Shown here piece after piece: positions 1 through 64,000 of a DNA stretch of 64,000 bases (its first letter is position 1; each line of letters begins with the position of its first letter). The translations under genes were made by a program, and so were the position numbers. The DNA is from Bacteroidia bacterium (GTDB taxonomy: Bacteria > Bacteroidota > Bacteroidia > J057), in contig JAUIGE010000002.1 in the NCBI GenBank assembly GCA_030430205.1, positions 372,001-436,000 on the forward strand, given 5' to 3'. The notes beneath the pieces are model-generated. The model ran no database searches. It worked only from the letters and a program-made list of their open reading frames with translations, and had not been told where the DNA came from.

Positions 1-3000
1 GGTTACAGAAAGCGTATTGCTTATTAAACTTTGGCAGCCTTCGCTATTTTTGATTGACAGAGTATAACTTCCACTTTGGGTCAGCTGGATACTTTGGGTC
101 GTGTCCTGGTTGCTCCAATGGTAGGCAGCCATATTGGCGGGGCCATGGAGACTAACCGTATCTCCGAGGCAAAAGGGCCCTTGAGGGCTCGTCAATACCG
201 GAGCATCCGGTCTTTTAGATACCTTAAATGGCAATTCGTTTTTTGCAAACAGCATCGCCTCTTTTTGGCTTTCTACCTTCAAGAAATAGCTGGCCGAAGA
301 AGGAAGACTATCTGGCAAAAGCCAGTGAAAAACAGAATCTGTGGCATTTCTGCCCACTTCCAGTGCAATATAATTTTGACCGGAATCCGCAGAATAATAG
401 AGATTGACGGAGTCTATCCCACGGGCAGACCAGCTCGCTGTCAGGCTGTCGCCTGTACAATAGCTATCCCCTCCATTCGGCTGAAGGAGGCTTATCAGCT
501 TTGCTGCAAGAACAGTCAAACAAGAATCGGATTGGGCCTTAAGAGGCTCCTGGTTTTTTACCCAATCAATAGAGCGGGAGAAAAAACAATAGGTAGAAGC
601 TTGATTTCCTACGAAAAGGTAGCTGGAATCAATGGCAATTCCCGCTGTCAGGAGGCTATATGCGCCATTGTTTTCTGAAACATAGAGATCATAAGCAGCT
701 GCCCCTACGCCTCCGCTATCATCCTGTGCATGTACAGAAAGGCAAAAAGTCGAATCATTTTTCATCAGGATGCTATCCAGTTCTGAAGCTGGAGCAAAGG
801 CATCCACCAGGTTGACATAGGTGTTGGTGAGCAAGGGGTCATTGATGTCGAAAACAATGCTTGCAAAAGCCGAAATGCTGTCTCCTGTCTGGCTGGAAGT
901 ACGGGCTTTGATAAAATAGGTAACAAAGCCTTCTCCTATTCCGAAGCTATCATTTACGGGTAAATATCCTGCAAAGGGGTCATAAGGCGGCAGGCCTGTA
1001 GCGGGGTCTATGGATTGAAAAACCCAGAATATCTCCCTATTTACTATGTCCAGTCCTGCGGTTACTTCGACATCTACCCCAATGCTGTCTTTCAGACGCA
1101 GGACGGTAGAGTAGGAGCTTCTGTTTGCGGGCACCTGAAATGTCATATTTCGGAAACCAAATTCTCCTAAGGAGAAGCTGGCAAGATTTAAGTCGGCATC
1201 GACTTCCTGACGGACGGTGACCCGCTGTGCGGGTGCATTGGCAAATACAGGATCATTTTCGTAGAAAATGGTATAATCCAAATTGTCTTTTACCGAAACC
1301 CAATGGTCGGTTTCATAGCCTGGAGGGCCTACGATTTCATTCGGATCACATGATCGAACGACGGGGATCAACTCACAGGTATATCCTCCACAACCCAAAG
1401 CTCCTGAAGGATCTCCTGTAATGACATCTCCTATACCTGTGGCACAACCGATCGCATTGGTTACCTTATTACCTCCTGTTTTACAATTGTAAACACTGAT
1501 GGCACATTTAAAGCTGGCATATCCTGCGCCCAAAACACCTCCCCAGCCAGCGCCTGCTATTGCTCCTGCCCCGGTATATTTGATGATATCTTTTGTACAA
1601 CTAACTAGCGTAGTATAACATCCGACATACTGCCAGAAATCCTGGCATTTCTTCGTTGACTCAGTTTTATCATTGCTGCATCTGACCGGGCCTAAGCCCG
1701 GGCCTCCAATACCAGCGCCAGAATTGCCACCGGAGTTGCTGTAATTAAATCCTCCATTGCTATTTTCCGGCGAATACGCATTTCCGGATGTGCCTCCATC
1801 TCCCAAATTTCCATCTGAGCCTGGGGCTCCGGAACCTCCTCCGCTCGGCCCTCCGGGCCCTTTGTCGCCGCCGGGGCCACCGGTATCGCCATCTCCTCCT
1901 TTTCCTCCATCTCCTCCTGTACCTCCGCCACCATTCGATCCGCCCTCTCCTCCGGAACCGCCTTTCCCTCCTGCTCCGCCTGTCTGGCCGGGGCCGGATT
2001 GACCGCCTGTTCCGCCCTGTCCTCCCGCACCTCCGGCCTGTCCGGGGCCGCCCTCTCCCCCTTTTCCACCTTCACCCCCTGGACCCGCAGGTACCTCTTG
2101 CCCGTCAAAAGAAAGGTCCTCAGGAACCCCTATGCCGCCTTTTCCACCTTTGCCTCCCTTTCCGGGAGGGGTGCTAGCATCTCCCGCCCCGCCAGGGCCT
2201 CCTCTGCCGCCAGCCTGACCGGGTTGGCCCGGGCCTCCGGGAATGCCATTTTGGCCGATAGCCGGGATTCGGGCCTGGAACCGTAGGAAAATGGAATCTG
2301 TGCCTACCTGCTGCAGGTAAAAGAAACCGCCATGCAGGTCGTTGAGTGCCGTAAATCGGCTGGGGTCCAGTTTTACTTTGCTTGTATCAAAGCCATGGAT
2401 ACCGCCGCTCGCGGCGATGATGGGCCAGGAAATATCATAGCCCGGTGACCAGCCCGTCAAAAAGCCTGTTTGATTGGTATAGCTACTCAAAGAGGCCATC
2501 AAAATGTGGAAGGGATCGCTTGCGCTGGCGGTTATATCCAGGCGACCTTTGATCCGCAGAAAATCCCAGCCCGGATTCCTGCCTACAGTCCCTTCGGGAT
2601 GGTTTATTTCCCATAAATAGGTAGCTCCTGGCCCCAGGACCGTATCATTGAGCGTCTGCATACCGGGACTGAAACCGGGACTGAATTCATATTCGTTACC
2701 ACAACTGAGGCAAGCAGCCAGGCTGATCCCTGCTACTTCTGCCGAATCCATGATGCCTAAGTCAAAATATAATTGAAAAATGCTATCTCTGAATGCCTGG
2801 GGGTCATTGGCCACGGCCAATACGTCAGGATAAGCCGCCAGGCTATCCTCATTGCTGAGGATAAATTGACGATGTGACTCAGCTACTTTTTGCTGATTGT
2901 CCACAAATAATTCTGTCGTATAGGAAACGACCCTTGCCCGGATAGGGAAATCAGAATATACAAAGTGTTCGAAAGTGGCCGTTGCAAAAAACTGTTCACC

Positions 3001-6000
3001 GGGTTCCAGGTCTTTCGCCAGCAAGGGGATAAATTTGTAAATATTCAACTCAACCCAATCATCTGACTCAAAAACGGTGGTGTCAATCAGGTCTGTCAAT
3101 TTGTACACATCGCCTGCTGTCTGCAGACTCACCAGATTGGAAGCTTTGAGAAAGCCGATTTCTGCTTTGGCATAAGGGACGTCCACATTGCCTGTGTTTT
3201 GAAAAACATAATTAAAAACGGCCTGCCTGCCATGCCTGATGGCATTGGGGCTGCTGTCGAAAACAGCCATTTCCAACTCTGTTGCTACCTCTACTTCCAG
3301 GCCCTTTACCAAGGAAACTTCATCCCCATTGGGGTTGACGGCCACGACATCATATATCCCGAGAGCCACCTGGCTCAGGTCCCACTTCAGGATCAGCTCC
3401 ATGCTGCTGATATAGGACTTGATGCCGGCAGTAGCGACGACATGAGCCATGCTGTCCCGGAGTTCGATCCGTAGGCCGGTTTTGAAGCCTGCGCCTGCCA
3501 GGCGAGTGCTTACTTTGCCTTGTCCCACTTTGTTGGAGGTAATGCTGAGAATGGAAAATGGCAAGGTCCTGGCCAGGATTTCTACTTCCTGTGTGCTGCT
3601 AAAGACCGTTTGGGTTTCTACAAGGATATAATAGGTTCCGGCCTGGGTATTGGGTACCAATACGATTTGATCTGTGCCCAAACGGTATTGGTTTTTGAAG
3701 TCAAAATGGGATGACCCGGGCGTTTTGCCATAAGCTACCCAGACTTCATTGACGCCGCTGCTTTGGTTACTTTTTAGGCTGATCAATAAATCCAGCCCCG
3801 CAGCAACATCTACTTTGTAATAGCGATAATCTCCTATTTTCAAATCGGTCGTGTCAGGAATATTTACCGTCAGCGCCTGAGCATCAATATTCACCCGCCC
3901 ATTGATCTTTTCATTATTGGAAAAATTGGATTCGGGCATGCTATTCGTCGTATTTGCCCGCAAAATGCCCCGGTAATTTCCAGGATTTATTCCTTTGCTT
4001 ATGCCCCGGATTTCTCCCGTGATGCTATCCCCTGCGGCCAGATTAAGGCTTGTCTCAGCATAGGAAAATAGCGGATCAGCAGCACCATCGAATATACTAT
4101 CGAGTGAAAAATAGGCCGCATTGCGGGGGATTCCGGTAAGGGTCCGTGGGCCGATGTTTTTCAGTTCAAATCTGATCGTATCCTTCATCCCCAGCAGTAT
4201 GCTGTCAGGGAAATGTACCTCTGACACCACCAGGTCTCCACTATAAATATGGATAGGCAAAATCTGCACAGGCACTGCGGCCAGGTTGTTTTGCGTCGAA
4301 TCTTCATAGACGCTAGCTTTAGCATTCGTCCTGAGGAGGAGGTAATAATTCCCACTCAGGTAGGAAGGAACCCTTGCCCGGATCGTATCACTGTAGCTGG
4401 CATTTCCAGCGAGGGGGCCCGTTTTTCTTTTCGTTCCTATTAAGCCAATAACACTGGACAAATCTGGCGTATTGCTCAGATAGACAAAATCAGACCAGGA
4501 CTGATTCCCTTTAATGGAAACGGCTCCTTTGTTATCTACTTCATAAGCCAGGTCCGCCAATTGGCTTGCAAAAAGGGTATCCGGGAAATGAGTCTGACTG
4601 ATGGTCAAATCAGGAGGACTTAGCTGATGGATATAAACCTCTCTTGCCAGGACGTTATTCTGGCGGATAGTATCCCGGGCTACACCCATGGATTCATCCA
4701 ACACATAGAGGAAGTAATTTTTTCCGCCCCATCCAAAAGGGATGCCAGCATGGAGCTTGTTTGAATAGGTATCTCCACTGTCCAGTCCCAAATAAATGCC
4801 TCTCGAACCGAGTTTTTGGTCTGAGGGGTCCCATATCGTGTCAGAAGACAGGTAGATGGCATCATTCCAATAAAATTTCCCTAAGTCCAGGGAAGCGGGC
4901 CCCAGGTTTTTGGCAGACAAATCAAAGGCGACAGCATCGCCGCTGGATACGGTATCTGAAGCTGATAAGCCAGTGGCTGCCAAATCCGCCAACAACTGTG
5001 GGCCACCACTGGAGGTGGGAATAAAGAGGGTCGCATTTCCTCCAAAAGCAGTCAGGACAGATCGGTTGTTGGATTCAAAAATGTATTCATAATGCTTTTT
5101 ATGTATATCGGTTTCCACATTAAAATACCATAAGCCCGAAAAATTAGGCGCAACGATATTCGCATGGATCCTCACCGAGTCTCCCGCTGCCAGGCCACCG
5201 CTATGAGCGAAATCGCCCATGCCGACAACAGGGGAAGAGTTACTGGGAACCGAACTCAAAGAAAGTCGATCATGCCAACCGCTGGGAATGGAAGCGATTC
5301 CCTGATTTTTGATCGTCCAACTCAAGGCATAGCTATTTCCGCCATACATGCTGTCTGCCGAAACCGTGATATTTGAAACGATCAAATCAGCATAAGGAAA
5401 GAGGCTAATATTGATGGGCTGAGCGCTTCTCCGGATATTATTTGCCTCCTGGTTAAATTCAAAAACTTCATTTGCAACATCCGTAAACACATATACATAA
5501 AAAGGGCCCTGTAAATTTTTCGCCAAACTGAAGGTGAGCGACTGGCTGTAATCATCGCCATTTTTCAGACTTGTTCCTTGAGTATAAAAAACTTCTCCCA
5601 GATTGATCGATAGGTTGGGGTTAAAAGTATCTACCAGGGATATGTAGATCCGATCCCTCCAGTTCGCAACAGCTGGGGCATTAAATCCTTGATTTTCAAC
5701 CGTCCAATCCACTTTCAGTTTTTGTTCTGTCTGTAATACCGACAGCTGCGCACTGATCGCAGTGGGGACCAAATCCGGAGGAGGAGTGAGGGTGACTTGC
5801 ACAGGGATCGTGGCAGTGCCCAGGTTATTTCCTTCAAATGCACCTTCATAAATATGATTTGACCCATCTGTCAGGATATGGGCAAAATAAGGCCCCATAA
5901 ATGAATAGGGGATGCGCCCCGAAAGCGTATAGGTATAACTGCTGTCAGGATCAAGTTGTCCCGTTGTAAAAAGATGCGTTTTTAGAAGGGTCGCATTTTG

Positions 6001-9000
6001 CAGATTCAAAATACTGTCAGGAGAAAGGAAGGCAATATCTCGCCAGGGCCGAAAAGCGGGAATATTCCCTGCGTTTTTGACCTGATAGGTAAGGGTGATA
6101 TTATCGCCACTGAAAGCGGCAGAAGGCGCGCCGACGCTCAGCATTTTCAGGTCAGGAACGGGAGCCGTTTGGATCAGGATCGTATCCATGATCCAGTTAT
6201 TCCCTTCATTTTTTTCGAGCAAACTGCTGGCAGATGACGCCCTGGGGGCGCCTACAAAGCATTGTTGATTGGGTGTGGCGCAATAGGCATCGCTATTGTC
6301 TGTGGAAATAAATAAGAAATAGCTTCCGCTCAGGTTCCGGGGCAGTTGAAAGGTGGCTGTCTGTATATAGCTTTGACCCGGATTCAGAAAGGAAACATTT
6401 ACTTTTTTTCCCAACAAAATATCTTCCGAAGCGCGCAAATTGTCATCTGAAGAAAGCCAAACGAAATCATTCCAGGTAGTGGAACCCGTTCCCTCTATTC
6501 CCTGATTTTTGACTGTCCAGCTTAAGGTTATATTTTGGGAGGCTGTGCCTGAAGCCGGCAAAGAAGTGCTATCAATAAGCAGGTCGGGCAGTCCTCTGGT
6601 TTTAAATTCAAAGGTATCGCTGGAGGTCGTCAGGCATGCGCTTTTCGATACAACCTGCCAATAGTAACTGGTAAAATAGCTAAGAGAAAGCGGGTTGAAA
6701 TCAATTCTGCTTTGATTTTCCGAGTTTGGAAAAACCGGTTTGCCTGAGCCTTTTTCCCATACATACACATCATACAGCAAGGCATTGTTTCCGGGCAACC
6801 AGGAAAGCCTGAGGGGCAAAGTCTGGTTAACCGCATTATCCGAAGGAAAAGGATTCGTGATCGCTCCGGGCTGAATAGCCGGAGTGACAGTGATGAGAAC
6901 CGAGTCCGAATAACTACAACCACCTGGCGTGACCGCATTCACATGGTAGCTCGTCGTACTTCCCGGACTTACAGAAATGGTATTGGTCGAAGAGCCATCG
7001 GACCAGCTGGCTGTAGCAGCATTGGAAGCTGAAAGGGTGATGGAATTGCCCTGACAAATGGTTGTCAGGCCAGAGCTGGAAATGCCTTCTTTTGAAATAG
7101 AGACTACGGCGGTATCGGAATGCGTTTCGCAATTATTGAGGGTAGAGTAGTGGCTAAGCCAAAATGCTCCGCTGGCGCTTACCGTGATACTGCTGCTGCT
7201 GTCTCCTGTATTCCAGTAGATATTACTGCCGGGAGAGGCACTCAGGACCAGGGTATCTCCCGTGCATATATCCAGTGAAGCACTTGCCGTGATGGAAGGT
7301 TTGGTGGGGCTCGGCTTGACTTCAACATAAAAGGAATCCACAGCTGTACAGCCATTCAGGTTCGTGGCTGACAGCCTGAAAGTCTGGGAAGAAGTGGGTG
7401 TCACCTGGTTAAACCGGCCTTGAGTGCCATTAGCCCAGGTGTAGGCATTGCCGCCTGTACTTGCTGTGAGCAAGGTAGATGCTCCTTCGCAGAGGGAGCT
7501 ATCCCCCGAAATACTCATTTGGAAGGGAGGGAAGTTATTAAAAGTAATGGCCAGGCTATCATTGGCCGGATATTGATCTCCGGTCAATTGGGTATATGCC
7601 TGGATGCTGTAGGAACCGATGGTGGAAAGGTCAACGGTAGCCGTTTTAAAGGTGAAATCCGCCTTTTGCCCACCAGCGATACTCAAACTCCCGACATTTT
7701 CAACAACGGCTGTCTGTCCGTTTAAGCTAAAAGCTACATTGAAAGCCGTGTGGGGCACATTGTCAAAGTTTTGGATACGAACACGGACCGAATCCGCCGA
7801 TCCCAAATTACAAGCTGTCTTTGGGGAAAGGATTTGCACGATGCCCACATCATTGGGTTGAATGGTAAATTCATCCGCTCCCATATCAGGCGCTGTCAGG
7901 TTTCGGATATCTCCATCTATATCCTCTGTGACCTGCGCCAGGGGACTGGCCAATCCTTCCATCGCAATAGTTTGTACATGCAAATCTGTATCAGAAACAA
8001 AGTCAGGATAAATGGAAACGGAGTTGGAGTCCTCCTGGGTGGCATTTATCCAGCTTGTGATATTCGCATGATCGAATCCATTATAATAACCCAGCTTCAG
8101 GCCATTGGAAAATAAATCATTGTGATCGGCATCAGCATAAGTCGGCCTCAGCAGGTATATGGCATATCCTCTCCCTGAATTCGCAAAAATATTATTGGAA
8201 ATCCGATGATCGGTTGAAAAAGAGGGGTTGAAAAAGGCCCGCCCATTCAGGCTGTCCGTGCTATAGACATGCACGCTATTATGCAAAATGTCCAAATAGT
8301 CCGAGCTTGAGACAAAGATGCCATAGGCAGTGGTTGTTCCGCCTACTGAAATAAAATTGTTGACAATTTGCGCTTTTGATCCGCTGCTTCCGCTTGCTAC
8401 ATACAGGTATAGGCCATATCCGGTAGCTGCCTGGATGTCATTTTTTTCTATCCGAAATGCCCCGGAGGAGAAAGAACCATTTATCCCCGAAAAATTGCTG
8501 CTATAAGCATTCAGGCTGGAAATGTCATTCCCTTTAATCAAAAGGCCGTCCTGACTCTCAAAATAAATAGCCTGGAAATATTGATTCCGAAAGGAATTAT
8601 GGAGGACTGCATTGCCCTTCTCATAGTAAGTTAGGTTCAGTCCGCTGATGCATATCCCTATGCTTCCATAGTCAAAAATGCTGTTCTGAAAGCTATTGTT
8701 GGAATCGAGCAAACTGCCCTCATTTGCATAAACCAATGCTTCAGTCCAGCCGGGAGAAGTTGTAGGGACACCCCAAAAATGCACCTTGTCAAAGGTATTG
8801 CAACTCGCCCCTTCCCGTATGTCAACAAGGCGATTATTTAGGTAGAAAAGGCTATCTGTGGCCTTGATGGTCATTGACCTGAAAGTAATGCCATCGGCGC
8901 CCTTGAGTTGCAGGACATAATTTTGGAAAAAATCCTGTGAATCATAGGTCAATATGACCTGGCTGCTGTCATCAGATTCAGATCTGAACAGGATGGGAGT

Positions 9001-11793
9001 CTGGCAGGAAGAACCTGCAAATTCAGGGATGCTAATTTGCTCATGGTAGGTTCCCGACCTTACCAAAAAGGTAACGGCAGCTGATACCCCCGCCTGGTTC
9101 ATGGCCTGCACAGCAGCAGAGAAATCCGAAAAGTCAGGATTGCTGCCGCCAATCGTATACAAGCCTGCCAGCGCTGTCCTCAATCCCAGCACGGATAAAG
9201 TATCATCCGAAGGATCTATATCTACCTGGCCGGAAGGCAATTCTACCCAGCTTGTTAAATCATATCCCAGGCCTGAGAGGAAATTGACATTACCCAGGCT
9301 AATGGTATCTGACTGGCCCGTGGCCAGGTTGCCTGACCAAATGATGTTGCTTTGGTTTGTGCCATTTACAGACCATTTGATGGTTAAGCCTGCAAGCGTA
9401 TTTACCCCTACATTTTTCAAAACAGCATATAGAGGATAGGTTCCCGCCGAAAAAGGAGAAGAAGGATATAAGAGATCAGAGATGCTTGCATCATAGGAGG
9501 AGGAAGGCTGAAATTCATCCGCGCCTATATCGGGAGGCGTTCCTCTTGTCTCATTATCAATATCTGTGAATATGCCGGAGACAAAGGTCCCTGCGCTATT
9601 TAGCAAGGCTTTGCGGACGTGCAGGTCTGTATGGGAATGGAATGCAGGATTTACTTCAAGGGAATTGCTATCCTGTCCGTAAGCCAATTGCCAGTCAGGT
9701 AAATGGGCTATGCCTGTACTTTGGAAAGCGAGGAAAGGCCCTGATGAAAAATAATTATTAAAGTCCAATGCGACCCCTGAACTCATATCATCTGAAAGGG
9801 CATAGCCTCCTGCGCTGTTTGCAAAAATGTTGTTTTTTACCTCTACATACGCATTTTCAGAATAGAGCGCAATGCCCGCACTGGTGCTACTCCCGCCACT
9901 GATATGCACATTATTGAATGCCAGGGTGCTAAAGTTGCAGCCAAAAAGCTTGATGCCTTCTGAAGCGGAGTCCAGCAGACTGATAAAATTATTATGGGCA
10001 ACAAGGGGAAAGTCTGAAGAGCCACTTATTTGGCCAAGGGAAATGCCTGTGCCCTTGCCCAGGCGCAATTGATTGTGGTGTATATGTATTTCATCCCCAC
10101 AAAAGGACAAATCAATCCCGATGGATGAAATGGAATGATTGAGGCTTTCGATCTGGTTGGCCCGAATCAATAAACTGTCCTGATTCGTAGCCGTGATAGC
10201 GGAGGCAAAAGAATGGCTGAATTCATTGTTTATCAGTTTGTTGCCAAATGCTTTTTCTCCTGAAAGCGAACTATATCCATGAGCAAAAAAGCCATACGCT
10301 CCATGGAGGATTCGGTTTTGTTGGAAACGGTTTCCATTGGCATTATCAGTAGGGTCATTTCCTGCGGAGGCATAGACGACGGATATCTGTGGGTTGGTTT
10401 GGTTCGTGGCAGAAGCTTCGAGCACATTGTTGAGAAAGCGGTTGTAGGAGGCGCCGTTTTCCAGGACAACCACCATCCCACTGGAATTAGCAGCCGTGTT
10501 TTTGATGCTTAAAGCCCGAAAGGTGACATACTTGCTGCCAAGGAGTTTCACCGTCTGAGGGTTCATGCTTGTGGCCGTGGAGCTTAGGATCACATCGCTG
10601 CTGTCTCCGCTTTCTGATTGAAAAGTAACCGTATTGATGGGAGAAGTTCCTGCTATATCATGGATAACAATATTCTCGTTATAAGTCCCCGACCTGATGT
10701 TGAATACCACAGGCCCGCATACTCCAAAAGTATTGAGATCAGACACCGCCGCCTGCCAACTGGCATAGTCGGGATTGCTTCCTCCGATGGTATAGCTTGT
10801 GGAGGCTAGACCCGTAGAAAAGGCGCGCGCGCTTGTATCATTTGCAGGATGGGGATCGGAAAGCATATTGGGACTATATGTCCATGCCCGCAGGGCATAA
10901 CTTTGGCCCTGGACAAGGCTAAGGCTCCCCAATTGTAGCAGGGCGGTGTCAGAACCCTGACCTCCCAGGGTATCCAGGATGGAAGAATAGCTGACAGGCG
11001 TCTGCAAAACGCCATTTATTTCCCAACCGATTTGGAGGCTGGAGATTTGATTTGTTCCGAAGTTTTTAAGAGTTGCAGATACGGTCTGTGTACCTGCGCA
11101 CAAGCTGGAAAGGGATACACGCTTTATCCCTGCATCATTTGTGAAATGTTGAAATGGCACAAACTGCACATAATCCGAAGAAGCAAACCACGTACTCGCA
11201 TTTCGTCCCGGAACAGCCAGCCCCATCGTTCCATCTTTATTTTCAATTCCCATCGTATGCAGCCCTGATAAAGCGGGAATAGAAGTACTATGAATTTCAA
11301 TGATGTTGCTCCCTTCAAAAAGAGAAATTTGTGAAGTCACAGGCGTATTGAAGCTGCCATAGTGGGGAATAGCTAAAAAAGAAATAACCAATCGCCGGTT
11401 AGGAGCGCTTCCTATGGTCTGATAATAAATGGCACCGCCCGCTCCGGGATCCAGGTCATTCCAGGCAAAAGCAATCAAATTGTTGGGAGCCGTCACATCA
11501 GGCAGTGATTGCCCGGAGCAACAACCCGTACCACCAGTGGACGAAAAGCTGATAAATCCATTCGAACTGATATAAAAATCAGTATAGCTGGAATCAAAAA
11601 AGGCAAAGGAAAAACCAATAGGCAAAGCAGAACTATAGGACTCGTCTGAAAGGCCTACATAAGATCCCGCAACAGTTACCGGAGAAAATGTTCCAGCCTG
11701 GTTCAGTCTATATGAGATGCTCGTCTGAGCAGATAAGGAAAGAAACAGGCAGGAGCTCAGGCAGGCGAAAAGTAAGCGTGCATTTTTTTTCAT
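1..11793 (-). CDS. Giant secreted multidomain protein (CARDB / beta-helix / Ig-like / Gly-rich), C-terminus beyond window
   Basis: Open without a stop from the ATG at 11793 to base 1, at least 3,931 codons. Residues 1-22 form a signal peptide (MKKNARLLFACLSSCLFLSLSA). Approximate order after it: a jelly-roll-like region; a CARDB-like domain; two copies of a beta-helix plus CARDB module, each opening with YTIGGSNPD (about 334 and 879); Ig-like domains with GDS-TL-AS and W-G-T motifs (1430-1640); a fibronectin-III-like domain (1645-1732); seven CARDB domains of about 130 residues (1733-2632), most starting with a DL pair; a pre-peptidase-C-terminal-like domain (about 2640-2730); a glycine-rich block (3172-3368); a Cys-containing stretch; a domain starting CDPNE (3481); and another Ig-like domain at the window edge. 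The design fits a surface adhesin or matrix protein secreted by T9SS, but no sorting domain is visible because the C-terminus is outside the window. Domain calls are by eye. It lies 97 bp downstream of norD on the same strand, with a terminator between them. Confidence 0.9.
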   Translation of the reverse strand, partial: MKKNARLLFACLSSCLFLSLSAQTSISYRLNQAGTFSPVTVAGSYVGLSDESYSSALPIGFSFAFFDSSYTDFYISSNGFISFSSTGGTGCCSGQSLPDVTAPNNLIAFAWNDLDPGAGGAIYYQTIGSAPNRRLVISFLAIPHYGSFNTPVTSQISLFEGSNIIEIHSTSIPALSGLHTMGIENKDGTMGLAVPGRNASTWFASSDYVQFVPFQHFTNDAGIKRVSLSSLCAGTQTVSATLKNFGTNQISSLQIGWEINGVLQTPVSYSSILDTLGGQGSDTALLQLGSLSLVQGQSYALRAWTYSPNMLSDPHPANDTSARAFSTGLASTSYTIGGSNPDYASWQAAVSDLNTFGVCGPVVFNIRSGTYNENIVIHDIAGTSPINTVTFQSESGDSSDVILSSTATSMNPQTVKLLGSKYVTFRALSIKNTAANSSGMVVVLENGASYNRFLNNVLEASATNQTNPQISVVYASAGNDPTDNANGNRFQQNRILHGAYGFFAHGYSSLSGEKAFGNKLINNEFSHSFASAITATNQDSLLIRANQIESLNHSISSIGIDLSFCGDEIHIHHNQLRLGKGTGISLGQISGSSDFPLVAHNNFISLLDSASEGIKLFGCNFSTLAFNNVHISGGSSTSAGIALYSENAYVEVKNNIFANSAGGYALSDDMSSGVALDFNNYFSSGPFLAFQSTGIAHLPDWQLAYGQDSNSLEVNPAFHSHTDLHVRKALLNSAGTFVSGIFTDIDNETRGTPPDIGADEFQPSSSYDASISDLLYPSSPFSAGTYPLYAVLKNVGVNTLAGLTIKWSVNGTNQSNIIWSGNLATGQSDTISLGNVNFLSGLGYDLTSWVELPSGQVDIDPSDDTLSVLGLRTALAGLYTIGGSNPDFSDFSAAVQAMNQAGVSAAVTFLVRSGTYHEQISIPEFAGSSCQTPILFRSESDDSSQVILTYDSQDFFQNYVLQLKGADGITFRSMTIKATDSLFYLNNRLVDIREGASCNTFDKVHFWGVPTTSPGWTEALVYANEGSLLDSNNSFQNSIFDYGSIGICISGLNLTYYEKGNAVLHNSFRNQYFQAIYFESQDGLLIKGNDISSLNAYSSNFSGINGSFSSGAFRIEKNDIQAATGYGLYLYVASGSSGSKAQIVNNFISVGGTTTAYGIFVSSSDYLDILHNSVHVYSTDSLNGRAFFNPSFSTDHRISNNIFANSGRGYAIYLLRPTYADADHNDLFSNGLKLGYYNGFDHANITSWINATQEDSNSVSIYPDFVSDTDLHVQTIAMEGLASPLAQVTEDIDGDIRNLTAPDMGADEFTIQPNDVGIVQILSPKTACNLGSADSVRVRIQNFDNVPHTAFNVAFSLNGQTAVVENVGSLSIAGGQKADFTFKTATVDLSTIGSYSIQAYTQLTGDQYPANDSLAITFNNFPPFQMSISGDSSLCEGASTLLTASTGGNAYTWANGTQGRFNQVTPTSSQTFRLSATNLNGCTAVDSFYVEVKPSPTKPSITASASLDICTGDTLVLSASPGSNIYWNTGDSSSSITVSASGAFWLSHYSTLNNCETHSDTAVVSISKEGISSSGLTTICQGNSITLSASNAATASWSDGSSTNTISVSPGSTTSYHVNAVTPGGCSYSDSVLITVTPAIQPGAITNPFPSDNAVNQTLPLRLSWLPGNNALLYDVYVWEKGSGKPVFPNSENQSRIDFNPLSLSYFTSYYWQVVSKSACLTTSSDTFEFKTRGLPDLLIDSTSLPASGTASQNITLSWTVKNQGIEGTGSTTWNDFVWLSSDDNLRASEDILLGKKVNVSFLNPGQSYIQTATFQLPRNLSGSYFLFISTDNSDAYCATPNQQCFVGAPRASSASSLLEKNEGNNWIMDTILIQTAPVPDLKMLSVGAPSAAFSGDNITLTYQVKNAGNIPAFRPWRDIAFLSPDSILNLQNATLLKTHLFTTGQLDPDSSYTYTLSGRIPYSFMGPYFAHILTDGSNHIYEGAFEGNNLGTATIPVQVTLTPPPDLVPTAISAQLSVLQTEQKLKVDWTVENQGFNAPAVANWRDRIYISLVDTFNPNLSINLGEVFYTQGTSLKNGDDYSQSLTFSLAKNLQGPFYVYVFTDVANEVFEFNQEANNIRRSAQPINISLFPYADLIVSNITVSADSMYGGNSYALSWTIKNQGIASIPSGWHDRLSLSSVPSNSSPVVGMGDFAHSGGLAAGDSVRIHANIVAPNFSGLWYFNVETDIHKKHYEYIFESNNRSVLTAFGGNATLFIPTSSGGPQLLADLAATGLSASDTVSSGDAVAFDLSAKNLGPASLDLGKFYWNDAIYLSSDTIWDPSDQKLGSRGIYLGLDSGDTYSNKLHAGIPFGWGGKNYFLYVLDESMGVARDTIRQNNVLAREVYIHQLSPPDLTISQTHFPDTLFASQLADLAYEVDNKGAVSIKGNQSWSDFVYLSNTPDLSSVIGLIGTKRKTGPLAGNASYSDTIRARVPSYLSGNYYLLLRTNAKASVYEDSTQNNLAAVPVQILPIHIYSGDLVVSEVHFPDSILLGMKDTIRFELKNIGPRTLTGIPRNAAYFSLDSIFDGAADPLFSYAETSLNLAAGDSITGEIRGISKGINPGNYRGILRANTTNSMPESNFSNNEKINGRVNIDAQALTVNIPDTTDLKIGDYRYYKVDVAAGLDLLISLKSNQSSGVNEVWVAYGKTPGSSHFDFKNQYRLGTDQIVLVPNTQAGTYYILVETQTVFSSTQEVEILARTLPFSILSITSNKVGQGKVSTRLAGAGFKTGLRIELRDSMAHVVATAGIKSYISSMELILKWDLSQVALGIYDVVAVNPNGDEVSLVKGLEVEVATELEMAVFDSSPNAIRHGRQAVFNYVFQNTGNVDVPYAKAEIGFLKASNLVSLQTAGDVYKLTDLIDTTVFESDDWVELNIYKFIPLLAKDLEPGEQFFATATFEHFVYSDFPIRARVVSYTTELFVDNQQKVAESHRQFILSNEDSLAAYPDVLAVANDPQAFRDSIFQLYFDLGIMDSAEVAGISLAACLSCGNEYEFSPGFSPGMQTLNDTVLGPGATYLWEINHPEGTVGRNPGWDFLRIKGRLDITASASDPFHILMASLSSYTNQTGFLTGWSPGYDISWPIIAASGGIHGFDTSKVKLDPSRFTALNDLHGGFFYLQQVGTDSIFLRFQARIPAIGQNGIPGGPGQPGQAGGRGGPGGAGDASTPPGKGGKGGKGGIGVPEDLSFDGQEVPAGPGGEGGKGGEGGPGQAGGAGGQGGTGGQSGPGQTGGAGGKGGSGGEGGSNGGGGTGGDGGKGGDGDTGGPGGDKGPGGPSGGGSGAPGSDGNLGDGGTSGNAYSPENSNGGFNYSNSGGNSGAGIGGPGLGPVRCSNDKTESTKKCQDFWQYVGCYTTLVSCTKDIIKYTGAGAIAGAGWGGVLGAGYASFKCAISVYNCKTGGNKVTNAIGCATGIGDVITGDPSGALGCGGYTCELIPVVRSCDPNEIVGPPGYETDHWVSVKDNLDYTIFYENDPVFANAPAQRVTVRQEVDADLNLASFSLGEFGFRNMTFQVPANRSSYSTVLRLKDSIGVDVEVTAGLDIVNREIFWVFQSIDPATGLPPYDPFAGYLPVNDSFGIGEGFVTYFIKARTSSQTGDSISAFASIVFDINDPLLTNTYVNLVDAFAPASELDSILMKNDSTFCLSVHAQDDSGGVGAAAYDLYVSENNGAYSLLTAGIAIDSSYLFVGNQASTYCFFSRSIDWVKNQEPLKAQSDSCLTVLAAKLISLLQPNGGDSYCTGDSLTASWSARGIDSVNLYYSADSGQNYIALEVGRNATDSVFHWLLPDSLPSSASYFLKVESQKEAMLFAKNELPFKVSKRPDAPVLTSPQGPFCLGDTVSLHGPANMAAYHWSNQDTTQSIQLTQSGSYTLSIKNSEGCQSLISNTLSVT
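1690..2277 (-). other. Glycine-rich GGxGG/collagen-like block inside the giant protein
   Basis: About 195 residues are more than half glycine. The rest is mainly P, K, D, E, S, A, Q and T in GGxGGx and Gly-X-Y patterns, for example GGKGGKGGIG and GGDGGKGGDGDTGG. There are few hydrophobic residues and no cysteine. The DNA is much more GC-rich than its surroundings, which makes several other frames open by chance. Candidate structures are a collagen-like triple helix or a polyglycine-II bundle; the true fold cannot be decided from sequence alone. Confidence 0.85.
7530..10794 (-). other. Tandem duplicated beta-helix + CARDB module in the giant protein
   Basis: Two modules of about 545 residues follow one another. 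Each opens with YTIGGSNPD followed by a variable segment and V-F-VRSGTY-E/NIRSGTY-E. Each then carries short repeating N-N/H-N-F-S strands typical of right-handed parallel beta-helices, a conserved DLHV...G..ADIGADEF/DIDG..R...PDMGADEF ending, and a CARDB-like domain. The matching order of motifs shows an intragenic duplication; the divergence between copies shows that it is old. Confidence 0.75.
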
Positions 11794-11833
11794 GTCAAGT
11801 GTTATGGGTTTTGGGGATAGGACGCCTGAGATG

Positions 11834-11858
11834 AAAAAGGTGCACGCTGCACCTGTCA
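11834..11858 (-). terminator. Rho-independent terminator after norD
   Basis: Read on the minus strand, AGGTGCA-GCG-TGCACCT forms a perfect 7-bp stem with a 3-nt loop (11838-11854) followed by TTTTTC. It lies 33 bp past the norD stop and 40 bp before the start codon of the giant gene, so it should separate the two transcripts. Confidence 0.7.
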
Positions 11859-11890
11859 AAAAAGTGTTTGCCTGTTGTTACCTTTCAACC

Positions 11891-13651
11891 CTACTTACTA
11901 TACTTAATCTTCTCATACAGCGTCACCAACGACCGAATCATATCCCCCGGCGAGGACACAATCTGATAATTATTATTGCCAAACATACGTGGCAGGTAAT
12001 ACCTGGCGGTAGCCTCAATCGCGATGGCGTAGGCATTGAGGTCGTATTGGGCGAATTCCCGGAGGGCTTGCTTGACATCATTGATGCCATATTTCCCTTC
12101 GTATTTGTCGAAGTCGTTGGGCTTGCCGTCGGAGAGCAGGATGAGCCACTTCTTGCTCGCTTCGCGAGCCATCAGCAGGCTCGCCGAATGGCGGATCGCC
12201 GTCCCAATGCGGGTATAACCCGCCGGCTCGATGGAACCAATGTGGTTCCTGGCGACATCCCAGTTGTCGTCAAAGTCTTTGACGGTGACGTAATGGGCGT
12301 GATTACGCGTTTTGGAGTTGAAACAATCGACGGCAAAGTCGATGTCATATTCATTCAGGATTTCCCCAAAAAGGATCGCCACCTGCTTTTCTACATCCAA
12401 TATCCTCAGGCCATCTACATAGCCATCACTTGACAGGCTGATGTCCAGTAACAACAAAATGGAGATGTCCTTTTGCGTTTTACGCGAGGATAAATAGATT
12501 TTTTCGGAAGGCTGGTGACCCGTCGTGACATCGGTCAGGTAGTCCGTCACGCTGTCGATGTCCAGCTCCTGCCCTTGTGTCTGCCGCCTGCGCCATGCGT
12601 ATTTGTTGTTGAGGTTGGCGAGCATCTTGCGCAGCGACATCAGCTCTGTGCGGAAGGACTCAAGGGTGTCCTGATAATAGGCCGGTTGGGGATTCCGGTG
12701 TTTTGTTGGATAGACCCGGCAAAAGTCTTTTTTGTACATTTTCTTTCGATAGTCCCATTCGTCGTAGTGAATAAAGTAGGTTTCTACCTCCTGGGCGGCG
12801 CTTTCGGAGATGTTGGTATTTTCGAGAAAATCCGCCTGGTAAATACTGTGCGAAGGATCATCGACCCTGACGGTCAGCTTCATGCTGATTTCATCCAGCG
12901 CATCCTGATGCGATTCCAGGTCGTCATCCCCATCAAAATCGCGCCAGACACCGTCGAACTCCTCGGCGGTTTCCACCTTTTCGAAATTGTGCGTCAGCAC
13001 ATAGTCTTCCTGCGCTTTTTTGTCTACCTCAACGGTTCTGATTTCCTCTACCGCCTTCGCTTTGATGATCGTTTGGCCAGGCGTATGCAGGGCTTCTTTC
13101 ATTTTGTCGGAAATGTGATGCAGCTGATTTGCGAATGCTTCCACATGTTCATTGACCATCCATTTTCCATATAACCAGGAGAGGTCGGCCTCCTTTTTTT
13201 CATCCTTTTGCTGTAGCTTCAGGAAAAATGGATCAAACAATTCTTCGCAGGAAGGAAACTCCTCAAATAAGCGCGCAAGGACTTGCCCTGAAGTTTCAGC
13301 GGCCTTTAATTTAGATGCTTCATAGCTTTGACCTGCCACATCCCAATTGAATCCCAGCTGCTGCTGCATCGCCAGGTAGAGCGTGCGAAAGAGGTAAAAG
13401 GAAGTATTTTCTTCCAGGGTATCGAAAAGCGCCATGCTCACCGGCAGGAAGAAATTATCGTCTTTATAGCCGCCCTCCCGCTCTGCGGGGTATATCTCGA
13501 TGCGCTTGCCTGTGACGGCGCAAGCCTGGATCGTGAGGCGGCTTTGCAGCTCCTCCAATCTGGCAGTACGCTCCTGCAAGCCTTTGGCTTGTGCTTTTTT
13601 TTGCTTGCGGTAGCGGATGTATTTGCCGAATAGGTATTCGTCTAATGCCAT
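11891..13651 (-). CDS. norD: NorD-like VWA-domain protein, nitric oxide reductase activation
   Basis: A 586-residue protein with a C-terminal von Willebrand factor A domain. The MIDAS metal site is visible as DISLS (D403, S405, S407), with a later Thr in TRIGTAIRH and Asp in LSDGKPND. In the NorD/CbbO family this protein works with the AAA+ partner NorQ to activate the nitric oxide reductase, probably by inserting the non-haem iron. The N-terminal two thirds is helical and charged with no membrane segment, so it should be cytoplasmic. It lies downstream of norQ on the same strand after a 160-bp gap that contains an inverted repeat. Family assignment rests on the MIDAS motif plus the norC-norB-norQ context. 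Confidence 0.88.
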   Translation of the reverse strand: MALDEYLFGKYIRYRKQKKAQAKGLQERTARLEELQSRLTIQACAVTGKRIEIYPAEREGGYKDDNFFLPVSMALFDTLEENTSFYLFRTLYLAMQQQLGFNWDVAGQSYEASKLKAAETSGQVLARLFEEFPSCEELFDPFFLKLQQKDEKKEADLSWLYGKWMVNEHVEAFANQLHHISDKMKEALHTPGQTIIKAKAVEEIRTVEVDKKAQEDYVLTHNFEKVETAEEFDGVWRDFDGDDDLESHQDALDEISMKLTVRVDDPSHSIYQADFLENTNISESAAQEVETYFIHYDEWDYRKKMYKKDFCRVYPTKHRNPQPAYYQDTLESFRTELMSLRKMLANLNNKYAWRRRQTQGQELDIDSVTDYLTDVTTGHQPSEKIYLSSRKTQKDISILLLLDISLSSDGYVDGLRILDVEKQVAILFGEILNEYDIDFAVDCFNSKTRNHAHYVTVKDFDDNWDVARNHIGSIEPAGYTRIGTAIRHSASLLMAREASKKWLILLSDGKPNDFDKYEGKYGINDVKQALREFAQYDLNAYAIAIEATARYYLPRMFGNNNYQIVSSPGDMIRSLVTLYEKIKYSK

Positions 13652-13674
13652 AAGGAGTCAATTGAAAGAGGGGG

Positions 13675-13807
13675 AGTGGACGCTGATTTTCGCTGATGAT
13701 TATGATTTTTTATGTTTTAGGATTTTTGAATTACCAAAATGCTTAATCACTCAACCCATCCAAACATATTCTGAATCATAACTATCATAATCAATCTGCG
13801 TCCACTC
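13675..13807. repeat. Inverted repeat in the norD-norQ gap
   Basis: GAGTGGACGC (13675-13684) and GCGTCCACTC (13798-13807) are perfect inverted repeats. Inside them are further matching words (GATTATGATT against AATCATAACT and ATCATAATC). The pair could fold the whole gap into one long hairpin within the nor transcript. This may be a dispersed intergenic repeat or an mRNA processing or stability element. Confidence 0.6.
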
Positions 13808-13814
13808 TTCATCA

Positions 13815-14597
13815 TTAAATCATCAGATTACACAAATCCTCCAGCGCTCCTGTGATCTCCCGCTCATCACTCAGCGGCTCAATGATCGCCGTCTTCACCG
13901 AAAGCCGCTTCGGTAATCCGCTATGGATCAGCTTGGCAGCATTGACAAGCAGGCGCGTCGAGGCGGTTTCTGTCAGGCCGAGTTCCTTGAGGTTTCGGAT
14001 TTTGTTGCCAATGGAAACCAGCTTATGGGCCGTTGAGGCATCTATGCCGCTTTCCATCTGTACGATTTCCTGCTCCACCTTTTCGCTGGGATAGTCAAAA
14101 GAAAGGGAGGCGAAGCGTTGTTTGGTGGAGGGCTTCAATTCTTTGAAGCCTTTCTGGTAGCCGGGATTGAAGGAGGCGATGAGCATAAAGCTGTCCTCCG
14201 CTTTTACCTTTTCTGCCAGCTTATCGATAAATAATTCCCGCCTGTGGTCGGTCAGCGAGTGGATCGCCACGATCACATCGGGCCGCGCTTCAGCGATTTC
14301 GTCCAGGTAAAGGATCGCACCCTCTTTCACCGCCCTTGTCATGGGGCCGTCCTGCCATTCGGTCTCTGTGCCTTTGAGGATAAATCTGCCGATCAGGTCC
14401 GTCGATGAGGTTTCCTCATGGCAGCTGATGGTGTAGAGGGGAATATCCAATTTGGCGGCCATGTGCTCCACATAGCGGGATTTGCCCGTTCCGGTAGGAC
14501 CTTTGAGCAGCAAGGGGATTTTATTCTTATAGGCATGTTCAAAGACTTCTACCTCTTTTCCGATGACTTTGTAATAGGGTATTGCGAGATCAATCAT
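13815..14597 (-). CDS. norQ: NorQ/CbbQ-type MoxR AAA+ ATPase
   Basis: A 260-residue AAA+ ATPase of the MoxR branch. Walker A is GPTGTGKS (residues 33-40), Walker B is ILYLDEIAEA, and an SFNPGY sensor motif follows. The NorQ-NorD pair is known to remodel nitric oxide reductase during metal loading. I chose the ATG at 14597 (MIDLAIPYYK): the frame stays open further upstream, but that extension translates the 14-bp tandem repeat and looks unlike any NorQ N-terminus. It lies between norB and norD on the same strand. Other MoxR ATPases look similar, but the neighbours settle the role. Confidence 0.92.
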   Translation of the reverse strand: MIDLAIPYYKVIGKEVEVFEHAYKNKIPLLLKGPTGTGKSRYVEHMAAKLDIPLYTISCHEETSSTDLIGRFILKGTETEWQDGPMTRAVKEGAILYLDEIAEARPDVIVAIHSLTDHRRELFIDKLAEKVKAEDSFMLIASFNPGYQKGFKELKPSTKQRFASLSFDYPSEKVEQEIVQMESGIDASTAHKLVSIGNKIRNLKELGLTETASTRLLVNAAKLIHSGLPKRLSVKTAIIEPLSDEREITGALEDLCNLMI

Positions 14598-14621
14598 GGG
14601 AATATAGTTAGCAGTGATTAG

Positions 14622-14723
14622 TTGGCAGTATGCAGTTGGCAGTATGCAGTTGGCAGTATGCAGTTGGCAGTACAGAACAAGGCTAATTATCACCAACTGG
14701 TTCTTACTGCCAACTGCATACTA
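14622..14723. repeat. 14-bp tandem repeat with inverted copy between norB and norQ
   Basis: TTGGCAGTATGCAG is repeated about three and a half times from 14622. An inverted copy (TACTGCCAACTGCATACT) follows at about 14706-14723, before the norB stop. The arms can form an 18-bp stem in the nor mRNA. The copy number suggests slippage, so array length may differ among strains. Confidence 0.85.
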
Positions 14724-14729
14724 CTTACT

Positions 14730-16064
14730 TTATTGACTGGTTAACGCCTCATCAGAAGGCCTGCCATATTTAATAAATTCATAGATGTAGAAGCCAATTC
14801 CTGTCGTAAACATGGTCGCACAGATGATCAGGGTACCAAAGTGAATGGCAATTTCATCCTGCACGACACCAAACTCCACGCCCATCACGCGCTCCATATA
14901 GACCTGGGCTACGCCCGCCACCCCAAAGGCGACTGTCATGCCGAGCATGCCGATATTGGAAAGCCAGAAGGCCAGCTGCCCGGCGGTGCTGTCATACAAT
15001 TTGCGGCCCGTAAGATTGGGCATGGTATAACTGATGATTGCCAAAACGATCATGGCATAGGCTCCCCAAAATGCCAGGTGGCCGTGCATGGCCGTGACCA
15101 GGGTGCCGTGTGTGTACATATTGACCTGGGGCAGGGTGTGTGCCAGACCCAGCAAACCCGCTCCTACAAAGGAGACGATGGCTGTGCCCAGCGTCCAGTT
15201 GAGCGCGATTTTGTTGGGGTGCTTCTTTTCGCCTTTGCGATACATGCCCACGGCAAAGAGGGCCATGGCCAGGAAGGCAAGCGGCTCAAGGGCAGAAAAA
15301 ATGCCACCGATGATGAGCCACATTTTGCCTGCACCGATATAGTAGTAGTGGTGGCCCGTACCCAGGATCCCTGAGATAAAGGTCAAACCGACGATGACAT
15401 AGAGCCATTTTTCGATCACCTCGCGGTCTACGCCCGTGATTTTGATCAGCAGGAAAGCCAGGATACCACCCATGATCAATTCCCAAACACCCTCTACCCA
15501 GAGGTGAACAACCCACCAGCGGAAGAAGGAATCCAGCGTCTGGTTGTCAAACCAGATCATGCCGGGCAGGTACAGCAAGGCTGCAAAGACCAGGCCCATG
15601 GTGAGGACCAGCGAAGTGGTGGTTCTTTGTTTTCCTTTGAAAAGCGTGACCAGGATGATGCCCAGAAATGTCAGCACATTGATGACCACCAACCAGTCCA
15701 GGGGACGGGGAATCTCCAGAAACTTTCTGCCTTCCCAATAATTGAAGTGATAGCCTACGATGGCCACTACGCCGACAAGCGCCAGCGTAATGAGTTGAAT
15801 ATAAGCGAGTTTCACGCTTACAAGTTCGTTTTGAGCTTCCTCAGGGATGATGTAATAGGCAGCGCCCATAAAGCCCGAAAGCAGCCAGACAACCAGCAGG
15901 TTGGTGTGTACAGCGCGCGCAGTGTTGAAAGGCGTGATCTCATGCAGGCCATCAAAGCCCATATGTGCAAAGCCCATGATAAAGCCATACACGATCTGCA
16001 GGCAGAGCAGCAGCATCGAGAGGGCAAAAAACCAATAGGCGACTTTTTGTGATTTGTATTTCAT
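14730..16064 (-). CDS. norB: Nitric oxide reductase subunit B (haem-copper oxidase superfamily)
   Basis: A 444-residue polytopic membrane protein, about twelve helices, the usual NorB size. It reduces 2 NO to N2O at a haem b3/non-haem iron centre. Metal ligands known from the family are all visible: H53 (AVHTNLL), H187 and E191 (HLWVEG), H238/H239 (GTGHHYY), and H327/H329 (MHGHLAFWG). The glutamate next to the FeB histidine separates NorB from cbb3 oxidases. It starts 5 bp after the norC stop, so the two are translationally close. No quinol-oxidising N-terminal extension is present, so this is the cytochrome-c-dependent type paired with NorC. Confidence 0.97.
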   Translation of the reverse strand: MKYKSQKVAYWFFALSMLLLCLQIVYGFIMGFAHMGFDGLHEITPFNTARAVHTNLLVVWLLSGFMGAAYYIIPEEAQNELVSVKLAYIQLITLALVGVVAIVGYHFNYWEGRKFLEIPRPLDWLVVINVLTFLGIILVTLFKGKQRTTTSLVLTMGLVFAALLYLPGMIWFDNQTLDSFFRWWVVHLWVEGVWELIMGGILAFLLIKITGVDREVIEKWLYVIVGLTFISGILGTGHHYYYIGAGKMWLIIGGIFSALEPLAFLAMALFAVGMYRKGEKKHPNKIALNWTLGTAIVSFVGAGLLGLAHTLPQVNMYTHGTLVTAMHGHLAFWGAYAMIVLAIISYTMPNLTGRKLYDSTAGQLAFWLSNIGMLGMTVAFGVAGVAQVYMERVMGVEFGVVQDEIAIHFGTLIICATMFTTGIGFYIYEFIKYGRPSDEALTSQ

Positions 16065-16069
16065 GGTGA

Positions 16070-16507
16070 TCAGTTGTTAGGTTTTGCGTCATAAGCGGGT
16101 TCAGGAGGAAAGCCATTGAGGTCGGTCTCGCCGATCCATTTGAGGAAAGCAATGATGTCATTGGCTTCTTCTTCGGAGAAGGCATAGGCTACCATTTTGC
16201 GGCCACGGGGCGCCCAGGGCACCTTGGAGATCAAGGCTGCTCGCACATAATCTTCTCCTCTTCTCTCAATCACTTTGGTCAATTCGGGGGCATAATAGGC
16301 GCCTTCACCCATGATGGTGTGGCATCCCATGCAGTTGTTTTCTTCCCAAAGCGTTTTTCCACGAATCACCTGCTCGCTAAGATTCTCGGGATGCGTGTTT
16401 TTGGGAACCTCTTTGGCAAGGGTGGTCCAGGTCAGCCCCAAAAATATGGCGAAGCTGATCGCTGTACCGCCCAGAAAAAACCATCTGGCGGAACTTTTAG
16501 ATAACAT
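16070..16507 (-). CDS. norC: Nitric oxide reductase subunit C, membrane-anchored cytochrome c
   Basis: A 145-residue protein with one N-terminal membrane helix (about residues 8-28) and one haem c site, C59-M-G-C62-H63. M105 (RGRKMVAYAF) is a likely axial ligand. It passes electrons to NorB. The spacing of the haem motif and the FLKWIGETDLNGFPP ending match NorC. It is the first structural gene, 42 bp after the rrf2 stop. I saw no clear separate promoter in that gap, so cotranscription with the regulator is likely. Confidence 0.95.
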   Translation of the reverse strand: MLSKSSARWFFLGGTAISFAIFLGLTWTTLAKEVPKNTHPENLSEQVIRGKTLWEENNCMGCHTIMGEGAYYAPELTKVIERRGEDYVRAALISKVPWAPRGRKMVAYAFSEEEANDIIAFLKWIGETDLNGFPPEPAYDAKPNN

Positions 16508-16549
16508 ATTGTATTTAAATTAGTGGGTACTACATATCCTTGCTAACAT

Positions 16550-16981
16550 TTAAGACAAGAAACTTTTCCCTTCCTGTACAGTGAGGGACAGATCATGAAC
16601 AGATGTTTTCATCAAAAAACTCATTATATCATCTCGTATCTTTTCATACTTATCATGTACAGGGCAAGGATTGGACCTGGAGCAATAGTTCAAGCCCAGA
16701 AAGCAATCATCCCGGATGGCAGTACCATCGATGGCCACCACAATGTCCCACAGAAATATCTCTTTGCTTGTGCTTCCATTCAATTCAAAGCCGCCCTTAG
16801 CGCCCTTGACTGACTTGACAACCTTCGCTTTCGCTAATTTTTGGAGGATTTTTGAGGTAAAGGCTTCAGGAGACTCGATATGTTGAGCCACCAGATTGAG
16901 ACTTACCCGCTGCCCTTCCTGAGAAGTTCCAGCCAGGTAAATCATTGCTTTTATACCATATTCACAGGCTTTAGATAGCAT
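16550..16981 (-). CDS. Rrf2-family regulator, probably NO-responsive (NsrR-like)
   Basis: A 143-residue Rrf2-type winged-helix protein. The start MLSKACEYGIKAMIYLA matches the family; an upstream in-frame ATG would add 17 atypical residues. Three cysteines in the C-terminal half (CFLGLNYCSRSNPC) sit where Rrf2 proteins such as IscR and NsrR bind an iron-sulfur cluster. Placement just upstream of norCBQD, with an operator-like palindrome over its own promoter, suggests an NO-sensing repressor of itself and the nor genes. The NsrR role is inference; the Rrf2 family is clear. Confidence 0.88.
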   Translation of the reverse strand: MLSKACEYGIKAMIYLAGTSQEGQRVSLNLVAQHIESPEAFTSKILQKLAKAKVVKSVKGAKGGFELNGSTSKEIFLWDIVVAIDGTAIRDDCFLGLNYCSRSNPCPVHDKYEKIRDDIMSFLMKTSVHDLSLTVQEGKSFLS

Positions 16982-17002
16982 TGAATTATTCTTTATCTCG
17001 TA

Positions 17003-17047
17003 CAAACATAATGATTTTTTTAAATTGGACAAATGTGTCCGATTTAA
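17003..17047 (-). promoter_or_regulatory. rrf2-nor promoter with overlapping palindromic operator
   Basis: On the minus strand, TTTG (17033-17030), a 19-bp spacer and TATGTTTG (17010-17003) match the Bacteroidota sigma-A consensus TTTG-N19-TAnnTTTG exactly. A 28-bp imperfect palindrome (17020-17047; arms TTAAATTGGACA and TGTCCGATTTAA, 11 of 12 pairing around AATG) covers the -33 element. That is where a repressor would block RNA polymerase. The rrf2 start codon is 22 bp beyond the -7 box. Confidence 0.8.
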
Positions 17048-17213
17048 AATTGTAAAAATATCAGATGACTTTTATCATGGGTAAAAGGTCAAAAATAAGG
17101 GGATTCATGATTGGGTAGGGTTTAGCACAGGCCGTTTTCCCAATTTTTTCGTATAAGTGAGCCAACACAAATTTTTCCCCTACACAAGCATTCGCTAATT
17201 TTACCACACATTT

Positions 17214-18434
17214 ATGATTGAACAACAAAGTATAGCACTGGAAGAACGTGCCATCCTGGTAGGGGTATGCAAACGCGGGCAAAGTTTTGAACAGGCACAA
17301 GAGTACCTGGATGAGCTGGCATTTCTATGCCAGACCGCCGGGGCAAAGCCCGTTCGCAGCTTTATCCAAAGGCTTGAAAAGCCCATTGGCGCTACCTATG
17401 TAGGCACAGGTAAGCTGGAAGAGATCGCCGAAGCGATCGAGGAAAGCGAAGCAAATATCCTCATCTTCGATGACGACCTTTCCCCTTCCCAGATCCGCAA
17501 CATCGACAAAATCCTGGACATCAAGGTGATTGACCGATCCGCTTTGATCCTGCATATTTTCTCCGAAAGAGCACAAACGGCGCAAGCCAAGATACAGGTC
17601 CAACTGGCTCAGTATCAATATATGCTGCCCCGCCTTACAGGCCTCTGGACCCACCTTTCCAAGCAAAAAGGGGGTATCGGTCTGAAAGGAGCCGGTGAGA
17701 AAGAGATCGAGACGGACCGCCGTATCCTGCGTGATAAGGTCGCTTTATTCAAGAAAAAGCTGGTTGATATCGAAAGGCAAAGCATCACCCGCCGCAAAAA
17801 TCGCGGCGAGTTTGTGCGCGTCGCGCTGGTCGGCTACACCAACGTGGGTAAATCCACGATCATGAACCTGCTCGCCAAAAGCAAAAACGAGGTACTTGCC
17901 GAAGACAAGCTTTTTGCTACCCTGGATACCACGGTGCGGAAAATCTTTTTCGGCCCTATGCCCTTTTTGCTTTCTGATACCGTCGGATTTATCCGCAAAC
18001 TGCCTCACCACCTCGTAGAATCTTTTCAGTCTACCCTGGCAGAAGCCAGAGAGTCAGACATACTCCTGCATGTGGTAGATGCCGCCCATCCCGCGCTCGA
18101 AGAGCATATTCAGGTGGTAAAAGATACCTTGAAGGATATTGGCATCAGCGGCCAAAAGATGATCACCGTCTTCAATAAAGCCGATTTGCTGGAACCTGAG
18201 CGAAGGCAATACCTGGAAGAGAGCTACTATGGCTTCGAAAATAGCCCCGCTATCTTTATCTCCGCCCGTCAAGGCTGGAATATTGACAAGCTCCGTGAGT
18301 TATTGACCAAAGAAATCATCGCCGATTACCAAAGTCGTCCACAAAAATTCTATTTTTTGGAAGACTATATGTTGGACCAGATTTTTTCGGTGGAAACGGA
18401 ACCAGAAGAAGTCGAAGTAGAAGAAGTAGAATAG
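17214..18434 (+). CDS. hflX: HflX GTPase, ribosome-associated
   Basis: A 406-residue GTPase of the HflX family, which binds and splits stalled ribosomes under stress. The HflX-specific N-terminal domain ends in GGIGLKGAGE (153-162). The G domain has G1 GYTNVGKST (207-215), G3 DTVGF (255-259) and G4 NKAD. The C-terminus ends in a Glu/Val-rich acidic tail. It is transcribed divergently from rrf2, sharing the 232-bp region that holds the rrf2 promoter; no convincing promoter of its own was found. It is followed by a short word-repeat tract. Confidence 0.96.
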   Translation: MIEQQSIALEERAILVGVCKRGQSFEQAQEYLDELAFLCQTAGAKPVRSFIQRLEKPIGATYVGTGKLEEIAEAIEESEANILIFDDDLSPSQIRNIDKILDIKVIDRSALILHIFSERAQTAQAKIQVQLAQYQYMLPRLTGLWTHLSKQKGGIGLKGAGEKEIETDRRILRDKVALFKKKLVDIERQSITRRKNRGEFVRVALVGYTNVGKSTIMNLLAKSKNEVLAEDKLFATLDTTVRKIFFGPMPFLLSDTVGFIRKLPHHLVESFQSTLAEARESDILLHVVDAAHPALEEHIQVVKDTLKDIGISGQKMITVFNKADLLEPERRQYLEESYYGFENSPAIFISARQGWNIDKLRELLTKEIIADYQSRPQKFYFLEDYMLDQIFSVETEPEEVEVEEVE

Positions 18435-18482
18435 AAAACCCGAAACCCGAAACCCAAAACTCGAAACCCAAAACCCAAAACC
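18435..18482 (+). repeat. CGAAACC/CAAAACT heptamer tract
   Basis: Directly after the hflX stop the DNA consists of variants of a 7-bp word (AAACCCG, AAACCCA, AAACTCG). The same words form the tract at 28938-29041. The tract fills nearly the whole gap to the next gene and ends just before its start codon. Confidence 0.85.
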
Positions 18483-18489
18483 TTCCACC

Positions 18490-18993
18490 ATGTCAGAAAT
18501 CGTTAACAGAATCGCTCAAAGCCCCATCATCACCTTCAAACTGGAGGAGTTGTCGCCAGTAGGGGAGCGGGCAGAAATTGACATCAGGGATCAGCTCTTT
18601 ATGGGGCAGATTCTCCGTGAAAAGGATTTTCGCGCCTATATAAAGGAGCAGGATTGGGCTGCTTTTGAAGGGAAATATGTAGCCATATTTTGCAGTGTAG
18701 ATGCGATCATCCCGATATGGGCCTATATGCTGCTGGCAGTGGAGCTGGAGCCCTATGCGAAGCATATCACTTTTGGTACATTGGAAGATCTCGAAAAGGA
18801 ACTTTTCCTCCGGGAGCTGGACAAATTGGATTATACCCAATTTCAGGATCGCCCGGTGGTGATCAAAGGCTGCAGTGATATCAAAATCCCCGAAGGGATT
18901 TATGTCGAGGCGACGCGTCGCATCAAGTCCTTCGCCAAAAAACTCAGTTATGGAGAGCCTTGCTCTACCGTTCCGCTCTATAAGCGGAAGTGA
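18490..18993 (+). CDS. DUF2480 family protein
   Basis: A 167-residue soluble protein matching the Bacteroidota-specific DUF2480 family in length and sequence (MSEIVNRIAQSPIITFKLEE at the start; CSTVPLYKRK at the end). The function is unknown. No signal peptide or membrane segment is visible. It sits between hflX and the SPFH gene on the same strand and could be cotranscribed with either. Two conserved-looking cysteines (in IFCSVDA and KGCSDIK) and the C-terminal CSTVPL motif are the visible landmarks. Confidence 0.85.
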   Translation: MSEIVNRIAQSPIITFKLEELSPVGERAEIDIRDQLFMGQILREKDFRAYIKEQDWAAFEGKYVAIFCSVDAIIPIWAYMLLAVELEPYAKHITFGTLEDLEKELFLRELDKLDYTQFQDRPVVIKGCSDIKIPEGIYVEATRRIKSFAKKLSYGEPCSTVPLYKRK

Positions 18994-19036
18994 CATCCCG
19001 TTTAAAATTTCCTCTAAAATAAAAAACTAAACGCTC

Positions 19037-20050
19037 ATGGGCTTATTTGACTTTCTCAAAGGACAATTCATTGACGTCATCGAATGGGTAGACTACAGCC
19101 GCGATACGCTGGTGTGGAAGTTTCCCGATCAGGATAAAGAAATCAAAATGGGCGCACAGCTTACCGTGCGCGAAGGGCAGGCTGCCATCCTCATCAATGA
19201 AGGAAAAATGGCAGATATCTTTGAAGCGGGACGCCATGAACTGACGACCCGCAACATGCCTATCATGACCACGATCAACTCGTGGAAACATGGCTTTGAG
19301 TCCCCTTTCAAGGTGGATGTGTATTATTTCAATACGCGCCAGTTTACAGACAATAAGTGGGGCACGCCCAGTCCGGTGACCATTCCTGACAGCAAATTTG
19401 GGCAGGTGGAGTTTCGTGCCTACGGCACCTATAACTTCCGCATCTCAAATTTCGAGATTTTTTACCGCGAGATCGTCGGGACACATCCCCATCTCCGCAT
19501 CGATGAAATCGAGGGTATGCTCCGTGGCAAGTTGGTGGATCGCTTTACAGAGATCGTGGCTGAAATGGCAGAGACGGAGTTTTCATTCGTGCAGATGCAA
19601 GCCAACAAAAGCGAATTTGTGCAGGCCCTCATGCCGCGCATTGAGAATTACTTTGATGGCTTTGGCCTTCGGATCACTGATTTTTCCATCCAGGGCATCA
19701 CCTTGCCTGATGAGTTGACAGAGTATCTGCGCAAGAATACGCAGATGAATATGGTCGGTGACCTGCAAAAATTCACCCAGTTTCAGATGGCTAACGCCAT
19801 GGAGAAAGCTGCGGAGAATCCCGGCAAAGGCGGGACAGGCATGGACATAGGCGCAGGCCTTGCCATGACCAAGATGATGATGGATCAGATGAACCAAAAC
19901 AGCCCACAGCAAAACCAGCCTGCTGCCAGGGCAGAAAGCAAAGAAGAAATCCTCAATTTATTGAAAGAGTTGGGCGGCCTGCGTGATGCGGGTGTGCTGA
20001 CAGAGGAGGAGTTCAACACCAAAAAGACAGAGCTGCTTGCGCGCTTATAA
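19037..20050 (+). CDS. SPFH-domain protein with C-terminal SHOCT domain
   Basis: A 337-residue protein beginning MGLFDFLKGQFIDVIEW, the usual start of the virion-core-like SPFH family (YdjI type). An SPFH/band-7 domain fills most of the chain. A low-complexity Gln/Asn/Met-rich linker follows (about 270-300). The last 35 residues are a SHOCT motif (EEILNLLKELGGLRDAGVLT) that often mediates oligomer or membrane association. There is no signal peptide. Its exact role is unknown. It ends 6 bp from the end of the convergent KAP gene. Confidence 0.88.
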   Translation: MGLFDFLKGQFIDVIEWVDYSRDTLVWKFPDQDKEIKMGAQLTVREGQAAILINEGKMADIFEAGRHELTTRNMPIMTTINSWKHGFESPFKVDVYYFNTRQFTDNKWGTPSPVTIPDSKFGQVEFRAYGTYNFRISNFEIFYREIVGTHPHLRIDEIEGMLRGKLVDRFTEIVAEMAETEFSFVQMQANKSEFVQALMPRIENYFDGFGLRITDFSIQGITLPDELTEYLRKNTQMNMVGDLQKFTQFQMANAMEKAAENPGKGGTGMDIGAGLAMTKMMMDQMNQNSPQQNQPAARAESKEEILNLLKELGGLRDAGVLTEEEFNTKKTELLARL

Positions 20051-20056
20051 GATACC

Positions 20057-22657
20057 TCAGCGGGAGTCTATCTCCACAAACCCAAAGTGGAGAGGCTCCT
20101 GCCTGTTTTTCTTATACAATTCTTCAAAATGCCCGAACTCCACGCTGGCGCGATCCTCTAACTTAAGCTTTTGAAGCTCATTCCACATGCCTTCGCTATG
20201 TGAAAAAAGCTCTCTCACGCGATCCTGATGCAGCTCATAGCCTTTTGATGGATGATATTCGAGGATAAAGCTGTAAAAGTCCTTAGGAGATTGTTTGATT
20301 TTTTCCGCAAGGCTGGCGCCTAATTTTTCCCCTTCCCATTTGGGCGAAATCGTATCATCCTTAATGAGCGCTTTCAAATCTTCCCTTACCCCAAGGTATA
20401 CTTCCCAATGGGAATGAATCGTAGCACGTTCCCAAATCAACTCCAGTAGCTCTTCGGTTTCCGAAGTAGAAAAGAGGGGCTGCCCATCCTGAATAGGACT
20501 CAGGCGCTGTACAGGCTTAAGCATGAGTCGCAGGCTGCGTGAGGCGATGGAAACAGGCTCTATTTCTCCTAAAATATTTTTCATCAGTTGTTTCCTCGCA
20601 TCCAATTGCTCCTGGCTCAGCAGAGAAGGTTTGGGGCGCAGGTAGCGAAGCAAATAGTCTATAGTCTGAAAATATTTTTTCTCTTTATCAGCTTTTCCTT
20701 CTATCCAAAGGGAAATCGCCAGGGCACGCAGCAAGTCTGCCTCAGATTCCGGCCCACCCTTGGGCATGGTTTGCAGTTCGTTGAGCAACTGACCCTTGCG
20801 CGCCTCTAAAATCGATTGATTCTCAGCTTCTTTCATCGGATCACTCCAATCCAAATGGCTGTTGAGCCAATTCGTGAGATTGTCTTTCCATTCTTCATCA
20901 GAAGTGACTGCCTGTAAATCAAACTGTTTGCGGAATAAGGTACCCGAAAGGTCCGTTTTCTCATCCAGGTAAAAAGAAAAATATTTTCTGTGGTATTGCG
21001 GAATGGTCAGGCCCTGAGGATGATCATTGAAATATTCGGCCAGATTTTTAAAGTGATAAATCAATTCTTGTGGAAAGCCCACTTCATCAGAAAGGTCTTG
21101 CAGCATTTGCTCCCAACCTTTTTCCACCCTGCCCGAAGGGGTTGCAGGTTTGCTCAGCCCCGTCCAGATAAGCGACATGCGGTAGTACCAATTGTAAACC
21201 GGGCGGTGTTTCTGGCGCACCAGCTCAAGCATCAGCATGATGCCCGGCGATACTTCGTCCCAGAGCGTATTCATAGCAAAGAAAAAGCTATTGGCCAGGC
21301 GCTTGACATCGCGTATATTGGTAAGCAAAGCCACAAAAACAGGCCTGTTTTGCTGTATATCAGCAAATAGTTTCTTCTCTATATGGCCATATTCCTCCGG
21401 AATCAATTTCCCCAAAGAGCTTTCCAAAGCCTCCACCAAATGCTCCTCATGGTAAGCTGGCAGGGCAAATATCTGCTGGAAAACCTTTTCCATATAGCCG
21501 GTATAATTGTGGGCATTGAGGTCCTTGACGGCCTCCTCGACATAGCCCCTGTCAAATGCCACCACGAAGATGGTGTGGGCAAAATTGGCGCAGAGGCGCA
21601 CCAGCCGCAGCACCGCGATGACCTCGTTTTTGCCGAGGCGGTCGAGGTCATCTATGAAGATGACATACTTACGGTTCCAGTCTTTGATCCGATCGCTGAT
21701 GCGATCACGCTGGTCCATCAGGCTATTGGATTGGTCCAACCAATTGAGGAAGTAGGAGCCATAGCCTGAGCGGAGAAAAGTCTTCTCCGCCGTCGCAATA
21801 CGGGAACCGTATTTGGCGAGCATGCGCGCATAATCGGGATCATAGGAGCGGCTTTCGCGCTCCAGTGTTTTGAAAAAACTGCCGAGCAGGCTTTCAACAT
21901 CGTTGAAATACCAGGGCGTAAACTCGATGATGACCCTGTCGGGGTCTTCGTGGCGTGTATTGAGCTCGTTTTTGATGAGGTTCCAGATGGAAGTCTTGCC
22001 GGAGCCCCAGGCTCCTTCTATGCCGATGGCAAAAGCCTGGCTTTTGGGGCGAAAATGATGGATGCGCGTAGCGATGTCGCGCGCAAGGTGGTTGCGCTGG
22101 GTGCTGATAGAATCTTCCTCAGTCAGGATCGGTGCATCCGGATCAATCAGGTTGACACCCGCTTCCGGGGCAGCAGGGGCGGATGGTTTCTTCAGCCATT
22201 TTTTCATCCATTTGGCCAGCCAGAGTATCCCCAGCCCAAGCAGGAGGATATCAAGATAGGCCAGTTGGGGAATGAGCAGGCTGCCCGTATACTGCCAGGG
22301 CGCAGCTAAAAACCCCAGCCGATAGCTTAAATGAAAGCTTAAAAGCAGAATAATGGTCCAGTCCCAGTTTCCAAAACTGACTTTTTGTTTTCTCTCCCAG
22401 AGAAAAGCGATTCCCAGGATAAGGCTGATGGCGAAAACCAGCAGGAAAGCCAGATCGAGCGGGAGGCTGGACTCAAATTGTGAAAAAATGCTTGTTACAA
22501 AGACTTTGGCGAAAACATCTTCCCATTGGGCTCGCATGCCGATAATCAGGAGCAGGAGGAGGATAAAGGCGCTACGCTCCAGGCGGCTGCGTAGCCATTG
22601 GGCGCGTGCGATGGGTTTTCCCCAGGTGGAGGCTTTCCAGTCAGACCAGGATTTCAT
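20057..22657 (-). CDS. KAP-family P-loop NTPase, membrane-anchored
   Basis: An 866-residue protein. Four hydrophobic segments lie near residues 29-43, 67-87, 98-118 and 127-150. The KAP NTPase domain follows: Walker A GAWGSGKTS (215-223) and Walker B KYVIFIDDLDRL, with the characteristic FTPWYFN motif. KAP NTPases are membrane-linked STAND-like ATPases; some act in phage exclusion or defence, others have no known role. The C-terminal 400 residues are helical and unassigned. It has no adjacent nuclease or toxin gene, so a defence role is only a possibility. Transcription is convergent with the SPFH gene. Confidence 0.88.
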   Translation of the reverse strand: MKSWSDWKASTWGKPIARAQWLRSRLERSAFILLLLLIIGMRAQWEDVFAKVFVTSIFSQFESSLPLDLAFLLVFAISLILGIAFLWERKQKVSFGNWDWTIILLLSFHLSYRLGFLAAPWQYTGSLLIPQLAYLDILLLGLGILWLAKWMKKWLKKPSAPAAPEAGVNLIDPDAPILTEEDSISTQRNHLARDIATRIHHFRPKSQAFAIGIEGAWGSGKTSIWNLIKNELNTRHEDPDRVIIEFTPWYFNDVESLLGSFFKTLERESRSYDPDYARMLAKYGSRIATAEKTFLRSGYGSYFLNWLDQSNSLMDQRDRISDRIKDWNRKYVIFIDDLDRLGKNEVIAVLRLVRLCANFAHTIFVVAFDRGYVEEAVKDLNAHNYTGYMEKVFQQIFALPAYHEEHLVEALESSLGKLIPEEYGHIEKKLFADIQQNRPVFVALLTNIRDVKRLANSFFFAMNTLWDEVSPGIMLMLELVRQKHRPVYNWYYRMSLIWTGLSKPATPSGRVEKGWEQMLQDLSDEVGFPQELIYHFKNLAEYFNDHPQGLTIPQYHRKYFSFYLDEKTDLSGTLFRKQFDLQAVTSDEEWKDNLTNWLNSHLDWSDPMKEAENQSILEARKGQLLNELQTMPKGGPESEADLLRALAISLWIEGKADKEKKYFQTIDYLLRYLRPKPSLLSQEQLDARKQLMKNILGEIEPVSIASRSLRLMLKPVQRLSPIQDGQPLFSTSETEELLELIWERATIHSHWEVYLGVREDLKALIKDDTISPKWEGEKLGASLAEKIKQSPKDFYSFILEYHPSKGYELHQDRVRELFSHSEGMWNELQKLKLEDRASVEFGHFEELYKKNRQEPLHFGFVEIDSR

Positions 22658-22671
22658 ATTTGAATATAGTA

Positions 22672-22702
22672 CAAAAAATTAAACCCGGCCTCATGGCCGG
22701 GT
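22672..22702 (-). terminator. Rho-independent terminator of the small secreted protein gene
   Basis: Read on the minus strand, ACCCGGCC-ATGA-GGCCGGGT forms an 8-bp GC-rich perfect stem with a 4-nt loop (22683-22702), followed by TTAATTTTTTG. It lies 31 bp past the stop codon of the gene at 22734 and before the KAP start. Confidence 0.85.
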
Positions 22703-22733
22703 CCAACTAAACAGATCTACTTTGTCGCAGTTA

Positions 22734-23174
22734 CTAATTTTTGGCTTTAGAGGCGATTAATGCTTTGGGATTCATTTCGACCCTCCTGCAGAGGGTGTGA
22801 TATATCCAAATCTCTTCAAGTTGAGTATTGATTTTAAAACTGTTCTTTCCGGTAATCATTTGCTCTGTGAAGAGCGCGGGCAGATATGGCTGTTGGCCGC
22901 CTGTGAAAGTAAAATGAAATTCATTTTGGTCTTCATTTTCTTTCCATGTTCCTTTCAGAACAACATGATCGTTATCGAAATCGAGTAAAGTCATGTCGAG
23001 TGTAAACGTATTGTCTTCGTGCATTTCAAGGCGAATCACTCCTGCATCACCTCCTACGGATTGATACATAAAACTCAAGCTTGAGTTGGGGTTACTCGCT
23101 AAGCTGTGGCTGTAAAGCGCCATGCCTGCTAGGCAGTAAAGCGCAAGGTGACGTATTTTGGCAGTCGTTATCAT
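22734..23174 (-). CDS. Small secreted protein of unknown function
   Basis: A 146-residue protein. I start it at MITTAKIRHLALYCLAGMAL, which gives a normal signal peptide ending near SLAS; the longer in-frame start adds 17 residues that would spoil it. The mature part is beta-rich with a lipocalin-like feel (alternating hydrophobics; LKGTWKENEDQNEFHFTFTGG), but no family is recognised. It is a single gene with its own terminator and is not in an evident operon. Confidence 0.75.
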   Translation of the reverse strand: MITTAKIRHLALYCLAGMALYSHSLASNPNSSLSFMYQSVGGDAGVIRLEMHEDNTFTLDMTLLDFDNDHVVLKGTWKENEDQNEFHFTFTGGQQPYLPALFTEQMITGKNSFKINTQLEEIWIYHTLCRRVEMNPKALIASKAKN

Positions 23175-23589
23175 GGTGAAAGTGTTTGGTTTACTAAATT
23201 CGAAATTCAGGGAATTAAGTTTCACCGAAATTTCATATACTTCTTACAAACTCAGCGAGAAATGAAAAGAATAAATTTTCCTTTTAGATGCTTTTAAATT
23301 ACAAAAGCCACTTTTTACCAAAACAAAAAACGAAATCGGAGGCAAATTGGATGGCTGCTAGCCTGTTTATTATCGATAACGAAGATATATAATCAAAAAG
23401 AGGGCCATCTTTGATTCTGATGTCACATTTCATACGAAAAACGTTGATTTTGGGAAGAATACGGCGAAAATATATTTGAATTTCCTGTAAGGTTCAGCGT
23501 GTAAAGATTCCAGAATACTTCTAAGGATGAAAAAAAGATTCCAAAATCGGGAATATGGATTGTTAGTTTATTTAACCATTTAGCTATAT
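23175..23589 (+). other. AT-rich intergenic region
   Basis: This 415-bp gap lies between two divergent genes. Apart from a candidate promoter for cinA I see no gene, repeat or structured RNA in it. It should hold both divergent promoters; the leftward one was not recognisable. Confidence 0.6.
23449..23478 (+). promoter_or_regulatory. Candidate cinA promoter
   Basis: TTTG (23449-23452), an 18-bp spacer and TATATTTG (23471-23478) match the Bacteroidota promoter consensus except for a spacer 1 bp short. It lies about 110 bp before the cinA start codon. Confidence 0.45.
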
Positions 23590-24837
23590 ATGACCAGCAT
23601 AAGTTTGATTACAATAGGCGGTGAGCTACTGAGAGGCCGTATTGTCAATACCAACAGCACCCATGTCGGAAGTTTATTGCGGGAAAGTGGATTTACCCTC
23701 AGTCGGAATGTAAGCATTCCGGATTTTCCAGAGACTATCCGGTCGGTGATTGAAGAGGAATGGGCCAAACACGATGTCGTGTTGACATCGGGCGGCCTGG
23801 GTCCTACCCAGGACGACCTCACCAAAGAAACTTTGGCGGATTTATTCAACTGTAAGCTCGTGATGCACGAGCCCAGCCTGCGCAGCCTGGAAACGCGCTT
23901 TGCAGCGCGTGGTTACACCGTCTCTGAGCGCAACCGCCAGCAGGCCATGCTGCCTGAGGCCTGCGAAGCCATCCCCAACCCCAAGGGCACAGCCCCCGGT
24001 ATGCTTTTCCAAAAGGATGGAAAAATCCTGATCTCCATGCCTGGTGTGCCTTTTGAAATGCTGCACATGATGAAAAACGCTGTTATTCCGTTGCTCAAAG
24101 AAAAGCATGGAGCAGAGCTTTTTTTGCACCGCACCCTCCGTTTGCGCAAAATATCGGAATCTGTGGTAGCGCTGCAGGTAGAGAAAATCCAGGATGAAAT
24201 GGTGAAAGGCATAGAGATCGCCTATTTGCCAAGGGATGATGGCCTCTGGCTGGAACTGGGCTTGCGGGTGTCCCCGGACAAAAAAGTCTGGGCAGAGGAC
24301 CAACTGGGGGATGCCTTTCGTTTGGCAAAAAATCAATTTGAAGACCAGGTCTACGCAGAAGGAGAAGCGAGCACGGCCCAGATGTTGGGCGAAAGGCTCA
24401 TTGAGAAAGGCCTGCGCATAGCGGTGGCAGAAAGCATGACAGGCGGCCTGGTCTCCGCCAAAATCGTCAGCATTTCGGGCTCTTCCACTTATTTTGAAGG
24501 CTCTGTTACGGCTTATCAGATACACCAAAAGCAAGCGCTTTTGGGCCTGGAAGCTTCGCTTTTCGAAGCACATGATGTCGTTTCGGCTGAAGTGGCAGAA
24601 GCAATGGCTACAGGCGTGCGTAAACTTTTCAACACAGATATAGGACTCGCAACGACAGGGCTTGCCGAGAAAGAGAAGGAAAGTGGCCGATTGCCACAGC
24701 TATGGTTGGGATTTGCTGACAAGCAGGAAACTTCTTCCCGTCATGTCGAACTCTACCATGACCGCAATGTCAACCGCGAAAGAGCGGCTCATCAGGCGCT
24801 GATTTATGCGCTGGAAATGATTGGGGAGATTGAATAA
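23590..24837 (+). CDS. cinA: CinA: competence/damage-inducible protein, NMN amidohydrolase type
   Basis: A 415-residue full-length two-domain CinA. The N-terminal MoaB/MogA-like COG1058 domain begins SISLITIGGELLRGRIVNTN and contains TSGGLGPTQDD. The C-terminal domain carries AVAESMTGGLVSAKI and SGSSTYFEGSVTAY; in the family its serine is the catalytic residue for deamidating nicotinamide mononucleotide in pyridine-nucleotide recycling. It is cytoplasmic. It stands alone between an AT-rich gap and a palindromic repeat element. Confidence 0.96.
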   Translation: MTSISLITIGGELLRGRIVNTNSTHVGSLLRESGFTLSRNVSIPDFPETIRSVIEEEWAKHDVVLTSGGLGPTQDDLTKETLADLFNCKLVMHEPSLRSLETRFAARGYTVSERNRQQAMLPEACEAIPNPKGTAPGMLFQKDGKILISMPGVPFEMLHMMKNAVIPLLKEKHGAELFLHRTLRLRKISESVVALQVEKIQDEMVKGIEIAYLPRDDGLWLELGLRVSPDKKVWAEDQLGDAFRLAKNQFEDQVYAEGEASTAQMLGERLIEKGLRIAVAESMTGGLVSAKIVSISGSSTYFEGSVTAYQIHQKQALLGLEASLFEAHDVVSAEVAEAMATGVRKLFNTDIGLATTGLAEKEKESGRLPQLWLGFADKQETSSRHVELYHDRNVNRERAAHQALIYALEMIGEIE

Positions 24838-24861
24838 GTTTGACTTTCACTTTTTAGTTTC

Positions 24862-25121
24862 AGTACAGGACAATTTTTCAGGAAAGTCTCCCAAAGTCCC
24901 GAAGGGACGCTTTAATATAGCATGGGGCGAAGCCCCATGAAGGTAAATGCCCCCAATAGAAGTCCTGAAAGGACGCCATACCTAATATATCGCCCTTCCA
25001 GGGCTTTAAGGCCTGGTGTGAATGCCCGAATGATCGGGCTTTGCCCGATCGTAGCATATGGCGTCCCTTCGGGACTTTGGGGATGTTCATCATTCATGCG
25101 TTTCATTTTTTGTCCTGTACT
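24862..25121. repeat. Palindromic intergenic element with 12-bp terminal inverted repeats
   Basis: The element is bounded by AGTACAGGACAA (24862-24873) and its exact reverse complement (25110-25121). Inside is a 21-bp perfect inverted pair (24890-24910 and 25061-25081, containing GTCCCGAAGGGACGC). The centre holds further small hairpins built from GGCGAAGCCCC, GTCCTGAAAGGAC and GATCGGGCTTTGCCCGATC. No gene is present. It resembles a non-autonomous REP/MITE-like element; other copies would be expected elsewhere in the genome. Confidence 0.85.
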
Positions 25122-25165
25122 AAGTTTCATATATTAAAATTTATAATTCTCAACCCCCATAAAAT

Positions 25166-26539
25166 ATGGCCCTTTCAAACAGATATATTTATCTCTTTGT
25201 TATTTTTCTCACAACTACTTTTGGATATTCTCAAGTTTGGCGACCAATCGGCCCCGTTCCTGGCCCCAGATTCATCAATATACATGCAATAACAACATAT
25301 CAAGGAAACATTATCGTAGGAGGAGACTTTACAAAACCGATTTATGATTTTGAACGAGTAGCTAGATGGAATGGAACCCAATGGCTGGATATGGCGAATG
25401 GGATCGAAAATCAATTTTTAACCATTGATGGGAATGCCGTTAATATGTTGGAATCTTATCATGACAGTCTCTTTGCTGGAGGCTGTTTCTGGAACTTTAG
25501 TCGCTTAGCTTATCTTGTGAGATGGGACAATATTGATTGGAGACATTTTCATGATAGTTCGGGTACGGGAGGTTGTGTTTATACTTCATATATATATGGT
25601 GACAGCATGTTTTTAGGAGGAGCCAGTGCATTTGGTTGGGGGAAGGACCCCAATAATCGTACAGGAATGATAGGTTTATGGCATCAAGGGAAGATGCATA
25701 TGATGGGAAGAGGTATGCATAGTTCAGGGCAACCCTTCAAAGGTGTCAAGGCCATTACTGCTGACGATAGTTCGGTCTATGCTGGGGGTAGTTTTTATTT
25801 GTTTAATGATAGCAGAGAACATCATTTAGTACGATGGGATGGGAAGAATTGGACTCCCATGGCAGATAGCATAAATGGAGAAGTAACGCATTTGGTTTCC
25901 TACAAAGGTTCTTTATATGTTTCTGGCCGATTTACCAAAATCAACAATGACTCCATCGCCTGGCTGGCTCGTTGGGATGGACAAGCATGGCATGATGTGC
26001 CAGAAATAGAGATTCGAGGCCATTTACTTTGTAGTAAGGTGTATCATGATGTGTTGTATTTGGGCGGGCATTTTGTTGGTAATATAGAGGCTGATAGAGA
26101 TAGTATAAGTTGCCTATTGGGATTTGATGGAGAGAAATGGTTTTCTCCTGCTATTGTAAATGCTGATATAGGGGATATGGAGATAATGGATGACGAATTG
26201 GTTATGGGAGGGGGGTTTACAAAAATTGACACGCTACAAGTCAATTTTTTAGCAGGATTAAAAACAATAGCAGCTACAAATACATCTGAAATAAGTTCCC
26301 GAAAATTACAAATCTTCCCAAATCCAGGTAGTCAAATCATACATATTAATTTTTCTATTTACCCATTGAGTGAAAGTGACATTGGTATTTTTGATCTGTA
26401 TGGCCGCAAAGTATCTTGTTTTATAAGTGAAAGGGATCAAAAATTAAGCATTGATATTTCTTCCCTAACACCTGGTATTTACCAACTTCAAATCAATACA
26501 AAAAGTCAAGTATTTAGCAGTACTTTCTTGAAAATATAA
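25166..26539 (+). CDS. T9SS-sorted secreted protein with repeated propeller-like motifs
   Basis: A 457-residue protein. The signal peptide is about residues 1-21 (ending TTFGYS before Q). The body has six or so repeats of a W-G..W...ggG-F-K pattern (VARWNGTQWLDM, LVRWDGKNWTPM, LARWDGQAWHDV, alternating with LYVSGRFTKI and LYLGGHFVGN), as in beta-propellers of Bacteroidota surface proteins. The last 80 residues form a type A T9SS sorting domain (IFPNPGSQ, IFDLYGRKV, LTPGIYQLQI). It should be secreted across the outer membrane and surface-attached or released. Its ligand is unknown. A decayed T9SS gene follows. Confidence 0.85.
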   Translation: MALSNRYIYLFVIFLTTTFGYSQVWRPIGPVPGPRFINIHAITTYQGNIIVGGDFTKPIYDFERVARWNGTQWLDMANGIENQFLTIDGNAVNMLESYHDSLFAGGCFWNFSRLAYLVRWDNIDWRHFHDSSGTGGCVYTSYIYGDSMFLGGASAFGWGKDPNNRTGMIGLWHQGKMHMMGRGMHSSGQPFKGVKAITADDSSVYAGGSFYLFNDSREHHLVRWDGKNWTPMADSINGEVTHLVSYKGSLYVSGRFTKINNDSIAWLARWDGQAWHDVPEIEIRGHLLCSKVYHDVLYLGGHFVGNIEADRDSISCLLGFDGEKWFSPAIVNADIGDMEIMDDELVMGGGFTKIDTLQVNFLAGLKTIAATNTSEISSRKLQIFPNPGSQIIHINFSIYPLSESDIGIFDLYGRKVSCFISERDQKLSIDISSLTPGIYQLQINTKSQVFSSTFLKI

Positions 26540-26578
26540 TTTCACCTATCTTTAATATCTAAAACCATAAATGTATAG

Positions 26579-27436
26579 ATGTCAGGCACAGAAAACATCT
26601 CAAACATTAACTGGATTGAAATGGGGCCAACCAATATTGGTGGTAGGACGAGAACAATTCTTATTGATTCTAAAGATCCTACCGGAAATACACTCTGGGC
26701 AGGTGGGGGATTACAGGAGGGTTATGGAAAAGTACGAATGGAGGAGATAGCTGGCAAGTAGTCAATGATTTTTTTGGAAGCCTGAATATTTCTGCAATTG
26801 CTCAAGATCCATCGAATCCTGACATTCTCTATTTTGGTTTCGTTTTTCAATTATAGTATCTCAAGTATATTTGAAACAAAAGACGGTGGAGCGACTTGGA
26901 ATAACCTAGATGATATTAGTAACCCACTACCAAACTTTCCCGTCAGATGGGTCATTTTCAATCCTACAGATAATGAAGAAGCTTTAATTGCAACAGATTT
27001 AGGCGTATGGGCTACGGATGAAATTCAGGGAGTAAATACAAGCTGGGTACCTGTCCTTACCATCAATGGCAATGTTTCGATTACAAAAACGATCAGTCTC
27101 ACCTATAACTCACAATGTTCTTCTGGAGATTGTGTGAACGGAGGAGGTGGTGGAAGTGCAAGGGTTGGGGTAAGTACCCAGCCATTTGAGTTTTCAGTTG
27201 TGCCCAATCCATTTTCTTATCAAGCAAAAATATCTTATCAGCTGCCAGAAGCAGCCTATGTGACAGCAGAAATTTTTGATATGCAGGGCAGAAAAGTCAT
27301 ATCACTTTTGGAAAATGAAAAGCAGAGTGCAGGGAGATATGAACTGAAAATTTCCCCCAACATCCCGAAAGGAATTTATTTTTGTGTGCTAAGGACAGAT
27401 GACCAGCAAGCTATTGTGAAGTTGGTGTCCCAATAA
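26579..27436 (+). pseudogene. Decayed T9SS-sorted BNR/sortilin-like secreted protein gene
   Basis: Remnants lie in different frames. Codons from 26579 give IEMGPTNIGGRTRTILIDSK, the typical start of the mature BNR/VPS10-like repeat proteins, without a signal peptide and directly after an in-frame stop. The frame then shifts near 26715: GLWKSTNGGDSW and a continuing stretch up to LYFG run to a stop at 26854. A third stretch from about 26850 gives FETKDGGATWNNL and PVRWVIFNPTD, and ends in a complete T9SS sorting domain (VVPNPFSYQ, MQGRKVISL, IPKGIYFCVL). Full-length relatives are several times longer, so a large internal deletion plus two frameshifts is the simplest reading. The 212-residue 3' part could still be expressed but lacks a signal peptide. 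Confidence 0.8.
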
Positions 27437-27493
27437 GGATGCTTTTATCAAAAGCTCTTCTCTGAAAGCAGATACTTTCCCCCAATTATTCCC

Positions 27494-27517
27494 TATATTT
27501 GCGGCGAATTAGCCGCA
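27494..27517 (+). promoter_or_regulatory. Possible E2-gene promoter box and 5' hairpin
   Basis: TATATTTG (27494-27501) matches the Bacteroidota -7 box, but no TTG lies 19 bp upstream. TGCGGC-GAATTA-GCCGCA (27500-27517) directly follows and would form a 6-bp stem at the very start of the transcript. The start codon is 34 bp further on. Confidence 0.35.
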
Positions 27518-27551
27518 TAAAATCGATCGCACAAATAATTTATATAAAAAT

Positions 27552-28913
27552 ATGGCAAGAGTAGAACTGGTCATGCCCAAAATGGGAGAAAGTATTATCG
27601 AAGCCACTATCCTCAAATGGAATAAGCAGGTAGGAGAAGATGTTGAGCAGGAAGAGACCATCCTGGAAATCGCCACAGACAAAGTAGATTCCGAGGTTCC
27701 CTCTCCGGCAGATGGGAAAGTGATGGAAATCAGGTTTCAGGAAGGAGATGTAGTTCCCGTAGGGGAAGTCATCGCCATCATCGAGACAGAGGCTGTCTCT
27801 GGCGGGCAACAGCCCTCCACTTCGGGCAATGGTCAGCAAAAAGCGCCTGAAGTAGCCAGGATAGCAGAAGAAGTGCCCTTTGTCCCTCAAGCTGTCGCCC
27901 TTGCAGCAGGAGCTTCGGAAGAAAGCCGTTTTTATTCCCCTCTGGTACTTAATATCGCCCGGAAAGAAGGCATTAGCATGCCAGAGTTGGAGGCCATATC
28001 TGGCTCAGGAAGAGGCGGCAGAGTGACCAAAAAAGATATTTTGGGCTATGTGGGTACGCGGGGCCAAAAAACTCAAACTCAAACTCAAACTCAAACTCAA
28101 ACTCCAACTCAAACTCAAACCCCAACTCCTGCCCCGGCAACTACCCCGGCCGCGCAGCCAGCTGCGACCACACAGACACAGCAGAAGAAATTCTCGCATA
28201 GCGGCAATTACGAGATCATCGAAATGGATCGCATGCGTAAGATGATCGCAGAAAATATGGTTTACTCCAAGCATATTTCAGCTCATGTCACCTCTTTTGT
28301 AGAGGCAGATGTGACTGCTTTGGTGAATTGGAGAAACCGTAACAAAGCAGCTTTCCAAAAGCAGTATGGTGAAAAACTGACCTTCACACCGCTTTTCATC
28401 ATGGCAGTTATCAAGGCTTTGAGGGAAAATCCGATTGTCAATTCTTCCGTTGACGGGACGAATATCCTCGTCAAGAAAGACATCAATATAGGTATCGCAG
28501 TGGCGCTGCCTACTGATAACCTGATCGTGCCAGTGATCAAAAATGCCGATCACCTCAATCTCGCCGGGCTTTCAGCCCGCATCAACGACCTGGCTACGCG
28601 TGCACGCGCCAACAAACTCAAGCCGGACGAGCTTGAAGGAGGCACCTATACGGTATCCAATGTTGGGACATTTGGCAATGTGATGGGCACGCCCGTCATC
28701 CTGCAACCTCAGGTCGCCATCCTGGCGACAGGTGCCATCCGCAAACTACCTGCGGTAGTGGAGACCGACGAAGGCGATATGATCGCCATCCGCAGCAAAA
28801 TGTTTTTGTCACACTCCTATGACCACCGCATCATCGATGGCTCTGTGGGAGGCCGCTTCGTCAAGCGGGTAGCAGATCTGCTGGAGGAGTGGGATCCGAA
28901 TACCAAGGTTTAG
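27552..28913 (+). CDS. Dihydrolipoamide acyltransferase (E2) of a 2-oxo acid dehydrogenase complex
   Basis: A 453-residue E2 with all three modules. The lipoyl domain carries the lipoylated K44 in ATDKVDS; a peripheral-subunit-binding domain follows (about 127-167); the C-terminal catalytic domain has H425 and D429 in HRIIDGSVGG. The substrate (pyruvate, branched-chain or 2-oxoglutarate) cannot be fixed from sequence; it resembles the branched-chain/pyruvate type. A Gln-Thr/Pro linker (about 174-197) is encoded by CAAACT hexamer repeats. E1 and E3 genes are not adjacent. The stop codon lies inside a 10-bp tandem repeat. Confidence 0.93.
   Translation: MARVELVMPKMGESIIEATILKWNKQVGEDVEQEETILEIATDKVDSEVPSPADGKVMEIRFQEGDVVPVGEVIAIIETEAVSGGQQPSTSGNGQQKAPEVARIAEEVPFVPQAVALAAGASEESRFYSPLVLNIARKEGISMPELEAISGSGRGGRVTKKDILGYVGTRGQKTQTQTQTQTQTPTQTQTPTPAPATTPAAQPAATTQTQQKKFSHSGNYEIIEMDRMRKMIAENMVYSKHISAHVTSFVEADVTALVNWRNRNKAAFQKQYGEKLTFTPLFIMAVIKALRENPIVNSSVDGTNILVKKDINIGIAVALPTDNLIVPVIKNADHLNLAGLSARINDLATRARANKLKPDELEGGTYTVSNVGTFGNVMGTPVILQPQVAILATGAIRKLPAVVETDEGDMIAIRSKMFLSHSYDHRIIDGSVGGRFVKRVADLLEEWDPNTKV
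28070..28130 (+). repeat. CAAACT hexanucleotide repeat within the E2 coding region
   Basis: About nine copies of the 6-bp word CAAACT (some CCAACT or CAAACC) encode the alternating Gln-Thr linker between the subunit-binding and catalytic domains. A 6-bp unit keeps frame when copies are gained or lost, so linker length can vary. The same word occurs non-coding after radC and before the GNAT gene at 49530. Confidence 0.9.
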
Positions 28914-29041
28914 GAAGGTTTAGGAAGGTTTAGGAAGGTTTCGAGTTTCGGGTTCTGGGTTTCGAGTTATTACCCGAAACCCAAAACTCGAAACCCGAAA
29001 CCCAAAGCTCGAAACCCAAAACTCGAAACCCGAAACCCAAA
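28905..29041. repeat. Tandem and inverted word repeats between convergent genes
   Basis: First comes a 10-bp repeat (AAGGTTTAGG, three copies) that includes the E2 stop codon. Then a tract of 7-bp words (CGAAACC, CAAAACT and variants) begins as TCGAGTTTCGGG and later runs in inverted orientation as CCCGAAACCCAAAACTCGA. The two orientations can pair into a long imperfect hairpin between the converging E2 and DUF5916 genes, so it may serve as a two-way terminator. Confidence 0.8.
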
Positions 29042-29042
29042 A

Positions 29043-31535
29043 CTACCTCCCCAAAGCTCTTCGCACCTGCGAATAATCAAAGAAATACAGCAGTCGAATC
29101 GACAGGCTATTCACCCCTGAATGGGAGAGGGTGTTGGCCAGGTTTTCAACATACTGCTGATCTGGATTGTTGGAGTAGGTGAGAATGGAATTTTTCCATA
29201 CGATGCTCATGGCGCTTCCCGGTGCAAATTGCCAGGTATAGACCATATCTATATTGAATGCATTGAAGTTCGCATCATGCAGTTTTTCGCCTGAGATATC
29301 ATCCAGGCCTGTATAATCGGTTTCCTGCATATGGCCATCTGTTCTCAGGCTAAAGAATTTTTCGTAGGCCACTTTCGTCCAGTAATGGCGCACCCGCAAG
29401 CTCAGTCCCATCCGATCTGTAAAAGAATATTTGCTGTTGAGGATATGGGTTGTGGTGAAAATGTTTCTTTGGCCCATGATGATATCTTCTAGTTTTCCCT
29501 CTGTATCATACAGCCTGGTAGTAAATCCCCGCTCTTTTCGGCGCCAGTTCAGGTTCACATCATAATCAACCGAGAAGCGGTTGGTGAATCGGAAACGCGG
29601 CCCCAGGCCGATCCAGTTATCAAAGGAATTCCACTCAGGTCGTTGCCAAAAACCGGTATTGAAATTAAAGAAAAAGCGCTTTCTGGAGTCAGTATTAAAC
29701 CAGGTATATACATTGTGATCCGGTGGCTTGATGGTAAGGCGGGTGCCGGTACGCGCCTCAAAGTGATCCCATCGAGAGATGGGTTTGATGCCGATGCCCA
29801 GGCCGGCAGACCAGAAATTTTTGAAAGTGGCATCGCCGTTGAACTCAAATTCCAGTTGTTCAAATTCACGGGGAAATTGCAGTTGGGTATATTGCCCTTC
29901 TGCCCGGAGGCTGTATCGGTTGAGGATTCCTTTGGGTTTATTTATCTGGTAACCCAGGGAAGCAGAGTGTGAGATGGAGTTACCTGCCTGCAAAAACCCC
30001 AAATCATTGGGATTGAAATTGTAGCTCTCCACGCTTCGCCCGGCACCATACTGCCATTTCCCACTGACCTTCCCTAGCTCGAGCTTGTATTGATAGCCGA
30101 TGTCAGCACCATTTCCGTTTCCATTTCCCTGAGGGGTAAATAGTTGACTTACTGTAAGGCTGCCATTGGCATTGAAGGTGTTGTTTTTGTCAAAAAAGGA
30201 GAAATCTGAACCCGTCACATTGGCGTCATAGCCGCCATCGGCTCGGATCACACTGGTATTGGCAAAAGCAATATTTGAATTGTTTTTGAGATTTTGGTCC
30301 AGCACAAGCATGTTGAAATTGGTAAGAGGATCCGCCTGCACATAGCGCGATTCGCCTGTGAGGGAGTCTCTTACGGTAGCAAAGTTGTTGTTGGTGATGG
30401 CGTTAAAAAAGCCGATTCCCAGGCCAGACTTTGTCCGCCCGGAGAGCTTGCTGGCATTGATCAGCGGTGCTTCTGAAGGAGTAGAAGTAAGTACTTCATG
30501 CTCGTTTATGTTGCCTGTGATAAGGCCCGCAGAAGCGCCTACACGCCGGGAATAGAACATATTCCCCCGGTTGAAAATCTCTGTGCCTTCCGTGAAGAAA
30601 GGGCGATTCTCATCATAGCGTACTTCAAAAGGGGATAGGTTCAAAACCAGGTTGTCTGACCTTACCTGCCCAAAATCCGGAATCAGACTTACGTCCAGCG
30701 TGAAGCTTTCATTGATACCGTATTTGAAGTCCATTCCCCCTGTCAGGGATTGATTCCAGCCATTTGCTTCATCATGAACCAGGTAGCCCGAAATATAGGG
30801 TATAAACTGCAGGCGCACAGGCGGCTTGAGGTTATTGATACCCTTGAGTGTGCCAAATTGATTGACGATCCCATTGATATTGGGGTCTACCGGGTGCCAG
30901 TAGGATTCCTCCTGAAGCCGCTGTATGCGGCGCATAAAGTTGAGCCCCCAGGTTTGGACTTCCGTTTTGGGAAAACGCAAAGAGACAAAGGGAATTTCTA
31001 TTTCTACCTGCCAGCCCTCTTCGGTAATCCGTGCCTTGCTGCGCCAGATGGCATTCCAATTAGGGTCATCATCATCTACTGTGAGGTAAAATTCAGACTG
31101 CACATTGGAAGCAGATATCTGAAATACAAAAGCATTTTGTCTTTTATAATAGGTGTCAAAACCCACAGCAAACAAGTCCGCATTGATATTGCGCTCATCG
31201 CGGAGGCCCAGCTCACGCTGGATTCCATCAGGGTTTTTGTCCTTGAGTATAGCTGCCACATACATGGCATAGTCGGTATACATAACCATGACCCTGGTCG
31301 GTTCAGATGCTGCTGCTCCATTGTCAGGAGAGGCCTGGGTAAAGTACCCATCATAGTAATGAATAGCATTTTCCCAAACAGCATCATCCAGGAAACCGTC
31401 TATTTTGGGGCCTTCCTCTATGCGTTCAGCATGAAGCTCTGCCGTATTTTCATATCGCTCTGCTGAGGTTCTTTCTCCCAATTGTGCCTGGGTGTAGAAG
31501 GGGAGAGCAAAAAGGAAAAGATAAAAATATCTCAT
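29043..31535 (-). CDS. DUF5916 outer-membrane-type protein with CBM9-like N-terminal domain
   Basis: An 830-residue protein with a signal peptide (about 1-17, ending YTQA). The N-terminal domain has the family-9 carbohydrate-binding-like fold signature (KIDGFLDDAVWENA, MYVAAILKD, WQVEIEIPFVSLRF). The remaining 600 residues are beta-rich with alternating aromatics (DUF5916) and end in a tyrosine/phenylalanine-rich strand (LSIRLLYFFDY), as in outer-membrane barrels. The function is unknown. It is common in Bacteroidota next to peptidase or transport genes, but here it stands alone, convergent with E2. Confidence 0.88.
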   Translation of the reverse strand: MRYFYLFLFALPFYTQAQLGERTSAERYENTAELHAERIEEGPKIDGFLDDAVWENAIHYYDGYFTQASPDNGAAASEPTRVMVMYTDYAMYVAAILKDKNPDGIQRELGLRDERNINADLFAVGFDTYYKRQNAFVFQISASNVQSEFYLTVDDDDPNWNAIWRSKARITEEGWQVEIEIPFVSLRFPKTEVQTWGLNFMRRIQRLQEESYWHPVDPNINGIVNQFGTLKGINNLKPPVRLQFIPYISGYLVHDEANGWNQSLTGGMDFKYGINESFTLDVSLIPDFGQVRSDNLVLNLSPFEVRYDENRPFFTEGTEIFNRGNMFYSRRVGASAGLITGNINEHEVLTSTPSEAPLINASKLSGRTKSGLGIGFFNAITNNNFATVRDSLTGESRYVQADPLTNFNMLVLDQNLKNNSNIAFANTSVIRADGGYDANVTGSDFSFFDKNNTFNANGSLTVSQLFTPQGNGNGNGADIGYQYKLELGKVSGKWQYGAGRSVESYNFNPNDLGFLQAGNSISHSASLGYQINKPKGILNRYSLRAEGQYTQLQFPREFEQLEFEFNGDATFKNFWSAGLGIGIKPISRWDHFEARTGTRLTIKPPDHNVYTWFNTDSRKRFFFNFNTGFWQRPEWNSFDNWIGLGPRFRFTNRFSVDYDVNLNWRRKERGFTTRLYDTEGKLEDIIMGQRNIFTTTHILNSKYSFTDRMGLSLRVRHYWTKVAYEKFFSLRTDGHMQETDYTGLDDISGEKLHDANFNAFNIDMVYTWQFAPGSAMSIVWKNSILTYSNNPDQQYVENLANTLSHSGVNSLSIRLLYFFDYSQVRRALGR

Positions 31536-31749
31536 GTTGTATATGTTCTAAGCTTTGGGTTCGCTACAAATATCAACATTAATCAACTATGTTTTACGTT
31601 AACTCACTGTGCCTGCTGCACACATAATCGTGTAGATTTTGTCGAAAACTGAGCCTTTTTTGCAGAGAGGAATGATATAGTGGGCGAGATTTCGTATCTC
31701 TTATATAGAGATTTCGTAAATTAGGTAAACATTCAAAATACCTTTCATC

Positions 31750-31959
31750 ATGAATATTTTATTGTTGAGTATGTTTAGCCTTTTTGGGAATGTCTTTTTC
31801 AGCATACCCGCTCTGGTTATTTTGATCCTGGATATTCTTGTCATGAAGTCGATTTGGAGCGATTCGAGTCGGTCAGACACCAATAAACTAATTTGGTTTG
31901 CCGTTATATTTTTTCTGCCCGTAGTCGGACTGATTCTATATTGGCTTTTTGGGAAATAA
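31750..31959 (+). CDS. Small two-helix membrane protein, PLDc_N-like
   Basis: A 69-residue protein with two membrane helices (about 6-31 and 46-65) separated by a short charged loop (SDSSRSDTNK). The end VVGLILYWLFGK matches the PLDc_N (phospholipase D N-terminal-like) small-protein family, whose members are often free-standing in Bacteroidota. The function is unknown. It is 16 bp from the next gene, which encodes a protein of the same type. Confidence 0.75.
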   Translation: MNILLLSMFSLFGNVFFSIPALVILILDILVMKSIWSDSSRSDTNKLIWFAVIFFLPVVGLILYWLFGK

Positions 31960-31975
31960 TTAAACACTTCATCCT

Positions 31976-32152
31976 ATGTTTCGCTTTCTGTTTCCCCTGA
32001 TCTACCTGGCCTTTCTGGCTATCGTCATGTTCAATATCTGGGATAGCCCTTATCACAGCCGGCAGGAAAAGCTGATGTGGATGGGTTTTACCCTTTTCTT
32101 TCCTGGAATAGGCATACTCGCCTGGCTGCTGATGGGCCAGCGCCGGTATTAA
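31976..32152 (+). CDS. Small two-helix membrane protein, PLDc_N-like (58 aa)
   Basis: An open frame from ATG at 31976 to TAA at 32150-32152. The product begins MFRFLFPLIYLAFLAIVMFN and ends GILAWLLMGQRRY. It has the same plan as its upstream neighbour: helix, polar loop (DSPYHSRQEK), helix ending in a G-I/L-x-W-L-x-G motif. The similar topology and 16-bp spacing suggest a duplicated, cotranscribed pair. A terminator follows directly. Confidence 0.75.
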   Translation: MFRFLFPLIYLAFLAIVMFNIWDSPYHSRQEKLMWMGFTLFFPGIGILAWLLMGQRRY

Positions 32153-32181
32153 AAAAATAGGGTTTTCTTCGTTTTGAAAAG

Positions 32182-32254
32182 AAAAAGCCCGTAGATTTTT
32201 TCACTCTTATGGTCTTGCTGCTCGGGGGATTTTAGTATCCTACCGGGCTTTTTT
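32182..32254 (+). terminator. Terminator with unusually long loop
   Basis: AAAAAGCCCGTAG (32182-32194) pairs with CTACCGGGCTTTTTT (32240-32254) with one bulged base. The 3' arm ends in a T run, as in a Rho-independent terminator. The 45-nt loop is long and contains CTCGGGGG, which could compete for the GCCCG arm. It follows the pair of small membrane proteins. Confidence 0.6.
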
Positions 32255-32327
32255 AGTATACAGGAAGTTTACAAAAGTCATTTGACCCGATGCATCGATC
32301 TCTTAATTTTTGCAAAAATAATAGTGC

Positions 32328-33119
32328 ATGTTTTTTATTAATGTAATTATTCTGACCCTTTTGGTCGTAGGATTACTTATTGTAATCACTGCCATCATTG
32401 AACCCGCCAGTTTGGCGATTTTTTACTCCTTATTGCAGGCGATTTTTGTCAAAAACCCCCCTATGGTTGAAGTAGATCGCTTTCTGCCTCAAGCAAAATT
32501 GTTGCGGGATAATTGGGAAGACATTCGAAAAGAATTGGATATGATCCTCTCCCGGTATAAGGAAAATATTCCTCGTTTTCATGAGATTGATGGCATGCAG
32601 AAGCCTATTTCTGCAAATGATGGCATACCATGGAGGACTTATGTGATCAAGGTCTATGGGAATTTGGTAGAGGAACAGGCAAAGGAAGTTCCGATTACTT
32701 CAGCTATAATTCAGCAAATACCGGAAATCAAAACAGCGATGTTTTCCATCCTTGAACCAGGAAAGCATATCCCTTACCACCGGGGATTCTATAAAGGCAT
32801 TTATCGCTATCATTTGGGATTGATTATTCCCAAAGAGGGAGAGTGTTACATCATGAATGGAGGGGTCAAATATGTCTGGAGGGAAGGGGAAGATATTCTC
32901 TTTGATGATACCTACCGCCATGCGGTGTGGAACAATACCGAGGAGACCCGTGTCGTTTTTTTCGCAGATGTGCTCAGAACAGACTTGCCTGCCTGGTTGC
33001 AAAAAATAAATCAATGGGTATATGGTATTCGGGCAAATTCGGGCAGACTGAAAAAAGCGATAAAGCGTTCTGTCATTACAAAAAGAAAGCAGAAAATAGG
33101 AGGGATACATCCGGGGTAG
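32328..33119 (+). CDS. Aspartyl/asparaginyl beta-hydroxylase-family protein (LpxO-like)
   Basis: A 263-residue protein with an N-terminal membrane helix (about 3-25). A 2-oxoglutarate/Fe(II) oxygenase domain follows, with the family's HxGxxxG-type motif at HRGFYKGIYRYH (H151, H162), a second iron histidine H198 (DDTYRHAVWN) and R208 as the likely 2-oxoglutarate ligand. Membrane-anchored members such as LpxO hydroxylate the secondary acyl chain of lipid A at the inner membrane; others act on peptides. The substrate here is not known. It precedes the hemerythrin-like gene by 76 bp on the same strand. Confidence 0.85.
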   Translation: MFFINVIILTLLVVGLLIVITAIIEPASLAIFYSLLQAIFVKNPPMVEVDRFLPQAKLLRDNWEDIRKELDMILSRYKENIPRFHEIDGMQKPISANDGIPWRTYVIKVYGNLVEEQAKEVPITSAIIQQIPEIKTAMFSILEPGKHIPYHRGFYKGIYRYHLGLIIPKEGECYIMNGGVKYVWREGEDILFDDTYRHAVWNNTEETRVVFFADVLRTDLPAWLQKINQWVYGIRANSGRLKKAIKRSVITKRKQKIGGIHPG

Positions 33120-33195
33120 TTGTAGGCTCAAAGATAATTCCGTACCTTAAACCGCTGATTTTAGCTTGTTGAGGGCTTTTTATTTCCATGTGCTT

Positions 33196-33906
33196 ATGAT
33201 CTCTAAAAAGCAAAGTATAGCAGAAATCCTCTCCTATAATCCGTCTTTACAGCCGGTATTTGACCGCTATGACAGCTGGAAAGCCCATCTGGCTATGCCG
33301 CTGCATGGCATCGCTCCGGATATCTTTACAGATCATGATTTTCTGGTAGAAATTCTTCGGGCTTTTGACAAGCCCCGCCGCTTTTGCCCGACGCGCTTTT
33401 TGCGCTTCCCGGTGCATATAGTCCTGGACTATCTCTATCGCACACACCGCTACTATGCGCAAAAGCGCATGCCTGAGATCGAGCAGACTATCGGGCAGCT
33501 TGCCCATGCCTATGGGGATGACCATCCCCTCTTACGGCTGTTGCAATCCTTTTTTCCTGGCTACCGCCAGCACCTCGAAGCCCACATGGCGCTGGAAGAA
33601 GATACCCTTTTCCCCTATATCCTCGACCTGACAGAAAGAGTGTCTGGTAAGCAGGCAGAGAAAAGCATTTTCTCTCATTATAGTCTGGATGAGTTTTTGA
33701 TTTCTCATGAAGAAGATGAGCTCGACGAGCAATTGTGCGCAATGCACGATTTGATTCGCCAGCGGCACCCCGAACTCAAACGGGTATTCCTGTTTCAGGT
33801 ACTTTCTACTCAGTTAAAAGCTTTTGGTAAAGACTTGTTTATCCACGAGCAGATCGAGGATCATGTTTTGGTAGCCCAGGCCAGAAGGCTTGAACGACGG
33901 GTTTAG
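33196..33906 (+). CDS. Hemerythrin-domain protein (RIC/YtfE-like)
   Basis: A 236-residue protein. I start at the ATG encoding MISKKQSIAEIL; a TTG 30 bp upstream is less likely. The N-terminal segment (SIAEILSYNPSLQPVF) resembles the ScdA/RIC N-terminal helix. Next comes a four-helix hemerythrin-like domain with candidate di-iron ligands H84, H126, H130, E134, H171, H218 and H223. RIC proteins repair iron centres damaged by NO or oxidants. Given the nor genes 16 kb away, an NO-related role is plausible but unproven. Confidence 0.8.
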   Translation: MISKKQSIAEILSYNPSLQPVFDRYDSWKAHLAMPLHGIAPDIFTDHDFLVEILRAFDKPRRFCPTRFLRFPVHIVLDYLYRTHRYYAQKRMPEIEQTIGQLAHAYGDDHPLLRLLQSFFPGYRQHLEAHMALEEDTLFPYILDLTERVSGKQAEKSIFSHYSLDEFLISHEEDELDEQLCAMHDLIRQRHPELKRVFLFQVLSTQLKAFGKDLFIHEQIEDHVLVAQARRLERRV

Positions 33907-33923
33907 TCAACCGTCTTTTCTTG

Positions 33924-34733
33924 TCACACCGGAAGTACCAATATCGGCTTCTCCAGGCGATTGATCAGCGTTTCTGAAACAGAGCCACCTCTTAAGAGTT
34001 TTTTGAAAAAACCATCCTGATGGCTTACCATGGCCACCAGATCAATGTTTTTTTCATTGGCAAAATGCTCAACCCCCAGAGCGGCATTTACATCACCCAG
34101 CATGTGGGTGCTTACCTTCAGGCCCTGGCACACATCCTTAAAGGCATTCATTTTTTTCGTGGCAAGATAGGTCTCTACCCCATCGGTTTCGATGGTCGTG
34201 ACATAAGCCAGGTGCATGTGTGCACCAAATAATTGGGCAAATTCATACAAGCTTTCAAAAGGCTTGCGGGATTCCTTGCGGAAATCTGAGGCAAAGAGGA
34301 TATTGCGAAAAGCAGCGTCCCCGATCTCGTTTTTGACAATCAAAACAGGGCAATCCGCCAGGCGGGAGACTTTCTGGGCATTGGAGCCCCAGAGTTGTTT
34401 CCAGCCATAGGTGCCACTGGAACCCATGACAAGCAAAGCCACCTCATGGCTCGCAGCATACTGCTGAGTCGCTTCCGTTAGCTTATCATGGGTGTATACT
34501 ACACTGTAGGGAGAATCTGTAAGTTGTCTCCTTGATTTGAAAGCCTCAAAAGCTTCCTTTACCTTCATGGGAACATTCTCTTCTGTCATCTGAAAGAATT
34601 TTCCATGGTCTTCCCCTTTGATACAAGTGAGAAAAACAGCCTCTGCGCCAATCCGCGAAGCCAGGGAAAGTGCCGCTTTCTCTGCAAAAGAAGCGACTTC
34701 GGAAAAATCAGTGGGGATAAGAATCTTTTTCAT
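33924..34733 (-). CDS. Tandem universal stress protein (UspA family)
   Basis: A 269-residue protein with two Usp domains. The first begins KKILIPTDFSEVASFAEKAA and ends with the nucleotide-binding motif VMGSSGTYGWKQLWGSNAQKV. The second begins FRNILFASDFRKES and ends MVSHQDGFFKKLLRGGSVSETL. The first copy has the G-2x-G-9x-G-like ATP motif; the second is degenerate. It is cytoplasmic, with an unspecified stress role. It converges on the hemerythrin gene, whose stop lies 17 bp away. Confidence 0.93.
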   Translation of the reverse strand: MKKILIPTDFSEVASFAEKAALSLASRIGAEAVFLTCIKGEDHGKFFQMTEENVPMKVKEAFEAFKSRRQLTDSPYSVVYTHDKLTEATQQYAASHEVALLVMGSSGTYGWKQLWGSNAQKVSRLADCPVLIVKNEIGDAAFRNILFASDFRKESRKPFESLYEFAQLFGAHMHLAYVTTIETDGVETYLATKKMNAFKDVCQGLKVSTHMLGDVNAALGVEHFANEKNIDLVAMVSHQDGFFKKLLRGGSVSETLINRLEKPILVLPV

Positions 34734-34850
34734 AAACCAGAAAATGAGAGGAATTGATGGTATTATTTTCCATTACAAAATTAAAAATAGCTTAGGGGGA
34801 AAAGGTGCTTCCCTGTCAATATAAAGCATGACTTTTGTCACTCTATGGCT

Positions 34851-35429
34851 TTAAAAAGCAAATCCCACTCCCAGCCAGGTGTTGAGGTTGAGACGTATTT
34901 GGGGAGTCGCACCCCCACCTCCATCTGAATCCGGCAGGTAAAAACCTGCCCCTATCACAAAACCGCTAAAACCGGCATCTCCCAACTGCCGCTGATGGCC
35001 CCAGACAGGGCCTAAGCCCGTCAGCATGCTGGTATTCGGCGTAGCCGAAATATAGGGGGCAGCGATGCCCAGAAAGTTACCAGACTGGTAGGAGACCTGC
35101 TTGCCCAGGCGCTGCCTGCGGGCGATATTGTAATAGTACCGGACTTGCATGGTGGCATAGGGAATGCCCATGATCCTGCTGTCAGGCTGTCCCTGAATAT
35201 CAGTAAACTCATGCAGGTAGAAAGAGGCGCCAGCTTCTATATATACTGAAAGACGGGGACTGGCAGGAGCTTCAAGCCCCACGCCTATGCCTACCAGGTT
35301 GAGGCGCAACACAGGGCGTAGCGTAGGAAGACTGTCTATTTCCGCTACTTTTTTTTGAGCTTGTACATGCTGTGTGCTTCCAATCAACCCCAACAGGATA
35401 AGAAAAAGGAGGGTTGGGTAATTTTGCAT
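34851..35429 (-). CDS. Secreted or outer-membrane beta-barrel-like protein, unknown function
   Basis: A 192-residue protein with a signal peptide (about 1-24, ending HVQA). The mature sequence shows alternating hydrophobic/aromatic strands (LSVYIEAGASFYLHEF, MQVRYYYNIARR, GFVIGAGFYLP) and ends in a strand terminating in Phe (TWLGVGFAF), typical of outer-membrane barrels. A DSDGGGG loop precedes the last strands. No family is recognised. It follows murF-alr on the same strand after a 55-bp gap. Confidence 0.7.
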   Translation of the reverse strand: MQNYPTLLFLILLGLIGSTQHVQAQKKVAEIDSLPTLRPVLRLNLVGIGVGLEAPASPRLSVYIEAGASFYLHEFTDIQGQPDSRIMGIPYATMQVRYYYNIARRQRLGKQVSYQSGNFLGIAAPYISATPNTSMLTGLGPVWGHQRQLGDAGFSGFVIGAGFYLPDSDGGGGATPQIRLNLNTWLGVGFAF

Positions 35430-35484
35430 AGACCGAAGATAAGCAGGCAGGCAAAAAATTCATAGGTAGTTTTTTTTACCCCGC

Positions 35485-37875
35485 TCAGCTGGAGCGCACA
35501 TAGACCCTCCTGACGCGGGGACTGATGCTGGTCATGATTTCGTAGGGAATCGTATGGGCATCCGCTGCAATCTGGCTGATCGAAAGCTGCTGGTCTTCCT
35601 GCGTGCCAAAAATAAGGACTTCATCACCGGCCTCAGCCATAGGAATGTCTGTGACATCTATCATCAGCGTATCCATGCAGATGCGCCCAAAGGTGGGCGC
35701 CAGCTTCCCCCGCACCAAAAAGGCCGTGCGGCCATTGCTCAGGTAGCGGAAGATCCCATCGGCATAGCCGATAGGGACAGTCGCGATGCGCGAATCGCGC
35801 GCTGTATACTGGCTTCGGCCATAGCCGATGCTGGTGCCGGCTGGGTATTCATGAATCTGTGAAATGACGGAATGCAAACTGCCTACCTCTTCCAGCTGCG
35901 CACGGAATCCCGTAGGATTGATGCCGTAGAGGCCGATCCCCAGCCGGACCATGTCCATGGCGGCTTCGGGAAAACGCAGCACACCTGCGGTATTGAGGAT
36001 ATGACGCAGGGGAGAAATGCCCAATTGCTGGTGAAAGGCATCGCAGATGCTTATAAAGCGCTGGATTTGAGCCCTGCTAAAATCATCTTCGGCTGACTCA
36101 TCAGCTGATGAAAGGTGGCTCATGATGGAAATGACATGCAAGTCAGGATATTGGGCGAGGGTATGGATAAGCTGGCTCGTTTCTGCTTCCGTAAAGCCCA
36201 GTCGCCCCATGCCTGTATCAAATTTCAGGTGGATGCGGTAGGGAGGCGCGCTGTGTAGCCGGGCTGCCCTCAGAAAAGCTTCCAGCAGGCGGAAGTCATA
36301 GATGAGCGGTTCCAGCTCATATTGCAGCATGGCGCCCATGGCAGCAGGGGCGGGGTGATTGATCAGGATCGGCAGGCGAATGCCTTTTTCCCGCAATTCT
36401 ATACCCTCCGAAGGATAGGCCACCCCCAGGTATTCCACCCCTTCTTCCTCCAGGATTTTGGCAATCTCCCAGGTGCCGCTGCCGTAGGAAAAAGCCTTGA
36501 CCATGCACATCACTTTTACCCCATCCCGCACTTTGTTTCTGAGGTAACGCAGGTTGTGGACCAATTTGCTGAGGTCGAGTTGGAGGAAAGTCGCATTGGG
36601 GCGGCGGTTGAGCAAAGGGATGAGGCGCTCCAGGCCGTAGGAACGGCTTCCTTTGAGCAAAATGCTGCTCCCTTTGAATTGCTGGTAGTCAAAATCCTGC
36701 AAAAAGTCTTCCGTCGAAAGGTATTTATGCTTTTCCCTGATGCCATAGAATACGGGCCCAATGGTCCATAGCTGTTCAGGTCCCAGCATTTTTTCCGCTT
36801 CTCTGAGCAGGGCAAGCTGGATGCGTTGCTGGTCCTGGCCGAGATGTTCAAGGTCGGTTAAAATGGCTGTCCTGGCTGGCTGAGCCTCCAGGCTCAGCAG
36901 GACTTGTAGCGCATTGCGGACAGAGTCCGTATCGGCATTGTAGCTGTCATTGAGGATGGTGATCTCGGGATTGTCCGTGATGATCTCGGAGCGCATCTCT
37001 ACGGGGTAGAGGAGGGGAAGCCGCGCCCGGATGTCATCGGGAGAAAGGCCCATTTGCTGAGCCGCCAATATGGCGAGCAGCGCGTTTTCCCGGGCCGCCT
37101 GGCCCGGAAGGGGAAGCTCGAAAGCTTCGCTTTCGATGGACGCTGTAGTGAGGAGTTCAAAAGATTTTTTACCTAAAAAATCAAGCACCGGCTGCTGTCC
37201 GCTGCCTACCAAAACCTGCTTCACGCCTTCAAAAAGCAGGCTTTTTTCTGCCAGTTTTTGCGCCTCCGATTCAAAGCCCTCTGCATGAGCAGAGCCCAAA
37301 TGCGTCATGATGCCGATCGTCGGCTGTATCATGAGCGCGAGGCGCTCCATTTCGCCTACTTGTGAGATCCCTGCTTCTATCAGGGCAACTTCATCTTTGG
37401 GTGAAAGCTGAAGCAGCGAAAAGGGAACTCCAATCTGGCTGTTGTAGCTCATGGGACTTTTGACCACCTGGAAGTGGTATTCCAGCAAGGTTGCCAGCCA
37501 CTCCTTCACAATGGTTTTTCCATTGCTTCCGGTGATCCCGATCACGGGATAGGCAAACTGCTGGCGATGGAGCATGGCCCATATTTGCAGGGCTTCCAGC
37601 GTATCCTCTACCAGGAGGTAGTTGACTTCACGCTGCGCCAGTTTTCTGTCGACAATAAAGTTTTTAACCCCTTTTTCTATTGCCTGAGAGATAAAATCAT
37701 GGCCGTCACGGTTGTGGGTTTTCAATGCAATGAAAACCGTTTCTTCCGCATGGCTGATGGTGCGTGTATCAAAAGAAACATAGCGGACGGGCGCCGATTC
37801 AGCCAAGCCTTGAAAAAGGTCCTTTGCCGGGATAAGTTGGGCGATGCCATGAAGGGTGTAGGGAAGGCCAAGCAT
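35485..37875 (-). CDS. Bifunctional MurF ligase / alanine racemase
   Basis: A 796-residue fusion characteristic of Bacteroidota. The N-terminal half is UDP-N-acetylmuramoyl-tripeptide:D-alanyl-D-alanine ligase (MurF), with the ATP motif GITGSNGKT (113-121). The C-terminal half is alanine racemase, with the PLP lysine K460 in MVKAFSYGSG and a catalytic-type tyrosine in GYGRSQYT. The fusion couples production of D-Ala with its use in peptidoglycan precursor synthesis in the cytoplasm. In some Bacteroidota the MurF half has lost key residues; here the P-loop is intact, so both halves may be active. Confidence 0.95.
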   Translation of the reverse strand: MLGLPYTLHGIAQLIPAKDLFQGLAESAPVRYVSFDTRTISHAEETVFIALKTHNRDGHDFISQAIEKGVKNFIVDRKLAQREVNYLLVEDTLEALQIWAMLHRQQFAYPVIGITGSNGKTIVKEWLATLLEYHFQVVKSPMSYNSQIGVPFSLLQLSPKDEVALIEAGISQVGEMERLALMIQPTIGIMTHLGSAHAEGFESEAQKLAEKSLLFEGVKQVLVGSGQQPVLDFLGKKSFELLTTASIESEAFELPLPGQAARENALLAILAAQQMGLSPDDIRARLPLLYPVEMRSEIITDNPEITILNDSYNADTDSVRNALQVLLSLEAQPARTAILTDLEHLGQDQQRIQLALLREAEKMLGPEQLWTIGPVFYGIREKHKYLSTEDFLQDFDYQQFKGSSILLKGSRSYGLERLIPLLNRRPNATFLQLDLSKLVHNLRYLRNKVRDGVKVMCMVKAFSYGSGTWEIAKILEEEGVEYLGVAYPSEGIELREKGIRLPILINHPAPAAMGAMLQYELEPLIYDFRLLEAFLRAARLHSAPPYRIHLKFDTGMGRLGFTEAETSQLIHTLAQYPDLHVISIMSHLSSADESAEDDFSRAQIQRFISICDAFHQQLGISPLRHILNTAGVLRFPEAAMDMVRLGIGLYGINPTGFRAQLEEVGSLHSVISQIHEYPAGTSIGYGRSQYTARDSRIATVPIGYADGIFRYLSNGRTAFLVRGKLAPTFGRICMDTLMIDVTDIPMAEAGDEVLIFGTQEDQQLSISQIAADAHTIPYEIMTSISPRVRRVYVRSS

Positions 37876-38024
37876 GAATGATGTGCTGATTAGCAGATAA
37901 GCAAATGGACAAATGAGCCATTGTGTAGTATGGGAAATAAGCGAAATAAAACGTTTATTTGAAACTTTCTTTTTTCTCTTACTACATTTAAGCTTTCCTT
38001 CATTTAATAATATTTTTGCCCGTC

Positions 38025-39095
38025 ATGCAAATTGGATTAATCAAAGAAGCTACAGACGCTCGTGTTGCGCTTAGCCCGGAATCAGTTCAAAAGTTCATCA
38101 AAGATAAGCATCAGGTTGTATTTGAAGCAGGTGCCGGGGCATTGGCTTTTTATCCTGATGAAGCTTATACCCAGGTGGGTGCTAGCCTGGCTACCCGCGC
38201 TGATATCCTCCAAAAGGCTGATATCGTGGCTTTTGTCAACCCTCCTTCTCTGGATGAACTCAAAAAGATGAAATCCGGTGCCTGGGCTGTCGGGATGTTT
38301 AATCCACGTGTGGAAACCGATTTGGTGGAGGCTGTCAAGGCATTGGACATCACGGCTTTCAGCATGGAGAAGATCCCGCGGACGACCATCGCCCAATCTA
38401 TGGACGTACTGTCTTCGATGGCCTCCATCGCTGGCTATAAGTCTGTGCTGGTAGCAGCTGCTACCCTTCCGAGCTATATGCCGATGCTGATGACAGCTGC
38501 GGGAACGATCCCTCCTGCCAAGGTATTGGTGCTGGGGGCGGGTGTTGCCGGTCTTCAGGCAATCGCTACGGCTCGCAGGTTAGGGGCAAAAGTAGAAGCT
38601 TTTGATGTGCGTTCTGCGGTGAAAGAAGAAGTAAAGAGTCTGGGCGCGACCTTTGTCGAAGTGGAAGGTGCAACTGAAGATAAAGCCGCCGGCGGCTATG
38701 CTGTCGAGCAAACCGAAGAATACCTCAGAAAACAAGGTGAGTTGATACATCAGCGTGCCGCTCAGGCCGATATCCTGATCACAACCGCCAATATCCCCGG
38801 GCGCAAGGCGCCCATCCTCATCAAAGAAGCTACGATACAAGCCATGAAAAAAGGCTCTGTGATCGTAGACCTGGCCGCCATTTCCGGCGGTAATTGTGAG
38901 GGTACCGAGAATGACAAAACGGTCATGAAAAATGGCGTGACCATCATCGGCGAGTCCAATCTGCCCGCCACCATGCCTTTTCATGCCAGCAAACTCTACG
39001 GAAACAATGTCTACAACTTTGTGAAGTATGTTCTCAAAGTAAGTCCTGAGGGCTTGAATATGGAAGATGAGATAGTGTCGAAGACTTTGCTTTGA
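38025..39095 (+). CDS. pntAA: NAD(P) transhydrogenase subunit alpha, soluble part
   Basis: A 356-residue protein starting MQIGLIKEATDARVALSPE. I prefer this ATG to a TTG 9 bp upstream. It contains the alanine dehydrogenase/PNT N-terminal domain and the NAD-binding domain with VLGAGVAGLQA and the EAFDVR turn. The family's dI domain binds NAD(H) and passes hydride to NADP in dIII across the proton-pumping membrane domain. It stops before any membrane segment, as in split-subunit enzymes, but pntAB and pntB do not follow: the next genes are a DUF6150 protein and prmA. Confidence 0.92.
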   Translation: MQIGLIKEATDARVALSPESVQKFIKDKHQVVFEAGAGALAFYPDEAYTQVGASLATRADILQKADIVAFVNPPSLDELKKMKSGAWAVGMFNPRVETDLVEAVKALDITAFSMEKIPRTTIAQSMDVLSSMASIAGYKSVLVAAATLPSYMPMLMTAAGTIPPAKVLVLGAGVAGLQAIATARRLGAKVEAFDVRSAVKEEVKSLGATFVEVEGATEDKAAGGYAVEQTEEYLRKQGELIHQRAAQADILITTANIPGRKAPILIKEATIQAMKKGSVIVDLAAISGGNCEGTENDKTVMKNGVTIIGESNLPATMPFHASKLYGNNVYNFVKYVLKVSPEGLNMEDEIVSKTLL

Positions 39096-39129
39096 TGAGA
39101 GGATTTGCAGATGGTAAGACTTTTTGGGT

Positions 39130-39465
39130 ATGAAGAGTATTTTGTTTTTGGGGATGATACTGATGTCCTGGGGGGCGCATAAAGCGCCTTTGTCGGGGGA
39201 TTATTGTGAATTGAAGGGGCTTGTTTTTGTAGAAAAAACGGCCGCTTTTGCGGATCATCGGGTGTATGTGGAGAAGACAGAGGCTTTTGCCGATATGAAA
39301 ATCTACAAAGAAGATGTCGCCAATTTTGCAGATGAAGCGGGGGTTTGGCACTTCACAGAAGTAAAATCAGAAGCAGACTTTAGCATTTACCTGGAAAATA
39401 CGCCTGATTTTGCCGATTTCTCGCTTTTCTATACAAGCTATCGCGCGGATGCGGGTTGTCCTTAA
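39130..39465 (+). CDS. DUF6150 family secreted protein
   Basis: A 111-residue protein starting at ATG 39130. A signal-peptide-like start (MKSILFLGMILMSWGA) is followed by four copies of a short repeat built on an aromatic or acidic residue, FAD and a small hydrophobic strand (TAAFADHRVYVEK, EAFADMKIYKED, ANFADEAGVW, PDFADFSLFYT). This FAD repeat is the hallmark of DUF6150. The function is unknown. It is the middle gene between pntAA and prmA, 34 bp after the former. Confidence 0.85.
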   Translation: MKSILFLGMILMSWGAHKAPLSGDYCELKGLVFVEKTAAFADHRVYVEKTEAFADMKIYKEDVANFADEAGVWHFTEVKSEADFSIYLENTPDFADFSLFYTSYRADAGCP

Positions 39466-39480
39466 AGAAGTTCAAAAAAT

Positions 39481-40311
39481 TTGAAATTAACGTACCTCCA
39501 ACTCCAACTTCCCCTGACGGGGCCTATGGCAGAGATCGCCATGGCGCTCCTCGGTGAAGAAGGCTTCGAAGCCTTCGAAGAGACAGAGACAGGCCTCCTG
39601 GCTTACATCCAGCAACCTCTTTTCTCAGACGACATGCTGCCGCCTATCCTGGCACAACTCGGCCTGGCCGCTGATAGCGCCCGGATGGAGCTCATCCCGC
39701 CCCACAACTGGAACAAAAGCTGGGAAGAAAACTTCCCCGTGGTGGAGATCGGCGACTTTTGCCAGATCATCGCCTCATTCAAGGAAGCCCAAGCGGGTTT
39801 CCAATATACCATCCGCATAGACCCTAAAATGTCCTTTGGTACAGGCCATCACGAAACGACCCGCCTCGTAGTGAGACAGATGCAAGGACTAGATTTTTCA
39901 CAAAAAAAGGTGTTGGATATGGGCTGTGGGACCGGTGTGCTCGGTATCCTGGCCGCCCGGATGGGCGCTTCGCATGTGCTGGGCATAGACATAGATCCCT
40001 GGAGTTATGAAAATGTAGCAGAAAACAGCTCTTTAAACGGAGTCAATAATATGGAAACACGTTTGGGAGACGTTTCTGTTATACCCGACGTTATGTATGA
40101 CGTCATTCTTGCGAATATCAACCGCAATGTCCTCCTACAGGATGTAGAGGCTTACAGCCAGCATCTGCAAGCGGGCAGCTTGTTGCTAAGCAGCGGATAT
40201 TACCGCAAGGATGCCGAATTGATCGAGAAGACTTTTGGCCAGGCAAAACTCAAAGCAGTGAAAACAATAGAAGAGAATGACTGGCTGTCACAATTGTATG
40301 TCAAGCAGTAA
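39481..40311 (+). CDS. prmA: Ribosomal protein L11 methyltransferase
   Basis: A 276-residue methyltransferase with an N-terminal substrate-recognition domain and a Rossmann domain. The SAM motif is DMGCGTGVLGILAARMGA, preceded by DPKMSFGTGHHETT, which is diagnostic of PrmA; NINRN is the catalytic-loop-like motif. It trimethylates lysines of L11. The start is a TTG at 39481: the N-terminal strand KLTYLQLQLPL is conserved in the family and the next ATG would delete it. It is 12 bp before the large gene that follows. Confidence 0.94.
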   Translation: MKLTYLQLQLPLTGPMAEIAMALLGEEGFEAFEETETGLLAYIQQPLFSDDMLPPILAQLGLAADSARMELIPPHNWNKSWEENFPVVEIGDFCQIIASFKEAQAGFQYTIRIDPKMSFGTGHHETTRLVVRQMQGLDFSQKKVLDMGCGTGVLGILAARMGASHVLGIDIDPWSYENVAENSSLNGVNNMETRLGDVSVIPDVMYDVILANINRNVLLQDVEAYSQHLQAGSLLLSSGYYRKDAELIEKTFGQAKLKAVKTIEENDWLSQLYVKQ

Positions 40312-40323
40312 TCTTTAGCCAAC

Positions 40324-43300
40324 ATGTTGAAACGTACCATCAGCTTTTTTAGCCTGCTCATGCTTGGGTTGGCCCTTATCGCCCAAAACGCAATTACGCG
40401 TAACCCTACTCAATTTTTACAGGATTTTACCTCCAGTCTGACCAAAGCCGGTAACGGAGAAAAGGCCCGCGATGCGGCTTCTGCCATCTCCACACTTTGG
40501 CAAAGTGGGAAGCTGAGCGATGTCGAAAAAAACACCTTTATCACGCAGGTAAACGACATGCTTGCGCGAAAATACCTGATTCACAGACATATTGCTGAAT
40601 ATACCCTTGCCTTCACACAGGTAAAAGATCCCAATGTTTTTGTCAAAATATCCAGCGAATCTTTTTTTGAGGTAGCAGGCAAATGCATCATCAACCTGGA
40701 TGACAAGCGAAATCGCAATTTTTTCAACAATCTGTATGCCTACCTGCCCGCAGGGAATGTGAACAAACACGTGTATTTTACCTGGAAAGCTCATCAGGCA
40801 GATCCCCGGCTGATATTTTTGGAGGTGAAGGATGAGAAAAAAGGCACAACCTACCGCGCCCCGATCATTCGCTTTAACAATACCGAACTCGATTATATCT
40901 CTGCCAGAGATAGCTCCAAGATTTACAATACTTCAGGCGACTTCAACCTGGTTTCCAAAGCCTTTGTAGGCCTGGGAGGCACCCTCACCTGGGAAAAAAT
41001 GGGCTTTGCGCCAGATGATGTATATGTGCGTTTTACAGACTACCGCACCAATTTTAATTATGGGAAAATAACCTCCGACAGCGCTGTTTTTTATTACAAA
41101 AGCCTGATAGATCGGCCGCTCAAAGGCTATTTTGAAGACCTGAATCTGGGTTACAAAAGCATCAAAAAAGCAAATTTTCCCTATTTCAGAAGCTATGAGG
41201 GAGGCGTCGTGATTGAAAATATCGTGAAAGGTGTGCGCTATGAGGGAGGCTTCTCCCTCCGTGGGATCCGCAAGCTGGGCTCCTCTTATAATAAGCTGGT
41301 GGACTATGTGCCAGCGCCTATGGAGGAGAGCGCTTTCTCCGAATATGGAAGTGACCCCTATGCGGTAGACAATGGCATGGACGATTACTATGGCGGCTTT
41401 GATTTGGATGAGTTTGGGGTGGAGGAATCGCAGGGCGAAACCTATTATGATGATTATTATGCTGATGACAGCTATACCGATGATACTTCCTATGACGATA
41501 TAGGACAGGATACGCCTGCGGCAGATTATACAGAAGAAGAAAACTTCTTTAACGGGCCGATGCAGGTGGAAAAACACATTCCAGCCAAGCTGGAGATTGC
41601 CCGCGATGATCGCTATGTGATGAAGATGGAAGGGGAGGAGTTTATTCTGGACAATGACCGCATGGTGGCAAAAGGCGTTTCTGTAACCATATACCTGTCA
41701 GATGAAGACAGCCTCTACCATCCTTCGATGGATCTGCTGTATAGCGACGCCAACCGTGATGTGGTATTGAAAAAGCCGAAGCGGTCACAATTGGGGCGTC
41801 TGCCCTTCGCCAGTTCCTATCATGAGTTTTTTCTTTATTTCGAAACCATCCGATGGAACCTCAATACAGATGATATAGAATTTACGGCATTCATAGATCA
41901 GGAAAATAAACTATCGGCGATAGAGTCCTTTTCCTTTTTTCAAAAATCCCGGTTTGATGGCTTTCGGGGCGTCCTGCCCTTCAATCCTATCGGGGCCATT
42001 TACCGCTTTGCGGTGAAGTATCCCAATGAGTCCGTGACAGTGGAGAAAATTCTGAAGGAATATAACCTGCCTGATCGGGATATCGCTTTCGAGCGCATTC
42101 TTCCCCTGATGGAGGGTTCCGGTTTTATCCGCTACAACCGCCAGACAAAAGAGATTCTTCCCCAGGAAAAACTTTATGACTGGGGGCAGTTTGCGCGTGA
42201 CAAAAAAGATTATGATGCCATCCAGCTGGTTTCTAAAGTAGATACAGGCAGCCATGCCGTGATGAGCGTCAACGACAAAAACCTGGTTTTGAGGGGCTGT
42301 CCCTACTTCTCGCTGAGTGATTCCCAGTACTTGCGGGTGGTGCCTCTGTACCAGGAAGTGAAGGTCGGCAAAGGACGATCTTTGGAGTTTGGCGGGACGC
42401 TGGCGGCTGGCAAGCTGAACTTCTATGGTTCCTCCGATACCAGTTTTACCTTTGATTACGAGGCTTTTCGCCTGGAATGTCATAGCCTGGACTCCATGAA
42501 ATTTATCATGGTACGCAACCCGGGCCTCGATTATGTGATGAGTCCTTTGGAAAAGGCCCTGCGCAGAACCGTCTTTGAAGACGTTTCCGGTGCGATCCAC
42601 ATAGACGCTCCCAACAACAAAAGCGGCAAAAAGGACAAGTCGCGCTTTCCCGTATTTGACAGCTATTCCAATGCATATATCTATTGGGATGATGCCAATA
42701 TTCAGGATGGTGTCTACGCCAAAGAAAAGCTCAATTTTGCGCTGGACCCCTTTGTATTGGATAGTTTGGGTGATTTCGATGAGAAAAACCTGCTCTTTGA
42801 TGGTGCATTTAATTCATCGAATATTTTTCCCCAATTCAAGCAGACCCTTGTGGTAATGGAAGATTTTACCCTCGGATTTCGGGAGCATGCGCCTCGCAAT
42901 GGCTATTATATTTATGAAAATAAAGGACTTTACTATGGCGATGTTGTGATGGATGGGGTAGGCTTGCAAGGAGAGGGAGAAATAGAGTGTTTGGACATAG
43001 ATATAAAAGTGCAGAGTGATTCCTTCATATTTCACTTCGATTCCGTGATGGCTCAGGTGAAAAACTTCCACCGTGACCGGGGCTATAGGAGTGGCGCCTA
43101 TTATCCGGATGTAGATGCTTCTACTGCCCAATATGTATGGTATCCTCAAAAGGATAAAGTGGTTTTGCGGTCAGAGGAAGATCCGATCCGTATTTTTGGC
43201 GGAGAAGGAAAGTTTGAAGGCGAATTGGTCATCCGGCCCAATGGCATGATCGGCAACGGTGCCCTGACCCTTGGGCAGGTCCGCATTGAATCTGATAGCA

Positions 43301-45153
43301 TCAGATTCAATGAAATGGACTTTGTCGCGCCTGTCGCCAACTTTATCATCATTGATAAAGAAGATCCTTCTCTCTACCACTTCCTGGCGCAGGATGTGAA
43401 AGTAAGCTACGATGTCTACTACCACAAAACACAATTTACCAGCAGCCATGACGATCGCCAATCTATGGCATTTTTCCCTATACATGAGTACCGTACATCG
43501 CTGGCAAAAGGAGAATACGAGCGGGTAGAAAATACACTCAAGCTCGAAGGCCTCAGCGCTTATGTGAAAGACAACTACTTCCTGGCGACTGCCCCAGAGC
43601 GTGACAGCCTGAAGTTCAGCGCCAAAGAGTCCTACTACCGCGTAGATACGCGCTCCATCGAAGTCAATGGCGTGCCCTACATCTATGTAGCTGATGCGGT
43701 CATCACACCCGACAAGCTGGAGGTGGTCATCCTGGAGTCAGGCGCTATCAAGCGACTTGAGAATGCGATCATAGAAGCAGATCGTGTAAATAAAACGCAC
43801 CGTATTTATGAGGCCTCTATTGATATTAGCTCTGGTAATAAGTACACAGGAAGCGGAAAGTACGATTACATCAATATAAAAGGGGAACAGCAATACATCA
43901 ATTTCAACAATATATCGGTGAACCGGGATACAGCTACGGTGGCTTCGGGAGAAATTCCTGAACTACAGGATTTCTATATGACAGAGCGGATTTTCTTCAA
44001 AGGAACGAGCTACCTCGACGCCTCCCGCAAGTTTCTGGAGTTTGAAGGGGATGTAAAAATTGAATCAGACAACCCCGCTTTCAAAGGAAACTGGTTCAAG
44101 TTTGACAGAGCTATCGTAAATCCGGACTCCGTCTATATTCCGATCAAAAGACGTATGATGGATCCAACAAGTAACCAATTGTTGACAACAGGATTGAATT
44201 ACAATTTGGAGAACCGTTATTTCTACTCCAACTTCTTGCAGTCGATACGAGACGAGGCAGATGAAGAAGTAATTTCAACCTCAGGTGGTCTTACCTTTGA
44301 CCGCAGGACAAAAGAATTCAGGATCGGTTCCAGGGAAAAACTGAGTGGGAAAACCTTCAAAGGATCTACTGTCAGTTTCAATGATTCTTTGAATACCATC
44401 ACCTCCAAAGGATGGCTGGACTTCCCCAATGATTTTGCAAAAAATACGGCAGATCTTCAATTGGCGGGCTCATGGAAAGATGATCTCAAGCGAAGAGAGC
44501 TCTCTACAGACCTGCTCATGTCTGTGAATTTCAGCGTGATGCAGCCGGAATTATTCAAAAAACTGTCCGAGACACTCTTGTACCTCACCGCATCCAATCC
44601 GGATGTCAACTACAACGATCGGGGCTTTCAGGAAACGATCTCAGAATTCCTGGATAGAGGGAGAGATGGAGACAAAGAGGTGCGCAAATTTATAGATGAA
44701 GCCCAAAACGCCATGGTGAGCACAGATATCAAACTGGCGAAATTGATGCCCTCGACGCTCTTGCTGTCAGGGGTAGACTTTAACTATAGCAAAGAGTACA
44801 AAGCGCTCTACTGCGATACAGAGGTGGGTCTGTTGGGTATTGCTGGCGAGCCTATCAACAAAAAAGTACCTGCTAAAATTGTATATCGCTTTGGTCGGAT
44901 AGGTAATGAGGGCGAAAAACTTCCGGATAGAATGGAGATTTACCTGGAAGTAGATGACTTCAACTGGGTCTTCTTTAGCTTCTCCGGAGAGGTGGTTTCT
45001 GTGGCTTCTTCCTACTATGATGACTTCAATTATCCGCTTCAGGCGGTGATTGATAAGCGCAAAAAAGAGGAAGGATTTCGCTTTGAGATGACCAATGAAG
45101 AGACCGTCGGACAGTTCCGTCAGGACTTTATTAAGAAATTTATCATTAAGTAG
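40324..45153 (+). CDS. Very large exported protein of unknown function (1609 aa)
   Basis: A signal peptide (about 1-20, ending ALIAQ) is followed by about 1,590 residues without membrane helices. The sequence is beta-rich and reads as many repeats of short strands with D-S/N turns (FKGNWFKFDRAIVNPDSVY, FEGELVIRPNGMIGNGAL), somewhat like the OstA/LptA periplasmic fold, but I cannot assign it. A striking Asp/Tyr/Glu-rich segment occupies about 337-406 (DDYYGGFDLDEFG, YYDDYYADDSYTDDTSYDD). It lacks a T9SS sorting domain; the C-terminus (FRQDFIKKFIIK) is basic. It follows prmA by 12 bp and probably shares its transcript. The rpsT promoter begins at its stop codon. Confidence 0.8.
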   Translation: MLKRTISFFSLLMLGLALIAQNAITRNPTQFLQDFTSSLTKAGNGEKARDAASAISTLWQSGKLSDVEKNTFITQVNDMLARKYLIHRHIAEYTLAFTQVKDPNVFVKISSESFFEVAGKCIINLDDKRNRNFFNNLYAYLPAGNVNKHVYFTWKAHQADPRLIFLEVKDEKKGTTYRAPIIRFNNTELDYISARDSSKIYNTSGDFNLVSKAFVGLGGTLTWEKMGFAPDDVYVRFTDYRTNFNYGKITSDSAVFYYKSLIDRPLKGYFEDLNLGYKSIKKANFPYFRSYEGGVVIENIVKGVRYEGGFSLRGIRKLGSSYNKLVDYVPAPMEESAFSEYGSDPYAVDNGMDDYYGGFDLDEFGVEESQGETYYDDYYADDSYTDDTSYDDIGQDTPAADYTEEENFFNGPMQVEKHIPAKLEIARDDRYVMKMEGEEFILDNDRMVAKGVSVTIYLSDEDSLYHPSMDLLYSDANRDVVLKKPKRSQLGRLPFASSYHEFFLYFETIRWNLNTDDIEFTAFIDQENKLSAIESFSFFQKSRFDGFRGVLPFNPIGAIYRFAVKYPNESVTVEKILKEYNLPDRDIAFERILPLMEGSGFIRYNRQTKEILPQEKLYDWGQFARDKKDYDAIQLVSKVDTGSHAVMSVNDKNLVLRGCPYFSLSDSQYLRVVPLYQEVKVGKGRSLEFGGTLAAGKLNFYGSSDTSFTFDYEAFRLECHSLDSMKFIMVRNPGLDYVMSPLEKALRRTVFEDVSGAIHIDAPNNKSGKKDKSRFPVFDSYSNAYIYWDDANIQDGVYAKEKLNFALDPFVLDSLGDFDEKNLLFDGAFNSSNIFPQFKQTLVVMEDFTLGFREHAPRNGYYIYENKGLYYGDVVMDGVGLQGEGEIECLDIDIKVQSDSFIFHFDSVMAQVKNFHRDRGYRSGAYYPDVDASTAQYVWYPQKDKVVLRSEEDPIRIFGGEGKFEGELVIRPNGMIGNGALTLGQVRIESDSIRFNEMDFVAPVANFIIIDKEDPSLYHFLAQDVKVSYDVYYHKTQFTSSHDDRQSMAFFPIHEYRTSLAKGEYERVENTLKLEGLSAYVKDNYFLATAPERDSLKFSAKESYYRVDTRSIEVNGVPYIYVADAVITPDKLEVVILESGAIKRLENAIIEADRVNKTHRIYEASIDISSGNKYTGSGKYDYINIKGEQQYINFNNISVNRDTATVASGEIPELQDFYMTERIFFKGTSYLDASRKFLEFEGDVKIESDNPAFKGNWFKFDRAIVNPDSVYIPIKRRMMDPTSNQLLTTGLNYNLENRYFYSNFLQSIRDEADEEVISTSGGLTFDRRTKEFRIGSREKLSGKTFKGSTVSFNDSLNTITSKGWLDFPNDFAKNTADLQLAGSWKDDLKRRELSTDLLMSVNFSVMQPELFKKLSETLLYLTASNPDVNYNDRGFQETISEFLDRGRDGDKEVRKFIDEAQNAMVSTDIKLAKLMPSTLLLSGVDFNYSKEYKALYCDTEVGLLGIAGEPINKKVPAKIVYRFGRIGNEGEKLPDRMEIYLEVDDFNWVFFSFSGEVVSVASSYYDDFNYPLQAVIDKRKKEEGFRFEMTNEETVGQFRQDFIKKFIIK

Positions 45154-45183
45154 TTGAAAAAGCAGATGGGTTTCGTATATTTG
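45154..45183 (+). promoter_or_regulatory. rpsT promoter (Bacteroidota consensus)
   Basis: TTG (45154-45156) lies 19 bp before TATATTTG (45176-45183), an exact match to TTG-N19-TAnnTTTG. The -33 element starts at the base after the stop codon of the 1609-residue protein gene. The rpsT start is 43 bp downstream. Confidence 0.82.
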
Positions 45184-45226
45184 CGAACTCAATTTTTAGC
45201 AAAGAAGAAAATCTGGAAATAAAGAT

Positions 45227-45478
45227 ATGGCACATCATAAGTCCGCAAAAAAGCGAATCCGTCAGACCGTAGTACGCACAGAAAGAAATCGTTACAAAAA
45301 AGTCGGTATGAAACTGGCTTTGAAAGAGTTGCGTCACACGACGGATAAAGCTGAAGCTGAAAAAATGCTTCCAGAGGTTATCAGCAAAATAGACCATGCT
45401 GCAAAAGCGAATATCATTCATGATAACAAAGCTTCTAACCTCAAAAGCAAGTTGACTCGTTTCGTCAACGCGCTTTAA
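45227..45478 (+). CDS. rpsT: 30S ribosomal protein S20
   Basis: An 83-residue basic protein starting MAHHKSAKKRIRQTVVRTER, the typical S20 N-terminus, with the helical remainder ending KSKLTRFVNAL. S20 binds 16S rRNA early in small-subunit assembly. Length is close to the family norm. It has its own promoter and a strong terminator, so it is a single-gene transcript. Confidence 0.97.
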   Translation: MAHHKSAKKRIRQTVVRTERNRYKKVGMKLALKELRHTTDKAEAEKMLPEVISKIDHAAKANIIHDNKASNLKSKLTRFVNAL

Positions 45479-45507
45479 TCAATTAAGAAAAACACGTATT
45501 TATACGA

Positions 45508-45534
45508 GCGTCCGCCTGTCAAGGCGGACGCTTT
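45508..45534 (+). terminator. Rho-independent terminator after rpsT
   Basis: GCGTCCGCCT-GTCA-AGGCGGACGC is a perfect 10-bp GC-rich stem with a 4-nt loop (45508-45531), followed by TTTCTG. The T run is short, but the stem is very stable and lies 29 bp past the rpsT stop. Confidence 0.85.
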
Positions 45535-45634
45535 CTGTTACTTTAGACCCTGATTGTCCTCGGTTCCTTCGCCCTTTTGCCCTAATTTTCTATCCCGATC
45601 GAAATACACACTATTCGGCCCTAATATCATTTTC

Positions 45635-46333
45635 ATGAATTACACACACCTTCCCATCACAGCCTGGGCGCTGGAAGACCGCCCACGTGAAAAAATGCTG
45701 CAAAAGGGACTCGCTTCCCTTACGGATGCAGAGCTTTTGGCCATTATCCTGGGGCAGGGCACCGTCACCAAAGAGGGGCGAATGTCCGCATTGGACCTGG
45801 CGCGTCATCTGATTGAATCCTCGGGCGGTCTCGACCGTCTGGCGCGCAGCTCCGTCAAGGAGCTGACCCGGCACAAGGGCATCGGCAATGCCAAAGCCAT
45901 CGCGATCGTAGCGGCCTTTGAGTTGGGGCGGCGGAAGGCTTCCGCCACATACGACCCTTTTCGGGTGACAGACTCAGCGGGCATTGCCCGCTACCTGCAG
46001 GCACGCCTGTCAGATCACAGCCAGGAGGTCTTCATCGCCCTCTTCTTCAACCGCAACAATGAGTTGCTGGGTGAGAAGCAGATATTCCAGGGCGGCGTCA
46101 GCGCTACCATCATAGACAGCAAGCTTGTCTACAAAGAAGCCATCAACCACCTCGCCAGCGCGATCATCGTGGCTCACAACCACCCCTCCGGGAACCTGCG
46201 GCCCAGCCAGGCCGACCTCAACATCACCCGCCAGCTCAAAGCAGCCGGCGAGCTGTTTGACATCCAGCTGCTCGATCACCTGATCGTGTCATTTAGGGGA
46301 TATTATAGCTTTGCTGATGAGGGGATGTTATAG
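45635..46333 (+). CDS. radC: RadC/UPF0758 JAB-domain protein
   Basis: A 232-residue protein starting MNYTHLPITAWALEDRPREK at ATG 45635; an upstream in-frame start would add 27 residues of non-conserved sequence. It has an N-terminal helix-hairpin-helix region (LTRHKGIGNAKAIAIVAAFEL) and a JAB/MPN metalloprotease-like domain with the motif HNHPSGNLRPSQAD. The family name RadC is historical; a DNA-repair role is not established. A CAAACT hexamer tract follows its stop. Confidence 0.93.
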   Translation: MNYTHLPITAWALEDRPREKMLQKGLASLTDAELLAIILGQGTVTKEGRMSALDLARHLIESSGGLDRLARSSVKELTRHKGIGNAKAIAIVAAFELGRRKASATYDPFRVTDSAGIARYLQARLSDHSQEVFIALFFNRNNELLGEKQIFQGGVSATIIDSKLVYKEAINHLASAIIVAHNHPSGNLRPSQADLNITRQLKAAGELFDIQLLDHLIVSFRGYYSFADEGML

Positions 46334-46339
46334 ACTCGT

Positions 46340-46380
46340 ACTTGAACTCAAACTCAAACTCAAACTCAAACTCGTCCTCA
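46340..46380 (+). repeat. CAAACT hexamer tract after radC
   Basis: Seven bases past the radC stop is a run of AACTCAAACTC words (about five copies), framed by CTCGTAC and CTCGTCC. It is the same word as in the E2 linker and before the GNAT gene at 49530. A REP array starts a few bases beyond it. Confidence 0.85.
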
Positions 46381-46387
46381 AATTACA

Positions 46388-46926
46388 GGCGGGGATTACG
46401 CACAGGCCCCCGCTAAAGCCCGAAATCCCCGCCAGCAATTTGGGTTCAAGCCGCTCAGCGGCTTAGGAAGCCAAAGACTGCGTCTTTGTAACGGCCTTTC
46501 GCGCTGCGAAAGGCGAGCCTGTGGCTGGGACCAATCGCTGGGCCGGATTTCGGGGCCGTGGGAGGTTCTGCGCGTAATCCGGGCCCCGAAATCCCCGCCA
46601 GCAATTTGGCAGCAATTTAGGTTCAAGCCGCCCAGCGGCTTAGGAAATCAAAGACTGCGTCTTTGTAATGGCCTTTCGCGCTGCGAAAGGCGAGCCTGTG
46701 GCTGGGACCAATCGCTGGGCCGGATTTCGGGGCCGTGGGAGGTTCTGCGCGTAATCCGGCCCCCGAAATCCCCGCCAGCAATTTGGCAGCAATTTAGGTT
46801 CAAGCCGCTCAGCGGCTTAGGAAGCCAAAGACTGCGTCTTTGTAATGGCCTTTCGCGCTGCGAAAGGCGAGCCTGTGGCTGGGCCGGATTTCGGGGCTAT
46901 GGGAGGCTTTGCGCGTAATCCGGCCC
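46388..46926. repeat. Multi-hairpin REP array, left (three copies)
   Basis: Three direct copies of a roughly 105-bp core begin near 46424, 46587 and 46763. Each core contains three perfect hairpins in a row, each with a 3-nt loop: AAGCCGC-TCA-GCGGCTT, CAAAGAC-TGC-GTCTTTG and GCCTTTCGC-GCT-GCGAAAGGC. GGCGGGGATT/AATCCCCGCC or GGGCCGGATT/AATCCGGCCC inverted pairs close the units. The loop of hairpin 1 is CCA in copy 2. The array ends 6 bp before the transposase stop codon. Confidence 0.93.
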
Positions 46927-46932
46927 AAAACC

Positions 46933-47475
46933 TTAGATCAACAGATCTATTTCCAGCAAAGAGTCCTGTCCGCCATAAGCGGCTGCCGAACTAAACACAT
47001 AATGTGTAGGCTCAGTCACGATCATAGCCTTTACAGGATTTTGGTGGAGATACTCCAGCTTTTGTAGCATAAAAGGAATGCTATGAATCACCTTGGGGTG
47101 ATTGCCCGCTTGCCAAAGCTGGTAATGGCGAATTTTAGGGTTCTTTTTTGCTGCAAGGGAAAACCTCTCCAATAGCCATTCCCTTCGGCTTTCAGGGATT
47201 TCCTGAATCAATCTGATGATTTTGCGGGAAGTGAACTGTTTGAAATCGCGGAGGACGTCTGATAATTTTTTATCATCCTTTGTAGATAGAATCAGGTGCA
47301 AATGACTGGGCATGATCACATAACCGTGGATAATAAGACCTTTTGCTTCCTGGCAATATTGAAGTGCATCTATGATTTCCAAACAATATTCTTTTCGAGT
47401 GAAAAGGTCTATCCAGTCCACGACTGTCATGGTGAGGAAATGAGGGTTCCCCTCAAATATTTTGTGTCCGGGCAT
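46933..47475 (-). CDS. REP-associated tyrosine transposase (RAYT, Y1/HUH family)
   Basis: A 180-residue Y1 transposase of the IS200-like family. The metal-binding HUH motif is PSHLHLIL and the likely catalytic tyrosine is in LEYLHQNPVKA, the usual RAYT motif. RAYTs are single-copy, domesticated-looking enzymes that cut and move REP hairpins. Its placement directly between two arrays of one hairpin repeat supports this. The protein is full length with no frameshift, so it may be active. No accessory TnpB is present. Confidence 0.92.
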   Translation of the reverse strand: MPGHKIFEGNPHFLTMTVVDWIDLFTRKEYCLEIIDALQYCQEAKGLIIHGYVIMPSHLHLILSTKDDKKLSDVLRDFKQFTSRKIIRLIQEIPESRREWLLERFSLAAKKNPKIRHYQLWQAGNHPKVIHSIPFMLQKLEYLHQNPVKAMIVTEPTHYVFSSAAAYGGQDSLLEIDLLI

Positions 47476-47506
47476 GGAGGAAAGATAATAATCTTTTTGA
47501 AAATCA

Positions 47507-47980
47507 GGCGGGGATTACACACAGGCCCCGCAAAAGGCCGAAATCCCCGCCAGCAATTTGGGTTCAAGCCGCTCAGCGGCTTAGGAAGCCAAAGACTGCG
47601 TCTTTGTAACGGCCTTTCGCGCTGCGAAAGGCGAGCCTGTGGCTGGGAGTTGGCGGGGATTACACACAGGCCCCGCAAAAGGCCGAAATCCCCGCCAGCA
47701 ATTTGGGTTCAAGCCGCTCAGCGGCTTAGGAAATCAAAGACTGCGTCTTTGTAATGGCCTTTCGCAGCGCGAAAGGCGAGCCTGTGGCTGGGTGTTGGCG
47801 GGGATTGCACACAAGCCCCGCAAAAGGCCGAAATCCCCGCCAGCAATTTGGGTTCAAGCCGCTCAGCGGCTTAGGAAGCCAAAGACTGCGTCTTTGTAAC
47901 GGCCTTTCGCGCTGCGAAAGGCGAGCCTGTGGCTGGGCCGGATTTCGGGGCCGTGGGAGGTTCTGCGCGTAATCCGGCCC
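47507..47980. repeat. Multi-hairpin REP array, right (three copies)
   Basis: Three more direct copies of the core start near 47539, 47682 and 47828, in the same orientation as the left array. In copy 5 the third hairpin (47757-47777) is the exact reverse complement of the others (loop side GCAGCGC instead of GCGCTGC). Both arrays end with the same closing stem and the words AATCCGGCCCAAAACCT, so the two arrays look like a duplication around the transposase. Several reading frames stay open through the repeats but are not genes. Confidence 0.93.
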
Positions 47981-47997
47981 AAAACCTCAAATAGCAT

Positions 47998-48594
47998 TTA
48001 TAAATGCACATCCGAAAAGATCCCCATCAACTCATCCATTCGCTCATAATCCAGGAATCCTGGCTCCTCCTCAGCTTCTTCCTGAAGCGAAATGCCCCAG
48101 GGCATTCTCTCATTTTTTTGCTGGAAAAAATCAAAATAGAGATCGAGCGAAGTGAAATGGAGAAATATATGCGGAAAAAGGGCCTGGTAGGCAAGCGCAT
48201 CTGCGATGTTCGAAAAAGTCAGTTCAAACCTGATTTCGACATCGGGATTTTCATTTAAGAGGGATTGAAGGGCTATTGGAGAGGGGAGGCTCGAAGTTTT
48301 TAGGATAAAAGCATTGGCCTGGGTTTTGGTTACGGCATTCCAATCTTCCAGCGGAAGGGCAAGGTAGCGGTAGTCAAAGGTAACCTCTTGCAGTTCCTCC
48401 CAACTGTTATCATTGATTTCCAGAATCACTTCCGGGCCTTCGAGCCAGTTGACGATATTCCAGATGAAGGTGGGCGCGAGTTTTTTATGGTCGCCGCGGG
48501 CGAGGCTAAAGCTGACAAAATGAAAGCCAACAGCCGCGCTGTAGCGGGCGTCCTGCAGGTTTATTAGTTTACTTATTTTGAATTTGGGATGCAT
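47998..48594 (-). CDS. TrpF-like (phosphoribosylanthranilate isomerase-like) protein lacking catalytic motif
   Basis: A 198-residue protein. Its N-terminus (FKISKLINLQDARYSAAVGF) aligns by eye with the K-x-C-G...DA..A...GAD-GF-F opening of phosphoribosylanthranilate isomerase, and a barrel-like strand/helix alternation follows. The position of the catalytic Cys-Gly is Ser-Lys here, and the chain ends in an acidic tail (EEAEEEPGFLDYERMDEL). It may be a non-catalytic barrel relative. No other trp genes are nearby. The C-terminal end is 18 bp from the REP array. Confidence 0.55.
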   Translation of the reverse strand: MHPKFKISKLINLQDARYSAAVGFHFVSFSLARGDHKKLAPTFIWNIVNWLEGPEVILEINDNSWEELQEVTFDYRYLALPLEDWNAVTKTQANAFILKTSSLPSPIALQSLLNENPDVEIRFELTFSNIADALAYQALFPHIFLHFTSLDLYFDFFQQKNERMPWGISLQEEAEEEPGFLDYERMDELMGIFSDVHL

Positions 48595-48690
48595 GTATGC
48601 TTATTTTCAGGCTGTAAATTTAACATTTTCATCTCCCTGGATGAAAGATCACCGTACAAATAGCTTTTTACCCTCAACAAAAATTTCATC

Positions 48691-49494
48691 ATGTCACAGG
48701 AAAAAGGCTTCATAGAAGCCAATCAGGCCCTTTGGGACGTTAAAACGGGGATACATGTAGAATCCAAATTCTACGATATGCCAGCCTTCAAGGCTGGAAA
48801 TCTCACACTCATGCCTACCGAGCGCGCAGCACTCGGCGAAGTCACAGGCAAAAAACTTTTGCATCTGCAATGCCATTTCGGGCAGGATACGCTCTCCTGG
48901 GCGCGCCTGGGCGCGGACGTGACGGGCGTCGATTTCTCCGGCAAAGCGCTGGAGACGGCTCGCGGCCTTGCCGCGGAGCTGGGGATAAAAGCCCGCTTTA
49001 TCCAAAGCAATGTACTCGAACTCGACCAAAAGCTCGATGAGCAATTCGACATCGTCTTCACTTCCTATGGCACCATCGGCTGGCTGCCGGATATCGACCA
49101 ATGGGCGAGGGTGATTCGCAAAATGCTCAAGCCGGGAGGCGTTTTTCAGATGGTGGAATTTCACCCCTTTTTCTCCCAAATCAATGACAAAGAGCAAATC
49201 CTCTATAGCTATTTCCTCGCAGGCGAGCCCGATGAAGAAACCATCGAATATACCTATACAGATGGTCCTGCTCATCCGCCGATGAAGGAATATTGGTGGA
49301 ATCACACGCTGAGCGAGCTGGTCATGGCCTTGCAAAAGGCTGGCCTTGTCATCGAAAATTTCGAAGAATTTCCCTACAGCCACTACAAACTTGCTGATAG
49401 CATGCTGGAGGTAGGTGAAAAGAAATTTGTGTACAAAGGGCTCGGTGGGAGGATTCCCTATATGTACGCCATCCAGGCGCATGTCGCAAAATAG
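48691..49494 (+). CDS. Class I SAM-dependent methyltransferase
   Basis: A 267-residue methyltransferase with motif I in LLHLQCHFGQDTLSWARLGA and acidic motif II VTGVDFSGKALE. The post-II region is typical of UbiE/type-11 methyltransferases (FDIVFTSYGTIGWLPD; MLKPGGVFQMVEFHP). The substrate is unknown. It is cytoplasmic and divergent from the TrpF-like gene (96-bp gap). A short CAAACT-like tract separates it from the GNAT gene downstream. Confidence 0.88.
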   Translation: MSQEKGFIEANQALWDVKTGIHVESKFYDMPAFKAGNLTLMPTERAALGEVTGKKLLHLQCHFGQDTLSWARLGADVTGVDFSGKALETARGLAAELGIKARFIQSNVLELDQKLDEQFDIVFTSYGTIGWLPDIDQWARVIRKMLKPGGVFQMVEFHPFFSQINDKEQILYSYFLAGEPDEETIEYTYTDGPAHPPMKEYWWNHTLSELVMALQKAGLVIENFEEFPYSHYKLADSMLEVGEKKFVYKGLGGRIPYMYAIQAHVAK

Positions 49495-49529
49495 TCTCGT
49501 ACTCCAACTCAAACTTAAACTCAAACCCC
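49495..49529 (+). repeat. Short CAAACT-type word tract
   Basis: After the methyltransferase stop the gap consists of CTCGTACTCCAACTCAAAC and further AACTCAAAC words up to the next start codon. It is almost the same string as after the radC stop (CTCGTACTTGAACTCAAAC), so both probably belong to one dispersed repeat. Confidence 0.75.
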
Positions 49530-50027
49530 ATGGACTTTAGCCTCCGTCCCTTCCGCCCAACCGACGTGGACAGCCTCGTCAAATACGCCAACAACCCCAA
49601 TATTGCCCGTTTTATGACCAATATGTTTCCCCATCCTTATGGGCGGGAGAATGCAGAAGGTTTTATTAAGATGGCGACATCTGCCGATCCCATCCGCATC
49701 ATGGCCATCGAAGTCGATGGGGAGGTGGTGGGCGCCAGTGGCGTACATCCGCAGGAAGACATCATGTGCAAAAATGCAGAATTGGGATATTGGCTGGCAG
49801 AGCCCTTTTGGGGAAAAGGCATTATGACGGCAGTCATCCCGAAAATGGTGACTTACGGCTTCGAAAGCTGGGAGATCGACCGCATCTTTGCCCGCCCTTT
49901 TGGGTCGAATATCGGCTCCCAGCGGGTGCTGGAGAAGGCCGGATTTGTGTTGGAAGCTAAGTTTGAGAAGACTATTTTTAAGAATGGAATCTATGAGGAT
50001 GAATGGGTGTATGCGGTGCGTAGGTGA
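49530..50027 (+). CDS. GNAT acetyltransferase, RimJ/RimL type
   Basis: A 165-residue acetyltransferase with the acetyl-CoA motif ELGYWLAEPFWGKGIMTAVI and a following FGSNIGSQRVLEKAGFVLE segment characteristic of the RimJ/RimL branch. Such enzymes acetylate the N-terminus of ribosomal proteins or small amines. The actual substrate cannot be inferred. It precedes the symporter gene by 33 bp. Confidence 0.9.
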   Translation: MDFSLRPFRPTDVDSLVKYANNPNIARFMTNMFPHPYGRENAEGFIKMATSADPIRIMAIEVDGEVVGASGVHPQEDIMCKNAELGYWLAEPFWGKGIMTAVIPKMVTYGFESWEIDRIFARPFGSNIGSQRVLEKAGFVLEAKFEKTIFKNGIYEDEWVYAVRR

Positions 50028-50060
50028 GTGTAAAACGTAAACCATTTTACCTGTACATAC

Positions 50061-51470
50061 ATGCTTCTCACATTTATTGGGGCTTATCTTCTGCTGACGC
50101 TTTTTATCGGGTATTGGGCCTCTCGCCGCATTAAGTCTTCGGCCGACTTCGTCGTTGCCGGCAGAAAATTGCCGCTGCTGATTGCAGGCTCTGCCCTTTT
50201 TGCCACCTGGTTTGGTTCTGAGACCATCATGGGGGCTTCTTCGGAATTTGTTGAGCACGGTGTGATCGGTATCATCGAAGACCCTTTTGGAGCGGCACTT
50301 TGCCTGATTTTGGTGGGCTTGTTTTTCGCCCGGCCGCTTTACCGGATGAATATCCTGACCTTCAATGATTATTTTCGGATTCGCTTCAGCCGACGGGTAG
50401 AGTGGGTTTCTGCTCTCTTCATGGTGCCTTCTTACTTTGGCTGGATCGCTGCCCAGCTGGTCGCCATGGCCATTATCCTGCAAGTCCTTGCGGGCATTCC
50501 TATCATAGGAGGTATCTGGATATGCACCATCATCGTCGTCATTTATACCTATATCGGGGGAATGTGGGCGGTATCGATCACGGATTTTCTCCAGACGATG
50601 GTCATCATCGCGGGCCTGCTTTTTTTGGCCCTGGAACTGTTTGCCCAGGTAGGCAGTTTGGAAAAACTGACCGCAGCCACGCCTGAAGGCTTTTTTGATT
50701 TTTGGCCGGAGAGAGATTTGAACAGCATATTGGCCTATGTGGCTGCCTGGATCACCATTGGGCTGGGGTCTATCCCACAGCAGGATGTATTCCAGCGGAC
50801 GATGTCCGCCAAAAATGAAAAAACCGCTGTTCGTGCCGCCTATATGGGCGGTTTTATGTATTTGACCATCGGCAGCCTGCCGCTTTTTATCGGGCTGTGC
50901 AGCACCGTTTTGTACCCCGAATTGCATGCGGGAGGCGACCCTCAAATGATCCTTCCGCAGGTCGTCCTGCAACATAGCGGCCTGGCGATGCAAGCCATCT
51001 TTTTTGGTGCGATCCTCTCGGCTATCCTGAGTACCACTTCAGGAGCCATCCTTGCACCGGCATCCGTCATCGGCGAAAACCTCCTGAAACCCAACTTTCC
51101 GCAATGGAACGACAAGCAATTTCTCCAGGCGATCCGCTTTTCGGTGGTCGGAGTGGCGGTAGCCTCTGCCCTGATGGCGATGATGAAAGCCAATATTTAT
51201 GAGCTCGTAAGCCAATCCTCGGCCCTGAGTCTGGTTTCTTTATTTGTGCCGCTGGTAGCAGGTTTATATTGGAAAAAAGCTACTGCCAGAGGAGCCATGG
51301 TCTCCATGATAGCAGGGATGGCGACATGGATCGTATTTGAGTGGATGATAGAAACCACCGTGCCGCCTTTGATTTATGGCCTGTTTGCCAGTATTTTGGG
51401 CATGATCCTCGGCTCTTTGCTTCTGCCAAAGCCTAACCCAACCATCCATCAAAAAAGCACCTCAACATGA
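50061..51470 (+). CDS. Sodium:solute symporter family protein
   Basis: A 469-residue polytopic inner-membrane protein with about 13 hydrophobic helices, the size of the SSS family (LeuT fold). Family landmarks visible are GYWASRRIKSSADFVVAGRKLP near the N-terminus, FGSETIMGASSEF, GGMWAVSITDFLQ and the sodium-site region LSAILSTTSGAILAPASVI. The solute is unknown; the closest impression is the proline/pantothenate-like subgroup. It overlaps the next gene by 4 bp (ATGA), so the two are translationally coupled. Confidence 0.92.
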   Translation: MLLTFIGAYLLLTLFIGYWASRRIKSSADFVVAGRKLPLLIAGSALFATWFGSETIMGASSEFVEHGVIGIIEDPFGAALCLILVGLFFARPLYRMNILTFNDYFRIRFSRRVEWVSALFMVPSYFGWIAAQLVAMAIILQVLAGIPIIGGIWICTIIVVIYTYIGGMWAVSITDFLQTMVIIAGLLFLALELFAQVGSLEKLTAATPEGFFDFWPERDLNSILAYVAAWITIGLGSIPQQDVFQRTMSAKNEKTAVRAAYMGGFMYLTIGSLPLFIGLCSTVLYPELHAGGDPQMILPQVVLQHSGLAMQAIFFGAILSAILSTTSGAILAPASVIGENLLKPNFPQWNDKQFLQAIRFSVVGVAVASALMAMMKANIYELVSQSSALSLVSLFVPLVAGLYWKKATARGAMVSMIAGMATWIVFEWMIETTVPPLIYGLFASILGMILGSLLLPKPNPTIHQKSTST

Positions 51471-51916
51471 TTAGCCTCAAGCGTACAGATTCTACTGATA
51501 AAGACTTCGTTGAGCTTGTAGCCCTGCTCAATGCCCATGTCGCCATCAAAGATGGGGATATGGCGCCCTACTATTCGCAATTCAACAAAATTGATATGAT
51601 CAGGCATGTGGTGGTCGCTTATGTGGAGGGAAAAGCCCTGGGCTGCGGCTCTGTCAAGGCTTTTGATTCGACAAGCATGGAGGTCAAGCGCATGTATGTC
51701 AGGCCCGAGGCACGCGGCAAAGGCATCGCCAGCAAGGTGCTGGAGGAGCTGGAGACCTGGACAGCAGAGCTGGGCTTTGAGCGCTCTGTGCTGGAAACAG
51801 GCCGGGAATTCACCGAAGCCGTGGCTTTATACCGTAAATGGGGGTATACCGAAATCCCCAACTATGGCCCTTATGTGGGGATTGCGGGGAGTGTATGTTT
51901 TGAAAAAATGCTGTAA
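51467..51916 (+). CDS. GNAT N-acetyltransferase
   Basis: A 149-residue acetyltransferase. The acetyl-CoA loop is MYVRPEARGKGIASKVLEEL, followed by LETGREFTEAVALYRKWGY and the usual C-terminal strand (GSVCFEKML). The start overlaps the symporter stop by 4 bp and the stop is 8 bp before the ABC ATPase gene, indicating one transcript. The substrate is unknown. Confidence 0.9.
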   Translation: MISLKRTDSTDKDFVELVALLNAHVAIKDGDMAPYYSQFNKIDMIRHVVVAYVEGKALGCGSVKAFDSTSMEVKRMYVRPEARGKGIASKVLEELETWTAELGFERSVLETGREFTEAVALYRKWGYTEIPNYGPYVGIAGSVCFEKML

Positions 51917-51924
51917 ATAGCCGT

Positions 51925-52776
51925 ATGATACAGGTAAAAAACCTCTCCTTCACTTACCCCGGCGCGCAAGCCCCCACCCTCAAAGCACTCAGCTTTGAGA
52001 TCAGCGAAGGAGAAATCTTCGGTTTCCTCGGCCCTTCAGGCGCCGGCAAAACCACCGCCCAAAAAATCTTGTACAAGATCTTGCACGGCTTTGAAGGAGA
52101 GATTTCCATCAAAGGAAAAGCCCTGACCCATTGGGGTAAAGAATACCAGGAAATGATCGGGGTAGGCTTTGAATTACCCAATCATTACCTGAAACTCACC
52201 GCCAAAGAGAATATGGCGCTTTTTGCCGCTTTTTATCCGAAAGAAAAACTACTCAGGCTGGAGGATTTATTCGAAATGGTGGGGCTGGAAGCGCATATCA
52301 ACAAAAAGGTGGAGGCTTTTTCCAAAGGCATGAAAATGCGCCTCAATTTCATCCGGGCGATCATGCATGATCCTGAGATCATCTTCTTTGATGAGCCTAC
52401 GGCCGGTCTCGATCCGGTCAACGCCCGCAAAATCCGCGATCATATACTCGCGCTCAGAGCCAAAGGAAAAACCATTTTCATCACGACACATAATATGACC
52501 TCAGCAGATGAACTCTGCGACCGCGTCGCTTTCATCGCCGATGGCGAGATCTTGGTGACGGACTCACCCGCCACCCTCAAGCATCAGCACGGCCGGGAAG
52601 CGGTCAAAGTAGAGTTGAAAAGTGGGCAAACGGAAGAATTTCCGCTGAAGGAGTTGGGGCAGAATGTCAGCTTTGCTGACTTCCTCAGGCAGGGAGAACT
52701 GCTTCGGATCAATACGCTGGAAGCGACACTCGAAGAAGTATTCATCCAGCTAACCGGAAAATCGCTGAAAGCATGA
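51925..52776 (+). CDS. ABC transporter ATP-binding protein
   Basis: A 283-residue ATPase. Walker A is GPSGAGKTT (36-44), the signature region is FSKGMKMRLNF, Walker B is IIFFDEPTAGLD and the switch histidine is in FITTHNMTSADE. The signature lacks the usual LSGGQ but matches the drug/antibiotic exporter (CcmA/DrrA-like) subfamily. It overlaps the first permease gene by 4 bp. With the next two genes it forms a complete two-permease ABC-2-type exporter; the substrate is unknown. Confidence 0.93.
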   Translation: MIQVKNLSFTYPGAQAPTLKALSFEISEGEIFGFLGPSGAGKTTAQKILYKILHGFEGEISIKGKALTHWGKEYQEMIGVGFELPNHYLKLTAKENMALFAAFYPKEKLLRLEDLFEMVGLEAHINKKVEAFSKGMKMRLNFIRAIMHDPEIIFFDEPTAGLDPVNARKIRDHILALRAKGKTIFITTHNMTSADELCDRVAFIADGEILVTDSPATLKHQHGREAVKVELKSGQTEEFPLKELGQNVSFADFLRQGELLRINTLEATLEEVFIQLTGKSLKA

Positions 52777-53474
52777 AAAAGCTGGCGACTCAACTCAAAT
52801 GGCAATTGCTGATCCTGGCCCGGAATAATATCATTTCGATCAGTATCCTGGTGACCCTGGTGTATGTTCTGATTTTTCTAGGAATCAAAGATCTGGGAAA
52901 TACAGACAAAATTCTGACGCTTTTCGTCTTAAATGATCCTGCGATTATTGGCTTGTTTTTTATGGGCGTTGCTTTGCTCATCGAGCGAAGGCAGCAGGTG
53001 CTTTCGGCACTTTTTGTCACGCCGATCAACCATCATATTTACATCTGGTCACGCGTTTTTGCGCTTTCTATTGTCGCACTGATTTGTGCATTGGGGATGG
53101 CTGTGGCTGCGGTTGGGCTGGATTTTCATTGGCTTCATTTTTCGATGGGGGTATTGGGGGTTTCTATGATTTGCTGCCTGATGGGCCTGTATTTGGCGTG
53201 TTTTACTTCGGAGTTTTTGAAGATGTTATTGAGTTCTATTCCTATTTTATTAATTATTCTGAATCCGCCTTTACTCAACTATTTCGGAGTGACAGATTTC
53301 CTGCCTTTTGATTTTATGCCTATTGCGGGGTGTATCTGGCTGCTGGATAATGCCATGCAGGAGGTGCCCGATACTGCTGAAATCCTGTTAGGCTACCTCT
53401 CTATGGCCCTTTGGCTCGGCGTAATATATGTCCTGGTGTATCGCACGTTTATGAAAAAAATCGTTAATGCCTGA
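52773..53474 (+). CDS. ABC-2-type exporter permease, first subunit
   Basis: A 233-residue protein with six predicted helices. The soluble linker between helices 2 and 3 reads ERRQQVLSALFVTPINHHIYIWSR, like the coupling region of ABC-2 exporters (compare E-K-E-x-x-x-x-x-x-x-x-P in the second permease). It starts inside the ATPase stop (ATGA). Architecture of ATPase plus two different permeases resembles fluoroquinolone-type exporters, which is only a suggestion. Confidence 0.83.
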   Translation: MKKLATQLKWQLLILARNNIISISILVTLVYVLIFLGIKDLGNTDKILTLFVLNDPAIIGLFFMGVALLIERRQQVLSALFVTPINHHIYIWSRVFALSIVALICALGMAVAAVGLDFHWLHFSMGVLGVSMICCLMGLYLACFTSEFLKMLLSSIPILLIILNPPLLNYFGVTDFLPFDFMPIAGCIWLLDNAMQEVPDTAEILLGYLSMALWLGVIYVLVYRTFMKKIVNA

Positions 53475-53477
53475 ATC

Positions 53478-54188
53478 ATGAAACAGCTCCTCACGGTTTC
53501 TCTCAGCGACTTCAAGATGATCTTCCGGGATCCTAGCTTGCGAATATTTTTATTCCTGCCTGTCATGATTTTCCTTGTGATCAATGTGGCAGTGCCCTGG
53601 CTGATGAGGGAGTTTCCGGTTTTGGAGGAATACAAAATCTATCTCGTGGTGCTTGTCACCATTCAAATGACCCAGATGTTTGGTTTTATCTACAGCATCG
53701 TTTTGATCGAAGAAAAAGAGCAGGAAGTGTCCAAAGTCTACGGAGTCATGCCGATTTCCCGTATTCAATTCACCCTGTTTCGAATGTTGATTCCTGCGAT
53801 CATCACAGCGTTGATTACCTGGCTGATATTGATTGTTCAGCCTTTTTATAGCATACCGCTTGGCTCCAGTCTTTTATTTTCAATGGTAGCAGCGTTGATG
53901 GTGCCTCCTTATGTGCTGGCTGTCGCAGTGATGAGCAAAAACAAAATGGAAGGCATGGTCTGGGTCAAGGTGATCAACCTGGCAGTTGTGCTTCCGGCTG
54001 CGGCCTTTTTTGTGCCTAAAGGTTTCTCCTGGCTTTTTGGCATCTTGCCTACACACTGGGCGTTTCAGGGGCTGTATAAATTGTTGTTGAATGAAAGCTT
54101 TGCCTTTGAAATGGTTGTAGCCACGGTGTTGTTGGGATTGTTTACAACGCTATTGGTACGACGATTTTCGAAGACACATTTTGCTTGA
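53478..54188 (+). CDS. ABC-2-type exporter permease, second subunit
   Basis: A 236-residue membrane protein with six helices. The coupling segment EEKEQEVSKVYGVMPISRIQFTLFR is the ABC-2 exporter hallmark. It is only 3 bp after the first permease, so ATPase and both permeases should be made in balance. After its stop comes an inverted-repeat-rich gap. Confidence 0.85.
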   Translation: MKQLLTVSLSDFKMIFRDPSLRIFLFLPVMIFLVINVAVPWLMREFPVLEEYKIYLVVLVTIQMTQMFGFIYSIVLIEEKEQEVSKVYGVMPISRIQFTLFRMLIPAIITALITWLILIVQPFYSIPLGSSLLFSMVAALMVPPYVLAVAVMSKNKMEGMVWVKVINLAVVLPAAAFFVPKGFSWLFGILPTHWAFQGLYKLLLNESFAFEMVVATVLLGLFTTLLVRRFSKTHFA

Positions 54189-54202
54189 AAATATGAAGAG
54201 TT

Positions 54203-54334
54203 ACGATTGACGAGTAAAGATTTTCGAATAAAGAAGGGATGGAATTACGAGATACGAATAAAGAAGAACGAATTTTGAAGTTCTGAGCCAACTCTTCTTT
54301 CCTTCTTTATTCGTCAATCCTTGTTCGTCAATCG
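54203..54334. repeat. Word repeats and inverted repeat downstream of the ABC exporter
   Basis: CGAATAAAGAAGG (54225-54237) pairs perfectly with CCTTCTTTATTCG (54301-54313). Flanking words ATTGACGA and TCGTCAAT (several copies) extend the pairing, and a second AATAAAGAAG lies in the middle. This gives a long imperfect hairpin between the exporter operon and the next gene, similar in style to the other intergenic inverted word repeats in the window. It could terminate the exporter transcript, although no strong T run is seen. Confidence 0.7.
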
Positions 54335-54374
54335 TCAATCTTCCTATCTTTAATAAACTTATAACTGAAACAAT

Positions 54375-55706
54375 TTGAAAAAAATACTACTCTCTCTCAG
54401 TCTTTGTTTCTGCATCAGCTTCTCGCTCCACGCGCAGCAACAGCTCCCCAACAGCGGCTTCGAAGCCTGGCAAAACGCCAGTAGTAACGACGCAGAACCC
54501 ACCAATTGGAACTCTAACAAAACAGGCGGTGGCTTCGCCGCACTTGGCCCACAAACCTGCTTTCGCGAAGGCTCAGGCGTGTATGCTGGTTCCTATTGTG
54601 TCAGGTTGGAGACTGGTCGAATCCTGGGAAATAATGTCAACGGAACCGTGACTACAGGCAAGCTAGAAGCGCCTAACACAAACCCCAACAATGGCTACGC
54701 CCACACCGTTCGCGCCGACGCAGACTTCAATTCGCCCTTTACAGGCCGTCCTGACAGCCTTGTCGGCTATTACAAATACACTTCTGTAAGTGGCGATGCC
54801 GGAGCCTTGCAGGTCATCCTGCACGGCGATGCGGACGTGCGTATGCCCGATCCGAATAATACTACCACAGCATTTGTGGTCGGTGAAGCCGCTTTTGATA
54901 CCCCTGCTTCTTCGGTTGGAAGCTGGACCCGTTTTTCGGTTCCTTTTGTCTACAAGAATGCAGATACCCCAAAATATGTGCTCGCCATTTTTACTGCAAG
55001 TGCCGTTATCGCCAATTCCGCTGAGGGGAGTACCCTGTGGGTTGATGGGGTGGAAATGGTGTACAATGCGCCGCCTTGCGCCAGTACGAGCGCTTCGATC
55101 ACCCTGGCTGCATGCGAACGACAGGTGAGTCCGAGTGGAAAATATACCTGGACGGCGACAGGCATGTATAATGACACCATTCCCAATGCCGGCGGGTGTG
55201 ATAGCATCATTACGGTGGATTTGACAATAGAAAGTGTCGATCTCAATGTTACCAAAGCTGGCTTTGTGCTGACCGCCCTGGAGGCCAATGCAACCTACCA
55301 ATGGCTGGACTGTGCTCAGGGCTATGCGCCTGTTGCGGGTGCTACGGCACGCGTTTTTGTTCCTAATCAAAATGGCGATTACGCGGTAGAACTGCGTAGC
55401 GGGACATGTATAGATACATCGGTCTGTACGAGTGTACTCGGGGTCAGCATCGAAGATGAGCAATTTGCGAATGCAATTCGCGTCCATACTTTGCCATCAG
55501 GTGAGGGCTATGAAATTGACCTGGCGCAGATTTATGCGCGAGTAGAATTGCAAGTCGTAGACTTGCAGGGGCGTCAGTTGATGAAACAAATAGGCCATCA
55601 TCAGCAACATATCAGCATTGATCTGCAAAAATTACCTTCAAATGTGTATTTCTTACGAATTGAAGCAGGTGAGAAGCGGGCAGTGATTAAGGTCCTTTAT
55701 AAGTGA
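54375..55706 (+). CDS. T9SS-sorted protein with PCMD domain
   Basis: A 443-residue protein. The start is a TTG (54375) giving KKILLSLSLCFCISFSLHAQ, a clear signal peptide; no ATG fits. Residues about 22-230 match the PCMD family (putative carbohydrate metabolism domain; LPNSGFEAWQNA, LVGYYKYTSVSGDAGALQV, LWVDGVEMVY). A Cys-containing Ig-like segment follows (SGKYTWTATGMYNDTIPNAG). The last 70 residues form a T9SS sorting domain (VDLQGRQLMKQ, LPSNVYFLRIEAGEKRAV). It should be exported to the surface. Its ligand is unknown. Confidence 0.85.
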   Translation: MKKILLSLSLCFCISFSLHAQQQLPNSGFEAWQNASSNDAEPTNWNSNKTGGGFAALGPQTCFREGSGVYAGSYCVRLETGRILGNNVNGTVTTGKLEAPNTNPNNGYAHTVRADADFNSPFTGRPDSLVGYYKYTSVSGDAGALQVILHGDADVRMPDPNNTTTAFVVGEAAFDTPASSVGSWTRFSVPFVYKNADTPKYVLAIFTASAVIANSAEGSTLWVDGVEMVYNAPPCASTSASITLAACERQVSPSGKYTWTATGMYNDTIPNAGGCDSIITVDLTIESVDLNVTKAGFVLTALEANATYQWLDCAQGYAPVAGATARVFVPNQNGDYAVELRSGTCIDTSVCTSVLGVSIEDEQFANAIRVHTLPSGEGYEIDLAQIYARVELQVVDLQGRQLMKQIGHHQQHISIDLQKLPSNVYFLRIEAGEKRAVIKVLYK

Positions 55707-55979
55707 TTTATCTGATTTGATAATCCACTGAAAGCTTTTGCTTATTCAATCCTTCATCCCATGCTCCCCGTTCGGTAGGGGTGGGGGTATAATATAAATT
55801 AGCTCGCTGATTTGTAGTTTCTCCGCCAACCCGGAAGGCCTACCTGTTGCCTTCATGTGAATAAGGGAATATTTACACTGGATTCTTGCGGCTTAGCGAA
55901 AAATAGACATGGGCTTGTGGTTAACATGTAGGTTGACTGTAAAAATAATTTTTAATAAGTTGCAAATCCTAAACCTAAT

Positions 55980-56004
55980 ATCAACATGTTTCCATGCCCA
56001 AATT
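55980..56004 (+). repeat. Direct repeat A: remnant of the transporter gene start
   Basis: These 25 bases differ at only one position from 60424-60448, which spans the leader and first four codons (ATGCCCAAATT) of the C39 ABC transporter gene. Here the frame reads MPKFFI and stops. The two copies flank the entire HTH-precursor-maturase cassette (4.4 kb). Confidence 0.85.
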
Positions 56005-56012
56005 TTTCATTT

Positions 56013-56053
56013 GAGATAAGTATACTTACTCTTTTTTAACAAGAGATAAGTAT
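56013..56053 (+). promoter_or_regulatory. Repeated operator-like sites before the HTH gene
   Basis: GAGATAAGTAT occurs twice, at 56013-56023 and 56043-56053, exactly 30 bp apart. The first copy continues into a 12-bp perfect palindrome (TAAGTATACTTA, 56017-56028). The pair lies 29-70 bp before the start of the small HTH protein and could be its binding sites. No consensus Bacteroidota promoter was found in the region. Confidence 0.5.
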
Positions 56054-56081
56054 GTATTCCTTACCCTAATATCAATAGAAC

Positions 56082-56312
56082 ATGCAAAAACAAATTAACA
56101 GGATTCAGCAAATGGATCAGCTGATCAGGCTGAAAGCAACAGGGGATTCGAAATCGTTCGCACGAAAGATTGGGATTTCTGAAAGCCAACTTTTCAGAAG
56201 TCTTGAATTAATTCGAGGCTTGGGTGGCCCGGTCAAGTATTGTTATGTAAAGAAGTACTATTACTATGAAAGGAAGGTCAGGTTCACTTTCGGTTTTTTT
56301 GAAGAGGAGTAA
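56082..56312 (+). CDS. Small HTH-like protein upstream of the RiPP precursors
   Basis: A 76-residue protein. Residues about 8-50 (MDQLIRLKATGDSKSFARKI, GISESQLFRSLELIR) look like a helix-turn-helix: the SKSFARKIGISESQLFRSL segment has the turn glycine and spacing of a DNA-binding motif. A Tyr/Lys-rich tail follows (YVKKYYYYERKVRF), ending in acidic residues. Small proteins of this kind often accompany GG-leader peptide genes in Bacteroidota. A regulatory role is inferred from the repeated sites just upstream. Confidence 0.65.
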   Translation: MQKQINRIQQMDQLIRLKATGDSKSFARKIGISESQLFRSLELIRGLGGPVKYCYVKKYYYYERKVRFTFGFFEEE

Positions 56313-56400
56313 AAAAAAAATTAAAGACTCTCATTTTTTGAGCTTGTTAAGTTGAAAATTTGTGGTTGACAAATCATTTTTTAACCCTAATTCAAAAATC

Positions 56401-56640
56401 ATGAAGAAATTAGAACAACTAAGTCAGGATCTTTTTCGACCCATTTCGGTTGAAAATATGCAAATCGTGACAGGGGGAACCAAGAACTTAACAGGCGGAG
56501 CATCTGAAGATACTGACCCCAAATTTTATTTTAGGCCAGAATGTGGCTCAGATACAAGTACAAATTGGGATGACGATAATGGAAAGCATTGGACAGAGTT
56601 CTGTTATGAAAAATGCCTTTGTCCTCCTCCTGTATCCTAA
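56401..56640 (+). CDS. RiPP precursor peptide 1 with GG leader
   Basis: A 79-residue peptide. I start at MKKLEQLSQDLFRPISVENM; the upstream extension is not leader-like. The leader ends in a double glycine at 25-26 (QIVTGG), the cleavage signal of C39 peptidases, with a second GG at 32-33. The core carries ECGSDTSTNWDDDNG, then FCYEKCLCPPP: four cysteines, many Asp and Thr. The layout matches Bacteroidota GG-leader RiPP precursors. ATP-grasp crosslinks between Thr/Ser/Lys and Asp/Glu side chains are a plausible modification. A weak -7-like box lies about 40 bp upstream. Confidence 0.85.
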   Translation: MKKLEQLSQDLFRPISVENMQIVTGGTKNLTGGASEDTDPKFYFRPECGSDTSTNWDDDNGKHWTEFCYEKCLCPPPVS

Positions 56641-56676
56641 GAATTAATCCCTTACAAAAACTAAAAAACATAAACT

Positions 56677-56928
56677 ATGAATAAATTGGAGAAACTAAAT
56701 TCTGGTCTTTTTTTAGCTATTTCTTCTGAAAAAATGAGTTACATTTTGGGAGGCGCTGAAAATGAAAAGACAAACTTCTACCAGAATCCGAATACGGACC
56801 CTAAGCAAAATCCAGATCCGCTAAATGCATTTTCATCTGATTGTAAATCAGATACTTATACTTGTTATGATGACAAGAATGGCAATTGCTATGAGGATCT
56901 TTGTTACAATCAATGTCCCCCAGAGTGA
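56677..56928 (+). CDS. RiPP precursor peptide 2 with GG leader
   Basis: An 83-residue paralogue of precursor 1, 36 bp downstream. The leader MNKLEKLNSGLFLAISSEKM has GG at the same position (25-26, YILGG). The core keeps the same C-terminal pattern: DCKSDTYTCYDDKNG followed by LCYNQCPP, with five cysteines. The middle (FYQNPNTDPKQNPDPLN) is Asn/Pro-rich and differs from precursor 1. Conserved positions between the two are acid-C-x-SDT-x-T-x-x-DD-x-NG and CY-x-x-C. Confidence 0.85.
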   Translation: MNKLEKLNSGLFLAISSEKMSYILGGAENEKTNFYQNPNTDPKQNPDPLNAFSSDCKSDTYTCYDDKNGNCYEDLCYNQCPPE

Positions 56929-57006
56929 GTGATAATGAATTAATTAATAGATTCATGGTTTACTATCGCTACGCAGTGTATGGATAGTAAACCTTACTTA
57001 ATACTT

Positions 57007-58146
57007 ATGAAAAAGATAAGCCTGATCCTATCTCCTTTTATAGGATTATTAATCTTCCTTTCCTTTGCCTGCCAAAAATATAATCCTTCGGTAGAAAGCC
57101 TTGATTATTATGATTATATGAAGATATATAGTCGCTTCTGTAAAGCATCTGCATTAGAAGATAGTATGGAATATGAGCAGGCTATACAAATGATGCAATT
57201 TCCTTCTGAACATATCTCAATCCGAGTACCTAAAAATGTGATTTTAGCTAAGTGCTATTACCAAATAGGAAAGAAAGACAGTAGTCTTATCCATTTTTCA
57301 AAAGCGTTTTCATATGGGTATAATATGCAGTTTTTAGACTCTGCTGACTATGCTACCATGTGGCATGACCTGAAAAAAGTGTATCGTCTACAGCATAAAA
57401 AATATATGCAATCAATCAATCAATCAGTGAGAGATTCTCTCATTTCAATGCTTGATAATGACCAGGAGGTTCGATATAAGATTAGGGAAAAAGGAAGAAC
57501 GCCAGAACTTCAGCGGGAGATAGAAAGAATTGGTGATGAAAATACAGCACTCCTTGATGAAATTATTTCACATCATGGGTGGCCGGGAGAGCTATTGGTT
57601 GGAGACGGGAATGGCTCTCGTCAAATTACGCCTTCTATCATTGTCATCCACGGATCAGAAGAGGAAAACAAAAAGTATTTGCCATATATCATTGAAAGCG
57701 CAGGCCAGGGAAAAACGCGCTGGAGCCAGGCGTATAATGTGGCCCAAAATCAAATGTGGAGATATCGAGATGACAAGAAACGAATCAAGATGAGAAACAC
57801 ATTTGTACATGAAGGGAAGTTGGATATCCGGAAGTCTTATCTGGAACTCCATAGCCTTGCCACGATCTTACATGGTACCCGTTATCCCTGGCCGACATAT
57901 CAACCTCCTACATATACCTTTGACAATGGTATGAACCTTAAATGTCGCTTTTTTGTCACAAAATTTCCCGATGAGTCTGAGGAGGAAGCCGCCAAAGCTT
58001 TGCCCGCGCTGAAAGAATTGAGGCAGTTTATGATAGATTCTTTGTTTGTCTCCCCCGAAAAAGTATGGGTAACAGATAGTTTGGTTAACGTGGCCGAGGA
58101 TAATCTGGGGAGGTATCGTTTTGGTTTTTATAGTTTACGCAATTGA
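57007..58146 (+). CDS. DUF6624-containing lipoprotein in the RiPP locus
   Basis: A 379-residue protein. A signal peptide with an imperfect lipobox (LSFAC, Cys22) suggests a lipoprotein. A TPR-like helical part follows, with the repeat-like segment ILAKCYYQIGKKDSSLIHFS. The DUF6624 region begins at DENTALLDEIISHHGWPGEL and includes VGDGNGSRQITPSIIVIHGS. The function of DUF6624 is unknown. It lies between precursors and maturases on the same strand, with 7 bp to the ATP-grasp gene, so it is likely part of the locus: possibly immunity, envelope sensing, or passenger. That role is inference. Confidence 0.75.
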   Translation: MKKISLILSPFIGLLIFLSFACQKYNPSVESLDYYDYMKIYSRFCKASALEDSMEYEQAIQMMQFPSEHISIRVPKNVILAKCYYQIGKKDSSLIHFSKAFSYGYNMQFLDSADYATMWHDLKKVYRLQHKKYMQSINQSVRDSLISMLDNDQEVRYKIREKGRTPELQREIERIGDENTALLDEIISHHGWPGELLVGDGNGSRQITPSIIVIHGSEEENKKYLPYIIESAGQGKTRWSQAYNVAQNQMWRYRDDKKRIKMRNTFVHEGKLDIRKSYLELHSLATILHGTRYPWPTYQPPTYTFDNGMNLKCRFFVTKFPDESEEEAAKALPALKELRQFMIDSLFVSPEKVWVTDSLVNVAEDNLGRYRFGFYSLRN

Positions 58147-58153
58147 CCTGGCC

Positions 58154-59122
58154 ATGATCCTAATATTATCAAATGAGAATGACCGATCGACTGCTCATGT
58201 GATGGAGTGGATTGTTCACTTAGGAGGAAAATGTATGAGGATAAATGAGGAAGATGAGCTTGCTTTGAAGTATGCCAACGAAGACTCTTTCGGGTTCCAA
58301 ATAGAGGGAGAGACGATTGATTTTGAGGAAATCACTGCTTATTGGTACCGGAGGGGAGACTTGAATTTTTATAATACAAGTAAACAATTAGAGGACGGTG
58401 CTGCTGATTTTTTGATCAGGAGGCTTGTTAAATTCACGGAACTGGAGCAACACGCGTTGAAATCGTATTTCCATTATCTACTTAATCGTACGTCTAGCAT
58501 AGGTGCTATTTGGTATAGCAACACCAATAAAATGATTGTTCTTGCAAAGGCAAAGGAAGTAGGATTGTGCGTTCCTCCCACTTTGATCACAACTGAGAAA
58601 AATCAGGTGAAAAAATTTTTGGAGAAGCACAAGCATATTATTACGAAAACCATCAGTAATATGCTTGGAATAAGCGACCACAGCATGGGGATTTCTAGTT
58701 ATACAGAAGAACTTACAGCTGCCTTAATTCACAAATTGCCTGAAGAATTCTTGCCGGGATTATTCCAAAAGAAGATTGAAAAGAAGTATGAAATCCGGTC
58801 ATTTTATATAAAAGGGAAGTTCTACTCTATGGCTATCTTCTCCCAGTTAGATGAGCAAACTTCAACGGATTTTCGACATTATAATAAAGAAAAGCCTAAT
58901 AGAAATGTCCCTTTTCAGTTGCCCAAAGAAATAGAGCAAAAACTAACCTTTTTGATGAATGCGTTGGGATACAATACAGGTTCATTTGACCTGATTGTTA
59001 CCCCTGAAAATGAATTTATTTTTCTGGAAGTCAATCCAATTGGACAGTTTGGGATGACTTCATACCCTTGTAATTATTATTTGGAAAAAGAACTTGCACA
59101 TGCCCTTTTACACCCTAATTGA
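58154..59122 (+). CDS. Grasp-with-spasm-type ATP-grasp peptide maturase
   Basis: A 322-residue ATP-grasp protein starting MILILSNENDRSTAHVMEWI. ATP-grasp features: KPTNMLG-like HIITKTISNMLG segment, the KKYEIRSFYIKGKFYSMAIF central strand pair, and the metal-binding end GSFDLIVTPENEFIFLEVNP. The whole resembles the graspetide (microviridin/MvdD-like) and grasp-with-spasm maturases, which activate acidic side chains with ATP to form ester or amide crosslinks in the core peptide. Its placement between precursors and a SPASM protein supports this. It acts in the cytoplasm before export. Confidence 0.85.
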   Translation: MILILSNENDRSTAHVMEWIVHLGGKCMRINEEDELALKYANEDSFGFQIEGETIDFEEITAYWYRRGDLNFYNTSKQLEDGAADFLIRRLVKFTELEQHALKSYFHYLLNRTSSIGAIWYSNTNKMIVLAKAKEVGLCVPPTLITTEKNQVKKFLEKHKHIITKTISNMLGISDHSMGISSYTEELTAALIHKLPEEFLPGLFQKKIEKKYEIRSFYIKGKFYSMAIFSQLDEQTSTDFRHYNKEKPNRNVPFQLPKEIEQKLTFLMNALGYNTGSFDLIVTPENEFIFLEVNPIGQFGMTSYPCNYYLEKELAHALLHPN

Positions 59123-59128
59123 GTTACG

Positions 59129-59317
59129 ATGGCGCCTATATCAAAAGAATTGCAACAAAAAATAAATGAGGTTTTCAATGGGAAACAACCCCCTTTATAT
59201 TATGTGTTGAAAGTATTTCCCTACAAGCCTCAAGCACCGCTTAAAGTTTTTTATTCGGAAAAAATCAGGTCAAAACAGTACCCTATTTCGCGGTTCTATA
59301 AACCCATCTCTCCCTGA
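59129..59317 (+). CDS. Unknown 62-residue basic protein between the two maturase genes
   Basis: Starts 6 bp after the ATP-grasp stop at ATG 59129 and ends 38 bp before the SPASM gene. Sequence MAPISKELQQKINEVFNGKQ then an aromatic/basic/proline region (PPLYYVLKVFPYKP, KVFYSEKIRSKQYPISRFYK). It has no cysteine, no GG and no signal peptide. The tight spacing suggests a real gene: perhaps a maturase partner or a leader-binding helper, or a third, atypical precursor. I do not recognise its family. Confidence 0.55.
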   Translation: MAPISKELQQKINEVFNGKQPPLYYVLKVFPYKPQAPLKVFYSEKIRSKQYPISRFYKPISP

Positions 59318-59355
59318 TTTTTTGCCATGTCCAAGTCGTATTAATACCTAAGCCC

Positions 59356-60405
59356 ATGTCAATATTTCCATCTAAGTACTTTCGACTTTTTGCTTGTTGT
59401 GTGCCTGTAAAAGGTGCCAGAAGATCCCTTATTGCTGATTTACAAAGGCATCACTATCAATTTATTCCTAATGCGTTATATGAAATCCTAACCCAGCAAT
59501 GTGAATATCAACCCTTTCATGAAATCGCGGCGAAATTCAGTGAAGAAGATCAAGGAACCCTTGCTTCCTATTTTCAAATGTTGACAGAAAATGAATTTGG
59601 ATTTTGGATAGCACAAGCTGAAAAGGGATTTTTTCCTGATTTAGAATTGACCTGGGATTACCCTGCAAAGATCACCAACCTTATCCTGGAAGTTGACCCT
59701 ACTTCAGGCTCAAACGTGAATTATTCTTCCTTGTTTGAGCAAATAGACCTTTTGGGAACCAAAGATGTCCTTATTCAATATACGTCAGGACCACCTGATG
59801 ACTTCGTTGAAATTTATCGGTTCTTTCAAAATAAGTTATTGAAGAATATTGAAATCCGATGCTTATTTGATGAAACTAAGCCTGAAGACTATTGGGAGAA
59901 GTTTTTGGATACCTATAGGCGCGTTAATCAACTTACTGTGTATGGAGCTCCATTTTCCAGGGACAAAAAGTTGAATTTGGAACCTCCTACGATATTGACA
60001 TATAAAAAGGAAAAGTTAATAAAGAAATGGAACTCCAGTAGCAGGGCAATCGCCTTTACAGTCAATATCAAAAGTTTTTCAGAAGCTCAAACCCACAATT
60101 TGTTTTTTAACAGGAAACTTGCGATTGATTCTAAAGGCTTCATGAAGAATTTCCTTAGTCAGGAAACTCACTATGGAAACATAAATGAAATATCGGTTGC
60201 TGAGGTTATCCAGTCTCCTGCTTATCAGGAGTATTGGGATGTCGACAAAAACAAGATTGAAATATGTAAAGACTGTGAATTCCGATTTTTTTGTGTTGAT
60301 GCTTTACCGCCAGTGAAAAAAAATGCAAGCCTTTGGCAAAGACCTTTTTCTTGTGAATATGATCCCTACTCTGCCAAATGGCCGAATGAATTAACTTTTC
60401 CTTAA
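59356..60405 (+). CDS. SPASM-domain peptide maturase (grasp-with-spasm type)
   Basis: A 349-residue protein. The C-terminal SPASM-like cysteines are in CKDCEFRFFCVD (C304, C307, C313) with a further Cys near 335 (FSCEYDPYS), which would bind an auxiliary iron-sulfur cluster. The N-terminal half is barrel-like but shows no CxxxCxxC radical-SAM triad: the only N-terminal cysteines are the pair in LFACCVPVKG. As I recall, this family is related to radical-SAM/SPASM peptide maturases but diverged in that motif. It probably modifies or binds the precursors together with the ATP-grasp protein. Confidence 0.8.
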   Translation: MSIFPSKYFRLFACCVPVKGARRSLIADLQRHHYQFIPNALYEILTQQCEYQPFHEIAAKFSEEDQGTLASYFQMLTENEFGFWIAQAEKGFFPDLELTWDYPAKITNLILEVDPTSGSNVNYSSLFEQIDLLGTKDVLIQYTSGPPDDFVEIYRFFQNKLLKNIEIRCLFDETKPEDYWEKFLDTYRRVNQLTVYGAPFSRDKKLNLEPPTILTYKKEKLIKKWNSSSRAIAFTVNIKSFSEAQTHNLFFNRKLAIDSKGFMKNFLSQETHYGNINEISVAEVIQSPAYQEYWDVDKNKIEICKDCEFRFFCVDALPPVKKNASLWQRPFSCEYDPYSAKWPNELTFP

Positions 60406-60423
60406 TAAGGAGAGCCCTCTTAA

Positions 60424-60448
60424 ATCAACATATTTCCATGCCCAAATT
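60424..60448 (+). repeat. Direct repeat B: start of the transporter gene
   Basis: The intact counterpart of 55980-56004 (24 of 25 bases identical). It covers 14 bp of leader and the first 11 bases of the transporter coding sequence. See the finding on cassette boundaries. Confidence 0.85.
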
Positions 60449-62627
60449 CCCTTTCTACAAACAGTTAGATACCATGGACTGCGGTCCTACCTGTATCCGT
60501 ATGGTGGCAAAATATCATGGCCGCCATTATTCGCTTCAGTCTCTGCGAGAAAAGGCCTTTATGAACCGTGAAGGCATATCTTTATTAGAAATTAGCAGGA
60601 TCGCAGAGGCTATCGGTCTACGGTCTATGGGGGTCAAGATCGACTTTGATTTGCTTGCAAATGAGGCACCCTTACCAGCAGTGGTACATTGGAATCAAAA
60701 CCATTTTGTGGTTGTCCATCAAATAAAGGGGAACAGCATTTATGTGGCAGATCCAAGCCAGGGACTGATTAAATATACTAAAGAAGAGTTCTTCCGCGGA
60801 TGGTGTAGTGATAAGGAAGAAGGGCAAAAGAAAGGAGTTGTATTATTGCTTGAACCTCAACCAGATTTCTTTGTCCATAAGGATGATGAAGAAGTGCGAA
60901 AAGATCGTTTCTCTTTTCTGTTTAAATACCTTTTTCAATACAAAAAGTACGTATTTCAGCTTGTTCTGGGCTTGTTACTAGGCAGTTTGTTACAGTTGGT
61001 TGTTCCGTTTTTGACACAAGCCGTAGTAGATTTTGGAATAGGTACCCGAAATCTTCATTTCGTTTATCTTATGCTCATTGCCCAACTTGTACTTTTTGCC
61101 AGCCAGACGGCAGTGGGTTTTATTCGGGCATGGATTCTTATCCATATAAGCACCCGAATTAATATTTCCATTATTTCTGATTTCCTGATCAAGCTGATGA
61201 AGCTTCCGATCGGTTTTTTTGATTCAAAAATGGTTGGGGACCTGATTCAACGGATTCAGGATCATAGAAGGATAGAATCCTTTTTGACGGGTTCAGTGCT
61301 CAATTCACTCTTTTCGTTTTTCTCCCTTATCGTCTTTAGCTGTGTCCTCATTTTCTACAGCGTGCCTATCTTTTTGATTTTCATCATAGGAAGCACCCTG
61401 TATGTAGGATGGATTTTGATTTTTTTGAAAAGACGAGCTCAATTGGATCATAAAAGCTTTGCGCAAATGGCAGCCAATCAAAGTTCATTGATCCAACTCA
61501 TCTATGGCATGCAGGAAATAAAACTCAATAATATTGAGCGCGAAAAAAGATGGGAGTGGGAGGGAATTCAGGCAAAACGCTTTCGGATCAGTTTGCAAAA
61601 ACTGGCGCTTAGCCAATACCAACAGGGAGGGGGGCAGTTTTTTACCCAAATGCAAAATATTTTCATCACCTTTCTGGCTGCCAAGTTGGTGATTGATGGA
61701 GAAATGACATTGGGTATGATGATGGCGATCACTTATATCATTGGCCAACTCAATGGACCTATTAGCCAATTAATAGGCTTTATCCAACAAGCCCAGGATG
61801 CGAAAATAAGCCTGGAGAGATTAGGTGAGATTCATGGCAAAAAGGATGAAGAGGGCGCTTCTGAACACCTAATCAATCAGCTCCCTATAGATAAAACCTT
61901 ATCGCTCTCAGGTCTTTCATTTCGGTATGGAGGGGAGGAATCGCCTGTGGTTCTCGATGATATTCAGTTAGAGATTCCAGCAGGAAAAGTGACCGCGATT
62001 GTCGGGATGAGTGGCAGTGGAAAAACAACTTTGTTAAAGCTGCTTCTCAAATTTTATAGTCCTCAATATGGGCAAATCAAGTTAGGGGGTTTTCCGCTTC
62101 CACAAATCCAAAACCATCTTTGGCGTGATGCCTGTGGCACGGTCATGCAAGACGGTTTTGTCTTTTCTGACACGATAGCTGCCAATATAGCGCTTAAGAA
62201 ACCCATTGATAAACTAAGGCTATATCAAGCTGTACAAGTTGCTAATATTCAGGATTTTATAGAGAGTCTGCCCTTAGGCTATAATACCAAAATAGGCCAG
62301 GAAGGCGTAGGGCTTAGTGCTGGCCAAAAGCAACGCCTGCTGATCGCACGAGCGGTATACAAAAACCCCGAATTTCTGTTTTTTGATGAAGCTACCAATG
62401 CGCTCGACGCTAATAATGAAAAGATCATTATGGAAAACCTGGAAGCTTTCTTTGAGCAAAAAACCGTTGTTGTCGTGGCTCACCGATTAAGTACAGTCAA
62501 AGATGCTGACCAAATAATTGTCCTTGACAAAGGGAAAATAATAGAGCTTGGCTCTCATGAAACCCTTACCGCTCGCCAGGGGGCCTATTATCAATTAGTC
62601 AAAAACCAACTGGAACTAGGACAATGA
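60438..62627 (+). CDS. Peptidase-containing ABC transporter (C39 PCAT)
   Basis: A 729-residue exporter. The N-terminal C39 peptidase has catalytic Cys15 in MDCGPTCIRMVAKYHG, His in HWNQNHFVVVH and Asp in VADPSQG. A six-helix ABC transmembrane domain follows (about 155-450). The ATPase has Walker A GMSGSGKTTLLKL (about 520-532), signature GLSAGQKQRLLIARA and Walker B FLFFDEATNALD. The family cuts double-glycine leaders and exports the mature peptide. Both precursors in the locus carry such leaders. Its stop overlaps the HlyD start by 4 bp. Confidence 0.96.
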   Translation: MPKFPFYKQLDTMDCGPTCIRMVAKYHGRHYSLQSLREKAFMNREGISLLEISRIAEAIGLRSMGVKIDFDLLANEAPLPAVVHWNQNHFVVVHQIKGNSIYVADPSQGLIKYTKEEFFRGWCSDKEEGQKKGVVLLLEPQPDFFVHKDDEEVRKDRFSFLFKYLFQYKKYVFQLVLGLLLGSLLQLVVPFLTQAVVDFGIGTRNLHFVYLMLIAQLVLFASQTAVGFIRAWILIHISTRINISIISDFLIKLMKLPIGFFDSKMVGDLIQRIQDHRRIESFLTGSVLNSLFSFFSLIVFSCVLIFYSVPIFLIFIIGSTLYVGWILIFLKRRAQLDHKSFAQMAANQSSLIQLIYGMQEIKLNNIEREKRWEWEGIQAKRFRISLQKLALSQYQQGGGQFFTQMQNIFITFLAAKLVIDGEMTLGMMMAITYIIGQLNGPISQLIGFIQQAQDAKISLERLGEIHGKKDEEGASEHLINQLPIDKTLSLSGLSFRYGGEESPVVLDDIQLEIPAGKVTAIVGMSGSGKTTLLKLLLKFYSPQYGQIKLGGFPLPQIQNHLWRDACGTVMQDGFVFSDTIAANIALKKPIDKLRLYQAVQVANIQDFIESLPLGYNTKIGQEGVGLSAGQKQRLLIARAVYKNPEFLFFDEATNALDANNEKIIMENLEAFFEQKTVVVVAHRLSTVKDADQIIVLDKGKIIELGSHETLTARQGAYYQLVKNQLELGQ

Positions 62628-63928
62628 AAAATCCCCAAACGCCCGAAGTCATAGCAATAGAAAAATCCATTGAGATTCGTTCCGAAGAAGTGCAAGAAAT
62701 CATGGGAATGATTCCATCTGCTATTATCAGGTGGGGTATCTCGGTCCTGTTTGGCATCTTTTGCTTAGGGATGCTGCTCAGTTGGTGGATTCGATATCCT
62801 GATGTGTTGATGGCTCCTGTGGTGATCACAAGCAATCCGCCACCTATTAGGATGAATGCCCCTGTAACGGCTCGAATTTCTCACATTTTTGCACAGGATG
62901 GGGAACCGGTAGAAGCGGGGCAATGGCTGGTCGCTTTTGAAACACCAGCTGAGCTGGAAGATATTCGTTCTCTGGATACCTATCTGTTATCAGTAAAAAC
63001 TACAGGTTTAGGGCAAGACTCGCCTCCTTCTGGCTTAAAACTAGGGAATCTTCAAGCAGTCTATATGAACTATTTGAATGCGATTAACGAGCTGGTTTTT
63101 TTTAATCGAAGTTGGACATATCGGAAAGAGTCACAGGTACATACCCTTGCTCAGGCAAAGGAAGTTCAAGCGCTTAACAAAAACCTACATCATCAACTGA
63201 AGCTAAAAGAAGAAGAGTTGGCCTATGCCCAAAAAGCAGTACAGATCAATCGCGATTTATTAAATACCGGAGCTATCTCAAAAGTAGAGGTTGAACGAAG
63301 CGAAGTGGAGTTAATCCAAAAAGAAATAGCGATCAAACAATTGAAGGGTCAGGTTCATAATAATCAAATCCAGGCAACATCTTATCAACAAAAAAAAGGT
63401 GAAATGAGTCAGCAAGCTCTAAACGAGCAGCGGGTTTTGAAAATGAGGACTGAAGAAGCCTTTTGGAAGCTGAAAAGTGAACTAGAACGATGGAAACAGA
63501 GTTTTTTATTGATTGCTCCTATAGCTGGGGAAGTTGCATTTTTTGATTTTTGGGCACCTAACCAATATATCCAGATGGGCGGAGAAGTGATTAGTATTAT
63601 TCCTTTGGCTGATCAACTCATAGGTAAGGCGACCTTGAAAATCATAGGCACAGGCAAATTGAAAATAGGGCAGGATGTTAATATCAAATTGGATAATTAT
63701 GACTACAGACAATATGGGATGCTAAGTGGAAAGGTTAAGCAAATCTCTTCGCTGGCCAAGGATGAAAACTACCTGGTTGATATTGACCTTATTGATGGCC
63801 TGAAAACAACCTACCAGACAAAGCTGAAATTTCAGGCAGAATTATATGGACAAGCTGAAATCATCACCGATGACCTGCGGCTATTAGAAAGGGTTTTTTA
63901 TGAGTTTAAGAAATTAGTAGATCAATAA
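62624..63928 (+). CDS. HlyD-family membrane-fusion (adaptor) protein
   Basis: A 434-residue protein with one N-terminal membrane helix (about 33-52), then a lipoyl-like half-motif (PVTARISHIFAQDGEPVEAG), a long coiled-coil hairpin (about 160-285, Gln/Lys/Glu-rich) and a second lipoyl-like half (LLIAPIAGEVAFFDFWAPNQ) followed by a beta-barrel domain. It links the inner-membrane exporter to an outer-membrane channel, which is not encoded here. Coupled to the exporter by a 4-bp overlap. It completes the type-I-like export route for the peptides. Confidence 0.93.
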   Translation: MKNPQTPEVIAIEKSIEIRSEEVQEIMGMIPSAIIRWGISVLFGIFCLGMLLSWWIRYPDVLMAPVVITSNPPPIRMNAPVTARISHIFAQDGEPVEAGQWLVAFETPAELEDIRSLDTYLLSVKTTGLGQDSPPSGLKLGNLQAVYMNYLNAINELVFFNRSWTYRKESQVHTLAQAKEVQALNKNLHHQLKLKEEELAYAQKAVQINRDLLNTGAISKVEVERSEVELIQKEIAIKQLKGQVHNNQIQATSYQQKKGEMSQQALNEQRVLKMRTEEAFWKLKSELERWKQSFLLIAPIAGEVAFFDFWAPNQYIQMGGEVISIIPLADQLIGKATLKIIGTGKLKIGQDVNIKLDNYDYRQYGMLSGKVKQISSLAKDENYLVDIDLIDGLKTTYQTKLKFQAELYGQAEIITDDLRLLERVFYEFKKLVDQ

Positions 63929-64000
63929 GCGTACTTTTCGAAAAGTCACCTGAAGCCTTTACTTTTGCTTCAAATCTTAATTCTCAGACTCAAACCGAAA

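Follow-up and report, generated by a model that had tools for sequence, protein, structure and literature searches.

A probable REPtron of TnpAREP subclass 2.6 in a Bacteroidia bacterium, with inverted REP pairs around hairpin-rich spacers

Within the window, a 64,000-nucleotide stretch of the genome of a Bacteroidia bacterium, a RAYT transposase gene lies between two repeat arrays, and we conclude that this locus is probably a REPtron of TnpAREP subclass 2.6 (RAYT group 5) that would move REPINs and whose arrays have been tandem-duplicated. This reading is supported by the anatomy of the locus, the dispersal of its repeats, the covariation of their base pairs, their co-occurrence with RAYT genes and the fold of the protein. 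The first-pass annotation had described a RAYT between arrays of a triple-hairpin REP; the RAYT and the REP arrays are real, but the triple-hairpin core is a spacer, and the REP itself corresponds to eight long imperfect palindromes that frame the cores and had been overlooked.

The gene between the arrays encodes a protein of 180 aa on the reverse strand (46936..47475, (-), stop codon at 46933-46935), and its earlier identification as a RAYT was confirmed. The ORF contains a Pfam Y1_Tnp domain and scores 95.7 bits for NCBIfam NF047646 (REP_Tyr_transpos), above the cutoff of 80. The protein is a Y1 transposase with an HUH motif (HLH, residues 58-60), WQ (121-122), Tyr142 in YLHQNP, which follows the pattern Y-x-x-x-N-P, and SS (162-163), both catalytic His and the Tyr being invariant in an alignment of 12 homologues. 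A sequence search of the PDB returned no significant relative, and the best PDB fold match of the AlphaFold model (pLDDT 91.7) is 4er8, the E. coli RAYT with a REP hairpin. The main text of Quentin et al. (2018, PMC6006769) describes TnpAREP subclass 2.6, or RAYT group 5, from Bacteroidetes, with a median of 179 aa, NH[LIV]H, WQ, YIH[QN]NP, an SS tail and a HuH-Y distance of about 82. Judged by motif comparison alone, apart from the published tree, the window protein would belong to this subclass by its length, its WQ, YLHQNP and SS162-163 motifs and its HuH-Y distance of 82, whereas its HUH motif, SHLH, differs. The same-genus orthologue (G001, locus L010) is 77% identical, and a RAYT-based search for related loci across the genome contig collection gave no match. 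The window genome (G000) also holds a second RAYT (L009, G000:C73), 53% identical to the first and with NHIH as its HUH motif. Just upstream of it lie 7 direct copies of the hairpin GGCACTTGGAAGTGCC with a 29-bp period (L009 2184-2500, G000:C73 about 24183-24500), and beyond these are hairpins of different sequence; only one additional copy of GGCACTTGGAAGTGCC is present in the genome.

Six triple-hairpin cores, all in one direction, do flank the RAYT, as the first-pass annotation had reported. Each carries on one strand AAGCCGC-3nt-GCGGCTT, CAAAGAC-3nt-GTCTTTG and GCCTTTCGC-3nt-GCGAAAGGC, so that the six cores hold 18 perfect hairpins with 3-nt loops, plus a CCAGC...GCTGG closing stem, and the identical tail AATCCGGCCCAAAACCT is indeed found at the ends of both arrays. 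The core copies make up a 122-nt family with 81-98% identity to the reference copy. The flanks of the RAYT (1.4 kb) contain 19 perfect hairpins with a stem of at least 7, against 0.6 in dinucleotide shuffles, and single units fold with z values of -3.6 to -5.5. However, when the 110-nt core was searched against the 7.24-Mb genome, only the window's six copies were recovered, and the REP unit is therefore another sequence. The second hairpin of the core is found by itself at five other places in the genome, as scattered singletons. The absence of further copies had been named by the first-pass annotation as evidence against its own reading, and it holds for the core alone.

The R1 covariance model detects eight REPs at the locus, in direct (F) or inverted (R) orientation; the spacers (T, the triple hairpin) were located by core search, all on the (+) strand. 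Array 1, with a copy spacing of 177 bp, reads F-T-R-(half F)-T-R-(half F)-T-R: it starts with REP F1 (46386..46435, (+), 61.0 bits), spacer T1 (46448..46514) and REP R1 (46538..46587, (-), 51.4 bits), continues through a truncated 3' half of an F REP at the tandem-duplication junction (46586..46602, (+), half-site CGAAATCCCCGCCAGC) to spacer T2 (46625..46691) and REP R2 (46715..46764, (-), 59.7 bits), and after a similar truncated F half (about 46763-46779), like the first found by direct reading, ends with spacer T3 (46802..46868) and REP R3 (46879..46928, (-), 63.6 bits), which carries AAAACCT. Array 2, with a spacing of 145 bp, reads F-T-F-T-F-T-R and comprises REP F4 (47505..47553, (+), 56.1 bits), spacer T4 (47566..47632), REP F5 (47650..47698, (+), 57.1 bits), spacer T5 (47711..47777), REP F6 (47795..47843, (+), 53.7 bits), spacer T6 (47856..47922) and REP R6 (47933..47982, (-), 61.4 bits), again with AAAACCT at the array end. 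Since both arrays start with F and finish with R, each can be read as one F-T-R unit plus tandem duplication; a single REPIN would thus have lain on either flank of the gene, expanded to F-(T-R-halfF)x2-T-R in array 1 and to (F-T)x2-F-T-R in array 2. At 47757-47777 the loop of the third hairpin of T5 is exactly inverted, from GCT to AGC, by three changes together, as expected from hairpin template switching or from cleavage and rejoining. A short ACTCAA tandem repeat lies between the radC end and array 1 (46340-46375), and similar sequences adjoin REPs in G001 (L010, L094). The 8-bp direct repeat CCTCAAAT around the locus was rejected as a target duplication, being mostly the common R-end tail AAAACCT.

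The REP is an imperfect palindrome of about 50 nt, GGATTACGC...GAAATCC, with a covarying GC clamp, a fixed A-A mismatch and AGC at its 3' foot, which equals GCT at the 5' foot of the opposite strand. Its stem has 10-11 pairs, the outer five of which covary, and the fixed mismatch is followed by a C-G pair and a variable inner loop. It is not a canonical GTAG REP: a GTAG tag was rejected because the copies contain no constant GTAG, their constant foot being AGC/GCT. In an alignment of 59 copies, picked with a mild stem filter that 86 of 91 passed, 96.5% of stem cells are paired. The five outer pairs change on both sides in 78 double-change cells (0 of 500 shuffles), a covariation that quasipalindrome correction can also produce without selection. 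One-sided (G-U) cells number only 5, and their near absence favours pairing in DNA over pairing in RNA.

Searches for the REP showed that it is widely dispersed. The pattern GGATTACRC-N14..32-GAAATCC has 29 matches in the window genome and 95 in G001, against 0 for a reversed control, and the covariance model finds 40 REPs in the window genome, 8 at the RAYT and 32 elsewhere, dispersed to about 25 other loci, and at least 99 in G001. Eighteen of the 22 dispersed loci examined overlap no ORF of at least 100 aa, and the element is, like other REPs, a palindrome dispersed in many intergenic copies. Across the genome contig collection, among the matches listed, the pattern is repeated in three Bacteroidota MAGs and otherwise occurs mostly as scattered singletons, which we take for chance.

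About 30 F-to-R pairs were found, with gaps of 25-102 nt and feet inward, the reverse order being rare; two inverted REPs with a linker are the architecture of a REPIN or BIME. The contrast that had been drawn with classical REPs, as one hairpin in inverted pairs, therefore fails, since the genome-wide REP also forms inverted pairs. Between the REPs of the dispersed pairs lie 1-3 small perfect hairpins. Their number is 21 in G000, where 5.4 are expected, and 17 in G001, where the expectation is 5.1 (0 of 300 shuffles each). The window spacer can be aligned with dispersed G000 spacers, the first hairpin differing by paired changes in a modest set of 14 sequences, suggesting that a hairpin-rich spacer is the general rule and that the window has its own form of it in the triple hairpin. 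Core T in G000 and the GGACTACGC type in G003 (a second genus), the variants next to the RAYT, are local and distinct from the dispersed subfamilies, which counts against the REPtron reading. What is unusual is the hairpin-rich spacer combined with outer inverted repeats (see below), not a direct-repeat REP. Predicted folds allow two states, in which either each REP pairs alone or F and R together form one long hairpin tipped by the small hairpins.

The REPs are also linked to the RAYT by position. The gene is bracketed by inverted REPs with feet outward, F4 (+) lying 29 nt upstream of the start and R3 (-) about 5 nt past the stop, and at L010 of G001 REPs occur upstream (1422-1472) and downstream (2049-2099) of the RAYT in the place and orientation of F4 and R3, respectively, so that the bracketing is kept at equal distances in two species despite different neighbouring genes. 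The L010 locus lacks the triple hairpin, and its RAYT lies between copies of the long imperfect palindrome that in the window frames the cores. The leader between REP and RAYT start (47476-47505; L010 1473-1500) keeps AAAGATnnTnATCTTTCC in both species and is a possible promoter or operator. In G003 the REPs flanking the RAYT are a local variant whose core shows a compensatory change from T-A to C-G; about 1 kb from this RAYT (L011 1-350) are tandem units with GGGGGTTGAAACCCCC and GTGCTTACAGCAC hairpins, a possible additional repeat family.

A RAYT homologue occurs in 27 of 60 relatives. The REP occurs in 6, each of them one of the 27, and was not found in the 33 RAYT-negative genomes (hypergeometric p = 0.006, a value that ignores phylogeny). 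This bears out the expectation that the repeat family co-occurs with this RAYT subfamily in relatives, in 6 of 6 REP-positive genomes. The well populated genomes are G000, G001, G003 and G006, while G012 and G032 have one or two matches each, and clustering of REPs at the RAYT is seen in three genomes from two genera. As a point against the REPtron reading, several RAYT-positive relatives gave no match to the R1 covariance model, although other repeats flank many of their RAYT genes; repeats of unrelated sequence are also frequent in the flanks of other subclass 2.6 RAYTs. In a distant relative (G047, L028 801-2700) a RAYT has multi-hairpin arrays on either side, unrelated in sequence to those of the window. 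These unrelated repeats and the G047 arrays suggest that hairpin-rich REPtrons recur, with sequences changing fast.

Most dispersed pairs are enclosed by an additional inverted repeat of 15-20 bp (CTAGTGTTCTTTCAA, ACTAGTGCATCAAGCAC, GCGAATCAAGAGTTGA and others). Copies within a subfamily are alike as far as these outer repeats and continue into unrelated DNA beyond, so that, as judged from their sequence, the dispersed units have the appearance of discrete mobile units, about 200-250 bp long. Such boundaries are also what a MITE-like element would have, bounded by the outer repeats and moved by another transposase, the REPs and the RAYT being incidental, and it agrees with this that the ends match within a unit (terminal pairing score of at least 10 in 72% of 29 units, against 8% of mismatched pairs). 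We nevertheless consider this explanation unlikely: terminal inverted repeats are present, as in a MITE, but within one genome each subfamily has its own version, and the REP core stays the same, the opposite of what is expected for a TIR-recognising DDE transposase, and neither the concentration of REPs at the RAYT in two genera nor the fact that none of the 60 genomes has REPs without a RAYT homologue would be expected. The RAYT-flanking units have no outer inverted repeats, hence the dispersed units may not move by ends like those at the RAYT. Two genes with an adjacent REPIN in the window genome have same-genus orthologues without a REP (L231, L233 in G001), which is weak evidence of lineage-specific insertion because synteny is broken on the other side of both units.

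A function of the hairpins mainly in RNA, as terminators, mRNA stabilisers or a leader controlling RAYT or radC expression, would fit the position of the arrays, which adjoin both the start and the stop of the RAYT as well as the 3' end of radC, and that of a REP which in two species precedes the RAYT start codon by about 29 nt. Yet G-U is nearly absent among the covarying pairs and the arrays stand on both sides of the gene, which makes such a main function very improbable, though the hairpins may have a regulatory side role. We also think it quite unlikely that the locus reflects passive instability, with a hairpin cluster of chance origin multiplied by replication slippage and template switching and its stems kept free of mismatches by quasipalindrome correction, the RAYT playing no part. 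Internal duplications with truncated REP junctions, and the exactly inverted T5 loop as a template-switch signature, are consistent with it, and it would cover local amplification and stem perfection, but not the dispersal to some 25 other loci with discrete ends, and it leaves the co-occurrence with the RAYT unexplained.

Returning to a REPtron that would move REPINs, the recognised unit would be the ~50-nt REP, and two inverted REPs, feet inward, with 1-3 small hairpins between them would constitute the REPIN. As a single-strand nuclease of the HUH/Y1 type, the RAYT most likely acts on REP hairpins extruded as single-stranded DNA, for example in replication: it would bind such a hairpin, cut close to it and rejoin the strands, spreading REPINs as small non-autonomous elements. 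The E. coli TnpAREP binds REPs as single strands carrying the foot and the mismatched stem, cuts at dinucleotides nearby and rejoins (PMC8266576). By analogy, we infer the same chemistry for the window RAYT, whose REP has a constant A-A mismatch and, as its constant foot, GCT/AGC where others have GTAG; cleavage by the RAYT, guidance by the foot tag and RAYT-driven mobility would follow from it. The inner hairpins may aid strand extrusion or shield the strand, and may also be sites of duplication and template switching, as in the T5 loop. More tentatively, the whole 200-250-bp unit might be a distinct single-stranded-DNA element, branched, largely self-paired and moved in one piece by the subclass 2.6 RAYT, in which structure would be kept over sequence at every level, the outer ends and inner hairpins being free to change while pairing.

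Among known repeats, pneumococcal BOX elements resemble these units in that their outer modules enclose inner stem-loop modules that vary in number; to our knowledge, they are unrelated in sequence to the window repeats and have no RAYT association. The E. coli REPtron, with its BIMEs and REPINs (group 2; PMC2817692, PMC8266576, PDB 4er8), is alike in the RAYT bracketed by inverted REPs, the clusters at the gene, the imperfect stem with a conserved mismatch, the inverted REP pairs and the protein fold, whereas the window system has no GTAG foot, a longer REP, another RAYT subclass, a spacer of several perfect hairpins and outer inverted repeats on its dispersed units. REP dimers whose spacer contains one or two stem-loops are known, such as A. 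tumefaciens CGTC-3 (Di Nocera et al. 2013, PMC3733652), and share with our units the inverted pairs with spacer stem-loops, but they are CGTC-tagged and without an associated RAYT. According to the main text of PMC6006769, subclass 2.6 genes are flanked by "atypical", weaker structures without GT[AG]G, with copies elsewhere in the genome; the structures at the window RAYT likewise lack GT[AG]G and recur in the genome. That main text presents neither a defined REP of ~50 nt tagged with AGC nor hairpin-rich spacers in REPINs, and mentions no outer inverted repeats or tandem arrays, although a member of the family may figure in its supplement; relative to it, the defined REP, its tag, the hairpin-rich REPINs with outer inverted repeats and the amplification at the gene are new.

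The eye-catching hairpins thus turned out to be the spacer and not the repeat. The substrates of the Bacteroidetes RAYT subclass have so far been known only as atypical secondary structures, and one putative substrate family is now defined by its consensus, tag, covarying stem, pair architecture and copy numbers, which is enough to test binding and cleavage. This raises the questions of whether GCT replaces GTAG as a guide and whether what RAYTs move may be composite hairpin elements and not REPs on their own.
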